The notes beneath the pieces are model-generated. The model ran no database searches and was not told where the DNA came from. It was given only the letters and a program-made list of their open reading frames with translations. A program made the position numbers and the translations under genes. A stretch of DNA of 64,000 nt from Psychromonas sp. SA13A (GTDB lineage Bacteria > Pseudomonadota > Gammaproteobacteria > Enterobacterales > Psychromonadaceae), in assembly GCF_011378715.1 (NCBI RefSeq), contig NZ_WTKU01000015.1, positions 1-64,000 on the forward strand. Direction: 5' to 3'. Position 1 is the stretch's first letter, and each line of letters begins with the position of its first letter. Positions 1 through 64,000 of the stretch are shown in pieces.

Positions 1-389
1 AGGTATTGAAATAACTGACCTCCACGTTTCTTATCAGACCAAATATAAAGATAAATCGTTTCATGGCTAATCCGCACTTTGTGTTCTTCTCGCAACCATC
101 CTGATATTTGCTCGGGACTCCATTCGAGTCGAATCTTTGAGTTAATTAATGCAATGAGGCTACTCGTCATTTTAATTGCTTTACGAGAATGTAATCGACG
201 ATGATGTGCAAACGATTGGGCTTGTTTAATGCGATATCCTCGCTTACCTGTATTACGAGAAAGCTCTCTACTGATAGTTGATTGACTAACTTTTAACTGT
301 TGCGCAATTTTATTTTGACTCAGACCTATTTTCTTTAAAGCATAAATCTGGCATCTTAGCCCATAGGTCAGTTGTTTATATGTTTTCAT
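1..389 (-). mobile_element. IS30-family transposase, N-terminal part (gene runs off the window start)
   Basis: Reading the minus strand from an ATG at 389 gives about 129 uninterrupted codons to the window edge. The protein starts MKTYKQLTYGLRCQIYALKK, then a helix-turn-helix stretch (LSQNKIAQQLKVSQSTISRE) and a second block around WSPEQISGWL and SHETIYLYIW. These are typical of the DNA-binding N-terminal half of IS30-family DDE transposases. The catalytic DDE domain would lie to the left of this window, so intactness cannot be judged. It is the only insertion-sequence gene in the window that looks undamaged in the part seen. Confidence 0.9.
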
Positions 390-445
390 TGTTGCATCTC
401 TTGCCGGAGAAAAAGCGATAAGCATATATTCAGCTGACCGCTTTT

Positions 446-481
446 TCTACTAATTCAAGTTATGCACTTATAATCTGAATC
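446..481. repeat. probable terminal region (inverted-repeat end) of the IS30-family element
   Basis: About 60-90 bases upstream of the transposase start lies TTCAAGTTATGCACTTATAA followed by TCTGAATCC, the sort of AT-rich terminus expected for this family. The other end is outside the window, so the inverted repeat cannot be paired and no target duplication can be shown. The assignment rests on position only. Confidence 0.35.
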
Positions 482-490
482 CAAGTATTA

Positions 491-1423
491 TTAATTTTTC
501 GTTAATAAACTAAAGGTGACTAATTGTGGCGTATGGTCAGAGGCAATCGTTGCAATACTTTTAGCATTAATCATTTCTAAATCTCTAAAAAATATATGAT
601 CTAAGGGTAGGCCAAGAATAGTCAGACGCTGATCTTTAGAGAACTGTGTTTCATTAAAGCCTGCTTTTACAAGTGTACCGATGATCTCTTTCGTCCTTGC
701 CTCACTCCAAGTATTAAAGTCCCCACTAATAATAATTGGACCCTGATGTTGTTCAATAAGTTGGATATAAGGTGCAACTTGCTCTTTAAGTGGTTCAGCC
801 GTAAAAGTGAAGTTCACACCGTGTAAATTCACCAATAATAATGATTGTGTTGTGTCTTTAAATGCATAGGTAGTTGCTATACCTGTTTTAGGAACTAGGG
901 TCCAAGGTTCAGAATAACGCGTTCCGCAGGCTTGTTGTGCTTGAACGCGACTAAATGTATTAACGCCATAATTTTGTTTTTGGTAATTAAAGGCAATGTT
1001 TTGATAATAGGACAGTTTTTGTTGTTGGCTAAAATGGATCAAGTCTTGGTCATATTTAGCTTCCTGCAAAGTGATTAGATCCGCTTGATTTGCCCATTCA
1101 TTTAACTTATTAGACCATTGTTGATGCTGCTGTTTATAAATATTCCAGTTTAATAAAGAAAACGTACTATTGAGCGCATCGGTGGGCGCTGTACTTTTTA
1201 CATTAATGAGCGCAGGACAAGTTGTAGAGTACTGGCGATATTGCTGATCAATTAATGTCATTTTCCCTGGACTACTTGGTAAAAAACTCCAGCCAAAGAC
1301 AGCCGTCAGTAATAGTAAAATACCAAAGATAATTTTCTTGGTTAAGATTCGTTTGCGAAGATGAATTTTAATGTTGAATTTCCTTGAATGGTAACGACTA
1401 TAAGTTGCTTGATAAATAAACAT
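491..1423 (-). CDS. YafD-like endonuclease/exonuclease/phosphatase-fold protein (UPF0294)
   Basis: A 310-residue protein with one predicted membrane segment near residues 31-48 (IIFGILLLLTAVFGWSFLP), followed by an endonuclease/exonuclease/phosphatase (EEP) domain. Visible EEP signatures are LNWNIYK, the metal-ligand block ITLQEAK, SGDFNTW and the C-terminal ASDHTPQ. The arrangement matches the E. coli YafD family, a conserved but poorly characterised group anchored by an N-terminal segment. The substrate is unknown; related folds hydrolyse phosphodiesters. It is transcribed away from ndk. The ATG at 1423 has a weak AGGCAG-like ribosome site; a start slightly downstream cannot be excluded. 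Confidence 0.82.
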   Translation of the reverse strand: MFIYQATYSRYHSRKFNIKIHLRKRILTKKIIFGILLLLTAVFGWSFLPSSPGKMTLIDQQYRQYSTTCPALINVKSTAPTDALNSTFSLLNWNIYKQQHQQWSNKLNEWANQADLITLQEAKYDQDLIHFSQQQKLSYYQNIAFNYQKQNYGVNTFSRVQAQQACGTRYSEPWTLVPKTGIATTYAFKDTTQSLLLVNLHGVNFTFTAEPLKEQVAPYIQLIEQHQGPIIISGDFNTWSEARTKEIIGTLVKAGFNETQFSKDQRLTILGLPLDHIFFRDLEMINAKSIATIASDHTPQLVTFSLLTKN

Positions 1424-1533
1424 CTGCCTAAATGAAATGTGATATTAATTCCCCTATAGTTATGTTGTCATTGATAGCTACTATCTATACGGGTTATATT
1501 GCACTTCCTATTAACTCGATTTAAGAAGCTATT

Positions 1534-1968
1534 ATGCCATTAGAAAGAACACTTTCCATTATTAAACCAGATGCTGTCGGTAAACACCTAATTGGCGCTA
1601 TCTTACAGCGTTTTGAGAATGCTCATTTTACGATTGTTGCTGCAAAAATGATGCAATTAACTCGTGAACAAGCAGAAGGTTTTTACGCAGAACATAAAGG
1701 CAGAGAATTTTACGAACCACTGGTTGAGTTTATGACTTCAGGTCCAATTATGGTTCAGGTTTTACAAGGCGAGAACGTGATCCCTACTTACCGTGAATTA
1801 ATTGGTAAAACAGACCCTACTCAAGCAGCTGCAGGTACTATTCGTGCAGATTATGCTGATTCGACTCGTTATAACGCTGTGCACGGTTCAGATAGTCCTG
1901 AATCTGCTTCTCGTGAGATTGCTTACTTCTTCACTGATGATGAAATTTGCTTGCCTACAGCTAATTAA
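1534..1968 (+). CDS. ndk: nucleoside diphosphate kinase
   Basis: A 144-residue protein, the usual length for bacterial NDK. It transfers the gamma phosphate of ATP to nucleoside diphosphates through a phosphohistidine. The N-terminal [14 protein letters not shown] and the active-site block [16 protein letters not shown], with its catalytic His, are both present. It is cytosolic and central to nucleotide pools. It stands alone, with its own terminator just downstream at 1997-2032. Nothing is unusual in the protein. Confidence 0.98.
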
Positions 1969-1996
1969 TTTATTCTATTTACAAATGCGCTTTCTT

Positions 1997-2032
1997 AAAA
2001 CTACTTGTTCTCATAGGTTCAAGTAGTTTTTT
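1997..2032 (+). terminator. rho-independent terminator of ndk
   Basis: A perfect 11-bp stem (AAAACTACTTG pairing with CAAGTAGTTTT) with a 12-base loop is followed by a T-run, 29 bases after the ndk stop. Confidence 0.85.
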
Positions 2033-2040
2033 ATCCTCAC

Positions 2041-2352
2041 GCTACTTCAAATGCTTTGTTAAAAACTAGCTTGCTTGTCACAACCATCTGTCATATCAAA
2101 TAGTGAGGTGCCATATCAAGTAGTGATGCTTCCTTGGTGATTATAGCAATGCTGAATTGATCCCATAGTTTACGCTTTCTGGTTAAGAGGCATGAAACTT
2201 ACCTTGAAATGTATCCATTGCATAAATTTTCCTTGCTGACTTTGTATCTCAAAGTATCATTAGGATATTATGCCAATCGTAATCATATAGAGCACATACT
2301 CAATACAAACGGTATTATCCACAATTAATTAATAGATAAAGTTAAGGCAATT
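2041..2352. other. intergenic region ndk-pilD
   Basis: About 310 bases with no supported gene. It holds a short imperfect direct repeat (CATATCAAATAGTGAG / CATATCAAGTAGTGAT near 2093-2130). The pilD promoter presumably lies here, but I cannot pick a convincing -35/-10 pair. The pilABC genes that often precede pilD are absent. Confidence 0.5.
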
Positions 2353-3225
2353 ATGAATGAAGTGATCATGCTAATGGAGCAAGTTCCAAGTTATTATTTT
2401 GGAACTGTTTTAATCTTAGGACTATTGATTGGTTCATTTTTGAATGTTGTTATTTATCGCTTACCGGTGATGATGGAGCGCAGTTGGAAAGCCGAATGCA
2501 AAGATGCTTTCCCTGAAGCCAATATTGACCTAGACGAAACACCTTTTAATCTCGTATTGCCACGTTCGCGTTGCCCTCAATGTAGCCACCTTATTGGCTC
2601 TCTTGAAAATATTCCGCTGATTAGTTGGTTAGTTCAAAAAGGCCGTTGTAAGCATTGCGATTGCAAGATATCAGCGCGTTACCCAAGCATAGAGTTGCTG
2701 ACAGGGGTAATGTCCGTTGCGGTTGCTTATTTTGTTCCCTTTGGTTGGCCCGCTTTATTTGCCTTGATTTTTACTTGGGTATTGATCTGCCTTACTTTTA
2801 TCGATTTCGATACCATGCTGTTACCTGACCAACTCACGTTGCCATTAATTTGGCTAGGATTATTGGTGAATATGTCCGGTATTTTTACTGGGCTAGAAGA
2901 TGCTTTGCTCGGTGCTGTATTTGGTTATTTGAGCCTGTGGTCTATTTACTGGGGGTTTAAATTACTCACCGGTAAAGAAGGGATGGGTTACGGTGATTTT
3001 AAATTACTGGCTGCACTAGGAGCTTGGTTTGGTTGGCAGGCATTACCGCTGATTATTCTATTATCTTCATTTGCAGGTGCAATCATCGGTATTGCTGTGA
3101 TTGCCGCCTCTAAAGATAAACAAAGTCGACCATTACCTTTTGGACCTTATTTGGCAATCGCTGGCTGGGTTTATCTCATATATGGTGTTGAACTAACAAC
3201 ATTATATTATTCTCTTATTTTATAG
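2353..3225 (+). CDS. pilD: type IV prepilin peptidase / N-methyltransferase
   Basis: A 290-residue inner-membrane protein that cleaves the leader of type IV prepilins and pseudopilins and methylates the new N-terminus. The N-terminal GSFLNVVIYRLP motif precedes the cytoplasmic domain with two zinc-type cysteine pairs, C74/C77 and C99/C102. The aspartyl protease Asp residues sit in FIDFD (D151) and GYGDFK (D215). Several hydrophobic segments follow from about residue 117 to the end. The neighbouring tadA starts 17 bases after its stop, so the two are probably co-transcribed. The pilus genes themselves are not in this window. Confidence 0.96.
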   Translation: MNEVIMLMEQVPSYYFGTVLILGLLIGSFLNVVIYRLPVMMERSWKAECKDAFPEANIDLDETPFNLVLPRSRCPQCSHLIGSLENIPLISWLVQKGRCKHCDCKISARYPSIELLTGVMSVAVAYFVPFGWPALFALIFTWVLICLTFIDFDTMLLPDQLTLPLIWLGLLVNMSGIFTGLEDALLGAVFGYLSLWSIYWGFKLLTGKEGMGYGDFKLLAALGAWFGWQALPLIILLSSFAGAIIGIAVIAASKDKQSRPLPFGPYLAIAGWVYLIYGVELTTLYYSLIL

Positions 3226-3242
3226 CTTAATAGCATCAAGAT

Positions 3243-3962
3243 ATGTGTAAAAAATCAAATCAAGATACACTTCAACAGTTTGACTGTAGTGATTTTATGG
3301 CAGACTGTAGTGGTTCTATAGAAGGCTATAGCTCCTCCTCGCCTAGCGGTGATGTACCTATGGCTGAGAATAATATTCCTATGACACCTTGCTCCGTATC
3401 GCGAGAACAATCACCTATTGTAAATAGCCCAAAAGCCCAGTTTAATAGTCAAAACACTACAGACTATAACGACCAAGATTGGATGCTGTATGCACTCGCA
3501 TTGGCAGATAAAGCAGAAGCCGTCGGTGAGATACCCGTTGGTGCTGTATTAGTGAAAAATAATGAAGTGATTGCAGAAGGTTGGAATCTTTCTATTGTTG
3601 AGCATAATGCCTGTGCGCACGCAGAAATTATCGCGATCACTAATGCAGGTAAAGTATTAAAAAATTATCGTCTTATTGATTGTACGCTATATGTGACACT
3701 AGAGCCTTGTCCTATGTGTGCGGGGGCTTTGGTACACGCTCGTATCAAAAGGTTAGTGTATGGCGCGGGTGATTATAAAACGGGGGCTGCGGGCAGTGTT
3801 TTTGATTTAGTACGTAATGAACATTTAAATCATCAGATTGAAGTGACATCGGGTATTTATGCTGAACAGTGTGCGAATAAAATAAGTGATTTTTTCAGGC
3901 GTCGCCGCAAAGAGAAAAAGGCGCTTAAACAGGCAAACAAAGGAGAGAAAGGCAATGTCTAG
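3243..3962 (+). CDS. tadA: tRNA-specific adenosine deaminase TadA with an N-terminal extension
   Basis: Converts adenosine 34 to inosine in tRNA-Arg(ACG). The deaminase domain begins near residue 77. The zinc site is clear: H126-A-E128 in CAHAEI, and C156/C159 in EPCPMCAGALVHARI. The open frame gives 239 residues, about 70 more than E. coli TadA, because of a Ser/Asn/Asp-rich front part that looks disordered. In-frame ATGs at 3297, 3360, 3381 and 3483 offer shorter forms. The last one falls inside the conserved D-x-WM start of the domain, so some of the extension is probably translated. The stop overlaps the next small ORF by 8 bases. Confidence 0.93.
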   Translation: MCKKSNQDTLQQFDCSDFMADCSGSIEGYSSSSPSGDVPMAENNIPMTPCSVSREQSPIVNSPKAQFNSQNTTDYNDQDWMLYALALADKAEAVGEIPVGAVLVKNNEVIAEGWNLSIVEHNACAHAEIIAITNAGKVLKNYRLIDCTLYVTLEPCPMCAGALVHARIKRLVYGAGDYKTGAAGSVFDLVRNEHLNHQIEVTSGIYAEQCANKISDFFRRRRKEKKALKQANKGEKGNV

Positions 3963-4125
3963 TAAAGTGATTAATTTTGAAATTGAAAAAGAGACTAAAA
4001 ATAGCGTACGTTACAAAGAAGTACCAGAAGAAGGGCAAGCGCCTATTGTTGGTAGTTTATATGTGCAAAAGTGGTTTGCTGGAAATAGCAAAAATATACA
4101 AGTTACTATAGAAAAGAAGGACTAA
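3955..4125 (+). CDS. small hypothetical protein, translationally coupled to tadA
   Basis: A 56-residue protein (MSSKVINFEIEKETKNSV at the start) whose ATG lies 8 bases inside the end of tadA. It is preceded by a strong AAAGGAGAG ribosome site at about 3939-3947, so I prefer this start over an ATG at 3886 in the same frame. It is charged, has no signal peptide or membrane segment, and looks like a compact beta-rich domain ending VQVTIEKKD-like (QVTIEKKD). I do not assign a function. Good ribosome site, overlap with a housekeeping gene and a terminator just behind it make it a likely real gene. Confidence 0.75.
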   Translation: MSSKVINFEIEKETKNSVRYKEVPEEGQAPIVGSLYVQKWFAGNSKNIQVTIEKKD

Positions 4126-4171
4126 TTACTTAATCCCTCTTACACCACGATGTTTGAAAGCTTGGATATTA

Positions 4172-4208
4172 CGATGTTGAAACACTTGGATTCCAACATC
4201 GCTCTTTT
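4172..4208 (+). terminator. rho-independent terminator after the pilD-tadA cluster
   Basis: CGATGTTG (4172-4179) pairs with CAACATCG (4194-4201) and is followed by CTCTTTTT. Confidence 0.7.
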
Positions 4209-4258
4209 TATAAGGCCTGAATTCAAGTCATTAAGTAAGCAAGTATAAGTAATTAGAT

Positions 4259-4672
4259 TTATTGAGCCTGTGAGCAAAGCGCTAAGTTGTGTTGTAGGTG
4301 AACTAACAAATCAACCCGTTTCATTATTCCGATCAATTTCCCTTCATTAAGTACAGGGAAAATATTCTCTGTGTATTTTTGCGTTTTAATCGCGACTTCT
4401 GAAAGGTCCTCATCGGCCTTTAAAAAAGTAAACTCTTTAGCCATTATATCGTTTACTCGAACTGGTTTATCACAATGGTAAGCGCTGATCATTAATGCTT
4501 TTTGGCAGTCAATGAGCGACACCATACCAATGAGTTGCTGACTACTATTTATCACGGGTAATTGTGCCTGTTGACTACTTATCAATACTTTAATAATCTC
4601 TGCCAACGGTGTTTGACACTGCACGCTAAGAGGTTGTTTTTGCATAATTTGTTGTACCGTTTGCTTGCTCAT
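4259..4672 (-). CDS. CBS-pair domain protein
   Basis: A 137-residue protein made of two CBS domains (about residues 8-62 and 75-130) and little else. The first starts VQQIMQKQPLSVQCQTPLAEI, the second VNDIMAKEFTFLKADEDLSE. CBS pairs bind adenine nucleotides such as AMP, ATP or SAM and usually regulate a partner. No partner is fused here and neither neighbour suggests one. It is probably cytosolic. A monocistronic transcript is likely. Confidence 0.88.
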   Translation of the reverse strand: MSKQTVQQIMQKQPLSVQCQTPLAEIIKVLISSQQAQLPVINSSQQLIGMVSLIDCQKALMISAYHCDKPVRVNDIMAKEFTFLKADEDLSEVAIKTQKYTENIFPVLNEGKLIGIMKRVDLLVHLQHNLALCSQAQ

Positions 4673-5096
4673 TTTATTACCTTAATCAGTTAGCTTATTT
4701 AGTTTCTGTTTGATGTAAGGATAATACTGCAATAATTTCGATAGTTAAAATCGATTGTTTTTATTGGTTTGATAGTTTTAAGCTATTTTATGCCGTAATG
4801 GTAATAGTGTCGGTATAGTAGTAATAATGGCAGATCGTGGCTGTTTAGGATATTAAATTAACATAGATGTACATAATTTAGATGTAACGTATTAAATTGA
4901 AAACATAGTATTAAACGAAGGTTTATGTTTAGAAACAGTTACCTTCATACCTTGCTAATTTTTGCATCTTGAATGATAGCAGCGATAAGTGAGTAGCCCC
5001 AATTAAGACCAAATTAAAGGCCTTGATTAAAAGGTCGCAGCTTAAATGTGTGATTAAAAACAGACTTAAAAAACAAACTTAGAAAACATAATTAAA
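4673..5096. other. intergenic region between the CBS protein and mltF
   Basis: About 420 AT-rich bases. No ORF, tRNA or clear riboswitch is seen. The left side must hold the promoter of the CBS-pair gene. Confidence 0.5.
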
Positions 5097-5121
5097 GCAG
5101 TGAGCAAAGCCGGCTCACTGC
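5097..5121 (-). terminator. rho-independent terminator of mltF
   Basis: GCAGTGAGC pairs perfectly with GCTCACTGC around a 7-base loop. On the minus strand a short T-rich tract follows, and it lies just behind the mltF stop at 5135. Confidence 0.8.
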
Positions 5122-5134
5122 GGGGAGCTTATGT

Positions 5135-7003
5135 TTATTTTTTGTCTGTTGAAGTTGCATCCGTTTGTGTTTTTATTGCCGCGCTGGATGCTGCTTCAAG
5201 TGCTTTTTTAGCAGCCTTTTCCGCAGCTTCCTTTTTCAATGCTTTTTCTTTCTCTGCTTTAATCGCCGCCAAACGATCTATTTTCGCTTGCTGCTTAGCG
5301 ACTTCAATCGCTGCTAAACGATCTAACTCGGCTTGTTCTTTAGCGGCAGCGATCGCCGCCAAGCGTTTAATTTCATCTTGTTTTTCTGCTTCGATGTTAG
5401 CTAAACGTGTGACTTCGGCCTGTTTCTCTGCTTCGATGGCCGCTAAACGATCTATCTCCGCTTGTTTTGCTGCTTCAATAGCCGCTAATCGATCTATTTC
5501 CGCTTGCTTTTCTGCCGCTTCGATTGCCGCTAACCGATCTATTTCAGCTTGTTTCTCTGCGGCTTCAATTGCTGCTAGTCGTTCTATTTCAGCTTGCTTT
5601 TCTGCTTCTATTCTTTGTGCTTTTTCTTGTTCTTGTACATGCCAAGTCAAGGTTTTCAAATATTGGCGAATATTATCTACGTAATGTTGTGCTTCGCGCC
5701 CACGTGCATAACCATAGCGAGTTTTTGTGTACCATTTCCGTTGATGCAATAGAGGTAAGTTATCTTTTACATCGGCCCATGAATTGGGGTTTTGTTTACG
5801 CATTTTAGTAATTCGGCGTACATCTAATAAATGACCTAAACCTATATTATAGGAAGCTAATGCAAACCAAATTTTCTCATCTTCTGGGATGCTTTCAGGT
5901 AATCTTTTTATCAGTTGAGTCAGATATTTAGCTCCGCCCTCAATACTTTGTTCTGCATTGAGTCGGTTTTTGACACCGATAAACTTGGCTGTATCTAGGG
6001 TCAACATCATCATGCCTCGCACACCCGTAGGAGATCGAGCCTTAGGGTTCCAATGTGACTCTTGATAACTTACGGAGGCAAGTAATAACCAATCTACATC
6101 TGGTGTCGCGTATTTTTTAAATAAGGTTTCGTATTTTGGCAATTTGCTTGTAATGCGTTTTAAAAAGGTACGCGTATCCACATAATCGAAGTGTCCAACA
6201 TGACCAAAGTACTTTTCTTCTATTTTTGCAATGGTGCCTAATTTGTATTGATTGCCCATAAATTCAATCATTGCTGAATACAAAGTATCGTCAGGAGCTT
6301 TTCGAATTAACCAAGCTACAGGCTGCTTTTCATTGATAGTAAATGCTTCTGCTAGTGCGGGGTAGTAGCGTTGTTTTTGTGCCAAAGTGGTACTGTCTAC
6401 GATCGCAAATTTGATCTCTTTTTCTGCTATTTTTCGTAATAAGGACTCTTGATCTTCGTTCTCTAATACATTGATCACTAGGTCTGGGTATTCTTGTTGT
6501 GATTTACTAATGTTTTCTTCGTGGCTACTGCCTTTTAACACACTCACGGGGCCATTAATGTCTGCCATTTCTCGCGGGCGATAGGTACCTTTGTGGTAAA
6601 CAAGTTTTTGAGTGAGGTAATAGTATGGCGGGGAACTACGGTATTTTTCTGCTCGATTAGGCGTTAGCGTTAATCCCGCCCCGGCAAAATCAATGTCGTT
6701 ATTATCTAGTGCAGAAAATAAATCGTCTAAGTTTTCGAACTCTTTGACTACTAATTTTACTTTTAAATAATTAGCAAACTTCTTTCCAAGTTCATAATCT
6801 AGACCGCTGTAATTCTCACCATCATAGTTATAAGTTAATGAACTGTTGGTGGTGCCCATTATTAATGTGCGGCGTTTTTGCATTTCTTGTAGGTCTGTAG
6901 TGTGTACAAACGGGTTACAGGCGCTGATAAAAGACACCAAAATAATGGATAAAAAAATCTTTAAGCGAGAAGAAATAAGAGTAAAAGAGACAGGTTTATT
7001 CAT
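5135..7003 (-). CDS. mltF: membrane-bound lytic murein transglycosylase F with a charged repeat tail
   Basis: Cleaves peptidoglycan glycan strands non-hydrolytically. An ATG at 7003 gives 622 residues; an upstream TTG at 7048 would add 15 but weakens the signal peptide. The start MNKPVSFTLISS leads to a hydrophobic stretch ending FISAC, a plausible lipobox. An amino-acid-binding-protein-like domain follows (about 35-270), then the lysozyme-like SLT domain with SYQESHWNP and ASYNIGLGHL. E. coli MltF has about 518 residues. The extra part here is a tail of about 160 residues from around residue 455, built on the heptad-like unit EKQAEIDRLAAIEAA repeated about nine times, then a Lys/Ala-rich end. 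A long helix or coiled coil is expected. Confidence 0.93.
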   Translation of the reverse strand: MNKPVSFTLISSRLKIFLSIILVSFISACNPFVHTTDLQEMQKRRTLIMGTTNSSLTYNYDGENYSGLDYELGKKFANYLKVKLVVKEFENLDDLFSALDNNDIDFAGAGLTLTPNRAEKYRSSPPYYYLTQKLVYHKGTYRPREMADINGPVSVLKGSSHEENISKSQQEYPDLVINVLENEDQESLLRKIAEKEIKFAIVDSTTLAQKQRYYPALAEAFTINEKQPVAWLIRKAPDDTLYSAMIEFMGNQYKLGTIAKIEEKYFGHVGHFDYVDTRTFLKRITSKLPKYETLFKKYATPDVDWLLLASVSYQESHWNPKARSPTGVRGMMMLTLDTAKFIGVKNRLNAEQSIEGGAKYLTQLIKRLPESIPEDEKIWFALASYNIGLGHLLDVRRITKMRKQNPNSWADVKDNLPLLHQRKWYTKTRYGYARGREAQHYVDNIRQYLKTLTWHVQEQEKAQRIEAEKQAEIERLAAIEAAEKQAEIDRLAAIEAAEKQAEIDRLAAIEAAKQAEIDRLAAIEAEKQAEVTRLANIEAEKQDEIKRLAAIAAAKEQAELDRLAAIEVAKQQAKIDRLAAIKAEKEKALKKEAAEKAAKKALEAASSAAIKTQTDATSTDKK

Positions 7004-7196
7004 AGACAGTTGTATCAATCCAGTTAGTCGAGTGGTCACATTATCCAATAAAGGATTTAAATATCCATTTATTTACCAATTAACGGGTTTATTTATCACA
7101 GACTATAGAGTGTTTCTATTTAATAAAAAATGCTTTTCTTTTATAATATAGAGCTAAACCCAAGTTCATTTATTTATCCAACGAGAGTAATAACCT

Positions 7197-10100
7197 ATGG
7201 AAATTTTGCGAGGGGCACCTGCCTTATCGACATTTCGTGTTAATCAGTTGTTGAAAAACTGTGAAGCGTTAGATTTACCTGTGACAGGCCTATATGCTGA
7301 ATTTATGCATGCCGCAGATTTATCTGATTCTTTAAATGACCAAGAGTTAGCTGTATTAAAAAAGCTATTAACTTACGGACCGAAAATAGCAGAGCATGAT
7401 CCTGTAGGGATACTACTCTTTGTGACACCACGCCCTGGCACCATTTCGCCTTGGTCCTCAAAAGCAACGGACATTGCTAAAAACTGTGGTTTAACCAAAG
7501 TGAAGCGCCTAGAGCGAGGTATCGCTTATTATGTTGAAACCAGTGCTGAACTGAATCCAGAACAAATCAAAGCATTAACAGAATTGTTACATGATCGAAT
7601 GATGGAAGTAGTTTTAACGTCATTGGATGATGCGGCGACATTATTTGTTCACGGTAAAGCGGGTGAAATGACAAGCATTGATGTGATAGGCCAAGGCCGA
7701 AGCGCATTAGAAGCTGCCAATGTGAGTTTAGGTTTAGCACTAGCAGATGATGAAATAGATTACTTAGTTGAAAACTTTATTAAGTTAGGTCGTAACCCTA
7801 ACGATATCGAATTAATGATGTTTGCACAGGCAAACTCAGAGCATTGTCGTCATAAGATATTCAATGCGGATTGGACAATTGATGGCCAAAAACAGCCTAA
7901 ATCATTGTTTAAAATGATTCGAAATACACATGAACTACATCCTGAATATGTATTATCAGCATACAAAGATAACGCGGCAGTGATGGAAGGTTATCAAGCA
8001 GGGCGTTTCTTCCCAAGCGTTGATGACAGAGAATTTGGTTACCACCATGAAGATATTGATATCTTGATGAAAGTAGAAACCCATAACCACCCAACGGCTA
8101 TTTCGCCTTTCCCTGGTGCTGCAACGGGCTCTGGTGGTGAAATTCGTGATGAAGGCGCAACCGGTATTGGTTCTAAGCCTAAAGCTGGTTTAGTCGGTTT
8201 CTCTGTTTCTAATTTACGTATTCCAAGCTTTGAACAACCATGGGAAACGGACTTTGGTAAACCAAGCCGCATCGTTTCTGCGTTAGATATTATGCTAGAA
8301 GCGCCATTAGGTGGCGCAGCCTTTAATAATGAATTTGGTCGCCCTAATATTCTTGGTTACTTCCGTACTTATGAAGAACAAGTAGAAAGTCATAACGGCA
8401 ATGAAATCCGTGGTTACCACAAACCAATCATGTTGGCTGGTGGGTTAGGTAATATTCGCCGTGAACATGTTCAGAAAAAAGAAATTCCAGTAGGCGCTAA
8501 GTTAATCGTATTAGGCGGCCCTGCAATGAACATCGGTCTAGGCGGTGGTGCTGCATCATCAATGGACTCTGGTGCTTCATCTGAAGATCTAGACTTTGCT
8601 TCTGTACAGCGTGAAAACCCAGAAATGGAACGTCGTTGTCAAGAAGTGATCGACCGTTGTTGGCAGATGGGTGAAGATAACCCAATCCAATTTATTCACG
8701 ATGTAGGGGCGGGTGGTTTATCAAATGCAATGCCTGAGCTTGTGAATGATGGCGGTCGTGGTGGTATTTTCGATTTGCGTGCTATTCCAAATGATGAGAA
8801 AAGCATGGCACCGCATGAAATCTGGTGTAATGAATCTCAAGAACGTTATGTAATGGCCGTTAAGCCTGAAAACTTAGCTACTTTTGAAGCTATCTGTAAG
8901 CGTGAACGTGCACTATATGCAGTGATCGGTGAAGCAACAGAAGAGATGCATTTAACACTTAACGATCCTGAATTTGATAACAAACCGATCGATATGCCGT
9001 TAGAAGTATTATTAGGTAAAGCACCTAAAATGCATCGCGATGTTAAAACGCAAACAGCAACAGGTAAGAAGTTAGATCTTTCTGGTGCAACCGTTAGGGG
9101 GGCTGCTGAGCGTTTATTACGTTTACCGTCTATTGCTGAAAAAACCTTCCTTATTACGATTGGTGACAGAACAGTAACCGGTCTTGTTGCGCGTGACCAA
9201 ATGGTTGGCCCTTGGCAAGTGCCTGTTGCCGATTGTGCGGTAACAGCTGCAAGTTACGATACGTACTTCGGTGAGTCGATGGCATTGGGTGAACGTACGC
9301 CTGTTGCATTGCTTAACTTTGGTGCTTCTGCTCGTTTGGCTGTGGCTGAATCAATTACTAATATCGCATGTTCTGATATTGGTGATTTCAAACGTATTAA
9401 ACTATCTGCTAACTGGATGTCTGCAACGGGTCACCCTGGCGAAGATGCTGGTTTGTATGAAGCAGTTAAAGCCGTAGGTGAGGAGTTATGTCCTGAATTA
9501 GAACTGACTATCCCTGTTGGTAAAGATTCAATGTCAATGAAAACACGTTGGCAGCAAGAAGATGGCAGTGATAAAGAAGTTATTTCTCCGCTATCTTTAA
9601 TTATTACCGCATTTGGCGCAGTGCGTGATATCCGTAATACGGTGACACCGCAGTTGCGTACAGACCAAGGTGAAACTGATTTAATTCTGATTGACTTAGG
9701 TAATGGTAAAAACCGTTTAGGTGGTTCATCACTTGCGCAAGTTTATAAGCAATTAGGTGAAACGACACCAGATTTAGATAGCCCTGAACTATTAAGAGGC
9801 TTCTTTAATGCCGTGCAAACTTTAGTTGCTGATCAAAAATTACTGGCTTATCACGATAGAAGTGATGGCGGTTTATTTTCTACTATTACTGAAATGGCCT
9901 TTGCTGGACATTGCGGTGTGACTGTTAAACTTGACCAAGTGGGAAGTGATGACTTTGCTGCCCTTTACTCTGAAGAGTTAGGCGCGGTTATCCAAGTTAA
10001 ACGTGAAGACAAAGAAGCAGTATTAAATACACTTGCTGGACACGGTTTATCGTCAAGTTCATTAGTGATTGGTTCATTAAATGAAACTGACCAAATCGAA

Positions 10101-11093
10101 TTTATTCGTGATGGTGAAGAAGTCTTAACTGCAAAACGTAGTGAGTTCCGTGGTATTTGGGCTGAAACAACGCTTAAAATGCAATCGTTACGTGATAATT
10201 CTGAATGTGCACAGCAAGAGTTTGATCTTAAATTAGATGATAAAGATCCAGGCCTATCAACTAAGTTAACTTTTGATCTTAATGAAGATGTTGCTGCGCC
10301 TTATATTGCTAAAGGTGTTCAACCGCGCATGGCTATTCTGCGTGAACAAGGTGTAAACTCTCAACAAGAGATGGCCGCAGCCTTTAATCGCGCTGGTTTC
10401 TCTGCAATTGATGTTCACATGAGTGATGTCTTATCAGGTGATGTTCAATTGAAAGACTTTGCTGGTTTAGTCGCTTGTGGTGGTTTCTCTTACGGTGACG
10501 TATTAGGCGCTGGTGAAGGTTGGGCTAAGTCAATCTTGTTTAATGAACAAGCGCGTAACCAATTCCAAACTTTCTTTGAGCGTGAGAATTCATTTGCATT
10601 AGGTGTGTGTAATGGCTGTCAAATGCTATCAAACCTGAATGAATTAATTCCAGGTTCAGACTTATGGCCACGTTTTGTTCGCAATAACTCTGAACGTTTT
10701 GAAGCGCGTTTTAGTTTAGTTGAAGTGCAAAAGTCTAATTCATTGTTCTTAAATGACATGGCTGGCTCACATATGCCTATTGCTGTTTCACATGGCGAAG
10801 GTCGTGTAGAAGTTGCTGATAGTGCTCACCTTGCAGCGATTGAAGCAAGCGGTTCTGTGGCGTTGCGTTTTATCGATAACTACGGCAACAATACTGAAGC
10901 TTACCCTGCTAATCCAAATGGTTCGCCAAATGGTATTACAGGTTTAACCTCAAAAGATGGCCGAGTAACTATCATGATGCCGCATCCTGAGCGTGTATTT
11001 AGAACAGTTGCTAATTCATGGCATCCTGATGAATGGAAAGAGGATAGCCCTTGGATGCGTATGTTTAGAAATGTGCGTAAGCAATTAGGTTAA
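7197..11093 (+). CDS. purL: phosphoribosylformylglycinamidine synthase (single-chain PurL)
   Basis: Fourth step of purine synthesis: FGAR + glutamine + ATP to FGAM. At 1298 residues it is the large single-chain form of proteobacteria. It has an N-terminal PurS-like part, two synthetase halves with [20 protein letters not shown] and GKDSMSMKT, and a C-terminal class I glutaminase with the nucleophile in [11 protein letters not shown] and the His/Glu in [10 protein letters not shown]. The ATG at 7197 follows AACGAGAGTAATAACCT. No PurR box is obvious upstream. It is monocistronic, with a terminator at 11127-11154. Confidence 0.98.
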
Positions 11094-11126
11094 TAAACGT
11101 AGTAAAGTAAATAAATATAGTTAAAT

Positions 11127-11154
11127 AAAAGGGGATCTGATATCCCCTTTTTTA
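11127..11154 (+). terminator. rho-independent terminator of purL
   Basis: AAAAGGGGA pairs with TCCCCTTTT around a 7-base loop, with a T-run after it. Confidence 0.9.
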
Positions 11155-11225
11155 TATTTTCATTTACATTTAGTCTGCGGCTAATTTTAAATGAAAATAT
11201 AAATATGAGAGTAAAGGAGTGAGTC

Positions 11226-13970
11226 TTGTCTATTACGGTAAATAAGGTGTTATATATAGGGGCTAATATAAAGTTAGCTAAAACCTTACTTTCATTAAAT
11301 TCTTCTTTAGTGCAATTTGATCTTATTCATTTGTTGTCGACTGATAACTTGGAACAGGTCATTGCAGCAGATCACTACCAATATTTAATTTCTGAGCTAC
11401 CTATAAACGCTGCAGTGAAAGCCCGTATTGCTGAAAAATTTACTCACTTAGATTGTACTTACCTTGATAACAGTTACCTTGGTAATACTTGTCCCGCTAA
11501 CACTAGCCTTGAAAGTGAAGTGTCTAGTGAAGTAAATATGGAAGAAGATTCCAGTAAGGCTCTATTAGTCTCAGCAGAGGTGGAAGCCGCATTAGACTGT
11601 ATTAGTATCCCAATCTATTACAAAAATATGCAGGGTAAGATTATTGCCTGCAATACCTACTTCTCTCAAGTGTTTGGTTTGTTGCCTGAAAACTTGATCA
11701 ATCAAACCTTAGAAAGCGTTTTACCGAACGGTCTCGCGAAAAAGGTTCGCCCATCTAAATTAAGTATGTTTAACGATCATCAAGTCGATTTACTTGAATG
11801 TGAAATCCGCGATGTAACTGGTATTAAACGTGAATTTTTAATTCGCGAAGAAGTCGCTGATGGTAGTGAGCTGCAAATAGGTATGCTATTTGATGTGTCT
11901 GACATGAATGCTGCTAAATACGAAATCGAAAAAGAACGTGTGATGTTGCGCGCTACAGCCGATCTATCTTCAGATCTTATTTTCTTTAAAGATTTAGAGA
12001 GCCGCTTTATTGGTTGTAATAAGCAATTTGAAATATTTGTGGGTTGTTCTGAAGCTGATATTGTGGGCAAAAAAGATGACCAATTATTTGAATTAAATCA
12101 AGCAAGAATGTGCCAAGCCCAAGATGCACAAGTAATTGCTAATGATGAAACATACAATAATAACGAATATTTGACCTATAACAATGGTGAGCAACATTAC
12201 ATCTACATGCAGAAAGTACCGCTTAAAGATAAACATGGCAAGGTACAAGGTTTAGTTGCTATTGGTCGAGATATCACTGAAAAAAGTTTGATAAAAAAAC
12301 AGCTTGAACTCGCTATGTTAGTCTTTGAAAACAGTCGCGACTGTATATTAGTGACCGATGGAACAGGTGTTGTTGACAGTGTGAATGATGCCTGCGTAAA
12401 AATATCTGGCTATTCCAAACATGAGTTATTGGATAAAAAAATCAGTAGTTTTGCCTACGGTAGAGATTACCGTCGTTTGTTTGTTGATATTGAACGTGGA
12501 TTGAAAAAAGAAGGTAAATGGCAAGGTAATGCTGTTTTTCATACCAAAAATGGTGACTTAAGTTATTTTTGGTTAGAAGTGTATCAAATTAAGCAACAAG
12601 GGATAAAAGCAGAAAATCGTGTTTATTCTTTTACTGACCTTACAAAAACTAAACATAACGAAGAAAAAATAAAGTATTTATCTCGACATGACTCTTTGAC
12701 CGGATTACATAATCGAATTGCTTTGTTTAACCACTTAGAGGCAGCGATTGCTCGTTCTGCTCATAAATCAACTTCTATTGCCGTTTTGTTTGTTGAAATT
12801 AAAGACTTTAGACTGATTAATGAACGTTATGGTCATAACAAAGGTGATTGGGTGCTTAAAACCGTGGCTAAACGTTTACAGCAGTGTGTCTCTAACCGAG
12901 ATATCATTGCTCGTATTAGTGATGATCAGTTTGTATTAGTTATTGAAGAGTTAGACAACGAGCAAGTTGCGGCATTAATTGCACAAAAAATTAATCAACA
13001 ACTGTCAGAAAATCTTATTATCGATGATATGCCGGTTAATTTATCCTCATCTATTGGGATCAGTATTTCTCCCGATGATGGTATGGATCTAAACTCGATC
13101 CTTTCTAACGCAGAAAGTGCCATGTTACGTTGTAAAAAAGACCAAAGTAGCACTTATCACTTCTATACGAATGAGTTAACCGTGCATTCTGCACATCAGC
13201 TTGAATTAGAAAATGAGTTAAAAAAAGGCTTTGAAGAAGACCAATTCGAAATTTGTTATTTACCTCAGTATGACCTTAATAAACGCCAAATAGTGGCTGT
13301 GGAATCTCTTTTACGCTGGAATCACCCAAAGCAAGGGGTGTTATCTCAAAGCTGTTTTACAATATTAGCAGAGCAATCTGGTCTATTGATTGAACTCGGC
13401 TTGAGAACTTTTACTAAATCAGCGAAGCAAGCTGCAAAGTGGCATCAGTCAGGTATTAATTTTGGTCGCATTGCGATTAATATATCAAAACTAGAACTGT
13501 CACAGGTAACTTTAATTGGCTCAATTCAACAGGTGTTATTAGATACGGGCTGTGAGGCAAGATGGTTTGAATTTGAAATTGATGAAAGTTTATTTAGTAG
13601 TACCTTACCGACGCTACAAGAAAATTTACTGAATTTAAGTCGTTTAGGTATTTCATTAACCGTAGATGGTTTTGGTGCAGAGCGGTCTGTTTTATATTCG
13701 ATCGATAAATTAAATATTGAAAAATTTAAAATTTCTAAACACTTCATTCAAGGTGTGCCTGGTTATTTAGCAGGTGAAGCAATGTTAAAATCCCTGTTTG
13801 TTTTAGCTCACTCATTAGGTATTGACGTGGTTGGTGATTGTATCGATAGTCAGTCTCAAGATAATGCTGTTTGTGATAAAACACTTGGTAATGAGAAAAA
13901 CCATCAGCCAAAGGAAGCGATGAGTGCGACTGAAGCCACTTTTTATTTGAGGTGTTATAAGCGCCATTAA
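11226..13970 (+). CDS. PAS-PAS-PAS-GGDEF-EAL protein with degenerate catalytic motifs
   Basis: A 914-residue sensor of the cyclic-di-GMP family. The TTG start at 11226 is preceded by TAAAGGAGTGAGTC. After a 110-residue N-terminal region of unknown fold come three PAS-like domains (about 115-225, 240-350, 360-475). A GGDEF domain follows (about 485-640) that keeps DSLTGLHNR but has RISDDQF (563-569) where the active site should read RxGGDEF. The EAL domain (about 655-890) has ESLLRW (E693) for EALLRW, VDGFG (D814-G815) for DDFG, FKIS for LKID and VVGDCID for the usual AEGVE. Loss of several metal and catalytic residues suggests neither synthesis nor hydrolysis. A binding or scaffold role is inferred. 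No membrane segment is seen. Confidence 0.92.
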   Translation: MSITVNKVLYIGANIKLAKTLLSLNSSLVQFDLIHLLSTDNLEQVIAADHYQYLISELPINAAVKARIAEKFTHLDCTYLDNSYLGNTCPANTSLESEVSSEVNMEEDSSKALLVSAEVEAALDCISIPIYYKNMQGKIIACNTYFSQVFGLLPENLINQTLESVLPNGLAKKVRPSKLSMFNDHQVDLLECEIRDVTGIKREFLIREEVADGSELQIGMLFDVSDMNAAKYEIEKERVMLRATADLSSDLIFFKDLESRFIGCNKQFEIFVGCSEADIVGKKDDQLFELNQARMCQAQDAQVIANDETYNNNEYLTYNNGEQHYIYMQKVPLKDKHGKVQGLVAIGRDITEKSLIKKQLELAMLVFENSRDCILVTDGTGVVDSVNDACVKISGYSKHELLDKKISSFAYGRDYRRLFVDIERGLKKEGKWQGNAVFHTKNGDLSYFWLEVYQIKQQGIKAENRVYSFTDLTKTKHNEEKIKYLSRHDSLTGLHNRIALFNHLEAAIARSAHKSTSIAVLFVEIKDFRLINERYGHNKGDWVLKTVAKRLQQCVSNRDIIARISDDQFVLVIEELDNEQVAALIAQKINQQLSENLIIDDMPVNLSSSIGISISPDDGMDLNSILSNAESAMLRCKKDQSSTYHFYTNELTVHSAHQLELENELKKGFEEDQFEICYLPQYDLNKRQIVAVESLLRWNHPKQGVLSQSCFTILAEQSGLLIELGLRTFTKSAKQAAKWHQSGINFGRIAINISKLELSQVTLIGSIQQVLLDTGCEARWFEFEIDESLFSSTLPTLQENLLNLSRLGISLTVDGFGAERSVLYSIDKLNIEKFKISKHFIQGVPGYLAGEAMLKSLFVLAHSLGIDVVGDCIDSQSQDNAVCDKTLGNEKNHQPKEAMSATEATFYLRCYKRH

Positions 13971-14412
13971 AGACACTTGGATTCAGAACATAAGTACATA
14001 ACGACTAAGCACTAGTTTTGCTCTCCATTATTGTCTTTACTCTGCTTCTTAATTTATAGACTCGATTGTTTACTTATAGAAAGTTACTTATAAGAAAATT
14101 ATTTATAAGAAAGCTATTTAAAATAAATAATTGAGTCGATAAATATTTGTTATTATTAACTTTTTTGTCTCTTTCTCGCTTTATTCGTAGTATTACTAAT
14201 GTTCTGAGCGTATTCATATCCTTCATCACTCAAGATGTAAAAAATCAGCTTGTCGCAAGGTGAAAATATTCTAGGTATAAAGATGAAGCGCTGACGAGTA
14301 TATCACTGGGCATCAATTGCTTATTCGAATAAAGCTGTACTGTTTTTTATCTTTCTATATTGTTAACCAGTAAATACTACAGATAGGTTTTAATCATTTT
14401 AATGGGAAATTT
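13971..14412. other. intergenic region before the cardiolipin synthase gene
   Basis: About 440 bases without a supported gene. It contains three imperfect ~15-bp direct repeats of the form TTACTTATAAGAAA near 14070-14115. Nothing else stands out. Confidence 0.5.
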
Positions 14413-15891
14413 ATGGATCGTTTTATACCGCATATGACGTGGCTAGAGAGTGAAATATATATTGTACTTTCCGCAACACTCTATTTTGGCCTGCTAACTA
14501 TTGTCTCATTTCGAGTGGTATTAACGCGTAATCAAATTGGTGTGTCATTAGCGTGGTTATTACTTATTTTTGCACTGCCTTTAGTGGGAATGGTGGGATA
14601 TTTTATTTTCGGAGAGTTAACCCTAGGTGCAAAGCGCAGTAAGCAACGTAAGCTATTAGCAGGAGAGTTTTTAAACTGGATACAACAGCAAGCCACCACC
14701 CATAAGCAAAGTAAAGATAAGATCAGTGCCAATGCGCATTCAATGCAAGCCTTTGTCGAATCCTATACCAATATGCCGATGGTTAAAGGCAATAAACACA
14801 CATTGCTCACCGATACGGATCAGATATTGTTGGAACTGATCAAAGAAATAAAAGCCTCACAAAAACATTGTTATTTAATGTTTTATATCTGCAACGAAGG
14901 CGGGCTTATTAATCAACTGTTGAATGAATTAAAAGCCGCCGCAGCTAGAGGAGTGAGATGCCAATTACTCTTAGATTCAGTAGGCAGTCATGATTTTTTT
15001 AACTCTGCAATACCTGCTCAATTACGTAAAGCCGGTGTAGAAGTGGTTGAAGGTCTGCCAGTGGGTGCGTTGCGCTTATTATTTCAAAGACAAGATCTAA
15101 GGTTACATCGAAAATTAGTGTGTATCGATGACCATATTGCCTATACCGGCAGTATGAATTTAGTTGACCCTGCTTTTTTTAATGTACATAAAGGCATTGG
15201 CGAGTGGGTCGATGTGATGGTGCGTTGTGAAGGCCCGATCGTACAACATATGCAGGGCTTATTTGTATGGGATTGGTGTTTAGAAACAGAGCATGTGCTT
15301 AACCTACCACCTGCGAATAATGATCTATTTTGCATTGAAGGAGATGAAAACTCTCAATTGATCCCCTCGGGACCTGAGTTTGGCAAAGTAGGCATTCATC
15401 AAGTATTACTGACGGCGATTTATGAAGCCAAATACAGTTTAGTGTTAACCACGCCTTATTTTGTGCCCGATGAAAGTTTATTAACCGCTTTGCAGGTAGC
15501 CGCAATGCGTGGTGTCGATGTGAAGATTATATTGCCGGCAAAAAATGATTCGCTGATGGTGAAATACGCCTCTCGTGCTTTTTTTGAAGACTTGCTAAGT
15601 GCAGGTGTGGAGATTCATCAGTTTTATGGTGGTTTATTGCATACTAAGAGTATTGTGATTGATGAAAAAATTGCTTTAATTGGTACGGTAAATTTAGATC
15701 GCCGTAGTTTCTGGTTGAATTTTGAGATGACGATGTTGATTGATAATGCGAAGTTTGCAGGTGAGTTGTTAACAGCACAGATGCATTATACGTTAGCGTC
15801 TAGGCAAGTGAGTTTGGTGAAATGGCGACAACGATCTTTTTTCAAACGTTTATTAGAAAGCATTATCTATTTATTTAGCCCGTTGTTGTAG
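14413..15891 (+). CDS. cls: cardiolipin synthase (ClsA type)
   Basis: A 492-residue membrane protein that condenses two phosphatidylglycerols to cardiolipin and glycerol. Two hydrophobic segments lie in the first 70 residues, as in ClsA (E. coli 486 residues). Both phospholipase D HKD motifs are intact: HRKLVCIDDHIAYTGSMN near residue 233 and HTKSIVIDEKIALIGTVN near residue 413. It stands alone between two repeat-rich gaps. No regulation can be read from the sequence. Confidence 0.95.
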   Translation: MDRFIPHMTWLESEIYIVLSATLYFGLLTIVSFRVVLTRNQIGVSLAWLLLIFALPLVGMVGYFIFGELTLGAKRSKQRKLLAGEFLNWIQQQATTHKQSKDKISANAHSMQAFVESYTNMPMVKGNKHTLLTDTDQILLELIKEIKASQKHCYLMFYICNEGGLINQLLNELKAAAARGVRCQLLLDSVGSHDFFNSAIPAQLRKAGVEVVEGLPVGALRLLFQRQDLRLHRKLVCIDDHIAYTGSMNLVDPAFFNVHKGIGEWVDVMVRCEGPIVQHMQGLFVWDWCLETEHVLNLPPANNDLFCIEGDENSQLIPSGPEFGKVGIHQVLLTAIYEAKYSLVLTTPYFVPDESLLTALQVAAMRGVDVKIILPAKNDSLMVKYASRAFFEDLLSAGVEIHQFYGGLLHTKSIVIDEKIALIGTVNLDRRSFWLNFEMTMLIDNAKFAGELLTAQMHYTLASRQVSLVKWRQRSFFKRLLESIIYLFSPLL

Positions 15892-15898
15892 CTTGAGT

Positions 15899-16316
15899 AT
15901 AGACTTTAGTTTATTGCTTTAACACTCGTCTGCGCTCGTCCAGTCTGGTTAGTACTTATTTATAGTGCTTTCGCCCTGTCGGCGACACGTCTTTTTTACC
16001 GGAAAAGAAACCAGTGCCTAGAAAAGGCAAAGAAACTGACACCGGATCGTTTTCTGATCCAAATAATAAATGGCTTTTATAACGCATCGGCTCTTACGGC
16101 ACATCCATGTGCCAAACGAGCCTAACCCAAACATCCTGTTTGGCTTTGCTAAAAGCCATTGATGATTTGGGAAAACTCAACGGTGGGGTTGTTCGTCCAC
16201 ATTGGGCAATGTTTTTATACTTTTTATTGAAGCTAGAGTTACTGCTTAGAGTGAGTTCGTCTGAGCTCTTCCAGTCAATTTGATGATTTTAGAAAGCCCA
16301 ACGGTGGGGTTTTATT
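15899..16316. repeat. structured dispersed repeat, copy A
   Basis: One of several copies of a ~330-bp element in this window. Order of parts: CGTCTGCGCTCGTCC; the small palindrome TGTCGGCGACA; a GAAAAGAAA block; an outer arm CCAAATAATAAATGGCTTTT (16059-16078) that pairs with AAAAGCCATTGATGATTTGG (16151-16170). Inside the outer arm sit two perfect hairpins, GGCACAT/ATGTGCC (16098-16113) and CCAAACA/TGTTTGG (16127-16143). A CAACGGTGGGGTT tail follows. A partial second tail (CAACGGTGGGGTTTTA) ends near 16316. No transposase or coding frame is convincing inside it. Confidence 0.85.
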
Positions 16317-16505
16317 ATCGCATTTGAGTACCTTAACCTGTCAGTTTTGGTATTTAATATTGCTCATTAATTAAGAGTGTTCGATGATAATGACAATACA
16401 CGACCTCTTTTTCAGCTTGCTTATTTACTTGCTAAATTTCTGGTACTCTTATTAGCAAAGTAGAACTTGTGCAAGTTTACGTCGCAATGGATGAGAATAA
16501 ATTTA

Positions 16506-16946
16506 ATGAAAGATGTAAAAAGTGTATTCCGTAATCTCGAAAAAATGCTCCAGAAAGCGAGTTGGTTTGATGATGGCTGGGAAATTTATAATCGTGGCAA
16601 TTACATGCAACTCTCCAAACATAATTGGTTTAACCAAAACCAAGGTGGTATTCACTTTGAAACCTTTATAGAAGGGCCGCAGATTAAGCAAAAGTCCTTT
16701 CCTATCTGCATGCATGTGGAAGAAGATTGTCCTTCTCAGGCTGAATTCATCCTTCAATTTATGGCTCTGGAAGAGAAACGTATAAAAAGTTGGAATGGGT
16801 ATAAAAAGCTCGAAAGTAGCTATGGTATTTGCCAACGCACATTGCCCCTTAATTTTAAAAACCTAGAACAACGTTTATTTGAAGAGTTTAATCGTCTTCG
16901 TCTATTAGAAGAAAGCATCAATCAAGTGTTGCTTAAAATTGAATAA
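16506..16946 (+). CDS. hypothetical protein, 146 residues
   Basis: Starts MKDVKSVFRNLEKMLQKASW. In-frame ATGs at 16467 and 16491 would add 13 or 5 residues; 16506 is chosen because the conserved-looking part begins there, though no strong ribosome site decides it. The protein is soluble, aromatic-rich (Trp/Tyr/Phe around FDDGWEIYNRGNY) and ends in a predicted helix (LEQRLFEEFNRLRLLEESIN). I do not recognise the family. The small DUF1289 gene 45 bases downstream may share its transcript. Confidence 0.7.
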   Translation: MKDVKSVFRNLEKMLQKASWFDDGWEIYNRGNYMQLSKHNWFNQNQGGIHFETFIEGPQIKQKSFPICMHVEEDCPSQAEFILQFMALEEKRIKSWNGYKKLESSYGICQRTLPLNFKNLEQRLFEEFNRLRLLEESINQVLLKIE

Positions 16947-16991
16947 AGTGTTTTTTTGAGTGTAAAAGCACTATAAAGCGAGATATCAGAA

Positions 16992-17177
16992 ATGAAGAAA
17001 AGAAAAAGCCCTTGTATTGAACAGTGTGATTTTTCAGGTAGTAAAGGGTGGTGTTCGGGATGTGGCAGGACGAAAAATGAATGTCAAAAATGGAAATCAA
17101 TGACGCCATATAACATCACTATTCTTCAAAAAGAGCTTAAAAAGAGAATGCTAAAAATAAAAGTTGAAATGAGCTGA
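16992..17177 (+). CDS. DUF1289 family protein
   Basis: A 61-residue protein with the family pattern SPCIEQC, then WCSGCGRTKNECQKW, i.e. four cysteines arranged for metal or Fe-S binding followed by the typical arginine-threonine and tryptophan. The biochemical role of the family is not established. A longer basic helix follows the motif. It probably forms one transcript with the hypothetical gene upstream. Confidence 0.88.
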   Translation: MKKRKSPCIEQCDFSGSKGWCSGCGRTKNECQKWKSMTPYNITILQKELKKRMLKIKVEMS

Positions 17178-17306
17178 ATAGCGATGAAAGGCAAAAAAAT
17201 GAGACTCCTCAAACTTTGAGCTTGTTTGTTAAAAAGCTGCCTATCTCAGGCTCAGTAAAGAGCAAACTATAATAGATAGGCAGTTCTTATTCAGATGTTA
17301 AAGGGT

Positions 17307-17432
17307 TTAGCAGCAATCTGAATTAGTGCAGCAGTCACCACAAGCACAACTTTCTGCACACTTACAGCTATCTGTATTACAACAACAGCTCGGATTTTTT
17401 TTGTCTTCACAACATTTACATACTTCACTCAT
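17307..17432 (-). CDS. metallothionein-like cysteine-rich protein, 41 residues
   Basis: A short gene found by translating the gap behind the MerR gene. The product starts MSEVCKCCEDKKNPSCCCNT and ends CACGDCCTNSDCC. It has 14 cysteines in 41 residues (C5, C7, C8, C16-18, C23, C25, C29, C31, C34, C35, C40, C41), arranged as CxC, CC and CCC. There is no aromatic residue and no His. That composition is what metallothioneins use to bind soft metals such as Cd, Zn, Cu or Hg. The ATG lies two bases after the stop of the MerR gene, with GGAGAG ahead of it, so it is translationally coupled and under the same metal-responsive promoter. I do not place it in a named family. Confidence 0.82.
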   Translation of the reverse strand: MSEVCKCCEDKKNPSCCCNTDSCKCAESCACGDCCTNSDCC

Positions 17433-17434
17433 GC

Positions 17435-17890
17435 TTACTCTCCAGTTAGGTTAGGATCGTTGTCAGTACTACAGCACTGCCAATGATTTTCAAAACAATC
17501 TAGTAAATGACAACCAGTCTCAGCGCTCTTGCTTGAACCACAAGAATTTGAAAATACTTCTAATGCTTTAACCGTTGCCTGTAATTCAGAAATCTGTGTT
17601 TTAATTTCTTCGATTTTTGTTAACGATTTATGCTTAACGACTGATCGTGATTGACTACAACAATGATCGAAAATGAGAAACTCCTTAATTTCATCTAAGG
17701 AAAAGCCAACACCTTGAAGCTTTTTCACCAAACGAATCGAGCGAATATCCTCATTAGAATAATGACGAAATCCATTGATTTTTGGTGGTTGCTCAATAAT
17801 GGCTTTACGTTGATAAAAACGAATTGTTTCTACGCCAACATTTGCTGCTTTAGCCAGCACGCCAATAGTAATTGGTTTATTCTCATTCAT
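17435..17890 (-). CDS. MerR-family divalent metal-responsive transcriptional regulator
   Basis: A 151-residue protein. The winged helix-turn-helix starts ITIGVLAKAANVGVETIRFY, then a dimerisation helix. Cysteines at 77/78, 117 and 127 sit where ZntR/CadR/PbrR/MerR sensors bind metal. A Cys rather than Ser at the first site is known to mark divalent-metal sensors and not copper sensors of the CueR type. The C117-C127 spacing resembles ZntR. Four residues appear inserted in the dimer helix, and extra cysteines (132, 139, 140) lie in the tail. The start at 17890 follows GGAGCTATCG. It is co-transcribed with the metallothionein-like gene and likely autoregulated through 17902-17933. The exact metal cannot be told. 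Confidence 0.9.
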   Translation of the reverse strand: MNENKPITIGVLAKAANVGVETIRFYQRKAIIEQPPKINGFRHYSNEDIRSIRLVKKLQGVGFSLDEIKEFLIFDHCCSQSRSVVKHKSLTKIEEIKTQISELQATVKALEVFSNSCGSSKSAETGCHLLDCFENHWQCCSTDNDPNLTGE

Positions 17891-17901
17891 CGATAGCTCC
17901 T

Positions 17902-17933
17902 ATCCTACACTCTGTACCTAGGTACAGAGTCAA
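17902..17933 (-). promoter_or_regulatory. MerR-type promoter/operator of the regulator-metallothionein operon
   Basis: Reading the minus strand: -35 TTGACT (17933-17928), a 20-base spacer, then -10 TAGGAT (17907-17902). A perfect 22-bp palindrome (half-site ACTCTGTACCT and its reverse complement, 17909-17930) fills the spacer. Over-long 19-20-bp spacers holding a dyad are the hallmark of promoters that MerR proteins untwist. A 20-bp spacer matches ZntR-controlled zntA. The inferred transcript would begin only a few bases before the regulator ATG. Confidence 0.85.
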
Positions 17934-18002
17934 GCAGATTTTTTAAATAAAAGCAAAAAATAATCGATATTGAACGCCGACATTTTATCATCGCATTTGA
18001 GC

Positions 18003-18170
18003 ATTGATATTTTAGGGCTTCGGCTTTAGTCTGATTTTTTGTATTTTATTTATAGTTCGTCTGCGTTCATTCTGCCCGTTTGATGTTTATTCGCTTTGAT
18101 ATCGCGGCAGATCTTACGGCACATCCATGTGCCAAATGAGCTTACTTCAAACATCCATGAATGCAGGCCC
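18003..18170. repeat. structured dispersed repeat, degenerate partial copy B
   Basis: Shares GTTCGTCTGCGTTCAT-like and ATCTTACGGCACATCCATGT blocks with copy A, including the perfect hairpin GGCACAT/ATGTGCC at 18119-18134. The second hairpin and outer arms are lost. The rest of the 17934-18233 gap shows no gene. Confidence 0.65.
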
Positions 18171-18233
18171 CCTGTGTCAGACTAGTTGTGCCAATAAAAG
18201 TATTGTCGTTCGGGGTAATACCGAAAAAAAGAC

Positions 18234-20210
18234 CTATGGTTTTAGCATTAAATCTTTTAAAGGTTTTCTTATTGAACGAGACGTAGGTAATTGACCTCTT
18301 CCTAATCGACCTAAAAATAAGGTGTTCTCAGTATTAGGTACTAAAGCTTCAAACATAGCTCGACCTTTTTCGGCATTAAGCACGACCGCTTCATTTTCTG
18401 TAAATTTAATATCTTGCCTTAAATATTTAGAAAAAATTACAGGTGTTTGTTCGGGTTGAAAGCCAAGGCCTAGTTTTGCTGTTGTTAACCAAAAACGTTG
18501 TAGCGCTCGTCCTGCTGCAACATAGTCTTCAACGGATTTAGTTTGGTTGTCGGTTTGTATGGCAAAGTGAGCACAACTTTTTAAACTAGGAATAAAATCT
18601 AATTGGATGCGAGGTAAAAGCGTTCCGGCAAAATATTTATTCATAAACTCAATGCGATCCCAGCTTTTAAATAACCATTGCATTAGTCTAGCTGTTGCCC
18701 AGTCTACACCAAGTGCTTTTTCTGGGATTTTAGTTTCACTAAACTGTTTATGCCAATCAATAATGTCTCTGTGGGTATAAAAGGCCTCTTTCATGGTTAA
18801 GCGCGTTTTGGCATTGCAAAAATTAAGTTTTGCTAATTTCAAGCGGTCATCAAAGGATTCAAACCACGTTAGGCTATATCCTGCTGGCAAGGCACTTTCT
18901 AATTCTGTTTTTTCGCTACTGGTCAAAGCTCTTGTGCCCATCGCTCTACGTTGAACAGCTCTAATTTTTATAAATGGAAATAAGTCACTGCTACTCACTT
19001 TGTCATTCTCACTGTCATTCACAATGTCATCTGCAGTCAGATTAACTGTCATTTTAATGTGTTTGTCATCACTAAAATCGTTAGTCGTTTGAAGGGAAAA
19101 ACCAAATTGGGCAGCTGCAATAACAATAGTTTCAAGTAAGATTCCATGTGCTAAATGGCTTGAGTGGCCGTCTAGGTCGTAAACACAATGTTCTCTGGTA
19201 TCGGTGCCATGAATAACAAAGGATGTGTCGTCGATAATTTCAAACTGCCATGTTTGCATATTATCGCCACTTGGCGCCCAACGTGCATAATCGAGAATTT
19301 TTTCTATAGGCGTTAGTTCTACTGGTTCTTGCTGTGGAGTTGTTGGCAGCTTGCTAAGTAATTTCTTTTTGCCAATAGCAAATGCGATACGTTGAATAAT
19401 GTTATTGTTTCCACCGGGACGCCACGTTTTTTTGAAACGATTGGTATAGGCGTCAAAATGTAATCCCCAAGGTACATTAAGTACTTTGCCGCGATTAAGT
19501 AATATTTTAACAACTTGAGTGCCGGCAACACCTGATGCTAATTGGCAACCCATCATGGTAGAAGGGCCTTTTTTGTTACCAAGATCTAATCGCGTAGGAT
19601 CGACTAAATAAGCTTGTTGTAATGCTGCGGGTGTTAAACCGAGGAAAAAGCGTAAGTATTGTTCATTTTCAGTGTAACCTTCTAAACGAAAATACTCTTC
19701 AAAAGTCATTTTTCCGGGAAGAAAGTTTAAATAGGCGGTACCCATACCTATCGGGGCTGCAGTCGTAGCGGGAATACCTTTTTCAGCACATAGCTTAAAA
19801 ACATGTTTTCTGGCTTCGATGGCAAAAAAGTCTAATGAGTCAACGTAGCAATCAACATCTTCTAAAAATGCATCAGTATTGTCGTGATTAATGCCTTCAG
19901 GAAATACGTTAATCTCAACGTTAGGATTAATAGATTTGGCCATTTCGACCATAACATCTAATTTTTTTCTATCGTAAGTGTTGGTATTTGCACCGGCTTG
20001 TCGATTAGTATTTTCGCAACCAAATTCATCAAAATCAGACAGGTTAAATTTTGAAATACCTACGCGAACTAAGGTGAGTAAATGTGAACCTCCCACTCCA
20101 CCCATTCCAGCTATGGCTATTCTTTTGGTTTTTAGAATTGCTTGTTCATCTTCAGTAAACCAGCCAAGATTTCGAGAAAAGGCAAGGTCATAGCTAAAAG
20201 CATCGCTCAT
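18234..20210 (-). CDS. ThiF-type adenylating domain fused to a nitroreductase-like domain (Rv1355c-like)
   Basis: A 658-residue two-domain protein. Residues about 15-260 are an E1/ThiF/MoeB-like ATP-binding fold: the glycine loop IAIAGMGGVGGSHL, the acidic DFDEFGCENTNRQ with the family Asn-Arg-Gln, and GPSTMMGCQLASGV further on. No CxxC zinc pair is seen. Residues about 305-620 resemble the flavin nitroreductase fold (ILDYARWAPSGDNMQTWQFE, then AGRALQRFWLTTAKLGLGFQ near the end). Such fusions are known, for example the Rv1355c family, but their reaction is not established. It follows the N-acyl amino acid synthase-like gene after 11 bases, so they form an operon. An adenylate-then-reduce step on a small acyl molecule is only a guess. 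Confidence 0.85.
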   Translation of the reverse strand: MSDAFSYDLAFSRNLGWFTEDEQAILKTKRIAIAGMGGVGGSHLLTLVRVGISKFNLSDFDEFGCENTNRQAGANTNTYDRKKLDVMVEMAKSINPNVEINVFPEGINHDNTDAFLEDVDCYVDSLDFFAIEARKHVFKLCAEKGIPATTAAPIGMGTAYLNFLPGKMTFEEYFRLEGYTENEQYLRFFLGLTPAALQQAYLVDPTRLDLGNKKGPSTMMGCQLASGVAGTQVVKILLNRGKVLNVPWGLHFDAYTNRFKKTWRPGGNNNIIQRIAFAIGKKKLLSKLPTTPQQEPVELTPIEKILDYARWAPSGDNMQTWQFEIIDDTSFVIHGTDTREHCVYDLDGHSSHLAHGILLETIVIAAAQFGFSLQTTNDFSDDKHIKMTVNLTADDIVNDSENDKVSSSDLFPFIKIRAVQRRAMGTRALTSSEKTELESALPAGYSLTWFESFDDRLKLAKLNFCNAKTRLTMKEAFYTHRDIIDWHKQFSETKIPEKALGVDWATARLMQWLFKSWDRIEFMNKYFAGTLLPRIQLDFIPSLKSCAHFAIQTDNQTKSVEDYVAAGRALQRFWLTTAKLGLGFQPEQTPVIFSKYLRQDIKFTENEAVVLNAEKGRAMFEALVPNTENTLFLGRLGRGQLPTSRSIRKPLKDLMLKP

Positions 20211-20221
20211 TATAAGGCTCT

Positions 20222-21019
20222 CTATCTATCAGTTACATCGGTACTTGGAATTTTAAAGGGTTCGTTATTATATTGTTTTAGTGCTATTTGCTCGGCCATT
20301 TCTTTATAAATAATGGCATATAAAGCTTCAAGTTGTTCAGTGAGATCTTTATGAAAATCATTTGCCGCTAAATAAAACATGGCGCGTTGGCCATGATAAT
20401 CGGTTTCATCACCAATTTGTTGGAAAGGTAGTCCAAAACGCTTCAAGCGTCTATTCAGCCTTGGCTCCATCATCACCACCATGCCTTGGTGTTGACATAA
20501 ACTTGCTAATGCAATGCCGCCTAAGTACAACCCCATCGCGATATTAGGAAAGTTTCGACGTTCTTCTTCTGAATAGATGGTTTCTGGATTAATGTTATTA
20601 AGTACATAAGGTACATTTTTTTCTTTTTCACGACGTCTAAACGAAGCAAGCACAGCTAAGCGTGATATTTCACCAAAACTACCACGAGGTAAGGTGCTGG
20701 TATCAAACACTTCTTTTCTTGCGCTGTGTAGACAATTCGTCTCAAAAGGTAATTGTTTGTTAGGAACATCGGTTGGAGGGATTATTAAGCGGATACACCC
20801 TGCAAAGACGCCTGTGCGTCTATGTTCTAATAAGCAATGATATGCGTAGTCGTCGCATTCATCAGATTCCATTTCTTGCTCATTTTCGGGTTCCCAGCCT
20901 AATTCAGAACTATAAACACCGTATCTGATTTTGAATGCTTCTTGTCTGAGTTCTTTTGTATCAGCAAATCGTATTTTGAAGAATTGATTAAAGTTTTCCG
21001 CAATTGAATATTGAGTCAT
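20222..21019 (-). CDS. N-acyl amino acid synthase / PEP-CTERM-exosortase-associated acyltransferase
   Basis: A 265-residue protein of the LuxI/GNAT-like fold. FKIRYGVYSSELGWEPE, the acidic ESDECDDYAYHCLLEHRRTG and IRLIIPP, then FGEISRLAVLASFRRR, match the PEP-CTERM/exosortase-associated acyltransferase family. Members of that family have been reported to make long-chain N-acyl amino acids. The product here is unknown. The gene starts a two-gene operon with the ThiF-nitroreductase fusion, and a PEP-CTERM protein is encoded 2.9 kb away (23896-24651). An exosortase is not in the window. Confidence 0.85.
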   Translation of the reverse strand: MTQYSIAENFNQFFKIRFADTKELRQEAFKIRYGVYSSELGWEPENEQEMESDECDDYAYHCLLEHRRTGVFAGCIRLIIPPTDVPNKQLPFETNCLHSARKEVFDTSTLPRGSFGEISRLAVLASFRRREKEKNVPYVLNNINPETIYSEEERRNFPNIAMGLYLGGIALASLCQHQGMVVMMEPRLNRRLKRFGLPFQQIGDETDYHGQRAMFYLAANDFHKDLTEQLEALYAIIYKEMAEQIALKQYNNEPFKIPSTDVTDR

Positions 21020-21174
21020 TGTTCGTTAGCAATTTCAAAGGTTATATTATGTATCATCGAATATAGCAGTTATAAATTGTTTCACCTTGTTTTTATTGAT
21101 ACTTAATTGATACGTGTCAGTAAATATTAAGGAAATAACCTCAAATTTAAAGCTTTACGATTTTAGTCACTATG

Positions 21175-22015
21175 TCACACGCATTTAAAAATAAATGTCT
21201 CGATTTTGTTTTATTACCGATCTGCGCTTACGGTACATCCATGCGCCAAACGAGCCTAACCCAAACATTCTGTTTGGCTTTACTAAAAGCGATTAATTAT
21301 TTGGGAAAACTTAACGGTGGGGTTATTCGTCCACATTGAGTAATGTTTTATGCTTTTTGTTGAAGCTAGAGTTACTGCTTAGAGTGATTTCGTCTGCGCT
21401 CATCCGGTCTACTTGATATTTATTATCAGTGGTTTCGCCCTGTCGGCGACACGTCTTTCTTTTATCAGAAAAGAAAGGCGGCAAAGAAACTGACACCGAG
21501 TCGTTTTCTGATCCAAATAATAAATGGCTTTTATAACGCACCGGCTCTTACGGCACATCCATGTGCCAAACGAGCCTAACCCAAACATCCTGTTTGGCTT
21601 TGCTAAAAGCCATTGATGATTTGGGAAAACTCAACGGTGAGATTGTCCGTCCACATTGAGCAATATTTTTATGCATTTTATTGAAGCTAATGCTTTGGAT
21701 GGGTTGGCTTTGAGTTAGGTTCGTCTGTGCTCATCGAGCAAGCTTGATATTTATTGTCAGTGGTTTCACCCTGTTGGCGACACGTCTTTCTTTTATCAGA
21801 AAAGAAACCAGTACCCAGAAAAGTCAAAAGAACTGACGCTGAATCGTTTTCAAACCCAAATAATATAAATGGCTTTTATAACGCACCGGCTCTTACGGCA
21901 CATCGATGTGCCAAACGAGCCTAACCCAAACATCTTGTTTGGTTTTACTAAAAGCCATTGATGATTTGGGAAAACTCAACGGTGAGATTGTCCGTCCATG
22001 ATAGGCAATGTTAAC
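21175..22015. repeat. structured dispersed repeat, tandem copies C (partial), D and E
   Basis: Two and a half copies of the element of copy A in direct tandem with a period of about 320-345 bases (common block CCAAACGAGCCTAACCC at about 21245, 21566 and 21911). D keeps both outer arms (21512-21532 and 21604-21624) and both inner hairpins. E varies in the loops (GGCACATCGATGTGCC; CCAAACATCTTGTTTGG) but keeps the stems. C has GGTACATCCATGCGCC with a weakened stem. Short open frames in here are incidental. Confidence 0.87.
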
Positions 22016-22251
22016 TGCTTATTTTATTCAGCGAGGCAAAACTATAATCTATTTTTCACATAATCTATTTGGTTCTGCATTTCCACCATAAGTGTGGGAT
22101 TATTCTGTCTATCTACATGACTAAGGTTTCAGTTTTATTTTTAACTTGTTGATTAGTTTATTCAGCTTGTTATTCTGACGTCAAATTTAAATAAATAATC
22201 GCGTTCTATCTATCCACCGGAAATACGGAATAGTTCTGCTTAATTACGATG

Positions 22252-23019
22252 TTATACAACATCAGGGTAGTGTAATCATGAGTGAGAATAATAAAATTGG
22301 CAGAATTTCTACTCAGGAAGACTTTTTTAAAAGAATGGATCTTGAAATGCCAAATCAACCTAAAATAGACCGTTCAAAAATTGATATAAATGAAATTGGT
22401 TTGTTTAAAAATTATTTTGTAGCTTTGTGTACAGATCTAACAATTTATAAACAATTATTTTCTGACGTCAATTCTATTCAAATATTAAATGAATTTAGTC
22501 CTGTAATTTTCGGTCGATTGCAATCATCCTATTTGGAAAGAATTTGTTTGAAAATTGCCTGTCTCCTTGATCCTGCAACAAGTGGTCGAGATGGTGTAAA
22601 TAAGAATATGACTTTAAGAAGGTTCACTGAACTTTGCAATAGTAATGAGCTAAACAGCTTAGTTATCGAATTAGAGTCATTCTATGAGTCAACAGGTATT
22701 AAAAAGTGGCGCAATAAAGTTTTAGCTCATACAGACTTAAAAGCTGCAATGGGGCAATTAGATTTTGAGCTGAAATTCGAGGTAGCAGACTTAGAAAATA
22801 TTGTTATATTTATTCAAGAAATTATAGATTTGATTGAAGATCCTACAACAACTTCAGATACTCGAGTTAAATTGCCTAATGGCAATGATGTGTACACTTT
22901 TTTAGAAAAGTTAAACTCTATCTAAAAATGTTGTATAACAAGAGTTTTCAAGTTGAAAAATTACAGCGGGCCATCGCTTCGCGATTATATCCCACTGTAA
23001 ATTTCAACTTAAAACGGCG
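22252..23019 (+). mobile_element. solitary integron-like gene cassette (HEPN gene plus attC-like site)
   Basis: The 768-bp stretch begins at G^TTATAC (G is 22251) and ends at the G of GTTGAAG (22252-23019). It holds one gene, 26 bases from the left edge, and ends in an attC-like hairpin. The R'' box GTATAAC at 22933-22939 is the exact complement of GTTATAC at the left edge, as expected when the R' box is formed on circularisation. The match extends to a 12-bp inverted repeat (22251-22262 and 22928-22939). No integrase and no second cassette are seen, so it may be a stray insertion. Confidence 0.62.
22278..22925 (+). CDS. HEPN/AbiU2-like protein
   Basis: A 215-residue, largely helical, soluble protein. 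Near residue 141 it carries WRNKVLAHTDL, i.e. an R-x5-H motif of the type that marks catalytic HEPN ribonuclease families. The layout (an N-terminal helical part, LERICLKIACLLDPATS, the motif and an acidic C-terminal helix) resembles AbiU2-like HEPN proteins linked to abortive infection. The family call is from memory of the pattern, so moderately sure. It is the only gene of an integron-like cassette, and defence and toxin genes are common in such cassettes. Its low GC differs little from its surroundings. Confidence 0.68.
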   Translation: MSENNKIGRISTQEDFFKRMDLEMPNQPKIDRSKIDINEIGLFKNYFVALCTDLTIYKQLFSDVNSIQILNEFSPVIFGRLQSSYLERICLKIACLLDPATSGRDGVNKNMTLRRFTELCNSNELNSLVIELESFYESTGIKKWRNKVLAHTDLKAAMGQLDFELKFEVADLENIVIFIQEIIDLIEDPTTTSDTRVKLPNGNDVYTFLEKLNSI

Positions 23020-23025
23020 TTGAAG
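22933..23025 (+). other. attC-like recombination site
   Basis: R'' GTATAAC (22933-22939), spacer AAGA, L'' starting GTTTTC (22944), a long imperfect stem (AAGTTGAAA and TTACAG pairing with CTGTAA and TTTCAACTT), an inner mini-hairpin ATCGC-TTC-GCGAT (22973-22985), L' AAAAC (23011-23015), spacer GGC, R' GTT (23019-23021). One arm carries an extra C at 22949, like the extrahelical bases that set strand choice in attC. The size of about 90 bases is in the known range. Confidence 0.62.
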
Positions 23026-23146
23026 TTGTAGAATTTCTCTAAAAATAACATTTTACCTTCTTTTTTGTGATCTCTCACTGCACTAAAAACCATGTTTTAG
23101 ACAAGCAATGATTTTTAGTATATTTAAAAGAACACCTCTGCATATA

Positions 23147-23228
23147 ATTCTTCGTGCCCTCTGTGTAGCGCAGCGCTTCGTGGTTAATTTTCTTTTAGGC
23201 TTGTCATTTATCTACCGTATTCCACATC
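23147..23228. repeat. single dispersed copy of the CTTCGTG-type repeat
   Basis: CTTCGTGCCCTCTGTGTAGC, the palindrome AGCGCAGCGCT and CTTCGTGGTTAAT, then TTAGGCTTGTCATTTATCTA, closely match the array at 25762-26263. Confidence 0.8.
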
Positions 23229-23231
23229 GAG

Positions 23232-23628
23232 AAGATCCCCTGCAAAAAAGTTGGCATAGCTCAGCCACAAGATAATCCATCAGAATATCTTTTCAATAAA
23301 AAAACTTTATTTGGTTTCACTGGTGGTGTTTATGAATGCGATAAAAGTGATAGTGCTCAAGGCATTGCTTTTTCATTATTAGATTACCTAGAGTTAGTTT
23401 ATTGGAGCGGACGTATCTTACGAGAAGATAAGCTAGGTGCGCTGGCCATCATTCTAAATTACTCAGCAAGATTGGGCTTGATGAAGCCACTTGGTTAACG
23501 TTAGCCAGTCGATTTGGTAAAGACTATCAAGGTGCTGTCGGCTCTTTAGAGGAGATAGCTTCATTTGCAGAGCACACAGGTAAATGCTGGATAGCGAGTA
23601 AAAACCAGTTACGACGACAAGCTCATTA
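23232..23628 (+). pseudogene. decayed C-terminal fragment of a Y1 (IS200-like/REP-associated) transposase
   Basis: From 23232 one frame reads IAQPQDNPSEYLFN and then LLDYLELVYWSGRILREDKL. It breaks near 23445-23460 and continues in another frame as IGLDEATWLTLASRFGKDY and ends with QLRRQAH and a stop at about 23628. The LxDYLELVDWTGRxIRxDKxG block is typical of the C-terminal part of Y1-type transposases of gammaproteobacteria. The catalytic HUH/Tyr half is missing, so this is a frameshifted, truncated relic. Confidence 0.72.
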
Positions 23629-23895
23629 ACCTTTCTTAAAAATTCCTTAATAAAAATATAATTAGCGATAGCTAATCGTTAGCGTGGGCATAATTCACGG
23701 TTTATGTTCAAATGTGTATTATTTTGGGATTTTAAACACTTGGCTGTCGAGTTTTTCTTGTTTTTCCCGTGATTAGTTCTTATCGATAGGAGATGAACAT
23801 TCGTAAACTTTTTTCAGGGGAGAAAGAAATGCAGTAGGCGGACACCACACAGTTAAAAATATCTTTAATTATGTGATGTTTTATTCAAATAAATA

Positions 23896-24651
23896 TTAAA
23901 CTTTTGGTTTTTTACGATAAAAGCTCAAACCAACTAAACTTAATCCAAATAAAAGTATTGATGCTGGTTCAGGTACATTAACCACTGCTCCACCACCATC
24001 TGCGCCATTAGTGTTAATATTGTTTTGAGACACAAAGGTACCTGTCCCAGTGGTTGTATCCAGAGAAAGCGTTGCACCGGAGTAAGTAAAACCATACAAA
24101 GTATTATTAAAGTAATTCAAACCATAAACTGAAGAGTAACCAGTTGAACCAATCAATGTCCCACTACCATCTGCCGTATTCAGTGACCAAAGACTGTCGC
24201 CGTTTCCACCAGTTGTAGATGATAGGTAAAGGTTGCCTAAATCATCAAAAGAAATATCACCAGATGAATTATATGATCCTGTGCCTATTAAAGAGGCATT
24301 ACCGGTAGTTGTATCGATTGAATATAAACCATTACCACCACTGCCATACAATATTCCATTACTGGCGAATGTTAAACCATTTACACTTGCACCAGTATTT
24401 CCGATTAAAGTCCTAGCGGCTGTAGTTTGGTCGATAGAATAAAGTTGGCTACCACTTGTTACACCATATAATATGTTTGAAGTACTTAGTGCGATATCAA
24501 ACATAATCCCTGTATTACCAATTAAAGTAGAGCTGTTAGTGGAAATATTATAATCATATAGATTGCCATTAGCTGCACCAATAAATGTGGCATGAGCTGA
24601 GCTTGCCGATAAAATCATTGCTCCGCTTATTGCATAAATTATAGATTTCAT
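23896..24651 (-). CDS. PEP-CTERM sorting-signal protein with beta-propeller-like repeats
   Basis: A 251-residue exported protein. Signal peptide MKSIIYAISGAMILSASSAHA; then about six repeats of 35-40 residues of the form LYSIDTTTG-SLIGNTG, suggesting a small beta-propeller; and at the end VPEPASILLFGLSLVGLSFY followed by RKKPKV. The PEP motif, single membrane segment and basic tail make a textbook PEP-CTERM signal, which exosortase cuts during export, often to a surface or exopolysaccharide matrix. No exosortase is in this window. The related acyltransferase gene is at 20222-21019. Confidence 0.93.
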   Translation of the reverse strand: MKSIIYAISGAMILSASSAHATFIGAANGNLYDYNISTNSSTLIGNTGIMFDIALSTSNILYGVTSGSQLYSIDQTTAARTLIGNTGASVNGLTFASNGILYGSGGNGLYSIDTTTGNASLIGTGSYNSSGDISFDDLGNLYLSSTTGGNGDSLWSLNTADGSGTLIGSTGYSSVYGLNYFNNTLYGFTYSGATLSLDTTTGTGTFVSQNNINTNGADGGGAVVNVPEPASILLFGLSLVGLSFYRKKPKV

Positions 24652-24872
24652 TTTATATCCTTATGTTGATTTCTATTAATAAAAAAGCTTAATTGCTATT
24701 TCGATTAAATAATAAGCATAAAATATTCCAACTAAATAAAGCATATTTATATCAAGCAATTGTTAACAAAAAGAGATTTTGAAAGTGTTATAAAATCCCC
24801 AAAAATAGCTTAAATAAAAAACATGTAAAATATATCGACAAAATACTAGCCTTAATAAATAAAGTGATTTTT

Positions 24873-24985
24873 TAAATAGTTTTTCTCTTCTTTTGGTTCT
24901 ACTTCTGATACATCTATTACGTCAACTTAAGCATTACTGTAATAAGAAGTAATTAATACTCGTTTAGCTCGGAAATGATGGTTCA
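24873..24985 (-). pseudogene. decayed duplicate of the adhE 3' end
   Basis: On the minus strand this stretch aligns with the last ~115 bases of the intact adhE at 26317-26430. Shared blocks include TTTCTCTTCTTTTGGTTCT, CTTCTG-TACATC-ATTACGTCA and AATAAGAAGT-ATTAATACT. It has point changes, a six-base deletion and stops. To the right the likeness fades, and nothing of the rest of adhE is seen. Confidence 0.75.
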
Positions 24986-25082
24986 GAACAACCACTAATT
25001 TTACCCTGAATTCACATTCAAACTACCTTTGTCCATACTGTTTTAAAGGCTCTGAGATAGCTTGTTATGACGCATTTCGACA

Positions 25083-25157
25083 ATCCCAAGTGTTACTTGC
25101 GGATACACTCTATTACCTCTGTATATCTCGCTGTGCTTCTTGGGATCTATTTTTAAT
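25083..25157 (+). other. possible structured RNA or terminator-like stem
   Basis: ATCCCAAG (25083-25090) pairs with CTTGGGAT (25139-25146). Inside, GCGGATACA can pair with TGTATATC-TCGC. The outer stem is followed by CTATTTTTAA. No gene ends here, so either it ends a small RNA or the pairing is chance. The surrounding 24986-25297 shows nothing else. Confidence 0.35.
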
Positions 25158-25297
25158 GTTAAAATCTTTAATATTAAAGTAATAATGCAATAGCGATATT
25201 TTACGTGACCTTAATAAGTTTTTTTTAGCGGATCTCGCCGGCACTGCATCGGATCATTTGTTATCTAATGTGCATATCTAACAGGTAAATAATACTA

Positions 25298-25609
25298 ATG
25301 AATCTATTCAATAAAATGGCTACGTTTTTATCGATAAACTGGCAAAAATTTACTCTGCTTTGTTCTCAGACACAGCAGTTTCAAGATCGAGTTTGGATAG
25401 TTAGTATTCAGCAAAAAACAGGGCAAAAGAGCAATTTATTTAACGATACTTTTGTGGTCAGTGAGGACAGTTTTGATAAGCCAATGCAATGGATGGAAAA
25501 GCAGGGATATCAGCCTGAAATAATTAATGATGTGAATAATATGCAACGCTCTCAAGCGATTAAAATAGAATTGGAAAACAGTTTGCATAGCTTAATGAGA
25601 GTTAAATAG
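25298..25609 (+). CDS. hypothetical protein, 103 residues
   Basis: Begins MNLFNKMATFLSINWQKFTL. It is soluble with mixed charge, rich in Gln and Asn (12 Gln), without a signal peptide or membrane segment. A middle part reads DRVWIVSIQQKTGQKSN and a C-terminal helix carries MQRSQAIKIELENSL. I do not recognise a family. The ribosome site is weak (ACAGGTAA). It lies alone among repeats and relics, so it may be a lineage-specific gene or spurious. Confidence 0.5.
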   Translation: MNLFNKMATFLSINWQKFTLLCSQTQQFQDRVWIVSIQQKTGQKSNLFNDTFVVSEDSFDKPMQWMEKQGYQPEIINDVNNMQRSQAIKIELENSLHSLMRVK

Positions 25610-25704
25610 TTTTAGGGGGATGACGGGGAATCTTGGTTTTTGCTTTGACCTTTTACTTTTTAGTCATTGAAAGCAAGGTACCGGAAAAATAACGTTTAAT
25701 CATA

Positions 25705-25752
25705 TTTAAAAAGTAACTTATTTAAAAGGTAACCTCTTTAAAAAGTAACTTG
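25705..25752. repeat. three 16-bp tandem repeats
   Basis: TTTAAAAAGTAACTTA, TTTAAAAGGTAACCTC and TTTAAAAAGTAACTTG follow one another exactly. They lie just ahead of the larger repeat array. Confidence 0.8.
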
Positions 25753-25761
25753 CGTTTTACT

Positions 25762-26263
25762 AACAACCCTTCGTGACCTCTGTGTAGCGCAGCGCTTCGT
25801 GGTTAATTCTCTTTTTAGGTTTGCCGTTTATTTATCATATCCAAATTGAAATTATGAATATTCATGAGGTTTAATTTTTTCAAGGTTATTTATCTTTTAC
25901 GATTAACCCTTCGTGACCTCTGTGTAGCGAAGCGCTTCGTGGTTAATGCTCTTTTTAGGTTTGTCGTTTATTTACCGCATCCTCATCGAAGTTATGAATA
26001 CTCATAACGTTTAATTTTTCAAACCATTTATCTTTTATGTTCAACTCTTCGTGTCCTCTGTGTAGCGCAGCGCTTCGTGGTTAATTCTCTTTTTAGGCTT
26101 GCCGTTTATTTATCATATCCCATATTGAAGTTCTGAATACTCATGACGTTTAATCTTATTCAAACCCCCCTCATGTTTACGCTTACTTCTTGGTGCCCTC
26201 TGTGAAGCGCAGCGCTTCGTGGTTAATCCTTTTTTAGGTTTGTCGTTTATTTACCAAATTCCA
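25762..26263. repeat. tandem array of four ~140-bp CTTCGTG-type repeats
   Basis: Units begin near 25769, 25909, 26047 and 26187 (periods 138-141). Each has CTTCGTG-CCTCTGTG, the palindrome AGCGCAGCGCT (GAAGCGC or AGCGAAG in some), CTTCGTGGTTAAT, CTTTTTAGGTTTG, CGTTTATTTA and a more variable half with ATGAATA-TCATGA-GTTTAAT. There is no open frame through the array. A fifth copy is at 23147. Confidence 0.9.
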
Positions 26264-26267
26264 AACA

Positions 26268-26292
26268 CAAAAAAGCCTGCATAAAGCAGGCT
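26268..26292 (-). terminator. rho-independent terminator of adhE
   Basis: On the minus strand AGCCTGC pairs with GCAGGCT around a 5-base loop and is followed by a T-run. It lies 24 bases behind the adhE stop. Confidence 0.88.
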
Positions 26293-26316
26293 AAAAGTGG
26301 GGTACTAAATTATAAA

Positions 26317-28974
26317 CTATTTAGCTTTTTTCTCTTCTTTTGGTTCTGCTTTAACTTCCACTTCTGGTACATCCATTACGTCAGCGTAAGCCGTGCCGTA
26401 GTAAGAAGCGATTAATACTTCTTTAAGCTCAGCGATTAATGGGTAACGTGGGTTTGCACCTGTACATTGGTCATCGAACGCATCTTCAGCAAGTTTATCA
26501 ACTTTTGCCATGAATGCAGCTTCATCAACACCTGCAGCTTGGATTGATAGTGGAATATTCAATGCTACTTTTAACTCTTCTAACCAGTTTAATAGCGCGT
26601 TAAGTTTGTCTTCAGTGTTACCTGTTGTGAAACCTAAGTGTGCCGCTATTTCTGCATAACGAGCACGTGCTTTAGGGCGATCGTACTGTGAGAATGCAGT
26701 TTGCTTAGTTGGGTTATTCGTTGCGTTGAAACGAATAGTATTTGCAATTAATAGTGCATTTGCTAAACCATGTGGGACGTGGAATTCAGCACCTAGTTTG
26801 TGCGCCATTGAGTGACAAACACCTAAGAATGCATTAGCAAAAGACATACCAGCGATAGTGGCTGCGTTATGTACTTTTTCACGTGCGATTGGGTCTTTTT
26901 TACCGTTAGCATATGAGCTTGGTAAGTACTCTTTAAGCATTTTAAGCGCTTGTAGTGCATGGCCGTCTGAGTATTCATTCGCTAATACAGAAACGTAAGC
27001 TTCCATTGCGTGAGTTACTGCATCGTAACCACCGAAAGCACATAAAGATTTAGGCATATCCATAACAAGGTTTGCATCTACAATCGCCATGTTTGGTGTT
27101 AGCTCGTAATCTGCTAATGGGTATTTTTGACCAGTTTTTTCATCTGTAACAACAGCAAATGGTGTTACTTCAGAACCTGTACCAGAGGTTGTAGTAATAC
27201 ATACTAACTCTGCTTTAGAACCCATTTTCGGGAATTTGTAGATACGTTTACGGATATCCATAAAGCGCATTGATAAGTCTTCAAAATCTGTTTCTGGGTG
27301 CTCATACATTACCCACATGATTTTCGCTGCATCCATTGGTGAACCACCACCAACTGCTAGAATCACATCAGGTTGGTAGCTTAAACATGCTGCTGCACCT
27401 GCTTTTACGACTGCTAATGTTGGATCTGCTTCTACTTCATGGAACACTTCAACTTCCATGCCTTTTTCTTTCAGGATAGAGCGCAGGTCATCGATGTAAC
27501 CATTGTTGAATAAGAAACGGTCAGTCACGATTAATGCACGTTTTTTACCTTCAAGGTCAGTCATTGCAACTGGTAAACAGCCGCGGCGGAAGTAGATTGA
27601 TTTTGGTAGTTTATGCCACAACATATTTTCAGCTCGCTTCGCAACAATTTTCTTATTGATAAGGTGTTTTGGACCTACGTTTTCAGAGATAGCGTTACCA
27701 CCCCATGAACCACAACCTAATGTTAAAGAAGGTGCTAACTCAAAGTTGTAAAGGTCACCGATACCGCCGTGAGATGCTGGTGTATTGATAAGAATACGCG
27801 CTGTTTTCATTTTGTCGCCAAAGTAAGCGATACGTTCAGCGTTTGCATCTTGGTCTGTGTAAAGTACTGATGTATGGCCAACACCACCTATATCTAACAC
27901 GATACCTGCTTGGCGTACTGCATCTTCAAAGTCTTTTGCTTTAAATAAACCTAATGTTGGAGATAGTTTTTCATGTGCAAATTCGTCATCCCAAGAAGCT
28001 TCTAAACCTTCTCCGATCAGGATTTTAGTAGACGTTGGTACTTTAACACCGGCTAATGCGGCAATTTTGTAAGCTGGTTGACCTACGATTTTAGCGTTCA
28101 ATGCGCCATCGATGATCATCACTTTACGTACTTTGTCTGCGTCTGCTTGGCTTAATACTGCTGCGCCATATTTTGCAAAACGTGCTTTTACTTCGTCGTA
28201 AATTGATTCAACAACAATTGCTGCTTGTTCAGAAGCACAAATTACACCGTTATCGAAAGTTTTAGACATTAAGATTGAAGAAACTGCACGTTTGATATCA
28301 GCGGTTTCGTCGATAACTACAGGTGTGTTACCCGCGCCAACACCGATTGCTGGTTTACCTGAAGAGTAAGCTGCTTTAACCATGCCTGGACCGCCAGTTG
28401 CAAGGATAAGGTTGATATCATCATGTTTCATTAATGCATTTGAAAGTTCAACTGATGGTACGTCAATCCAACCAATAATATCTTTTGGTGCACCTGCTTT
28501 GATTGCTGCATCTAATACAACTTTTGCTGCATAGTTTGTTGCATTTTTAGCACGTGGATGTGGAGAGAAGATACAGCCATTACGTGTTTTAAGGCAGATT
28601 AGCGCTTTAAAAATCGCAGTTGAAGTTGGGTTTGTTGTTGGGACGATGGCACAAACGATACCTACAGGCTCAGCAATAGTGATAGTGCCGCCTTCATCAT
28701 TGCGGTCAATAACACCACAAGTTAGTTCGTCTTTGTATTTGTTGTAAATGAATTCAGATGCAAAGTGGTTTTTGATTACTTTGTCTTCCATGATGCCCAT
28801 GCCAGACTCGTTGGCTGCCATTTTTGCAAGTTCGATACGTGCTGTAGATGCTGCTAATGATGCGGCACGGAATATTTTATCAACTTGCTCCTGTGAGTAA
28901 GTTGCAAATTCTTTTTGCGCCGCTTTTACACGTGCAACCATTGCATTTAGTTCAGTGACATTACTTACCGTCAT
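26317..28974 (-). CDS. adhE: bifunctional acetaldehyde-CoA/alcohol dehydrogenase
   Basis: Reduces acetyl-CoA to acetaldehyde and then ethanol, using NADH, as a fermentation outlet. With the ATG at 28974 it has 885 residues; a TTG 12 bases upstream lies in the GGAG ribosome site and is rejected. The N-terminal aldehyde dehydrogenase half shows GGPGMVKAAYSSGKPAIGVG and the catalytic Cys in FDNGVICASEQA. The C-terminal iron alcohol dehydrogenase half shows GGGSPMDAAK, TTSGTGSEVTPFAV and the metal-binding HSMAHKLGAEFHVPHG. A Glu/Lys-rich tail (VEVKAEPKEEKKAK) follows. FNR- and CRP-like sites lie upstream, and a decayed duplicate of its end is at 24873. Confidence 0.98.
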   Translation of the reverse strand: MTVSNVTELNAMVARVKAAQKEFATYSQEQVDKIFRAASLAASTARIELAKMAANESGMGIMEDKVIKNHFASEFIYNKYKDELTCGVIDRNDEGGTITIAEPVGIVCAIVPTTNPTSTAIFKALICLKTRNGCIFSPHPRAKNATNYAAKVVLDAAIKAGAPKDIIGWIDVPSVELSNALMKHDDINLILATGGPGMVKAAYSSGKPAIGVGAGNTPVVIDETADIKRAVSSILMSKTFDNGVICASEQAAIVVESIYDEVKARFAKYGAAVLSQADADKVRKVMIIDGALNAKIVGQPAYKIAALAGVKVPTSTKILIGEGLEASWDDEFAHEKLSPTLGLFKAKDFEDAVRQAGIVLDIGGVGHTSVLYTDQDANAERIAYFGDKMKTARILINTPASHGGIGDLYNFELAPSLTLGCGSWGGNAISENVGPKHLINKKIVAKRAENMLWHKLPKSIYFRRGCLPVAMTDLEGKKRALIVTDRFLFNNGYIDDLRSILKEKGMEVEVFHEVEADPTLAVVKAGAAACLSYQPDVILAVGGGSPMDAAKIMWVMYEHPETDFEDLSMRFMDIRKRIYKFPKMGSKAELVCITTTSGTGSEVTPFAVVTDEKTGQKYPLADYELTPNMAIVDANLVMDMPKSLCAFGGYDAVTHAMEAYVSVLANEYSDGHALQALKMLKEYLPSSYANGKKDPIAREKVHNAATIAGMSFANAFLGVCHSMAHKLGAEFHVPHGLANALLIANTIRFNATNNPTKQTAFSQYDRPKARARYAEIAAHLGFTTGNTEDKLNALLNWLEELKVALNIPLSIQAAGVDEAAFMAKVDKLAEDAFDDQCTGANPRYPLIAELKEVLIASYYGTAYADVMDVPEVEVKAEPKEEKKAK

Positions 28975-29114
28975 ATATTTCTCCAAAAGTTTAATAAATT
29001 TAAAAGTTTTAAAAATGTTCTATTAAATCGTATCTCTTTATCAAAACTGGCTATTAAAAATGGACTTAGTAAAAAACTTTCACAGTCATTATAGAAATAA
29101 CACTCTTTCTCGTA

Positions 29115-29128
29115 TTGATCGAGATCAC
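29115..29128. promoter_or_regulatory. FNR-like site upstream of adhE
   Basis: TTGATCGAGATCAC matches the FNR consensus TTGAT-N4-ATCAA at nine of ten positions. It lies 141 bases ahead of the adhE start, and could also serve the divergent transporter gene. Confidence 0.5.
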
Positions 29129-29156
29129 TATAAAGTGAATGTGCTACGATTATTTA

Positions 29157-29174
29157 GTGTGATTTAAATCACTT
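29157..29174. promoter_or_regulatory. CRP-like palindrome between adhE and the AI-2E transporter gene
   Basis: The perfect core GTGATTTAAATCAC (29159-29172) flanked by T and T fits the CRP consensus TGTGA-N6-TCACA well, 3' base apart. The rest of the 28975-29399 gap shows no gene. Confidence 0.5.
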
Positions 29175-29399
29175 TTTTGTGGTTTCTCATTCTCTCTTAA
29201 TAATCGTTAAAATCAGTTGTGAAGACTTATTGAGTCAAAATAAATCGAAATCATTGTATGTCCATTAGACAACAAGAGTCTACAGCTTGAGATCTAATTT
29301 TCATTAATCTATGGCAATCATTTATACTGTCATTTCTTGTTTTTATTTAACCTCTGTTGAGGTATACAAAGCGACTGTTTCACTTAAAGGAAAATAAAC

Positions 29400-30518
29400 A
29401 TGGTAAGTGTATCCACGGCGGGCCGTACAGCGTTGTACTTTTCTGCTTTAGTCATTTCGTTAGCAGGGATAAAAGAAGCTGCACCGATTGTTGTTCCTTT
29501 TTTATTGTCATTATTTGTGGCTATTATCTGTAATCCAGCGATTAATTATTTAGAGCGTAAACGCTTACCTAGAGGGCTTGCGATTGCTTTTGTTATCGTG
29601 GTTATTTTCTCTTTATTTATTGTGTTAGGTGGTGTCGTTGGCGCTGCTGTTAATGATTTTAGTAAAGCAATACCCACCTATGAGGAACAACTATCAGAAC
29701 AGCTAACCTGGTTAATTGAATGGTTAGGAAAACATGATATTAGGTTGTCAATGGATGAAGTGCGTGGTTATTTTGACCCTGCTAAGGTGATGAATTTAGT
29801 GACGACGACCTTATCTGGGTTCAGTAGTGTGTTGGGTAATATTTTCCTGTTGTTATTAACGGTTGTATTTATGTTAGCGGAAGGACAAGTTTTCCCTAAG
29901 AAACTGCATATAGCATTTGATGATTCTGAGCAAACAGAGAAAAAGTTAGACCATTTTTTAAGCATGGTGAATCGTTATATGGCGATTAAAACTATGGTTA
30001 GCTTAGGTACTGGTATTGTTATTGGCTCGGTGCTGTGGGCAATGGGAGTACAATTTTACGTGTTATGGGCATTACTCGCTTTCCTATTAAATTATATCCC
30101 TAATATCGGCTCCATTATTTCAGCAGTACCGGCAGTGATTCTGACTTTTTTACAATTAGGTCCTGGGTATGCAGCGGTGGTTGTTGGGTTATTTGTGAGT
30201 GTTAATATGATCATGGGTAATGTTGTTGAGCCGCGTTTCATGGGGCGTAGTTTAGGGTTATCAACGCTAGTCGTGTTTTTATCTTTAATTTTCTGGGGAT
30301 GGTTATTAGGTGTCGTCGGTATGCTGTTATCGGTTCCGCTGACGATGATCTTAAAAATTGCTTTAGAAAATAGTGAAGATGGGCGTTGGTTTGCTATTTT
30401 ATTAAGTTCTGATCAGGAAGTCTCTGCATTTGAACAAACTAATATAGAAAAATCAAAGGCGCATGAAGCTGATAAAGAAGCTTCATCGAAAAATACTCAG
30501 TCGAACGAGACTGAGTAA
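29400..30518 (+). CDS. AI-2E family transporter (PerM/YhhT/TqsA type)
   Basis: A 372-residue inner-membrane protein with about seven to eight hydrophobic segments. The first two lie in residues 13-45 (PIVVPFLLSLFVAIICNPAI) and the last cluster around 205-330 contains LLNYIPNIGSIISAVPAV and VEPRFMGRSLGLSTLVVFLSL, the family signature. Members export autoinducer-2 or other small molecules, or act in Na+/H+ exchange; the substrate here cannot be told. The C-terminal ~35 residues are charged and Ser/Lys-rich. The start at 29400 follows AAAGGAAAATAAAC. Confidence 0.92.
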   Translation: MVSVSTAGRTALYFSALVISLAGIKEAAPIVVPFLLSLFVAIICNPAINYLERKRLPRGLAIAFVIVVIFSLFIVLGGVVGAAVNDFSKAIPTYEEQLSEQLTWLIEWLGKHDIRLSMDEVRGYFDPAKVMNLVTTTLSGFSSVLGNIFLLLLTVVFMLAEGQVFPKKLHIAFDDSEQTEKKLDHFLSMVNRYMAIKTMVSLGTGIVIGSVLWAMGVQFYVLWALLAFLLNYIPNIGSIISAVPAVILTFLQLGPGYAAVVVGLFVSVNMIMGNVVEPRFMGRSLGLSTLVVFLSLIFWGWLLGVVGMLLSVPLTMILKIALENSEDGRWFAILLSSDQEVSAFEQTNIEKSKAHEADKEASSKNTQSNETE

Positions 30519-30663
30519 CTGCGATGATCGATTAGTTAACCATTTAGTAATTAGCTTTATTAGTTGGCTTTATGAGTAAGCGAATTACTAGCAAGCAAAG
30601 ATACAAATAACGAGACTGAAGATACGGTTTCAGTTTCATTGAATAGCAAAGAAGAAAAATAAT

Positions 30664-31620
30664 ATGTTTACAGCTTTATTAGAAAAAATGCATTTTCCTG
30701 ACAATTCGACATTATCGACAGCAGAACAAAGCTCAACAGTTGCTAACGAGTCAAATAAAGAAATAGCGCGCTTATTTCATGGCCGTGGATTCTTTTATCC
30801 AGAATACCAGCATATCAATATAGATTGGTTAGCACCGGTGGTGTTGATTGTTTTGTACAAAGAGGAAGATGCACAATGGCTGGCTAATTTGAGTGATTTT
30901 CTACTCGCAGAAATGACTGAAAGAGGCTTTGTTGTTGATAGTATTCAAGTGCAGTTTCGTTGCCGAGAGCTTGCGCCTACGGAATTGTTATATGGCGAAC
31001 AGGTTAATGATTTTATCGCTTGTGAAAATGGGCTCGCTTATAAAATAAACCTAGGTAAAAATCAAAACTACGGTATTTTCTTAGATATGAAAAATGGCCG
31101 TGCTTGGTTAAGAAAAAATAGCCAACAAAAACGTGTATTAAATTTATTCTCATATACCTGTGCCTTTTCTAATGCTGCTATTGCTGGTGGAGCTGAACAA
31201 GTCGTTAATCTCGATATGAGCAAAGCGGCGTTAGCAGTAGGGCGTGATAATCATCGGCTTAATGGCCATGATTTAGATAAAGTTAAGTATCTTGGGCATG
31301 ATCTTTTTAAATCATGGGGTAAAGTTAAACGTTTAGGACCCTATGATATTGTGATTGCTGATCCGCCATCATTACAAAAAGGGAGTGTTAATATCCAACG
31401 TGATTATCCTAAGATCATGCGTCGTTTGCCGGAGTTATTAAAACCAGGTGGGCAAGCGCTTTTATGTTTGAATAGCCCCGATCTTGATTTTCAGTTTATC
31501 TACGATGCATTAGCTGAGCATTGCCCTACGGCAAAAGTAATCAATGTTATTGAGCCGCCAATTGAGTTTACTAATAGTGACCGAGATAAAGGCTTAAAAT
31601 GTGTATTGGTCAGTATTTAA
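30664..31620 (+). CDS. class I SAM-dependent methyltransferase, RlmI/RlmK-like
   Basis: A 318-residue protein. The catalytic domain (about 120-318) shows NYGIFLDMKNGRAWL, the SAM loop VLNLFSYTCAFSNAAIAGGA, the acidic NLDMSK and the motif IVIADPPSLQKG. This is the family of rRNA cytosine-5 methyltransferases such as RlmI and the C-terminal part of RlmKL. The PUA domain of RlmI is missing, so the substrate is uncertain. The bidirectional terminator at 31647-31693 closes it. Confidence 0.88.
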   Translation: MFTALLEKMHFPDNSTLSTAEQSSTVANESNKEIARLFHGRGFFYPEYQHINIDWLAPVVLIVLYKEEDAQWLANLSDFLLAEMTERGFVVDSIQVQFRCRELAPTELLYGEQVNDFIACENGLAYKINLGKNQNYGIFLDMKNGRAWLRKNSQQKRVLNLFSYTCAFSNAAIAGGAEQVVNLDMSKAALAVGRDNHRLNGHDLDKVKYLGHDLFKSWGKVKRLGPYDIVIADPPSLQKGSVNIQRDYPKIMRRLPELLKPGGQALLCLNSPDLDFQFIYDALAEHCPTAKVINVIEPPIEFTNSDRDKGLKCVLVSI

Positions 31621-31646
31621 GCCAATAAAATCATAAATAGAAGATA

Positions 31647-31693
31647 CAAAAAAAGCCCTAGATGACTAAAATTAAGTCAAGTAGGGCTTTTTT
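31647..31693. terminator. bidirectional rho-independent terminator
   Basis: AAAAAGCCCTA pairs with TAGGGCTTTTT. An inner TGACT/AGTCA stem extends it, with T-runs on both strands. It serves the methyltransferase gene on the plus strand and pta on the minus strand. Confidence 0.92.
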
Positions 31694-31720
31694 AATGCAG
31701 TAATTAGTTAGTTTAAAAGA

Positions 31721-33883
31721 TTAACCTTTTAATGCTAATTGCTCTGCTGCTTGTGTTGCTTGAATTGCTGTTAACGCGATGGTGTAAACGATATCGTCTA
31801 CTAGTGCGCCACGTGACAAGTCATTAACAGGTTTGCGCATACCTTGTAGCATTGGACCAATACTGATCAAGTTTGCACTACGTTGTACCGCTTTGTAAGT
31901 GGTGTTACCTGTGTTTAAATCTGGGAAGATAAACACAGTTGCTTGACCTGCTACTTTCGAGTCTGGTGCTTTACTCTTCGCTACATTTTCCATTACCGCT
32001 GCATCGTACTGTAATGGACCGTCGATTAATAAGTCAGGACGACGTTGTTGTGCAATTTTAGTCGCTTCACGTACTTTCTCAACATCTGAACCCGCACCTG
32101 AATCACCAGTAGAGTAACTGATCATTGCTACTTTAGGGTCAATACCAAAAGCAATCGCAGAATCAGCAGACTGAATTGCGATATCTGCTAGTTGATCAGC
32201 CGTTGGGTCTGGGTTAATTGCACAGTCACCGTAAACTAATACTTGGTCTGGCAATAACATAAAGAAGATTGAAGAAACTAAACTTGCACCTGGTGCTGTT
32301 TTAATTAACTGTAATGCAGGACGAATAGTATTAGCAGTAGTGTGAACTGCACCAGAAACTAGACCGGCTACTTCATTTTCAGCTAGCATCATAGTACCTA
32401 ATACAACGGTATCTTGTAGGTGCTCACGTGCAACAACTTCTGTTAAGCCTTTACCTTTACGAAGAGCAACCATTGGTGCTACGTATTGCTCTATCACATC
32501 AACAGGATTAACAATTTCAACTTCATCAGTCAAAACAATACCTTGCTGCGTTGCAACACGGTGGATCTCTTCAGGATTACCTAATAATACTGGTTTAGCG
32601 ATACCACGTTCTGCACAAATAACTGCAGCTTGAATAGTACGAGGCTCTTCACCTTCAGGTAATACGATACGTTGGTTTGCTTTACGTGCTAATTCCGTTA
32701 AGTGGTAACGGAATGCTGGTGGCGATAAACGACGCGATAATGAAGAATCTTGTGTTAACGTGTTTAACCAATGCTTGTCGATATGGCTGGCAATGTACTC
32801 TTGTACTTTTTCAATACGCTCTAAATCATCAACAGGGATTTCCATGTTGAAGTTTTGTAAACGTTGCGCTGTATGCCACGTGTTACTTTTGATCAGTAGC
32901 ACTGGTAATCCTGCGTCCATTGCACTTTTACAAAGCTTCATCACTTCATCTTCAGGTGGGTAGTCGCCGGTTAATAATAAACAACCGATTTTCATACCGT
33001 TCATTACAGCTAAACAAGCGGCAATGATCACATCACTTCTATCACCCGATGTTACTAACATTGAACCAGCTTTAAAGTGCTCAACCATGTTAGGGATTGA
33101 ACGAGCACAGAAAGTTACTGATTGTAAACGGCGGTTATCAAGGTCACCTTTGTTAAGGATCTTAGCTTCTAAATGGATCGCTAGATCTTTAACACGTGGT
33201 GCGATCAGGTCAGCACTCCATGGAATACAGCCTAAAATTGGTAATGGGCTTTTGCTGAACATTTGTAATACTTCAAGGTTGTTATTAATACTACCTTCAG
33301 GAATATCAAACATTTCAGTTAAATCGGTACCCGTTTTATCATTCTCATCAACAGGTGCGCCCACTTTATTAATAATACAGCCAGCAATATGTTTATTTTC
33401 TTTGCCACCAAATGAAGAGATAGCAATTTCCATGCGCTCTTTTAATTGTTGTGACGTATCGTTACTTGGATGCGTAACAAATACCATATCAGCACTTAAT
33501 GCTTTAGCGATACTGTAGTTGATGTTATTAGCAAATTGATGCTTATCGGTAGGGACTAAACCTTCAACAATGATCACATCACTGTCTTTAGTACCTTCAC
33601 GGAAACGCTCTACGATATTTTCTAGTAACTCAGAAGTACGTCCTGATGAAATAAGCGTTTCGGCATATTTCATAGCAAAAGGTTCTGGAGGAAGGATGTT
33701 ACTTGAATTGCGTAATGTTGTTGTTGAGCGTTCTGTACCTGCATCGCCTGGGCGTGGTTGTGCAATTGGTTTGAAAAAATTAACGGCAACACCTTGGCGT
33801 TCCATTGCACGAACCATTCCGAGACTAACCGAAGTGACACCAACACCAGCGCCAATAGGGATCAGCATTATTGTACGAGCCAT
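31721..33883 (-). CDS. pta: phosphate acetyltransferase (long form)
   Basis: Converts acetyl-CoA and phosphate into acetyl phosphate. At 720 residues it is the long enterobacterial-type Pta (E. coli 714). The N-terminal P-loop-like part begins [20 protein letters not shown], a DRTGG domain lies in the middle ([20 protein letters not shown]), and the catalytic C-terminal domain starts near residue 390 with [20 protein letters not shown], followed later by [15 protein letters not shown]. It follows ackA after 63 bases, which hold a small hairpin. Confidence 0.98.
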
Positions 33884-33910
33884 GACTATTCCTTTTTAAT
33901 AGATGACAAA

Positions 33911-33928
33911 AGGGAGTAAATACTCCCT
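33911..33928 (-). terminator. intercistronic hairpin between ackA and pta
   Basis: AGGGAGTA pairs with TACTCCCT around two bases and, on the minus strand, is followed by TTTTG. The T-run is short, so it may act as a partial terminator or an mRNA-processing site rather than a full stop. Confidence 0.5.
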
Positions 33929-33946
33929 CAAAAAAATTATTATAAG

Positions 33947-35146
33947 TTACGCACCAACAAGTGCAGCAGAATCTTGCGCGATAACCCATTCTTCATTGGT
34001 TGGTATAACCATTGCAATTGGGGAGTTATCGGTAGTGATCACGCCTGAATTACCTAGTCTTGCAGCTTTGTTTTTCTCTGCATCTACTTGGTATCCAAAG
34101 ATAGTTAAGTTTTCTAATACTTTCGTACGAATACGTTCAGAGTTCTCGCCAATACCGCCCGTAAATACTATCGCATCAATACGACCAAGTGGTACGGCGT
34201 AGGATGCAATATACTTAGCTAAACGGTAGGCAAACATCTCAATTGCAAGGATAGCGCCTTGGTGACCTTTTTGGTAGTTTTCTTCGATATCTCGGAAATC
34301 ACTTGAAATACCAGATATACCTAATAGGCCACTTTGTTTTTGTAGCATGTCCATTACACCTTTCAGGCTATAGCCTTCACGTTCCACAAGGTGATCAATA
34401 ATACTTGGATCTATATCACCACAGCGAGTACCCATTACTAAGCCGGCAAGCGGAGTCATACCCATACTTGTATCAACTGATTGGCCGTTTTTAATCGCTG
34501 CAACCGATGCTCCATTACCTAAATGAGCAGAGATGATATTTGTTTCTTCTACTTTTTGGCCCAATGCTTTAGCTGCTTCATTGGTAACAAATAAGTGGCT
34601 GGTGCCGTGCATGCCGTAACGACGAATATGAGATTGTTTGTATAAATTATATGGCAACGCATATAGGAAAGCTTTTGCTGGCATAGTTTGGTGGAAAGCA
34701 GTATCAAACACGACAACTTGTGTTAATGATGGGAACGCTTTTTGTGCTGCTTTAATACCTAAAATATGTGCAGGATTATGTAATGGTGCAAGTGAAGCAC
34801 ATTCCTCAATGCCTTCAAGCACTTCTTCATCAATAATAACTGACTTAGTAAATTTTTCACCGCCATGAACAATTCGATGGCCTATAGCAATAAGTTGAGA
34901 CTCAAGACCCTCAACTTTTTTAATAATATCTTCTACAATGAATGAAATGGCTGCAGAGTGAGCACTATTTTCAGGCAAGTTAGTTGACTCTTTCTTACCG
35001 TCAAACTTCCATTTAATACGAGCATCGGGAAGATTAAAACATTCAGCTAAACCACTGATTATTTCATCTCCATTGTTTGCATTGATTACAGCGAATTTAA
35101 GCGAAGAACTACCACAGTTAAGTACAAGGACTAATTTATTGCTCAT
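33947..35146 (-). CDS. ackA: acetate kinase
   Basis: Makes ATP and acetate from acetyl phosphate. The start at 35146 ([20 protein letters not shown]) gives 399 residues, the usual length. The upstream in-frame extension to 35188 lacks family residues and is rejected. The active-site blocks [34 protein letters not shown] and FTGGIGENS are present. It is divergent from yfbV, as in E. coli, and leads the ackA-pta operon. Confidence 0.98.
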
Positions 35147-35424
35147 GAAAAAATTCCAGTCAGTAAATAATAAGTATATAAATATCAATTCTAATTTTTG
35201 ATATTAAGCTAGGGTATAATAGTGAGATATAACTGAATAAGAACGTAGCGTTTGGCAACATTGTCCATATTAAGCTATATTATCAATTTTACCTTTATGT
35301 AATAAAATTACAAATATCAAATTGATAAAAATTATTCGAAATCAATTTTAGTTGGAACATTTCCATAAATTAGGCATGATTTGTATTGTTGTGATTGAGT
35401 TATCAATTTTAAAGGAGAATTTAT

Positions 35425-35874
35425 TTGTTTAATTTTTTTGAGCTATTAAAAAAAGGCGACCATTATTTAAAAATATGGCCAAAACAAAACTGTCTGTATT
35501 CTTTATTTATTGAAAGTAAAATGGTCTGTTATACACAATTATTAATTAAAGTATTCCCGATTTTTATTGTGCTTGTTGCTTCCTTGTACATGTTTTTTCC
35601 AACTTATTTTTCTTGGCCAAGTACCGCTACATTTATTTTATTTTTAATCGGATTACCTGCGCATTGTTTATTATGGTTAGGAAAACGTTCGCAACAAACG
35701 CTCTCACCTGCGCTATTTAATTGGTATCTTGAGGTAAGTGAAGCCTTACATGGAAAAGACAATGGGCAACGAACCATGGTCGATCAGTTGCGCTTTATCG
35801 ACCTTGCTAAGTTGTTGAATAAAGGTTTCAAAAAAGGAGGGGATAACTTTTTATATAACAATGAACTAATATAA
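35425..35874 (+). CDS. yfbV: YfbV family protein (UPF0208)
   Basis: A 149-residue inner-membrane protein. Two hydrophobic segments (about 38-58 and 66-85) sit between FFELLKKGDHYLKIWP and LLWLGKRSQQTLSPALFNWY, both family marks. The start is a TTG at 35425 behind AAAGGAGAATTTA. In E. coli this protein limits the spread of the Ter macrodomain by MatP, and the gene also lies next to ackA-pta. The same neighbourhood supports the call. Confidence 0.9.
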   Translation: MFNFFELLKKGDHYLKIWPKQNCLYSLFIESKMVCYTQLLIKVFPIFIVLVASLYMFFPTYFSWPSTATFILFLIGLPAHCLLWLGKRSQQTLSPALFNWYLEVSEALHGKDNGQRTMVDQLRFIDLAKLLNKGFKKGGDNFLYNNELI

Positions 35875-35875
35875 G

Positions 35876-36691
35876 TTAGCTTTTTTGAAATACTTCAATA
35901 TTAAAATCACATTCAATTTTCCAGTGTGGCTGGCTAAGTAATTTAGCTAGTTTTTCTGGTGTAAACTTCCAAGCAAAAGGGGTCATGTTAATGAGGTCTT
36001 TTAACTGCTGAGATGAATCAATATCTAGTTCATAACTGAGATTTACTTGCTCCACTTTACTGAAACCTTCGACTGCCTCATTCTCCTGCGCATGCTCATT
36101 TACTTGTTCGTAAATGCACTCTCTTAATTGAAATAAGTGACGTGGCGCAGGTGTTACTGTAATTAAATAACAGTTTTGCTTAATTAGACGTAACAACTCC
36201 TCCGCTTTTGATGGTGCATAGATACGTATCATTAGGTCAATACTTTGTGCATTTAATGGAACTTGATAGGCGCTGGCGACACAAAAATCAATTTTTTTAT
36301 AGCGTTTAGCGGCATAACGAACAGCCACTTTAGAAATATCAATGCCGCAGATACGATGTTGTGGCAATTGTTGATTGATAATATCGGTGTAATAACCCTC
36401 TCCACAGCCTAAGTCTAGGATCTGTGCTTGTTCGGTATCAGCTAAATATTGTTTACTTATTTGTGCTACTTTTTCTGCGAGTGGTAAGTAGCCGCTAGTA
36501 TTTAAAAATGCTCGCCTAGCTGCCATCATCTCTTGATTATCACCTGGATTTTTAGAGCTTTTTGATTGCACCGGTAATAAATTTAAATATCCTTCCTTAG
36601 CAATATCAAAATGATGATTATTTTCACACACTTGGGTGTTATTGATTTGATTAAATGAAGTTTGGCAAAGCGGGCAAATAAAAGGAGTCAT
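35876..36691 (-). CDS. rlmA: 23S rRNA (guanine-N1)-methyltransferase RlmA
   Basis: A 271-residue enzyme that methylates G745 of 23S rRNA. The N-terminal zinc finger is complete (C6/C9 in FICPLCQTSF, then C22 and H26 in VCENNHHFDIAKEGYLNLL). The SAM domain follows with ILDLGCGEGYYTDII and GIDISKVAVRYAAKRYK. Its stop lies next to that of yfbV, in convergent orientation with one base between them. Confidence 0.95.
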   Translation of the reverse strand: MTPFICPLCQTSFNQINNTQVCENNHHFDIAKEGYLNLLPVQSKSSKNPGDNQEMMAARRAFLNTSGYLPLAEKVAQISKQYLADTEQAQILDLGCGEGYYTDIINQQLPQHRICGIDISKVAVRYAAKRYKKIDFCVASAYQVPLNAQSIDLMIRIYAPSKAEELLRLIKQNCYLITVTPAPRHLFQLRECIYEQVNEHAQENEAVEGFSKVEQVNLSYELDIDSSQQLKDLINMTPFAWKFTPEKLAKLLSQPHWKIECDFNIEVFQKS

Positions 36692-36717
36692 AGAAGCTGC
36701 TATTTAGTAAGAAGTAA

Positions 36718-36748
36718 AAATAAAGACAGTAAAAACTGTCTTTATTAA
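36718..36748 (-). terminator. rho-independent terminator of pflA
   Basis: AATAAAGACAGT pairs with ACTGTCTTTATT around AAAA, a 12-bp perfect stem. On the minus strand a T-rich tract follows. Confidence 0.8.
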
Positions 36749-36822
36749 GAATTGAGGACAATAAACTAAGCAAAGTATACTTAGCTAAGTGCTTATTGAG
36801 AAGGTTTCACTGAACAAAGGTA

Positions 36823-37563
36823 TTAAAAAATAACATTGTCATGGTATTCAAGAAGTACCTTTTGCACAGCAAGCATAGTATCTCTTGATGGTGGGTGAAC
36901 GCCATCAAGAGGGTATATTTCTCCCATTGCTGTCCACTTATGTTTTCCAAGCTCGTGATAGGGTAGCATTTCAATCTTTTCAATATTTTTCATTGGTTGA
37001 ATAAATTGACCTAACGAATGGGCGTCTTTAAGGCTATCGGTGATACCTGGAACAACAACATAGCGTAGATAGATCGCTTGATCATGCTCAGCTAAATACT
37101 TTGCAAACTCTAGAGTATATTTATTACTAACATGGGTTAAGTCGATATGCTTTTTATTGTCCATCTGCTTAATATCTAATAAGACTAGGTCAGTATGTTT
37201 AAGAATATTTTGAGTTGTTTGGTCAATTTTTCGTACAAAACCATTGGTATCTAAACAAGTATGAATGCCTTCTGCACGGCAGGCTTCAAACATCGCCAGC
37301 ACAAATTCAGGTTGTAGCATTGCTTCGCCACCAGAAATAGTAATACCACCGCCGGACGCGTCCATATAATGGCGGTATTGCAGCATCTCTTTCATTAATT
37401 CATCAACGGTCATCTCTTTACCGCCTTCAGTATCCCAAGTATCGCGGTTATGGCAATACTGACAGCGCATTAAACAGCCTTGTAAGAAGATAATAAAGCG
37501 GATCCCTGGCCCATCAACGGTGCCACAGGTTTCTACTGAGTGTACTCGTCCAGTAACTGACAT
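36823..37563 (-). CDS. pflA: pyruvate formate-lyase activating enzyme
   Basis: A 246-residue radical-SAM enzyme that puts the glycyl radical on PflB. The cluster motif [12 protein letters not shown] (C-x3-C-x2-C) and [17 protein letters not shown] are intact. It lies 199 bases behind pflB; a strong hairpin in that gap (37690-37718) probably lowers its expression relative to pflB. Confidence 0.98.
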
Positions 37564-37689
37564 CTTATAACCTCATAAAAACTAATTATTTGTATCAACT
37601 ATTAATTGAACATGACTGCGTTATAACAATGGATACAGTGCCATAACAACTGATAAAAATAATTACTTTTGTTGTGATAAAAATAAAGG

Positions 37690-37718
37690 TTTCATCCCGA
37701 AGAATGAAACCTTTTTTA
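37690..37718 (-). terminator. hairpin between pflB and pflA
   Basis: AAAGGTTTCAT pairs with ATGAAACCTTT around eight bases, an 11-bp stem, with T-runs on both sides. On the minus strand it ends or thins the pflB message before pflA. Confidence 0.8.
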
Positions 37719-37762
37719 TTATAGCAGGCTAATATAAAAGTGAACCTGTTATCGTCTATTTT

Positions 37763-40048
37763 TTATAGTGTTGCTGTAAAAGTACGTGTAATAACATCAC
37801 TTTGTTGTTCTTTAGTTAATGAGTTAAAACGTACTGCATAACCAGAGACTCGGATTGTTAACTGAGGGTATTTCTCAGGGTGGTCCATTGCATCTAATAA
37901 TGTCTCACGGTTCATTACATTAACGTTTAAGTGTTGACCACCTTCAATATCTGGCGTGTGCTTGAAGTAACCATCCATTAGACCAGCCAAGTTAGATTTT
38001 TGAGAATCATCTGTTTTGCCTAGTGCATTTGGTACGATTGAGAATGTGTAAGAAATACCATCCTGTGCGTAAGCAAACGGTAGTTTAGATACTGATGTTA
38101 ATGATGCTACTGCACCTTTTTCATCACGTCCATGCATTGGGTTTGCACCTGGTGCAAATGGCATACCTGCACGACGACCGTCTGGTGTGTTACCTGTTTT
38201 CTTACCGTATACAACGTTAGATGTAATAGTAAGAATTGACTGTGTAGCACGTGCATTACGGTACATAGGGCGTGATTTTATTTTCTTCATGAACGTTTCA
38301 ACTAGTTCACAAGCAATATCATCAACACGTGGATCATTATTACCAAATTTAGGGTAATCACCTTCAATTTCAAAGTCAGTCGCAATACCATCTTCATCAC
38401 GAATAGGACGAACTTTTGCGTATTTAATTGCTGCTAATGAATCCGCTGCAATTGAAAGACCGGCAATACCACAGGCCATTGTACGTTCCACATCACGGTC
38501 ATGAAGTGCCATTAATGAAGCTTCGTAGCTGTATTTGTCATGCATGTAGTGAATACAGTTAAGTGCTGTGACATATTGCTCTGCTAACCAATCCATGAAG
38601 TGATCAAGGTTTGCGTAAACTTCTTCGTAATCTAATACTTCACTAGTAATTGCTGGTAAAGTTTTAGGGCCTACTTGCATTTTTGATTTTTCATCAACAC
38701 CACCATTGATGGAGTACAATAATGTTTTTGCTAAGTTGGCGCGTGCACCAAAGAATTGCATCTGTTTACCAACAATCATTGGCGATACACAACAAGCGAT
38801 AGCATAATCATCGTTATCGAAATCAGTACGCATTAAGTCATCATTTTCATACTGGATAGATGAAGTATCGATAGATACTTTTGCACAGTATTTTTTGAAG
38901 TTAATTGGTAAAGCTTCAGACCATAAAACAGTAATGTTTGGCTCTGGAGAAGGGCCCATAGTGTATTGTGTGTGTAAGAAACGGAAGCTGTTTTTGGTTA
39001 CTAGCGTACGTCCATCAACACCCATACCACCGATAGACTCTGTAGCCCAGATAGGGTCACCAGAGAATAGGTCATCATATTCAGGTGTACGTAGGAAACG
39101 AACCATACGTAGTTTCATTACTAAGTGGTCGATTAGTTCCTGTGCTTCAGTTTCAGTGATTAGACCTGCTTTTAGATCTTTTTCAATGTAGATATCTAAG
39201 AAAGAAGCGGTACGGCCAAATGACATTGCAGCGCCATTTTGTGATTTAATTGCCGCTAAGTAACCAAAGTAAGTCCATTGGATTGCTTCTTTAGCGTTTG
39301 ATGCTGGTCCAGAAATATCATAACCGTATTTCGCTGCCATCACTTTCATTTGGTCAAGCGCACGATATTGCTCAAAAATCTCTTCTCGCAATTTCATTGT
39401 ATCTTCTAATGAAGTACCTGCGATTAATTCAGCTTCTAAACTTTTATGCTGAGCTGCTTTTTCAGTCATTAGGTAGTCGATACCGTATAAAGCAACACGG
39501 CGGTAATCACCAATAATACGACCACGACCGTAAGCATCAGGTAAACCTGTTAATACACCTGATTTACGACATTTAAGAATGTCGCCAGTGTAAACGTCGA
39601 ATACACCTTGGTTATGTGTTTTACGGTATTCAGAGTAAGTTTTACGGATAGTTGGATCTAATTCTTTACCGTAAACTTTACAAGAACCATCGATCATACG
39701 AATACCACCGTTAGGGATAAGCGCACGTTTTAATGGTTTTTCTGTTTGTAGACCAACAATCGTTTCTAAGTCTTTGTTGATGTAACCTGCATCATGTGCA
39801 GTAATAGTCGAAACCACATCAGTATCAAAATCAACAGGTGCATGCGTTGCGTTTTCCTGTTTGATACCGACCATTACATTTTCCCATAGCTCGTCAGTCG
39901 CTTTAGTCGCGTCAGCTAGGAAACTTTCATCGCCATCAAAAGGGGTGTAGTTTTTTTGGATGAAGTCACGAACATTAACTTCTGTTTTCCAAGTGTCGCC
40001 AGCAAAACCTTCCCATGCTGATGCAAATGCTTCGTTTAATTTAGTCAT
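37763..40048 (-). CDS. pflB: formate C-acetyltransferase (pyruvate formate-lyase)
   Basis: Splits pyruvate with CoA into acetyl-CoA and formate under anaerobic conditions. At 761 residues it matches E. coli PflB (760). The catalytic Cys pair is in [10 protein letters not shown] and the glycyl radical site in [11 protein letters not shown] near the C-terminus. A perfect FNR box lies 363 bases upstream of its start. No focA formate channel gene precedes it, unlike in enterobacteria. Confidence 0.99.
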
Positions 40049-40066
40049 AAAGATTTACCTTTACCG

Positions 40067-40351
40067 TTAGTGATTAAAAAATGTGTATAAATTAGTTGTT
40101 TGTGAATATGTTTGGTACATCCTATGTACCGCACTTAATGCATGCGCACTTAGTAGTGTTGAAAATGCGATAAGCGCAGGTGGGGCAATAACAAAATAGA
40201 AAATAATACGGAGTGCAATAAGTATGCTTGTATTGTTTGAAAGAAGAGACACAGGCAAAATAGTTTTGCTTATTTTACTGTTAGCAATACGATTGCTTTG
40301 GCTTGGTATTTGGTAAGCTAAATACTCGTTAACGCTATTGTCTATTTGCAT
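40067..40351 (-). CDS. possible small membrane protein upstream of pflB
   Basis: A 94-residue frame that ends 18 bases before pflB. The middle (ILIALRIIFYFVIAPPALIA) is one membrane segment. It occupies the place where focA often lies but shows no likeness to FocA and is far too short. The ribosome site is weak. It could be a real leader gene of the pfl operon or just the long leader of pflB. Confidence 0.4.
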   Translation of the reverse strand: MQIDNSVNEYLAYQIPSQSNRIANSKISKTILPVSLLSNNTSILIALRIIFYFVIAPPALIAFSTLLSAHALSAVHRMYQTYSQTTNLYTFFNH

Positions 40352-40410
40352 CTTAGAAGTTACCCCGTGATGGATTAGTGCTTAGTTTAACAAATGCTTT
40401 TGTACAAAAA

Positions 40411-40424
40411 TTGATTCATATCAA
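40411..40424. promoter_or_regulatory. FNR box of the pfl operon
   Basis: TTGATTCATATCAA is a perfect match to the FNR consensus TTGAT-N4-ATCAA. It is placed upstream of the pfl genes, which FNR activates in E. coli. Confidence 0.8.
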
Positions 40425-40500
40425 GTTGCACAGCGATCTCGTAATAAAATTACATTTTTATTTTAAAAAGCCTTTTTTGCTTGAATAATGTACCGATTAA

Positions 40501-40518
40501 AGTGATATAAATATCACT
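40501..40518. promoter_or_regulatory. CRP-like palindrome upstream of pfl
   Basis: The perfect 18-bp palindrome AGTGATATAAATATCACT has the GTGA/TCAC half-sites of CRP with the right spacing. The rest of the gap, 40519-40890, shows nothing beyond AT-rich sequence. Confidence 0.45.
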
Positions 40519-40891
40519 CTTATTCACTAAATTGTTTAAATTTAACCTTGAAAAGGTAATTTAATTTCAACTTCCTCTCGAACACTCTTGCCATAAGAAG
40601 ATGTTATCTTAAGAAAATTAATAGCTTATTAAAAAATATTACATAAATAAACTGCTGAATATTTATTGAAATTTAACTCAACTATTTATTTTTATTAATG
40701 TTCGATTATAACTTAGTCAAATGAATCTTAAATATATTTTTGTTATCTTTTTTAGATGCCTCTAATAAATACAAAAAATAGTATATAACCCATGTTTTTG
40801 TATGGTTTTTAGCCAAAGGATAAGTCAGTTAAGGTATAATTATTTTTAATAGAATTTCACTAATTTATATCTCTCTAGAAGGAGTTAGTTT

Positions 40892-41395
40892 ATGAACGTA
40901 CAAATATTAATTACGATCACTGGTATTTACCAACCTGATTTAGTTAAATGCCTTGCAGAAAAAACACATGCATTAAACGGTAAATGGTTAACCAGCAAAA
41001 TTAACCATATAGAAGGGTATATGGCTGGATTAATTAAGATTGAATTAGAGCCAGAAAAAGTTGAAACACTTTTAAATGGTTTTAAAACCTTACCTCTTCA
41101 TATCGATTGGGTTGAACTGAAGCGCTTACCGAAAGAAAAGCCTAATCATTTAAATTTATCAATTGATGCGAGAGATCGTGCAGGTTTAGTGAATGATATT
41201 TCACAAGTGTTAAGTGAAAATAGCGTTAAGGTTGAAAATATGGAGTGCAACAGAATTGGTGTGCCTGACATTGGTGGTACAGTGTTTACGAGCCACTTTG
41301 AAATAGCTGTGTCCGATGCCTTTGACCAGAACCTGTTGATTGCCTCATTACAAGAGATATCTAACGATCTCATTATCGATATTAAAGGCTTATAA
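40892..41395 (+). CDS. ACT-domain protein of the GcvR type
   Basis: A 167-residue protein with two ACT domains (about 5-78 and 88-165). The first has ITITGIYQPDLVKCLAEKTH, the second LNLSIDARDRAGLVNDISQV. The layout is that of GcvR, the co-repressor of the glycine cleavage genes through GcvA, and of its paralogues. No gcv gene is nearby, so a different role is possible. A strong AGAAGGAG ribosome site precedes the ATG. The terminator at 41497-41527 follows. Confidence 0.85.
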   Translation: MNVQILITITGIYQPDLVKCLAEKTHALNGKWLTSKINHIEGYMAGLIKIELEPEKVETLLNGFKTLPLHIDWVELKRLPKEKPNHLNLSIDARDRAGLVNDISQVLSENSVKVENMECNRIGVPDIGGTVFTSHFEIAVSDAFDQNLLIASLQEISNDLIIDIKGL

Positions 41396-41496
41396 ATAAC
41401 CTTAAAGCTGAAGTTGTATTTTTATGCGAGTCTAGATTGGTTATATAAATATAGGTTGGTCATGCAAATCTAAGTGGTTATATAAATTTTAGGCAT

Positions 41497-41527
41497 AAAA
41501 AAGGGCGCTATCAATAGCGCCCTTTTT
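41497..41527. terminator. bidirectional rho-independent terminator
   Basis: GGGCGCTA pairs with TAGCGCCC around TCAA, with A- and T-runs on either side. It serves the ACT protein gene and, on the minus strand, the DUF3360 permease. Confidence 0.92.
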
Positions 41528-41609
41528 GTTTCATCTTTTAACAAAGCTAGTAGGTTAAATAAAGTTATTATGTTTAATAAATACTAATCCTATCAGCGTC
41601 TAATATTAC

Positions 41610-43130
41610 TTATAATAAAGATGGTAGGCCGTATTGTTTCTCGAACATACCTACTGCTAACATAGCAATAAAACAAACCACTAATACTGAACCCGGTATA
41701 ATAATCTTATCTAAAAATGATAGACGTTTAGCGCGTTCCTTATCTCCAATTAAACCGTTGTTATCCAATAACATGGTTAATGCCCAAGCAAGTACAGGAT
41801 TAAATACTGCAGCAGTAAAGATGCAAATACCAGCAGCTTGTGAGTCTTTGGTGTTTTTAATCATTTGCATACCAGCTTCTAGTAAGGGTAAAAAAACACC
41901 AACTAATAAAGCAATACGCATTACTGGTGGCCATACTGCGATGTCCATTGGGAAGCCTAGAAATGCAATTAACATTACTAAGCTGCCTAATATAATTGAA
42001 CCCGCTGGAATAGGGCGTTTAGCAATCGCCGCAGGGATCATATAAGTTCCCCATGAAGAGGTGATGTTACCACCACCCACTGCAGTACCAACCATTTGAC
42101 GGACTGAACACATGGTCATCGTATCGTCCACATCCATTAATACATTTTCAGTCTTTTTTGGGTAGTTTAATTCTTGAAAAATACGGTGTCCTAAGAAGTC
42201 CGGTGACCACATCGCTACGGCTAAAATTGCAAAAGGTAATGAGGCAATGAAGTGTTCAAGGTTTGGTAAACCTAACATCCAACCTTCAGTAGTGCTTCCC
42301 CACCAGTAAACAGGGTTTAAATTAGGTAGTCCCATTTCTGTTTCGAAGGTTAGGTTAAAGCCTGCCCCGAGTGCTAGCGCGATCAATAACCCTGTAATTG
42401 CACAAGCTGGAATAGCTAACCAACGTTTGTTAATTTTTGCAAGGAAAGCATAAAGAATGATATTTGTTGCTAATACAACTAAGCCAACATATCCCATACT
42501 ACCTGCTGCAACATCTGCAGATTGTAACCCTTTAGCCCAGTCTTGAACTTGACCTATTTGACTGAATGCACCAGTAAACCCAAGGAACACCAGTAACCCA
42601 CCTGCTACGCCTTCTCCGGTTAAATTAACCAGTTTAGATCCACCTTTAAAGTAGCTGAGCAATAAACCAAATACACCGAGTAAGATAGCTAAAGCAAGTG
42701 GGTGAGCACCCGCTAATGCAATTGCACCGATTAACGGGATCATTGGACCATGGTTACCCGCTAGGTTGGCTTTAGGGTTAACAAAGCCCGAAGCAACAAT
42801 ACAAAATAAAAAGGCGGGGATAAGCATTTCAACTCGCGCCACTTCGATAGCAAAATCTTTACCTAAAGTGATGTGCGCCCATTGCTCTGTTAAACCATCA
42901 GCCCAAGACATCATTACCGCAGAGTACATTGCGATGATGCCGATGGTACCTGCTACAGCGGGTACTAAATCTTCCCATTCGAAGCGGAAATCTCGGCCGG
43001 GTAGATTTAACCCGTAACGGCGAGGTTTCATTATCTGTAATTCGTGATCCAAATAATCAGACCGTGTTGCAAACTCGCTTGCGGGTTTATGCAGCTCGCT
43101 ATAGCTTTTAGTTTGTTTATCAGTTGGCAT
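41610..43130 (-). CDS. DUF3360 family membrane protein, permease-like
   Basis: A 506-residue protein with about 11-12 hydrophobic segments starting near residue 55. It resembles the DUF3360 family common in Vibrio and Psychromonas, which has the look of the xanthine/uracil and SulP type permeases (glycine-rich LAGNHGPMIPLIGAIALAGA and GTAVGGGNITSSWGTYMIP as the half-helix signatures). The substrate is unknown. An FNR-like site at 43285 hints at anaerobic use. It is monocistronic. Confidence 0.85.
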   Translation of the reverse strand: MPTDKQTKSYSELHKPASEFATRSDYLDHELQIMKPRRYGLNLPGRDFRFEWEDLVPAVAGTIGIIAMYSAVMMSWADGLTEQWAHITLGKDFAIEVARVEMLIPAFLFCIVASGFVNPKANLAGNHGPMIPLIGAIALAGAHPLALAILLGVFGLLLSYFKGGSKLVNLTGEGVAGGLLVFLGFTGAFSQIGQVQDWAKGLQSADVAAGSMGYVGLVVLATNIILYAFLAKINKRWLAIPACAITGLLIALALGAGFNLTFETEMGLPNLNPVYWWGSTTEGWMLGLPNLEHFIASLPFAILAVAMWSPDFLGHRIFQELNYPKKTENVLMDVDDTMTMCSVRQMVGTAVGGGNITSSWGTYMIPAAIAKRPIPAGSIILGSLVMLIAFLGFPMDIAVWPPVMRIALLVGVFLPLLEAGMQMIKNTKDSQAAGICIFTAAVFNPVLAWALTMLLDNNGLIGDKERAKRLSFLDKIIIPGSVLVVCFIAMLAVGMFEKQYGLPSLL

Positions 43131-43284
43131 TGAGGAGGTACTCCCTTACTCTGGTTAAATTTAAAATTCGTTAATTTAGTGCTAAATAAGCGCTGATATC
43201 ATTTTGTCAGCGGTTATGGAATGGGTTAATTATGCATCGATAATTTAATATAGCTTAGCTTAACCAAAGTGAGTAAAAAATCGC

Positions 43285-43298
43285 TTGATCTGGATCAG
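43285..43298. promoter_or_regulatory. FNR-like site upstream of the DUF3360 gene
   Basis: TTGATCTGGATCAG matches TTGAT-N4-ATCAA at nine of ten positions and lies 155 bases before the start. The rest of the gap from 43131 to 43583 shows no gene. Confidence 0.45.
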
Positions 43299-43583
43299 AA
43301 GAGTTCTCATGCTGAAATTAAATTACAAAAAAATGAGGTATTTCCATTAATACCCCGCTAATAACTTACTTATAGCCGTATTTTTGATAATTAATTGCGT
43401 ATTTAACTTACATGATAGAGGAAAGGTGTAAGAAATATAGGTGTAAAACTCGAAATGCATAATAGAAGTTATAAAAAAATGTTGGCTTTAATAACTTCTA
43501 TACTTGCTTATAGATTGATGTTCAGAGCCTATATTCTAGGGCATAGCTCCGGAATTATATTTCAAGTTATATTTAGAAGTTGG

Positions 43584-44102
43584 CTATAGTAGATCTTGCA
43601 TCTCTTCTAGTATTTGTAAGCACCAATCACTGATACGTTGGTCACTTAGTTCATATTGAGTATCTTCATCAATCGCTAATCCGACAAAATATTGTTTATC
43701 TTCGGTTAATGCTTTTGATGCCTCAAAGTCATATCCTTCAATGGGCCAATAACCGATGAATTTAGGATGTTGGGGTAATAATTTGTCGTGCAACATACCA
43801 ACTGCATCAATAAACCACTCACTGTAACCATTTTGGTCACCCAATCCGAATAGCGCAACTATTTTGCCATTAACATTAAGGCCGTCGATTTGATCCCATA
43901 ACTTACCCCAATCCTCTTGAAGTTCACCATAATCCCAAGTAGAAATGCCTAAAATAACAATGTCATAATCATTTATCTTGCTTAAACCGTCATCTTTTAT
44001 GTTAAATATGTCTACTAATGATTCACCTAGCTCTGCTTGAATCTTTTCTGCAGCAATTTCTGTATAACAAGTACTAGAACCATAAAATAAACCGATTTTC
44101 AT
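43584..44102 (-). CDS. fldB: flavodoxin FldB
   Basis: A 172-residue FMN protein that carries single electrons. The phosphate loop [19 protein letters not shown], the aromatic shielding residues ([28 protein letters not shown]) and the long-chain type are clear. FldB rather than FldA is preferred because E. coli fldB has the same length and also lies head to head with xerD. Confidence 0.95.
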
Positions 44103-44158
44103 AAGTGACCTTTGAATAAAAATATAAGAGGCGCTAATTTACCGTTAAGGCCGTTGGA

Positions 44159-45055
44159 ATGGAAGTATTAAGCATCGAACAATTTTTAGATTCACTTTGG
44201 TTAGAGCGTGGTCTATCAAAAAATACGCTAGACTCTTACCGCCATGATTTAAGTTTGGTGGAGGGATATTTACAAAAACAAGAAATCACCTTAAGTGAGG
44301 CCAGCGCTATTGATTTGAGTGATTATTTTGATGCACGTTTACAGGGTGAAATTGATTATAAGAATACCTCTACGGCACGATTAATGAGTGCGGTTAGGCG
44401 TTATTATCAATATTTATGCCGTGAAAAAATGCGCGAAGATGACCCAAGTGCAAAACTAGAAAGTCCTAAAATTGTCAAACCCCTGCCTAAATCATTATCT
44501 GAATCTGAAGTTGATGCATTACTTTCCGCCCCGGAGCTGAACGACCCTGTGCAATTTCGTGATAAAGCCATGTTAGAAGTTTTATATGCAACGGGGTTGC
44601 GTGTTACTGAATTAGTGGGCTTGACCATGGAAGAAATTAACTTACAACAGGGAGTGATAAGAGTCACTGGTAAAGGTAATAAAACACGCTTAGTGCCATT
44701 AGGAGAGGAGTCTGTTTATTGGCTAGAACGTTATATTGAAGAGATGCGACCGACTTTATTATCAGGCCAAAGTAGCGATGTCTTGTTTCCTAGCCGTCGT
44801 GGAACGCAAATGGTTAGACAAACCTTTTGGCACCGTATTAAGTATTATGCACAGCTAGCGGGAATTGATAAAGAGGCGTTGTCGCCACATGTTTTACGCC
44901 ATGCATTCGCAACACATTTATTGAACTATGGAGCTGACTTACGGGTCGTACAGATGCTATTGGGGCATAGTGACCTATCAACTACTCAAATTTATACTCA
45001 TATAGCAAAAGATAGACTAAAAAGTTTACATAGTGAACATCACCCTCGCGCTTAG
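44159..45055 (+). CDS. xerD: site-specific tyrosine recombinase XerD
   Basis: A 298-residue recombinase that, with XerC, resolves chromosome dimers at dif. The catalytic residues are all visible: Arg in YATGLRVTELVGL, His-x-x-Arg in SPHVLRHAFATHLL, the second His in LLGHSDLSTTQIYTH and the nucleophile Tyr in it. The xerD-dsbC-recJ order is the one known from E. coli. It is not an integron integrase: the extra IntI patch is missing. Confidence 0.98.
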   Translation: MEVLSIEQFLDSLWLERGLSKNTLDSYRHDLSLVEGYLQKQEITLSEASAIDLSDYFDARLQGEIDYKNTSTARLMSAVRRYYQYLCREKMREDDPSAKLESPKIVKPLPKSLSESEVDALLSAPELNDPVQFRDKAMLEVLYATGLRVTELVGLTMEEINLQQGVIRVTGKGNKTRLVPLGEESVYWLERYIEEMRPTLLSGQSSDVLFPSRRGTQMVRQTFWHRIKYYAQLAGIDKEALSPHVLRHAFATHLLNYGADLRVVQMLLGHSDLSTTQIYTHIAKDRLKSLHSEHHPRA

Positions 45056-45160
45056 TCTCATAACTTAATATACATAATAAGAATGGCTGTAATTAACATT
45101 CACTTTATGTTTTAAGATAGGCATAATCGAGTACTATAATTTTATTTTCGGGAATTTATA

Positions 45161-45913
45161 ATGTCCATATTAAAGGCTAAAAAAAGTGTAATCACATTCG
45201 TAGTGAGCATGTTGTTAAGTGCCAGTAGCTTTGCTGCCGTTTCAAATCAAGTCCATGATTTATTAACTAAAAAGCTAGAATCATTACAAGTCGATGCACA
45301 ATCGATTACTGAGTCGCCTATTAAGGGGCTTTATGAGGTAGTGAGTGAAGGGGCTATCTATTATTTAAGTGAAGACGGACAGTTTTTAATCAGCGGTAGT
45401 ATTTACGATACTAATAATGGAATGAAAAATATTACTGCTACCAAAGTATCTGACATTCGCCGCGAAAATTCAGCTGAGCAATTTGCAGAGATTAAAAGCT
45501 TCGAAAAAGACATGATTGTCTATAAAGCGGCTAACGAAAAATATGTTGTTACGGCATTTACCGATACAAGTTGTCCATATTGCCAAAAATTGCACGCAGA
45601 GATTGCCGATTATAATAAATTAGGTATCACTATCCGTTACTTAGCTTTTCCTCGTGGAGGAGAAAGATCTAATGCTTACCGTAAGATGGTTTCAATCTGG
45701 TGTGCTGATGACCCTAAGTCAGCAATGGACGATGAAAAAAGTAATCGCTCAATTAAATCATTATCTTGCGACAATACTGTAATTGATCAATACAATTTAG
45801 GTGTTTCACTAGGCATTACTGGTACACCTACTTTGTTTTTAGAAGATGGTACTGCGATGCCAGGTTACTTACCTGCAGACCGTTTACTTCAAGCAATACA
45901 AGAAAAAATTTAG
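45161..45913 (+). CDS. dsbC: thiol:disulfide interchange protein DsbC
   Basis: A 250-residue periplasmic disulfide isomerase. The signal peptide (about residues 1-25, SVITFVVSMLLSASSFA) is followed by an N-terminal dimerisation domain and a thioredoxin fold with the active site TSCPYCQKLH. The conserved cis-Pro is in GITGTPTLF. It lies between xerD and recJ, and a terminator-like hairpin lies behind it. Confidence 0.97.
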   Translation: MSILKAKKSVITFVVSMLLSASSFAAVSNQVHDLLTKKLESLQVDAQSITESPIKGLYEVVSEGAIYYLSEDGQFLISGSIYDTNNGMKNITATKVSDIRRENSAEQFAEIKSFEKDMIVYKAANEKYVVTAFTDTSCPYCQKLHAEIADYNKLGITIRYLAFPRGGERSNAYRKMVSIWCADDPKSAMDDEKSNRSIKSLSCDNTVIDQYNLGVSLGITGTPTLFLEDGTAMPGYLPADRLLQAIQEKI

Positions 45914-45945
45914 ACTAATACTTCTGCTATTGTCTGTTTCATAAT

Positions 45946-45981
45946 AAACTGCATTGATAATCCAATATCGTGCAGTTTTTT
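45946..45981 (+). terminator. terminator-like hairpin between dsbC and recJ
   Basis: AAACTGCA pairs with TGCAGTTT around a 17-base loop, followed by TTTT. It ends one base before the recJ ATG at 45983 and takes the place of a ribosome site. Confidence 0.65.
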
Positions 45982-45982
45982 T

Positions 45983-47713
45983 ATGTCTTCAGAAACACCA
46001 AAAACACAAGTTCAACAACGCCTTCAGCATGATACTAGCCTGCTATCATTATCTTGCTCTCCATTATTAACTAAGCTTTATGCTAACCGTGGCATTACTG
46101 CCGACAGCGAGTTAGATAACAGCACCAAAACACTCATTCATGCTAATCAATTGAAAGGTATGGCGACTGCTTGTGAGTTGTTATATCAAGCTTATTTAGA
46201 TAGTAAAAAAATAATTATTGTGGGCGATTTTGATGCCGATGGTGCAACTAGCACCGCCTTGAGCGTTTTATCGCTTCGTGCTTTAGGGTTTCAACATGTT
46301 GATTATTTAATTCCTAACCGTTTCGATTATGGCTATGGTTTAAGCCCTGAAATTGTAGATTTAGCTGCACAGCAAGGTGCTCAATTGTTGATGACAGTGG
46401 ATAACGGTATTTCGAGTATTAGTGGTGTGGCTCATGCTAAAGATTTAGGCATTGAAGTATTAGTGACTGACCATCATCTTCCTGGGGAGGAAACACCGGT
46501 TGCCGATGCTATTGTTAATCCGAATCAAATCGGTTGTCAGTTCCCCAGTAAAAACTTAGCAGGTGTGGGAGTTGCTTTTTATGTCATGTTGGCGTTGCGC
46601 TCTTTGATGCAGGAAAAGGGCTGTTTCACCGATTTTGCTGCGCCTAATTTAGCTAACTTTCTAGATATTGTTGCGTTAGGCACCGTTGCTGATGTGGTTA
46701 AATTAGATGCAAATAATCGAACTTTAGTGCATCAAGGGTTAGCACGTATTCGTGCTGGGTTCTGCCGACCGGGTATTAGTGCGCTTATTCAAGTGGCAAA
46801 ACGTAATCAACAACAATTAGTTGCTACGGATTTAGGTTTTTCATTAGGGCCTAGACTTAACGCGGCGGGACGTTTGGATGAAATGAGTCATGGCGTTGAA
46901 TTGCTGTTATGCGATGATTATTTACGTGCGAATACGTTGGCTTCTGAGTTAGATGCACTAAATCTCTCACGCAGAGAGATAGAACAAAGCATGCAGCAGG
47001 AAGCGATGCTGAGCTTGCAAAAATTATCGATTGATCAAAATAACTTACCCTTGGCATTATGTTTGTTTGAGGCTGACTGGCATCAAGGTGTTATTGGTCT
47101 GGTGGCTTCTCGCATCAAAGAAAAATATTACCGTCCTACCTTTGCTTTTGCCCGTGCAAATGGCGGTGAGATCAAAGGTTCTGCTCGTTCTATTCCTGGC
47201 GTACATATTCGCGATATGCTGGACTTAGTTGATAAAACTCTGCCCGGCGTTATTTTAAAGTTTGGTGGTCATGCTATGGCTGCAGGATTGAGTATGTTAG
47301 AAAAAGATTTTGATCTGTTTAATGATACGCTAAATGCCATTTTAAAAGCGCAAGTGGATGAGGATTTATTAAATAACGTTATTTTATCAGACGGACAATT
47401 ATCCTCTGAGCAGTTTGACTTGAGTATTGCTCAAGAGTTGCGTGATGCAGGACCGTGGGGACAAGGGTTCCCCGCGCCTATTTTTGATGGAGTCTTTGCA
47501 TTAAAGCAACAGCGAATTGTAGGGCAAAAACATTTAAAAATGGTGTTACAGCAGGGGGATAAATTAATTGACGCCATTGCCTTTAACATTGACCCTGAAG
47601 CTTGGCCTGATTTGTCAGTAAAAGAGGTTTTTTGTGTTTATAGTTTAGATGTTAATGAATTTAGAGGGCAGAGAACTGTGCAGTTATTAGTACAATTGTT
47701 ACAACCAAAATGA
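45983..47713 (+). CDS. recJ: single-strand-specific 5'-3' exonuclease RecJ
   Basis: A 576-residue DHH-family nuclease of recombination and mismatch repair. The metal motifs are present (IIVGDFDADGATSTALSVL; VTDHHLPGEE; DIVALGTVADVV; FGGHAMAAGL). Length and N-terminus align with E. coli RecJ (577), so the ATG at 45983 is kept, although the base just before it is the T-run of a hairpin and no Shine-Dalgarno is seen. That suggests low or special translation. Confidence 0.97.
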   Translation: MSSETPKTQVQQRLQHDTSLLSLSCSPLLTKLYANRGITADSELDNSTKTLIHANQLKGMATACELLYQAYLDSKKIIIVGDFDADGATSTALSVLSLRALGFQHVDYLIPNRFDYGYGLSPEIVDLAAQQGAQLLMTVDNGISSISGVAHAKDLGIEVLVTDHHLPGEETPVADAIVNPNQIGCQFPSKNLAGVGVAFYVMLALRSLMQEKGCFTDFAAPNLANFLDIVALGTVADVVKLDANNRTLVHQGLARIRAGFCRPGISALIQVAKRNQQQLVATDLGFSLGPRLNAAGRLDEMSHGVELLLCDDYLRANTLASELDALNLSRREIEQSMQQEAMLSLQKLSIDQNNLPLALCLFEADWHQGVIGLVASRIKEKYYRPTFAFARANGGEIKGSARSIPGVHIRDMLDLVDKTLPGVILKFGGHAMAAGLSMLEKDFDLFNDTLNAILKAQVDEDLLNNVILSDGQLSSEQFDLSIAQELRDAGPWGQGFPAPIFDGVFALKQQRIVGQKHLKMVLQQGDKLIDAIAFNIDPEAWPDLSVKEVFCVYSLDVNEFRGQRTVQLLVQLLQPK

Positions 47714-47875
47714 CCAGAATAATAGCAGCACTAATTTAAATGACATTTAACAGGGTTTAAGAGACGATAATCAAAAGGTAAGTCATCACCTTTTGATTAT
47801 TACACAATTATTACACTATTATTACATGACTATTACAACATTATTTAGATTCAAATATTAAGTGCTAACTTACTA

Positions 47876-48340
47876 TTATACTGCGCCCGGAAAATCTAGT
47901 TGGCGCCACGCTTCATAAACAAAAACAGACACCGCATTGGATAGATTCATAGAACGGCTATCGGCTTTCATTGGAATACGTAATTTTTGCTGTAAGGGTA
48001 AAGCATCTAATATCGATGCTGGTAATCCTCGTGTTTCTGGGCCAAATAACAAAACATCACCATCTTGAAAATTTGCATTATGATGGTAGGTAGTTGTTTT
48101 GGTTGTACAAGCCAGTAAACGTTTACCTTCTATTACTTTTAAGAAACTATCAAAATCTTTATGCAAATGTACATTGGTCAACTCGTGATAATCTAACCCT
48201 GCACGTCTTACTTTTTTTTCATCTAAGTCAAAACCGAGCGGTTCAATTAAATGCAATACACATCCTGTATTGGCACATAGGCGAATAATATTACCAGTAT
48301 TAGGTGGGATCTCTGGTTCGTACAATGCAACTTCAATCAT
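47876..48340 (-). CDS. trmL: tRNA (cytidine/uridine-34 2'-O)-methyltransferase TrmL
   Basis: A 154-residue SPOUT enzyme that methylates the wobble ribose of tRNA-Leu. The family signature starts [19 protein letters not shown], and the knot carries [16 protein letters not shown] and [18 protein letters not shown]. Length equals that of E. coli TrmL (157). It is monocistronic. Confidence 0.97.
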
Positions 48341-48755
48341 TTTTTTACTCTACTGTTATTGATATTAACGCCAATAAATAACTGATCAATTTATTTGAAA
48401 AAATAGTCTAGGATTTTGAGGAACCTTCACAAAATGCCATAAAAAATAGGGAGTCATGTTTAAAGACTCTCTACTTGCTGCTAACTATTTTTACCGTCTA
48501 TTGGTGATCACTTCTTAACGTAATGGAATTTTATGAGCAATGATAAATGCATAAGAGCGCTATTTATCTAAACTTGAATTCAAATAAAAAGTGTACCACT
48601 TTACTGAGGATAATCAGATAGGATTAATAAAAGATTTTTGTTGAACCATAACTGCTATATCGCAACAAGGGCAACTTTGCCCTCACTGGTATTCGCGCAG
48701 TTACAATATGATGTAATGACGACTTTGATACAGAGTATTGCATGGGGTGATTATA
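48341..48755. other. intergenic region trmL-cpxR
   Basis: About 415 bases without a supported gene. A sensor kinase cpxA would be expected behind cpxR but is not here. A small hairpin (GAGTC/GACTC near 48451-48470) is seen. Confidence 0.5.
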
Positions 48756-49463
48756 TTAATGTTCATTTACTGAAGGTGCGTCATTATCTAACCACATATA
48801 ACCTCTGCCACGAAAGTTTTTTACCCTAATTTGACCATCTAAACGAGTAGGTAATTTACGACGTAAGTTACTTAAATGCATATCAATACTGCGGTCAAAT
48901 TTTTGTAATTTTTTACCTAAAACCTGTTCACTTAATGCTGATTTTTCCAATAACTGACCGGGATTGGTTAAGAATTTTTCTAATAACAATAATTCAGTAT
49001 TAGTAAGCTCAATGGTACGTTCTTGGCACAAGGCTTGTTGTTGACTAGGAAATAACTCAATATCTAAATGTGATATTTTATTATCTGCATTGCCTTTTTT
49101 GTATTGAATTCGTCGTAACATCACTTTAATTCGACCGGATAAATCACGCTCACTAAAAGGTTTGGTTAAATAATCATCTGCTCCCATTCCTAAGCTGATC
49201 ACTTGTTCGGTTTGATCATTTTCTGCTGTCAGCATTAATACTGGGGTATCCGTTTTTTGTCTTATTAGTTTTAGCATCTCAAAGCCAGACATACGTGGCA
49301 TTACCCCATCTAATATGATCAAATCGTAATCTTTTATTAAGAATTTATTTAAGCCTTCCTCGCCATCGTAGGCTGTTTCAACAATGAAACCTTCGGAAGT
49401 TAAGTTTTTATCGAGTAAGGAAACTAACTCTTTATCATCATCGATTAATAATAAATTTTTCAT
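48756..49463 (-). CDS. cpxR: orphan CpxR-like response regulator
   Basis: A 235-residue OmpR-type regulator. The start at 49463 (MKNLLLIDDDKELVSLLDKN) is the family start; the in-frame extension to 49526 is rejected. The receiver has the DDD acid pocket, the phospho-Asp in IILDGVMPRMSG and Lys in YLTKPFSERDL. The winged helix carries LSEQVLGKKLQKFDRSIDMH and LSNLRRKLP, close to E. coli CpxR. CpxR governs envelope stress genes. Here no cpxA kinase follows and no cpxP separates it from fieF. Confidence 0.88.
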   Translation of the reverse strand: MKNLLLIDDDKELVSLLDKNLTSEGFIVETAYDGEEGLNKFLIKDYDLIILDGVMPRMSGFEMLKLIRQKTDTPVLMLTAENDQTEQVISLGMGADDYLTKPFSERDLSGRIKVMLRRIQYKKGNADNKISHLDIELFPSQQQALCQERTIELTNTELLLLEKFLTNPGQLLEKSALSEQVLGKKLQKFDRSIDMHLSNLRRKLPTRLDGQIRVKNFRGRGYMWLDNDAPSVNEH

Positions 49464-49839
49464 TGTATAGCCTATGTAAATCGTGTGAATAGCAATATCA
49501 AGTAGCGAGTCTGCTTGAAGTGGCATTATTGTTATTTCAGGGAAAAGTAAGCTATGTTTAGCGTTTTATTTATTAAGATTTTTGTAAAAATGAATCTTAA
49601 ACTTGGCTCTGCATATTTAAGTAAATCAATGAATTCAATAGATTGACTACACTATACCCTATAAAGAGGTATATTGTAGGTCTCTATTTTATATCTTGCA
49701 CGTAAATGATTGAATAAATGATAATCTATTGAAGTAGGTCAACATAATTGCACTGATAAATAGGGGGAGTTTAATAAACTACAATATTTTCTATTTGTTA
49801 ATGTGCCTGCTTAACCATGATTTTTTATCGGTTCGAATT

Positions 49840-49923
49840 AAGTGCAATACTTGAAGTTAAAAGCGCAATATCTGAAGTTAAAAACGTAATACCTGAAGTT
49901 AAAACCGCAAGACTTCAAGTTAA
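49840..49923. repeat. four 21-bp direct repeats between cpxR and fieF
   Basis: Four exact-length units begin at 49840, 49861, 49882 and 49903, with the pattern AA-N-CGCAATA-CTGAAGTTAA. The unit size of 21 bases is two helical turns, so a bound protein would face one side. They lie 113 bases ahead of fieF and 377 ahead of cpxR. The rest of the 49464-50035 gap shows nothing else. Confidence 0.85.
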
Positions 49924-50035
49924 TCGTTTAAATTGAGTTATGTGTACTGCCTTTTCATTGTGTTGTCACTGCGTTTTGTTTATTAAATCTTAACGGGTAT
50001 AATAGCCAACCAACACTTTTTAGAGCTGTAATCTT

Positions 50036-50968
50036 GTGAAAAAAACACAACAACCTGAAGAATATGCATACTTAGTAAAACGAGCAGGTCAAGCAGCTAT
50101 TATTGCCGCCTCTTTATTGATTATTGTGAAGCTTGTTGCTTGGATGGTGACCGGATCATCAAGTATCCTTGCTGCGTTGACGGATTCATTAATGGATGTA
50201 ACCACTTCTATTATTAACCTTTTTGCAATTAAGGTTGCCCTACAGCCTGCCGATAAAGAGCACCGTTTTGGTCATGGCAAAGCAGAAAGCTTAGCCGGAT
50301 TAGTACAAGCCGCGTTTATTTCTGGGTCTTCTGTTTTCCTGATGATCAATGGTATTTCAGCGGTGATTAACAATCATCAAATCGTTGCTACTAATTTAGG
50401 GATCTCGGTGATGATCTTATCCTTAGTTGTGACGCTTGCATTAGTTTTCTTTCAAAGTTATGTGGTGAAAAAAACCAACAGCATGGCGATAAAAGCCGAT
50501 TCTTTACATTACCGAACTGATATTGTGCTGAATGGTGCGGTGTTATTGGCTATTGTTTTAGCTGGCTATGGTTGGGGGTGGGCTGATGGTGTGTTTGCCA
50601 TTGCAGTGAGCCTTTATATTTTACACGGTGCATGGGAAATCGGCAGCCAATCAATTGATGCTTTGATGGATAAACAACTCCCTCAAGAAGATAATGAGCT
50701 GATCCTTAAATTGGCTTATAAAGTAGAGGGCGTGCGTGGTGTGCATGATTTAAGAACACGTTCTTCCGGTTACATTAAATTTATACAATTACATCTAGAG
50801 TTAGATGATGGACAAAGCTTATATGATGCGCATAACAAAGCAGACAAGCTTGAGTTTGGCTTACAAGCCGCTTTTCCCGGTGCAGATATATTGATTCATC
50901 TTGACCCTATTTCTGTGGTACCGATAGAGAAACGAAATGAAGCAGTAAACATCGACGCACCGGTCTAG
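50036..50968 (+). CDS. fieF: cation diffusion facilitator FieF (YiiP type)
   Basis: A 310-residue inner-membrane Zn/Fe/Cd-proton antiporter. Six membrane segments lie in the first 215 residues. The transport site is present: two Asp in LTDSLMDVTTS and HYRTD in DSLHYRTDIVLN. The cytoplasmic domain ends with the His-rich metal sites (HLELDDGQSLYDAHNKAD). The GTG start at 50036 is used. In E. coli fieF also lies next to cpxP-cpxR. Confidence 0.95.
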   Translation: MKKTQQPEEYAYLVKRAGQAAIIAASLLIIVKLVAWMVTGSSSILAALTDSLMDVTTSIINLFAIKVALQPADKEHRFGHGKAESLAGLVQAAFISGSSVFLMINGISAVINNHQIVATNLGISVMILSLVVTLALVFFQSYVVKKTNSMAIKADSLHYRTDIVLNGAVLLAIVLAGYGWGWADGVFAIAVSLYILHGAWEIGSQSIDALMDKQLPQEDNELILKLAYKVEGVRGVHDLRTRSSGYIKFIQLHLELDDGQSLYDAHNKADKLEFGLQAAFPGADILIHLDPISVVPIEKRNEAVNIDAPV

Positions 50969-51028
50969 TACAGATATAAGATAAATATAGAACCGTATAA
51001 CATTGATTTGAAAGTTTAAGGGTAAAAA

Positions 51029-51808
51029 ATGGAAGACAAAATTAAAGATCTATGGAAAAAAATCAGGGAAGAAGCATGGGCAAGTTCGTCTAGTGAGCCT
51101 ATTTTGGCTAGCTTTTTTCACTCTACCATTTTAAACCATAAAAACTTATCATCAGCATTAAGTTACCAATTAGCTAATCGCTTAGATAGCCGTACTATGC
51201 CGGGTATATTAGTACGAGAAGTGATTGATGAAGCCTTTGAGCATGATCCAAGTATTTTAGAAAGTGCGATGGCCGATATTCTTGCTGTACAAGAGCGTGA
51301 CCCTGCCGTGGAAGACTATTCTATTCCGTTATTATATCTAAAGGGCTTTCATGCGATTCAAATCCATCGTGTAGCACATTGGTTATGGCAACAAAATCGT
51401 ATTGCATTAGCATTGTATTTACAAAATCGCAGCTCAGTTATCTTTGGTGTAGATGTACATCCTGCAGCGACTATTGGTAAAGGTATTATGTTTGACCATG
51501 CTACTGGCGTGGTGGTGGGTGAAACCGCGGTTATTGAAGATAACGTTTCAATCTTACAAGGTGTTACCTTAGGAGGCACAGGTAAGGAGAGCGGTGATCG
51601 TCATCCTAAAATTCGCCAAGGAGTTATGATTGGCGCGGGTGCAAAAGTATTGGGTAATATCGAAATCGGTATCGGAGCAAAAATAGGTGCGGGTAGTGTC
51701 GTTCTAGAGGCTGTGCCGGCTCATACTACCGTAGCAGGTGTACCGGCTAAAATTGTTGGTAGACCATCTTGTGATATGCCGTCGTTATCCATGGAACAGT
51801 GTTTGTGA
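51029..51808 (+). CDS. cysE: serine O-acetyltransferase
   Basis: A 259-residue enzyme, first step of cysteine synthesis from serine and acetyl-CoA. The N-terminal helical domain is followed by a left-handed beta helix of hexapeptide repeats, with the catalytic HPAATIGKGIMFDHATGVVV and GGTGKESGDRHPKI. The C-terminal tail ends SMEQCL, as expected for the peptide that binds CysK. It is likely in one transcript with fieF (60-base gap). Confidence 0.97.
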   Translation: MEDKIKDLWKKIREEAWASSSSEPILASFFHSTILNHKNLSSALSYQLANRLDSRTMPGILVREVIDEAFEHDPSILESAMADILAVQERDPAVEDYSIPLLYLKGFHAIQIHRVAHWLWQQNRIALALYLQNRSSVIFGVDVHPAATIGKGIMFDHATGVVVGETAVIEDNVSILQGVTLGGTGKESGDRHPKIRQGVMIGAGAKVLGNIEIGIGAKIGAGSVVLEAVPAHTTVAGVPAKIVGRPSCDMPSLSMEQCL

Positions 51809-51890
51809 ATAGCTCGCTTGCCCGTTATAAATAACGGGCTTGGCAAATTCAATCTTGAGTTGCTTAAATCCTAAATTGCTTAAATACTAA

Positions 51891-52112
51891 TTATTCTGAG
51901 TCAACATACGCAAAGCGTGGTTGGCTTTTCCCCTCTATTTCGACATTTTCTACAAACATTGCTAAGGGTCTTACCCATAAATCGCCTTGTCCATATAAAG
52001 GTCGGTAAATGACCATTTCTTCTTCAGTTTCACTGTGAAAAGCTATTCCTTCAACTTGATAAAAGCTGCCTTTATAATGTTGGTATTTACCCATTTGTAA
52101 TTGTTTTGACAT
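51891..52112 (-). CDS. DUF1653 family protein
   Basis: A 73-residue protein from the ATG at 52112 (MSKQLQMGKYQHYKGSFYQV); an in-frame extension to 52202 has no family likeness and is rejected. The GKYQHYKG...VEGIAFHSETEEEMVIYRPL...WVRPLAMF pattern fits DUF1653, a small beta-barrel-like domain of unknown function. Confidence 0.9.
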   Translation of the reverse strand: MSKQLQMGKYQHYKGSFYQVEGIAFHSETEEEMVIYRPLYGQGDLWVRPLAMFVENVEIEGKSQPRFAYVDSE

Positions 52113-52283
52113 TTTATTACCTAAAAAATTAAAAAAATTGCAGATTAGACTAACATACTTCAACTTTAAAGAGGAATTGGCGGTTTTTTCCATAAAAATC
52201 AAAACAAAGGTTGAATAAGCGTCTTGGAATGCTTATTCTCGTTGCATTCCAGTTAACAACTACTTTGTATTAAGGGACTCCAA

Positions 52284-52517
52284 ATGACATTTGAGCTATT
52301 AGAAAAATTAGAAAACAAAATCAACCAAGCTGTAGAGACAATTGCACTACTGCAAATGGAAATTGAAGAACTTAAAGAAGATAAAGTTAATCTAGCAAAC
52401 AAAACTGAACAATTACAATCTGACAACGAACGTTTGAATGCTGAGCATCAACAATGGCAAGATCGTTTAAGCGCTTTAGTGGGTAAGATTGAACAAGCTG
52501 AAGAGAATGTTGAATAA
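52284..52517 (+). CDS. zapB: cell division protein ZapB
   Basis: A 77-residue, all-helical coiled coil (MTFELLEKLENKINQAVETI, then IEELKEDKVNLANKTEQLQ), length as in E. coli (81). It binds ZapA and helps Z-ring assembly and MatP-linked chromosome alignment. A strong terminator follows. Confidence 0.94.
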   Translation: MTFELLEKLENKINQAVETIALLQMEIEELKEDKVNLANKTEQLQSDNERLNAEHQQWQDRLSALVGKIEQAEENVE

Positions 52518-52605
52518 TTGATAATCGATTTTTTGGACTCTATTTTAAAACGAATAATTGTTTGATTAAATAACTGATCACAAGTTAAACGTTAAAAAGA
52601 AGCAT

Positions 52606-52635
52606 TAAAAAAGCCCAATTAAATTGGGCTTTTTT
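52606..52635. terminator. rho-independent terminator of zapB
   Basis: AAGCCCAATT pairs with AATTGGGCTT, with A- and T-runs on both sides. Confidence 0.9.
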
Positions 52636-52643
52636 GTGTCTAT

Positions 52644-52699
52644 TACATTGCTACTTAATGCGAAGGTTAATTACATTGCTACTTAATGCAAAGGTTAAT
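52644..52699. repeat. 28-bp direct repeat, two copies
   Basis: TACATTGCTACTTAATGC followed by (G or A)AAGGTTAAT is present twice head to tail (52644-52671, 52672-52699), with a single difference. It lies between the zapB terminator and the rraA stop. Confidence 0.85.
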
Positions 52700-52766
52700 T
52701 AATGTAAAGGCTATGCTCATTGTTTGGAGTGATTCTATGAGTCGCCAATACCACTAACTAAAAACG

Positions 52767-53294
52767 CTAGAACACATCTTCTTCATCGGCATCTTCAGTT
52801 TCTAAAACTAAAGGCTCTGGAGAAATAACGATACCTGTACTATCGGCATATAAAAAGTCTTCAGGTAAAAAAGTCACCCCAGCAAAATTCACCGGTGAGT
52901 TAATTTCACCCACTTCGTTATCATCTGCACCGACTGGCATTGCAGTAATCGCTTGAATGCCAATATCTAATTCTTCTAGTGTGTCTACTTCACGTACACA
53001 ACCGTTAACTACAATACCTTCCCAACCATTTTCCACGGCTAAATCGGCAATATGTGCATTAATTAGGGCACGACGTAAAGAGCCGCCACCATCAATCAGT
53101 AATACTTTACCTGCACCATTTTCTTCTAATGCTTTATATATTAAACCAACAGACTCAAAGCATTTAATGGTTACCACTTCCCCCGCAAAGGAGTTACGCC
53201 CACCAAAATTAGTTAATAGTGGTTCTGCGACGTCAATGGTATCCGCGTAGATATCACATAAAACAGAGGTATTGTATTGCATATGCATGCTCAC
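52767..53294 (-). CDS. rraA: regulator of ribonuclease E activity A
   Basis: A 175-residue protein that binds RNase E and dampens RNA decay. The family blocks are [40 protein letters not shown] and [20 protein letters not shown]. ATGs at 53294, 53288 and 53282 are in frame; 53282 ([10 protein letters not shown]) fits E. coli best. An acidic tail ([11 protein letters not shown]) is added at the end. Confidence 0.95.
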
Positions 53295-53389
53295 TTTTAA
53301 TGATGAAGTATAAGTTCAGTATAAACGTAACACACTCTATTTCAATCTTATTCTCTGATATTTGTCGAAAATTAGAGCAATCTTTTAAG

Positions 53390-53848
53390 TTAGTCTAATT
53401 CGTCAAAAGTACTGCGTTCAAAGGACTTCTCACAGTAGTGACACTTTAGTTTTAAGGTGCTTTTTTGTTTAACATAAAAGCGTGTTTGAACCGGTTCATT
53501 ATGGCTAATACAATTGCTATTAGGGCAGGCAAGAACACCAATAAATGAGCTTGGTAATTGCACCTGAAATTTATTAACCACTTTAAAATCTTTAATTTGA
53601 TTAATGGTTGCATTAGGTGCAAATAAAGCTAATTGATTCGCTTGTTGATCATTAAAGAATGTATTTTCGATTTTAATTAAATCTTTACCCTGACCATTAT
53701 GTGTTGCAAGGTTTAAACCGATGGTTATTTTTTCATTGGTCTGTGTAAATTTAAAAAATTTTAGTATTTTTACACCCTGCTGTGCTGGAATATGGTCAAT
53801 CACCGAACCGTGTTCAATTGCTTCTACTTGTAATTTTTTTTGCATCAT
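53390..53848 (-). CDS. pyrI: aspartate carbamoyltransferase regulatory chain
   Basis: A 152-residue regulatory subunit that binds CTP/ATP. The zinc domain has four Cys (CPNSNC, then CHYCEKSF). The N-terminal allosteric domain starts [20 protein letters not shown]. It follows pyrB after 6 bases and shares its transcript. Confidence 0.97.
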
Positions 53849-53854
53849 AAAACC

Positions 53855-54790
53855 TTAAGCGTTTGCTTGAAAATGATTGCTTAATAATAAAGCAAGTAAT
53901 GCTTGGCGTGCATACACCCCATTTTGCGCTTGCTGAAAATAATACGCATAGGGCGTGTCGTCGACATCTATATTGATTTCATCAACGCGTGGCAAAGGGT
54001 GTAAGACTTTCAGGTTGTCTCTAACATTACCTAGCATGCTGGCATTTAATAAAAAAGCTGACTTCATATGCTGGTATTCTGTTTCATCAAAGCGTTCTTT
54101 TTGCACCCTGGTCATATATAAAATATCCAGTTCATCGACCACTTCTTCAATGCTGCTGTGCAGAGAAAAATTGATATTACGTTCATTCAGCTCTTCGATA
54201 ATATAATCAGGCATAGCTAACGCTTCGGGCGAAATAAAGTAGAAGTTACAATTAAATAAGGATAAAGCTTGCGCTAAAGAATGCACGGTTCGCCCATATT
54301 TAAGGTCGCCAACAAAGGCAATATTTAGATTATCTAAGGTTGCCTGTGTTTCATAAATGGTGAACAAATCCAAGAGAGTTTGCGTGGGATGTTGGTTAGA
54401 ACCATCACCGCCATTAATTACTGGGATTTCAGTAAACTCAGAAGCTAAACGCGCTGCTCCTTCCTGTGGATGACGCATAAAAAAAGCATCCGCATAGGAC
54501 GCAATAATTTTTACCGAATCGGCCAGTGTTTCACCTTTTTGTGCCAATGATGTATTACCACCACTATCAAATCCAATGACGCTGCCACCTAAACGTTGTA
54601 CTGCTGTTTCAAAGGATAAACGAGTTCGCGTTGAGGCTTCAAAAAAGCAACTTGCTATCACTTTGTTTTTTAACAGTTCAGGTTGTGGAGTTTGTTTTAA
54701 GGAGTGGGCAGTTTGAAGGATTAGTTCTAGGTCTGAACGTGATAAATCAGCAATGGAGATAATATTTTTTTGGTATAACGGATTATTCAT
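53855..54790 (-). CDS. pyrB: aspartate carbamoyltransferase catalytic chain
   Basis: A 311-residue enzyme, first committed step of pyrimidine synthesis. The carbamoyl phosphate site [18 protein letters not shown], the [13 protein letters not shown] loop and [11 protein letters not shown] are present. The pyrBI order is enterobacterial. I do not see a clear pyrL-like leader peptide with a U-rich attenuator before the start; the leader overlaps the divergent dacB start region. Confidence 0.98.
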
Positions 54791-54961
54791 TTTTTCACAC
54801 TCATGTTGTCGGCCATGTTATTCGGATAAGTGAAGCAGATAATGGCAAAAATTATATCACTATCAATTGCTTTTGTTGTTATTAATCCTACTAAATTTTG
54901 ATCGCATGGGTTGCTGATAAAGGTTATCCTCAAAATTGATTTTCTGGTTGAGTGGTTTGAG

Positions 54962-56416
54962 ATGTTAAAAGTTTGTTTATTAATAATAAGTAGTATTTTT
55001 TGTACAGGTGTCATCGCGCGAGAATGGCAGGATTTACAGGCATTATTGCCAAAGGGTACTCAGGTTTCATATTTAGTTATCGATGCTAAAACAAAAATTA
55101 AAGTCGCTTCTTTTCAAGAAGAGTCATTAAGAACACCAGCTAGCGTTCAAAAGCTACTGACGGCGACTACCGCTAAGTTGTATTTGGGTGAAAAATATCG
55201 TTATCAAACGGTTATTAAAGGCGATAAAAAAGCGATTAAGAAAGGCCAGTATCAAGGTGACATTAGTTTATATTTTAGTGGAGACCCAACTTTAACGCGG
55301 CAGCATATCCGTAAATTATTACGCGCTCTTAAAGCACAAGGGATCAATCGTATTAAGGGAAACTTCTTACTCAATAACAGTCAATTTAATGGTTATCAGT
55401 GGAGTGATGGTCAAGCATGGAACGACTTAGGTGTATGTTATACAGCACCAGCTAATGCCATCATTGTTAATAGAAACTGTGTGTTAGGTAATTTAAGTTT
55501 AGCCAGTGCTGATGCCACCAAAGCAACCCTGTTTATTCCAAGTTATGAGCCAGTGGAGATTAGTAGTGATGTGTCTGTTGTGTCTAAAGCACAACGTGCA
55601 GAGCAATTTTGTGCGCTAGAAGTGACTCGCAACAGCAATAATAATTATCACCTTTGGGGCTGTATGGTGCCGAGAAAACGTGCTTTTCCTTTAGCCTTTG
55701 CAGTTACTGATCCTAATACTTATGCACAGCGAATCATTACAAGTGAACTACAGCAAGTAGGGATCTCGTTAGCGGGGACAGTAAAAATTGATTCACAGCC
55801 GATAACACCCGAGCTAAAACTAGATCCTGCATCGACGTTAGCGCTTTATCAATCGCCTTTATTAGATGTGTTATTGCAACAAATGATGAAAGAGTCCGAT
55901 AACTTAATTGCTGATAGCTTATTTAAAACTATTGGTGCTCATTATTTTCACCAACCTGGTAACTTTCGTAATGGCTCTCAGGCGATGAAAGCGATCCTTA
56001 AAGAACATGGTATTGACCTTGAAAATGCTTATATAGCAGATGGCTCTGGTTTATCTAGACACAACTTAATGAGCGCCGAATTATTTATGTCTGTGATGAA
56101 GTTTGTTTATACGCAGGATAAGCAATTAGGGTTAATCAATAGTTTTGCCATTGCCGGTATCGATGGCACTTTAAAGTATCACCGTGGCGTTAATACAGCT
56201 GCACTTAAAGGTAAGGTGATTGCTAAAACAGGTTCCTTAAAGGGCGTTGCTAATTTAGTCGGACTTGTGAAAGGTGAAGCAGGGGACAGATTATTTGTGC
56301 TAATGCTTAACGGATATAATCCAGAAAATAGCTCCGTGGACGCTAATATTCCTCGCCATCAAAAAGCGTCTGTGTATTTATTTGAAAAAGCCTTTTTTGA
56401 GCGCATTTTAGATTAA
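54962..56416 (+). CDS. dacB: D-alanyl-D-alanine carboxypeptidase/endopeptidase (PBP4)
   Basis: A 484-residue periplasmic class C penicillin-binding protein. The ATG at 54962 (MLKVCLLIISSIFCTGVIAR) gives a signal peptide; an upstream TTG at 54911 is rejected. The motifs are SVQK (in TPASVQKLLTA), SDN (in MKESDNLIADS) and KTG (in IAKTGSLKGVANL). The insert domain between SxxK and SxN is present. It is divergent from pyrB. Confidence 0.96.
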   Translation: MLKVCLLIISSIFCTGVIAREWQDLQALLPKGTQVSYLVIDAKTKIKVASFQEESLRTPASVQKLLTATTAKLYLGEKYRYQTVIKGDKKAIKKGQYQGDISLYFSGDPTLTRQHIRKLLRALKAQGINRIKGNFLLNNSQFNGYQWSDGQAWNDLGVCYTAPANAIIVNRNCVLGNLSLASADATKATLFIPSYEPVEISSDVSVVSKAQRAEQFCALEVTRNSNNNYHLWGCMVPRKRAFPLAFAVTDPNTYAQRIITSELQQVGISLAGTVKIDSQPITPELKLDPASTLALYQSPLLDVLLQQMMKESDNLIADSLFKTIGAHYFHQPGNFRNGSQAMKAILKEHGIDLENAYIADGSGLSRHNLMSAELFMSVMKFVYTQDKQLGLINSFAIAGIDGTLKYHRGVNTAALKGKVIAKTGSLKGVANLVGLVKGEAGDRLFVLMLNGYNPENSSVDANIPRHQKASVYLFEKAFFERILD

Positions 56417-56437
56417 TGTGTGAAGTTTTTATATTGT

Positions 56438-56468
56438 GGATTACTCAATCATCTGCATTGAGTAATCC
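56438..56468. terminator. perfect 12-bp hairpin between convergent genes
   Basis: GGATTACTCAAT pairs with ATTGAGTAATCC around seven bases, placed between the stops of dacB and the lipoprotein gene. It lacks a strong T-run, so its ending role is inferred. Confidence 0.6.
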
Positions 56469-56475
56469 ATTCAAG

Positions 56476-58026
56476 CTATTTAATTGGGAACCACTTATTG
56501 GGTTTACCTTGGCTGAATAAAACCACACCAGTGGGTTCTGGTAACTGTTCTGAACTTGCTATTTTATGTATTTTCAATGGATAGCTTAAACCGTCAAATT
56601 CTAACTGTGACCACTGTTGACCTTTTTTCGAGGCTAAGCTTTGCCATGAAAAATGCTGGCTTTTAGCAACCGTGATCGGTGCGTAAACTCTTGATATACG
56701 GCTTGAAAAAACAAGGTTATCGTCTTTTGATTCAAACACTATCATTTCACAGCCAGTACTAGAGCACCAATCTAAAAAGGCGATAGCTTCATCTTGCCCA
56801 TCTCCATTTAAATCGAACCTAACTGAACTAAATTTAGTCTGTTTAGGGTCGGTTCTATGAATTTTAAAATATTGACGTAATGCTGCTTGTACTTCCGTAT
56901 CTATTTGCATTTTAGGCGCAATGTTTTGAGCGGTAAACTGACGCGTAATTTGTACAGTTTCATCTTCAGATAAACCAGCCTGTAAATTCATTTTTTTAAA
57001 GGTTAAAGGAGTAGCAAATGAAGTTTGTATATTACTTATATTAATCGCATTGCTTGAAATACTTAAACCACTTTGTTTGAAGATGATTTCTTCTTGTATC
57101 GGTTGATCACCTTGCTGCGCGAGCATGACGACAACATTGTCTGGTGTATTACTTTTCCAATAACCTGTTTTTATAATTTGGTAAGGTTTATTACCTTGTA
57201 CATATTCGGCGCTATGATTTTCATTTAAGGTCAAATTAATTGCTGGGGATTGATTGGTTGCTGCTTTTAAGTAGTAACCTGCAAAGGTAGTAGAAGTTTC
57301 TAACCAACCAGGTTGGCCACAGCCGCTAAAGTGTCCATAAACGGTTTCTGCTTCAGTGATATATCCCCAATATTCTTTATCGTCAGACATATAACAATGC
57401 CCAGGTTGAATATTTAAAGCTAACTGTTGGCCTTCAGCATTGCTGCTTTTTAAGTGGTTAATTTGTGTTGCTTCGAAGTTAGCGTTGCCTAATAGGTAAG
57501 ATTGATTACTGGCTTTTGTCGCAAAAAATAACTGGTTGTCGTGCATATTAATACGCCAGTAGGGATCTTCTCCTTTTGCTTTAAAACGAAAGGTATTAAG
57601 TGGTTTAGCGCATTGTAATGAGGATTGTGCTAAAGCCATATGATGAATTCTATCAACACGTAATGCTACGGGATTTTTAGCTCGTTTGTTGGTCGTAAAG
57701 TTGATTTCACCTGCAAATTCAATATAAACGGGCTGTTGTGCATTGTTACTTATTTTTTTATAGATGGTCGCTAATTCAGTATCTGTGACAATAGTATATT
57801 GCTGATCATCTTCGCAGGCTTGAAAATAAAATTGATTATTCTCTGTAGTCAGTTGTCCCCTAAAACTATTCTCTAATATGCTTGAAAATGCTTTATGAAC
57901 CACTTCCTTTGTAAGTTGCGGTGTGCTTGTTTGAGGTTTGTTTTGCGATTGCGGCTGAGTAATAGTACATGCAGATAAAATGAGCGCAAAAGGAGCGGTA
58001 AAAAATAAAGACTGGAAAAAACGCAT
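56476..58026 (-). CDS. putative lipoprotein (COG3650-like), 516 residues
   Basis: The N-terminal FALILSACTITQ is a lipobox, so the mature protein starts at Cys-20 and is likely outer-membrane bound. A middle part (FRFKAKGEDPYWRINMHDNQ) resembles the GxxPFW block of the COG3650 family. The C-terminal third carries VRFDLNGDGQDEAIAFLDWC, an EF-hand-like or FG-GAP-like calcium loop. The length is larger than typical members. The function is unknown. Confidence 0.75.
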   Translation of the reverse strand: MRFFQSLFFTAPFALILSACTITQPQSQNKPQTSTPQLTKEVVHKAFSSILENSFRGQLTTENNQFYFQACEDDQQYTIVTDTELATIYKKISNNAQQPVYIEFAGEINFTTNKRAKNPVALRVDRIHHMALAQSSLQCAKPLNTFRFKAKGEDPYWRINMHDNQLFFATKASNQSYLLGNANFEATQINHLKSSNAEGQQLALNIQPGHCYMSDDKEYWGYITEAETVYGHFSGCGQPGWLETSTTFAGYYLKAATNQSPAINLTLNENHSAEYVQGNKPYQIIKTGYWKSNTPDNVVVMLAQQGDQPIQEEIIFKQSGLSISSNAINISNIQTSFATPLTFKKMNLQAGLSEDETVQITRQFTAQNIAPKMQIDTEVQAALRQYFKIHRTDPKQTKFSSVRFDLNGDGQDEAIAFLDWCSSTGCEMIVFESKDDNLVFSSRISRVYAPITVAKSQHFSWQSLASKKGQQWSQLEFDGLSYPLKIHKIASSEQLPEPTGVVLFSQGKPNKWFPIK

Positions 58027-58233
58027 AATTGACCTCTGGCAGCATCTGCTAATAAAAATAAATAATGCATACTATAACAGGATGTTAGCGGCACTCTTTA
58101 ATTAACTTCGCATTTTATAGAAAAGTTAATTACCGAGTGCTAAAAAATCAATTGAGGTCGTTAGTGAAGGTAAGAGTCGCAGTTAAATAGCCCTAAGGCA
58201 AACTACTAACTCTTAGCTTACTAACTTAGCAAT

Positions 58234-59604
58234 TTATTCATTAGAAGAGGCAGAGGTGTCGTCTTCTTTTTTACCCTTACCGGCCCAGCTTGGTTTACCC
58301 TTGCCTTTGATAGTGCGATGACGTTGTTTACCCATTTCTAGTTTTTTCTTTTGGCGTCTTTCTTTTTGCTGGCGTTTTACTTCTTCTTCGCGAGCTTTGC
58401 CTTTTTTAGTGATTGGTTTTTTAGTCTTACGTACACTCGCTTTCGCTTCTTTATTTTGTGGGCGTAAACCTTTGATCACTCGGCGTTTTAAGATTTGGTC
58501 GGTATAACGTTCAACTTTTGCCAAAATATCAATATCATGTGCTTCGATAATTGAAACTGCGGTACCTTTTTTACCACCTCGAGCTGTACGCCCAATGCGA
58601 TGTACATAAATGTCGGCACTACGTGGCATATCGTAGTTGATTACATGAGTAATATCTGGCACATCAATACCACGAGCCGCAACGTCCGTTGCAATCAGGA
58701 TATTGGTTGTACCCTCTTTAAATTGACGCAATGAAAGGTTACGCTTTTCTTGATCCATTTCACCACGTAAATAGTTACAAGGAATATTTAATTCAGCCAG
58801 TTGAGCTACTAATTGCGCAAGGCGGTCACGTGTTTTTACAAAAACAATCATCTTGTGAATTTGTTCGTGCTCTGGCTCTTGTTGTAATAGTGCCGCTAAT
58901 ATTTGTAGTTTGTGCTCAGGATTATCAGCAAGGTGGATATATTGTAAAATCTTGCCACTTTCTCTACGTGTCACTTCTGCATTTAATTGCACTGGATTAT
59001 TTAATACATCACGGGCGAATTCACGTAAACCTTTACCTTCAAGTGTTGCTGAAAATAAAGCGGTCATTTTACGCCAGCGTGCTTCACCAGCAATGCGGTC
59101 CATTTCTGCAATGAACCCCATGTCTAACATTCTGTCTGCTTCATCAAGGATCAAACATTCAACTTCACGACAATCAAATGCTTCAGCATCAATGTATTCC
59201 ATTAGGCGTCCCGGCGTGGCAATGACAATATCCACAGAACCCATAATGATATCTTCTTGATCTTGGTATGAAATGCCACCAATAATATTGCCTGCAACCA
59301 GTTGTGTACCTGCGATTAATTGCTCTGCAACTTCACTGATCTGTACTGCTAACTCACGAGTTGGCGTTAAAACAAGAATACGTGCTGAGCCACCTTTACG
59401 ACGTGGGTAGTCAATTAAGCGTTGTATCGCAGGTAATAAAAAGGCTAAGGTTTTACCCGTACCTGTAGGTGCACTCGCCATGATATCTCGTTCATCCATT
59501 GCTGGTGGAATAACCAACTTCTGGATACTAGTAGGGCGTGTGTGCCCCATCTTAGCAACGGCGTTTAATAAATGCTGATCAAGCTCGAGTGATGCAAATG
59601 ACAT
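58234..59604 (-). CDS. srmB: ATP-dependent RNA helicase SrmB
   Basis: A 456-residue DEAD-box helicase of 50S ribosome assembly. The ATG at 59604 follows GGAAG; a TTG upstream is rejected. Motifs in order: APTGTGKTLAFLLP (I), PTRELAVQI (Ia), LDEADRMLDM (II), FSATLEG (III), VHRIGRTARGG (VI). A basic Lys/Arg tail of about 75 residues follows. SrmB fits better than RhlE by the SFASLELDQHLLNAV start and length. Confidence 0.93.
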   Translation of the reverse strand: MSFASLELDQHLLNAVAKMGHTRPTSIQKLVIPPAMDERDIMASAPTGTGKTLAFLLPAIQRLIDYPRRKGGSARILVLTPTRELAVQISEVAEQLIAGTQLVAGNIIGGISYQDQEDIIMGSVDIVIATPGRLMEYIDAEAFDCREVECLILDEADRMLDMGFIAEMDRIAGEARWRKMTALFSATLEGKGLREFARDVLNNPVQLNAEVTRRESGKILQYIHLADNPEHKLQILAALLQQEPEHEQIHKMIVFVKTRDRLAQLVAQLAELNIPCNYLRGEMDQEKRNLSLRQFKEGTTNILIATDVAARGIDVPDITHVINYDMPRSADIYVHRIGRTARGGKKGTAVSIIEAHDIDILAKVERYTDQILKRRVIKGLRPQNKEAKASVRKTKKPITKKGKAREEEVKRQQKERRQKKKLEMGKQRHRTIKGKGKPSWAGKGKKEDDTSASSNE

Positions 59605-60034
59605 GAATACTTCCAATACAATAAAACAAAAAGCGCATTATAAAGCAAAGATCATGTTTAGGGGGGAAATTGTCTATTAATTAACTTATTAGTTGAATTC
59701 ATGTGTTATGTCAGCAGGGAAGTGAAGCTAATTGAATAAAATGTCACTGTATTGGAGCTTGAATTCAAGGTATTAGTCACTTTCTTAAGCTGATGTTGCC
59801 TTTTTATGTTTCATTAACATAGTTGGTTGATCATGGTCGGTGCAATTTAAAGCTAATATTATAAATAGCAGTTTATTATTATTATCAAACTTAGCGAGAC
59901 TGACGTAAAAACAGTGTAAGCTTTAACTTTTTAATAAGTACTTTTATAAGCGCTGTTATAGGTTTAGGCATAAGTCTAGCTATAAGCGCCATTTGAATTG
60001 TTTGTTTTCTTTTAAATTACGGTAAGGATTGTCA
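59605..60034. other. intergenic region srmB-cobT
   Basis: About 430 bases with no gene. I looked for a cobalamin riboswitch because cobT follows, but see no ordered set of its conserved boxes. Both promoters must lie here. Confidence 0.5.
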
Positions 60035-61087
60035 GTGTTTAATATTATTGCTCCGCTAGATAAAGTCACCTCTGAATTTGTTAATACACTGCAAGAAAAA
60101 ATTGATTTTAAAACCAAACCACAGGGCAGTTTAGGTTTATTAGAATCGATCGCATTTAAAGTCGCTTTATTACAGCAAAGTTTAACACCCATTTTTACCA
60201 AACCGAGTATCATTATTTTTGCCGCCGACCATGGTATTGCTGAGCAAGGCGTGAGTTTATTTCCGCAGGTAGTGACTGAGCAAATGGTATTAAACTTTTT
60301 ACAGGGCGGCGCCGCAATCAACTGTTTTTCAGCACAACATGATATTGAATTAAAGATTGTAAATGCGGGAGTTAAAGCAGACTTTTCACATATAACATCT
60401 CCGCATTTTGTGAATGCTCCGATAGCGTTAGGCACCAAAGATTTCTCACAACAAGCGGCCATGACCAAAGAGCAATGTTTACAAGCAATCAATCAAGGTG
60501 CCGAGCTTGTTAAGTTACAACATAAGCAAGGTTGTAATGTCATTGGCTTTGGTGAAATGGGGATTGCTAATACTACCTCTGCCGCTGCTATTATGGCTGC
60601 TATTCTTAATTTAACGGGACAACAATGCGCAGGCAAAGGTACGGGGATTGATCAGGAAACCATCGCGATGAAAGCAAAGGTCATTGACCATGCTGTTGCT
60701 AAATATCAATTAAATGATGCCGATCCATTAACCGTATTACAAAGTGTTGGTGGTTTTGAAATAGCGATGATGGTGGGGGCGATGTTAAAAGCAGCAGAGC
60801 TTTCTATGTTAGTGCTTGTTGATGGGTTTATTGCCTCAAGCGCTGCCTTAGTTGCTAGTGAAATGCACGATGACTTTTTACAATACACACAATTTTGCCA
60901 TCAATCAGAAGAACAAGCACATCAACTATTATTAACTGAAATGGGCGCGACGCCTTTATTACATTTGGGAATGCGTTTAGGCGAAGGTTCCGGTGTGGCG
61001 GTTGCTTACCCGTTATTAGTATCCGCGTTAACTTTTTTAAATGAGATGGCCTCTTTTGCCGATGCGGGTGTCAGTGATAGTGAGTAA
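60035..61087 (+). CDS. cobT: nicotinate-nucleotide-dimethylbenzimidazole phosphoribosyltransferase
   Basis: Makes alpha-ribazole phosphate for the lower ligand of cobalamin. A GTG at 60035 lies 6 bases behind AAGGA, while a TTG at 60029 is too close to it, so GTG is preferred (350 residues). The family blocks are KPQGSLGLLE, FAADHGIAEQGVSLFPQVV, GFGEMGIANTTSAAA and the C-terminal HLGMRLGEGSGVAVAYPLL with its catalytic Glu. cobS and a cobC-like gene follow. Confidence 0.97.
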   Translation: MFNIIAPLDKVTSEFVNTLQEKIDFKTKPQGSLGLLESIAFKVALLQQSLTPIFTKPSIIIFAADHGIAEQGVSLFPQVVTEQMVLNFLQGGAAINCFSAQHDIELKIVNAGVKADFSHITSPHFVNAPIALGTKDFSQQAAMTKEQCLQAINQGAELVKLQHKQGCNVIGFGEMGIANTTSAAAIMAAILNLTGQQCAGKGTGIDQETIAMKAKVIDHAVAKYQLNDADPLTVLQSVGGFEIAMMVGAMLKAAELSMLVLVDGFIASSAALVASEMHDDFLQYTQFCHQSEEQAHQLLLTEMGATPLLHLGMRLGEGSGVAVAYPLLVSALTFLNEMASFADAGVSDSE

Positions 61088-61157
61088 TCGCAGTTAATAG
61101 AATTACACAATTAATCTAATATACAGAGAAGCAATCTAACATGCAGATGAGAAAAGT

Positions 61158-61931
61158 ATGACGCAATTTTTTAAAAAACAATGGGTTTTATTTTGTTATG
61201 CGCTATCATTTTTTTCTCGTTTACCTATCCCTAAAAAATTGGATTTTACTGCTTATCCTTTTCATCTTGGCAATGTGTATTTACCCATTATAGGGTTGAT
61301 TTATGCACTTATTTGCTTGCTTGTGTATACCCTGTGCCAGTTAGTGTTTGACCCTAGTATCAGCATTATTTTAATGTTGCTAACAGGCGTATTATTAACA
61401 GGTGGTTTCCATGAAGATGGTTTTGCCGATAGCTGCGATGGTTTTGGTGGCGGTTATAACAAGCAACAACGTCTAGCAATTATGAAAGATAGCCAAATTG
61501 GTACCTACGGCGTTATAGGGTTAATCCTGTTATTAGCATTGAAGATCCATGTGTTAAGCCAGCTTATTAATCATGGCGTTAGTTTTTTTGCGTTGAGCGT
61601 TATAAGTGCGGCGGTATTAAGTCGATGTAGCGTGCTGTGTTTAATGCAAAGTACAGACTATGCGCGCGAAGAATCGAGTAGTAAATCAACGCGATCGTCA
61701 CAACGTCTGCCTCAACAATACTTACTTGCTGCTTTATTGATGGGATCTATTTCAATATTATGGATGTCGTTTTTTTGCTTATTATTTGTTTTTACCGTGG
61801 TTGTCATTAGCACCATCTTATGTCGCACCTATTTTCAACAAAAGATACAAGGTTATACGGGAGATTGTCTAGGGTTTGTGCAACAATTAAATGAACTACT
61901 TATTTTATTAATGCTGGTGGCTTATGTTTAA
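61158..61931 (+). CDS. cobS: adenosylcobinamide-GDP ribazoletransferase (cobalamin synthase)
   Basis: A 257-residue inner-membrane enzyme joining GDP-cobinamide and alpha-ribazole phosphate. The acidic site GGFHEDGFADSCDGFGGGYN is intact, followed by MKDSQIGTYGVIGL, with about six hydrophobic segments. It starts 70 bases behind cobT. Confidence 0.96.
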   Translation: MTQFFKKQWVLFCYALSFFSRLPIPKKLDFTAYPFHLGNVYLPIIGLIYALICLLVYTLCQLVFDPSISIILMLLTGVLLTGGFHEDGFADSCDGFGGGYNKQQRLAIMKDSQIGTYGVIGLILLLALKIHVLSQLINHGVSFFALSVISAAVLSRCSVLCLMQSTDYAREESSSKSTRSSQRLPQQYLLAALLMGSISILWMSFFCLLFVFTVVVISTILCRTYFQQKIQGYTGDCLGFVQQLNELLILLMLVAYV

Positions 61932-62056
61932 GTTGTTTGTTTCTAAGTAAGCTGTTTTTACATGATTTAAATAAGCTACGCCTGAATGTAAGATGATCAA
62001 AGTATTCCACAAAAATACGTGTTTAATAGAGAGTAATAAATAGAGGGTAGCTGAGG

Positions 62057-62926
62057 ATGGTAATAGAAAAAGACAGTAAGCAATCACTAACGCCTGAAGT
62101 CCTAACTTCAGATTTATCACCATCTTCTGATCATGCTCTAACTTCTACTTCCAATGCCATTACAAATGTTACAACAATCAATCATCGTATCTTTCTTGTG
62201 CGTCATGGTGATGTTGATGTCCCGTCTGGTGTTTGTTACGGGCAGCTAGATTGCGCAGTCACGTCTTCATTTAATAAAGATCTACAAAAGCTAATTGATT
62301 ATTTTCAAACCCATTGCTTGTTTTCGGATCATCCGCAACAACTCCAACACCCACATCATAAGGATCAAAAGCTAGACCTGCCAATAATTATAACTAGTCC
62401 ATTACAACGTTGTGCTCAATTAGCTCAAGGGTTGCAAACTTATTTTGATAACAATTATTCTGGAACAAAAGACCTAACTTCAAAAGGTTCAGCTTCAAAA
62501 GGGTCTGCGCTCAAAGACTCAGTATCTAAAATTTCAGTACAAATAAACCAAAATTTTAAAGAGATCAACTTTGGACAATGGGAAGGGCAAAGCTGGCAAT
62601 CCATTGGCCAAAAAAACATAGAAGAGTGGAATAATGATTTACTGCATTTTACTTTTCCAGATGGTGAAAGTGCGCGTAGTTTTGACCGACGTGTCATAAA
62701 CGCATGGCAAGCATTACAGCAACAACTCGCAGAGCAAACTCAAACACAACAGGTGATCATTATTTGTCATGCTGGTGTTATTCGCTCTATTTTATCTGAT
62801 TTTTTACAAATCCCTTTACAGCATTCATTAACATTACAAATAGATAAAATGAGTGTCTCTAGTCTTAATCTTTTCCCCAACCAAAACGCATTATCTCGTT
62901 GTATTGGTATTAACCGTCAGTTTTAA
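62057..62926 (+). CDS. cobC: histidine phosphatase, CobC-like (alpha-ribazole phosphatase)
   Basis: A 289-residue phosphoglycerate-mutase fold. The phosphohistidine motif is IFLVRHGD (R49-H50-G51), with SPLQRCAQLAQGLQ, FGQWEGQSW and the second His in IIICHAGVIRS. The place behind cobT-cobS supports alpha-ribazole phosphatase. About 40 Ser/Thr-rich residues are added in front, and two inserts (near residues 95-105 and 145-170, the latter a Ser/Lys run of SKGSA type) lie away from the active site. E. coli CobC has about 200 residues. Confidence 0.82.
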   Translation: MVIEKDSKQSLTPEVLTSDLSPSSDHALTSTSNAITNVTTINHRIFLVRHGDVDVPSGVCYGQLDCAVTSSFNKDLQKLIDYFQTHCLFSDHPQQLQHPHHKDQKLDLPIIITSPLQRCAQLAQGLQTYFDNNYSGTKDLTSKGSASKGSALKDSVSKISVQINQNFKEINFGQWEGQSWQSIGQKNIEEWNNDLLHFTFPDGESARSFDRRVINAWQALQQQLAEQTQTQQVIIICHAGVIRSILSDFLQIPLQHSLTLQIDKMSVSSLNLFPNQNALSRCIGINRQF

Positions 62927-63155
62927 ATGCTTTATCTTCTTCGGATGTTATTGAGCAAGTAATAAAATTAATGATTATGAGTGCTTATTAGAACTTACGA
63001 TGACTTAAATGCAGAGACTTTTTATGTCATCTTGCTTCAGCCTTCAAACTTTTGTGTTAAAGCTTTGCTAACTATAGGTTGGCTGAGTGGGGCATATGTT
63101 AGAATCGCGCCAAAATTTATCGCTTCAATTTATTAATTACTTTAAGGAAAACGTA

Positions 63156-64000
63156 ATGTTAAAGCTGCCTAAGGTCTTAAGTGTCATATTGACGCTTTGT
63201 ACTGTCCTATTTTCTTCCTCCTTATTAGCGAGTACTGGCGAGCATATTGATCTCACCTCACATGGTATTGGTTATGCAGCTGTTTTATTTTTTGCTATCG
63301 CCTACTGCTTAGTAATGTTGGAAGATGTGATCCACCTTCGTAAGTCCAAACCGGTGTTAGTCGCTGCGGGTATTATTTGGGGCATGATTGGTTTTTATTA
63401 TTCTCAAAATGGCATGAGTCATGAGGCTGAAGCGGCATTTCGTCATAATTTATTAGAATACGCAGAGTTGTTTTTCTTCCTATTAGTAGCGATGACTTAT
63501 ATTAACGCCATGGAGGAGCGTAAGTTATTTGATTCTCTACGTGCGTGGATGGTTAATAAAGGCTTTACGTTACGTTTGATTTTTTGGTTAACGGGTATCC
63601 TCGCTTTTTTCATCTCACCTATTGCAGACAACTTAACCACCGCATTATTAATGTGTGCGATTGTCATGAAAGTGGGTGGTAAAAATACAAAATTTATCGC
63701 ATTAGCTTGTATTAACATTGTTGTAGCCGCTAATGCTGGTGGCGCATTTAGCCCGTTTGGTGATATTACAACGCTAATGGTTTGGCAAAAAGGCATGGTT
63801 GAGTTCACCACTTTCTTTGCGTTATTTGTTCCTTCCGCAGTTAATTTCTTGATCCCCGCTGTGATCATGAGTTTCTTTATCTCCAAAGAAGTGGCTCAGG
63901 GAGATGGCGAAATCGTACACATGAAGCGCGGTGCTAGACGTATCGTTGGTTTGTTTTTAGTGACTATTTTCTTTGCGGTAGCTGGGCATTCATTCTTAGG
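63156..64000 (+). CDS. nhaD: Na+/H+ antiporter NhaD, N-terminal part (runs off the window end)
   Basis: 281 codons are seen. The start at 63156 (MLKLPKVLSVILTLCTVLFS) follows AAGGAAAACGTA. The first segment may be a signal-like helix. The family blocks are RHNLLEYAELFFFLLVAMTY, ISPIADNLTTALLMCA and NAGGAFSPFGDITTLMVW, with several membrane helices. The exchanger expels Na+ or Li+, useful in seawater. The gene is cut by the window edge, not by a mutation. Confidence 0.93.
   Translation, partial: MLKLPKVLSVILTLCTVLFSSSLLASTGEHIDLTSHGIGYAAVLFFAIAYCLVMLEDVIHLRKSKPVLVAAGIIWGMIGFYYSQNGMSHEAEAAFRHNLLEYAELFFFLLVAMTYINAMEERKLFDSLRAWMVNKGFTLRLIFWLTGILAFFISPIADNLTTALLMCAIVMKVGGKNTKFIALACINIVVAANAGGAFSPFGDITTLMVWQKGMVEFTTFFALFVPSAVNFLIPAVIMSFFISKEVAQGDGEIVHMKRGARRIVGLFLVTIFFAVAGHSFL

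Follow-up and report, generated by a model that had tools for sequence, protein, structure and literature searches.

A predicted acyl-oxazolone gene pair in Psychromonas sp. SA13A and its relation to the exosortase/PEP-CTERM system

We know of no settled account of how exosortase-processed PEP-CTERM proteins are retained at the surface, or of why acyl-amino-acid synthases are found near such proteins. A pair of genes from Psychromonas sp. SA13A, lying in the 64,000-nt stretch of DNA that was analysed (the window), raises the question of what an acyltransferase of the exosortase-associated type makes together with a neighbouring ThiF-nitroreductase fusion, and whether the product belongs to the exosortase system.

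Anatomy of the gene pair

Both genes are on the minus strand and start with ATG: the upstream one (20222–21019) encodes an acyltransferase of 265 aa and, after a gap of 11 bases, the downstream one (18234–20210) encodes a ThiF-nitroreductase fusion of 658 aa, an arrangement read correctly in an earlier note on this DNA. That note had also described the first product as a LuxI/GNAT-like acyltransferase of the PEP-CTERM-associated type, and indeed the protein scores 272.8 bits against TIGR03694 (PEP-CTERM/exosortase system-associated acyltransferase; cut-off 111.95) and matches both Acetyltransf_5 and Autoind_synth above cut-off. Its modelled fold resembles those of the AHL synthases RpaI (Z 17.7) and BjaI, as well as that of FeeM (Z 16.3). 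Glu117 shows no variation across 32 alignment rows, and its column is that of the FeeM-type acid, occupied by Glu in 10 of 11 rows; according to PMC4897644, N-acyl amino acid synthases require a catalytic Glu. Given the family match, the model fold and Glu117, we annotate the 265-aa protein as a putative OxzA-like N-acyl amino acid synthase, with a predicted GNAT/LuxI fold and catalytic Glu.

The second product matches ThiF (118.3 bits, residues 12–260) and Nitroreductase (38.9 bits, residues 295–327), and its AlphaFold model (pLDDT 91.9) has two domains, in agreement with the earlier description of an E1/ThiF fold fused to a nitroreductase-like fold. In the model, the ThiF/E1-like domain (residues 1–285; 19356–20210, minus strand) superposes through residues 4–270 on E. 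coli ThiF (Z 26.5) and MoeB (Z 26.1); another close structural match is AclA of Tenacibaculum (9egb, Z 27.1), for which a literature search turned up nothing relevant. The columns of MoeB D62, D64, N70, R73, Q74, K86 and D130, which we take to be ATP/adenylation-site residues, show no variation in 10 of 10 rows, the fusion family included, and the site is predicted to be intact in the fusion. The Cys pairs of E. coli MoeB, presumably its structural zinc cysteines, have no counterpart in any of the nine fusion-family rows of the alignment, in which the fusion departs from the MoeB/ThiF class of sulfur-carrier activators. Residues 298–658 (18237–19319, minus strand) make up a predicted nitroreductase/flavin-dependent oxidase domain, whose model superposes on the mycobacterial Acg homologue 2ymv (Z 27.9, rmsd 3.0, 295 aligned). 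Family matches, model folds, the tree described below and conserved columns point to an OxzB-like oxazolone synthetase, in which a ThiF cyclase domain would be followed by an Acg-like flavin oxidase domain.

Against NCBIfam NF005901, the Rv1355c family, the fusion scores 130 bits, far below the cut-off of 476, and a classification as Rv1355c/TrzS was set aside. Positions 308–686 of NCBIfam PRK14852 (989 positions) match the ThiF-nitroreductase of the window, and its N-terminal part is matched by FeeM-type acyltransferases (4 of the 9 proteins scanned, 36–60 bits, under cut-off); PRK14852 therefore resembles a natural three-part fusion. In a ThiF tree built without the OxzB of Pseudoalteromonas rubra, with its congeners Pseudoalteromonas luteoviolacea and Pseudoalteromonas sp. 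SMS1 as stand-ins, the window protein groups with those of Colwellia NORP29, Pseudocolwellia agarivorans and these two Pseudoalteromonas (support 100/99), and the window ThiF with its Colwelliaceae relatives is sister to the homologues of P. luteoviolacea and SMS1. Thalassotalea, which reappears below, is a relative of Colwellia. Since the fusion was found in 0 of 23 other genomes of the window's genus, it is sporadic there. A viral or mobile setting was considered and set aside; its one hint is a 186-kb IMG/VR contig (L033) that encodes a ThiF relative.

Relation to published acyl-oxazolone pathways

Three pathways with the architecture of this pair, OxzAB, TyzABC and TrzAS, have been published: an aromatic amino acid is N-acylated, ThiF cyclises the product in an ATP-dependent step, and a flavin domain carries out an O2-dependent desaturation (PMC10404671; PMC12856293). 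The earlier note had regarded the pathway as undescribed and Rv1355c-like fusions as lacking an agreed function; neither statement holds, Rv1355c having been characterised as TrzS (PMC10404671; PMC12856293). With OxzA/OxzB of P. rubra (de Rond et al., 2021, as cited in PMC10404671 and PMC12856293) the window shares the order of an acyltransferase followed by a ThiF-nitroreductase fusion, a likeness assessed through congeners of P. rubra. The one Pseudoalteromonas acyltransferase partner that was scanned (L037) scores 124.9 bits against TIGR03694, above cut-off. The mycobacterial TyzA/TyzB/TyzC and TrzA/TrzS have the same three activities as those predicted here, and TrzS is likewise a ThiF-FDO fusion; however, the window fusion is only remotely related to TrzS by the score given above, and the substrate of TrzAS is Trp.

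Judging from homology, model folds and analogy, the pair in all likelihood encodes an OxzAB-type acyl-oxazolone pathway, and it is very probably a further case of an already published route rather than new chemistry. The GNAT/LuxI-fold acyltransferase would use a fatty acyl thioester to acylate the amino group of an aromatic L-amino acid, of which Tyr and Phe are the probable ones. The ThiF domain would then adenylate the carboxylate and the amide oxygen would close a 5(4H)-oxazolone, whose alpha-beta bond the Acg-like flavin domain would desaturate with O2; hydrolysis of the resulting alkylidene oxazolone could yield an N-acyl dehydroamino acid resembling the thalassotalic acids. Adenylation and cyclisation of the acyl amino acid carboxyl, as suggested in the earlier note, fit the characterised pathways and may be retained, but the proposed reduction by the nitroreductase domain was dropped, because the characterised relatives are O2-dependent desaturases and the best structural match is Acg.

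Co-occurrence of ThiF with acyltransferase and exosortase

A check of gene neighbourhoods for recurrent pairing, as proposed earlier, came out in favour of the pair. Across 274 genomes of the class, TIGR03694 is present in 20 of 27 ThiF-positive and 21 of 247 ThiF-negative genomes (p = 1.2e-13). All 20 genomes with both carry them on a single contig; the distance never exceeds 23 kb, and 12 of the 20 have them no more than 2.5 kb apart. The acyltransferase-ThiF pairing thus exceeds chance. Among 81 loci, the named ones being the best 80 of at least 528 relatives, profiles built for the analysis placed a TIGR03694-type acyltransferase within 1.3 kb of ThiF in 39 and a FeeM-type one in 17; Pfam backs FeeM in 13 of these 17, the others being an ORF with no Pfam match (L042) and three loci outside the Pfam scan (L085, L098, L107). 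Neither type lies within 1.3 kb in the remaining 25, of which 8 have an acyltransferase above 100 bits at 2.9–8.5 kb, 8 have little flanking DNA and 9, six of them Janthinobacterium, have no acyltransferase above 100 bits in the sequence covered, despite long flanks. Some of the named loci come from the same genomes as unnamed ones, as seen from identical or near-identical pairs in the tree (L099/L009, L062/L005, L048/L003). With flanks searched up to 1.5 kb, a nitroreductase went undetected in 12 of the 27 ThiF class genomes and was weak in one more.

Exosortase was found in 25 of the 27 ThiF-positive versus 59 of the 247 ThiF-negative class genomes, and in 22 of 23 ThiF genomes after dropping four rows with long tree branches that may be another kind of ThiF (G166, G107, G066, G122). 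A sample of the phylum gave 15/16 versus 64/382; it shares three ThiF-positive genomes (G000, G139, G107) and some negatives with the class sample, and 12/13 versus 64/382 remain without these three. A family-level Fisher test of ThiF against exosortase gave p = 4e-8, with a family total of 172 taken from the numbering; all the tests given here treat genomes or families without regard to their tree. In the 14 control genomes, PF09721 was above cut-off in one (Methanocaldococcus jannaschii) and the PEP-CTERM motif appeared below cut-off in six. That the N-acyl amino acid synthase by itself is the exosortase partner was not borne out where ThiF is missing: of the 21 class genomes that have TIGR03694 and lack ThiF, 6 have exosortase, versus 78 of the 253 remaining, and when only over-cut-off acyltransferases are counted the figures are 4/13 without ThiF versus 19/20 with ThiF (p = 1.6e-4). 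A linkage of N-acyl amino acid synthases with exosortase genes is already known (Craig et al., 2011, as cited in PMC4897644 and PMC7293339), and the window acyltransferase is likewise TIGR03694; here, however, the exosortase link follows ThiF, the TIGR03694-only genomes among the 274 showing none.

Linkage was also seen at the level of loci. Of 40 distinct ThiF genomes, 18 have an exosortase gene no more than 50 kb from ThiF (binomial p = 2e-17, assuming a rough, author-set 3% chance of linkage); the 35 genomes of an extra exosortase check were hand-picked, 13 of them for having no XrtA-system genes nearby. Of 50 well-flanked ThiF loci among the best-ranked matches listed, 37 have XrtA-system gene families at a distance of about 10 kb or less; these neighbour families are single-linkage clusters named from one representative each (three for PrsT) and PrsR is a provisional label. 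Acyltransferase, ThiF, PrsT and exosortase are consecutive on one strand in two genomes, and in the window's two closest relatives among the matches listed a PepA-like PEP-CTERM gene and PrsT adjoin the pair on the opposite strand. The ThiF module is thus, on statistical grounds, found mostly in XrtA/PEP-CTERM genomes and often in their loci. Our searches returned no published description of this link, and a paper that lists tyrazolone-type clusters (n = 2) in Pseudoalteromonas does not, in its accessible part, mention exosortase (PMC13385065).

The genome of the window itself has an exosortase (168 bits, contig C3 of G000), PrsK (455 bits) and 13 PEP-CTERM motifs above cut-off, whereas exosortase was absent from both Pseudoalteromonas genomes examined. 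The exosortase is on a different contig from the pair; of the XrtA system, the window has only a PEP-CTERM surface protein gene near the pair (23896–24651, minus strand; motif 26.8 and 26 bits, above cut-off and one of the 13), 2.9 kb upstream. Its product is a candidate client of the exosortase system and, possibly, a putative member of the module.

Alternative explanations and implications

In the clusters for thalassotalic acid, kyonggic acid and stieleriacine, NAS, ThiF and nitroreductase genes lie together (PMC12479983), but ThiF and nitroreductase are unfused there, unlike in the window, and opened acids are what has been reported from them. Because N-acyl dehydrotyrosine producers in Thalassotalea and Massilia carry these genes and yet no oxazolone has been reported from them (PMC12479983), the opened acid may be the final, stable product. 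The oxazolone, which hydrolyses easily (PMC12856293), would then be a mere intermediate, and an N-acyl dehydroamino acid of the thalassotalic/stieleriacine type would be released as a secreted surfactant or inhibitor; we give this clearly less than an even chance, intact oxazolones having been detected in cells of the Tyz and Trz systems (PMC10404671, PMC12856293). An improbable alternative is that the acyl amino acid, once activated by ThiF, is passed on to a nucleophile, be it a PEP-CTERM protein, a polysaccharide or a lipid, resulting in surface attachment and no free metabolite. It would suit the co-occurrence of ThiF with exosortase and two loci (L116, L117) in which ThiF and an acyltransferase, with no nitroreductase detected, adjoin PrsT and exosortase, but reconstituted relatives give free oxazolones (PMC10404671, PMC12856293). 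We see hardly any room for a fusion whose task is to activate ubiquitin-like or sulfur-carrier proteins in the manner of ThiF, MoeB and anti-phage E1, with the reductase as a stress enzyme: membership in the ThiF superfamily and PADLOC E1-E2 matches agree with it, but these matches are weak (best 34.6 bits) and an anti-phage identity was set aside on that account, the MoeB zinc cysteines are missing, N-acyl amino acid synthases are often paired with ThiF, and the characterised relatives use N-acyl amino acids.

As to the exosortase link, we tentatively propose, as a reading more likely wrong than right, that the XrtA/PEP-CTERM system includes the acyltransferase-ThiF(-flavin oxidase) module as a functioning component. 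The acyl-oxazolone or opened N-acyl dehydroamino acid would be the system's own small molecule, which could signal to PrsK/PrsR or, as a lipid, could anchor or alter the system's surface proteins or polysaccharide; the Pseudoalteromonas OxzAB lineage would then have lost exosortase and retained the module. To mere hitch-hiking, in which the same lineages keep both without a function in common, we likewise give less than an even chance. This would be in line with the window's genus, where, among the 23 other genomes, exosortase occurs in 15 and the fusion in none, with the location of the window pair off the exosortase contig, and with the pair occurring in the absence of exosortase in both Pseudoalteromonas genomes examined, a Lucinoma symbiont and one further genome (G631). 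Hitch-hiking would not, however, predict the proximity of exosortase and of XrtA-system families to ThiF described above, nor does it sit well with the missing exosortase link of acyltransferase-only genomes or with the family-level test, kinship being ignored there.

If these loci make oxazolones rather than simple N-acyl products, the target compound changes to acid- and methanol-labile rings; published oxazolones absorb at 360 or 400 nm. Oxazolone chemistry at exosortase loci, if true, therefore means that a different product should be sought, and deletion in a tractable exosortase bacterium would be a direct test. Such chemistry would also provide a biological setting for oxazolone lipids, and the link between the module and PEP-CTERM sorting would matter if it is functional.

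The gene pair and its predicted chemistry

The earlier note had described two coupled genes, and ORF analysis of the window bears this out: on the minus strand, an acyltransferase gene (20222-21019, 265 aa) is followed after 11 bases by a gene for a ThiF-nitroreductase fusion (18234-20210, 658 aa). The acyltransferase is indeed of the PEP-CTERM-associated type, matching TIGR03694 ('PEP-CTERM/exosortase system-associated acyltransferase') with 272.8 bits against a cut-off of 111.95. The make-up proposed for the second protein, an E1/ThiF fold fused to a nitroreductase-like fold, agrees both with its Pfam ThiF and Nitroreductase matches and with its structural model (built from 49 sequences; pLDDT 91.9, pTM 0.77). 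In this model, residues 4-270 resemble two E. coli proteins, ThiF (Z 26.5) and MoeB (Z 26.1), and residues 298-658 resemble 2ymv, an Acg homologue of M. smegmatis (Z 27.9, 295 aligned with an rmsd of 3.0). Residues 8-258 also resemble AclA of Tenacibaculum discolor (9egb, solved with substrate; Z 27.1), on a par with ThiF; a literature search on AclA of Tenacibaculum found nothing relevant. The closest NCBIfam profiles, PRK08223 and PRK14851, carry no functional name; the former covers the ThiF part (398.9 bits, cut-off 266), and the fusion is not a member of the latter (383.7 bits over its whole length, cut-off 1170). Among the matches listed, the nearest named homologues are from Colwellia sp. 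NORP29 (71%) and Pseudocolwellia agarivorans (69%), which assigns the window to a Colwellia-like bacterium.

The columns of E. coli MoeB D62, D64, N70, R73, Q74, K86 and D130 are invariant in 10/10 aligned rows, and the zinc-binding cysteine pairs of MoeB have no counterpart in the nine family rows of the alignment. The acyltransferase model (pLDDT 88.6) resembles RpaI (Z 17.7) and BjaI (Z 17.5), which are acyl-CoA-dependent AHL synthases, and also FeeM (Z 16.3). Its Glu117, invariant in 32 rows, shares an alignment column with the acid of FeeM-type synthases, which is Glu in 10 of 11 rows, and according to the available text of PMC4897644, replacing the corresponding Glu of Nas354 abolished activity.

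The earlier note knew of no description of the pathway, but the Oxz, Tyz and Trz pathways are in print (PMC10404671, PMC12856293). As far as the accessible text of these papers goes, OxzA and OxzB of Pseudoalteromonas rubra, an acyltransferase and a ThiF-nitroreductase fusion, yield acyl-oxazolones, and TyzA, TyzB and TyzC carry out N-acylation, ATP-dependent cyclisation and O2-dependent desaturation, respectively (Grigg et al. 2023, PMC10404671); TrzS, a fusion of ThiF with a flavin-dependent oxidase, cyclises first and desaturates second (Kleetz et al. 2025, PMC12856293). Bacteria that produce thalassotalic, kyonggic and stieleriacine acids also carry genes for NAS, ThiF and nitroreductase (Sauer et al. 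2025, PMC12479983). Gene order and domain make-up of the window pair match those of OxzA/OxzB, from which we infer a corresponding pathway, in which the acyltransferase would form an N-acyl amino acid that would be closed to an oxazolone and then desaturated. The amino acid may be Tyr or Phe, a guess taken, like the chain length, from the relatives. Very probably, the pair adds a further member to a pathway already described. The suggestion that the fusion adenylates the acyl amino acid and then cyclises or reduces it agrees, as to ring closure, with what TyzB and TrzS do, but is not supported as to reduction, as the characterised relatives desaturate (TyzC with O2).

Recurrence of the pair and its distribution

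The predicted pairing recurs in genome neighbourhoods. Among 274 genomes of the class, TIGR03694 was found in 20 of the 27 with a match to the fusion's ThiF part (ThiF genomes); the two share a contig in all 20 and lie at most 2.5 kb apart in 12. When our own profiles were applied to 81 loci (the window and 80 named loci, the best 80 of 528 relatives), an acyltransferase lay within 1.3 kb of ThiF as a TIGR03694-type protein at 39 and as a FeeM-type protein at 17, Pfam upholding 13 of the latter calls. Neither type lay within that distance at 25 loci, where eight have an acyltransferase above 100 bits at 2.9-8.5 kb, eight have short flanks and nine, six of them Janthinobacterium, have none above 100 bits in the sequence covered. 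NCBIfam PRK14852 looks like the three activities on one chain. One protein encoded near ThiF (L089:520-1740; its cluster occurs in six loci) is GNAT-like in its N-terminal part and also has a part of CRP type; it is perhaps a third, regulated kind of partner acyltransferase. A macrolide-type glycosyltransferase family occurs downstream of ThiF at 28 of the 80 named loci (best 80 of 528), with a median gap of 1.6 kb. At 11 loci ThiF has MMPL/RND exporters in its vicinity. Each family was named from one representative; tailoring and export of the product are possible roles.

A tree built from 111 ThiF domains, of which 107 differ, places the window's with those of two named loci (L034, L035), and this group with the homologues of Pseudoalteromonas luteoviolacea and Pseudoalteromonas sp. 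SMS1, at a support of 100/99; the single Pseudoalteromonas acyltransferase scanned (L037) reaches 124.9 bits, above the TIGR03694 cut-off. Of the 111 sequences, 64 have the flavin domain on the same chain as ThiF and 32 have it separately; in 15, mostly with at most 1.5 kb of flank, it was not detected. The window genome is the only one of 24 in its genus to carry the fusion (21 are at least 90% complete), so its distribution is sporadic, through either transfer or loss. The pair is flanked on both sides by an intergenic repeat of up to 210 bases (copies at 16026-16235, 18056-18156, 21160-22034), and a second repeat family, of about 140 bases each, lies around 25719-26263. Beside the pair is a HEPN AbiU2-like gene (22278-22925; Pfam 49.6 bits) with no match in PADLOC.

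Association of ThiF with the exosortase system

The 274 class genomes were searched for the fusion protein, TIGR03694, exosortase (PF09721) and PrsK. Exosortase was present in 25 of the 27 ThiF genomes versus 59 of the 247 others (p = 1.8e-12), and PrsK in 24 versus 52; counted by family, exosortase accompanied ThiF in 19/21 versus 42/151 (p = 4e-8). The phylum sample (398 genomes) gave 15/16 with ThiF versus 64/382 without. In a set of 35 named genomes of our own choosing, exosortase was found in 32, the exceptions being both Pseudoalteromonas and a Lucinoma symbiont. Within the class sample, exosortase occurred in 19 of the 20 genomes with both TIGR03694 and ThiF, and in 6 of the 21 with TIGR03694 but without ThiF (p = 0.67).

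Linkage was seen as well. In 18 of 40 distinct genomes (10 and 8 from two samples), no more than 50 kb separates exosortase from the ThiF match; in the remainder exosortase is farther off, on a different contig or absent. An XrtA-system gene family (PrsT, XrtA chain-length protein, exosortase-A decarboxylase, PrsK, a putative response regulator or EDSAP-1 PEP-CTERM protein; PrsT named from three representatives, the others from one each) is found at 52 of the 80 named loci (best 80 of 528), and at 37 of the 50 among them with more than 8 kb on each of the two sides. At two loci in other genomes (L116:6358-12277, L117:6550-12437), acyltransferase, ThiF, PrsT and exosortase are consecutive on one strand, followed in L116 by a THxN PEP-CTERM protein gene; our own profile found no nitroreductase within 18 kb, and this gene arrangement is possibly a variant within XrtA loci that would cyclise without desaturation. 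In the window's two closest relatives, the downstream neighbours of the pair are a PepA-like PEP-CTERM gene and PrsT, both encoded on the other strand. The window genome itself has one exosortase, PrsK and a PrsT-like gene (338 bits, own profile) on contig C3, and the pair on C7. Its 4.57 Mb hold 13 PEP-CTERM motifs above the cut-off, and a PEP-CTERM gene lies 2.9 kb upstream of the pair, for which simple arithmetic gives a chance expectation of ~2%, lending weak support.

Linkage of NAS genes to exosortase was already known (Craig et al. 2011, as cited in the available text of PMC4897644 and PMC7293339). PMC7293339 notes that the stieleriacine cluster contains a PEP-CTERM gene, and PMC3684757 lists, without comment in the portions available, two THIF-type genes in a Rubrivivax exopolysaccharide/PEP-CTERM region. 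In a literature search of incomplete coverage, the sole match joining 'exosortase' and 'oxazolone' concerns methanobactin-type genes, and PMC3226654, matched by 'PEP-CTERM' and 'ThiF', is unrelated in its accessible part. The words 'exosortase' and 'PEP-CTERM' are absent from the main text of the Tyz, Trz and 2025 stieleriacine papers (PMC10404671, PMC12856293, PMC12479983), as is 'ThiF' from that of Haft 2006 (PMC1569441); a ThiF-exosortase link could stand in literature beyond that covered. Judged by co-occurrence and linkage, as opposed to function, it is, unexpectedly, ThiF rather than the acyltransferase alone that follows the exosortase system.
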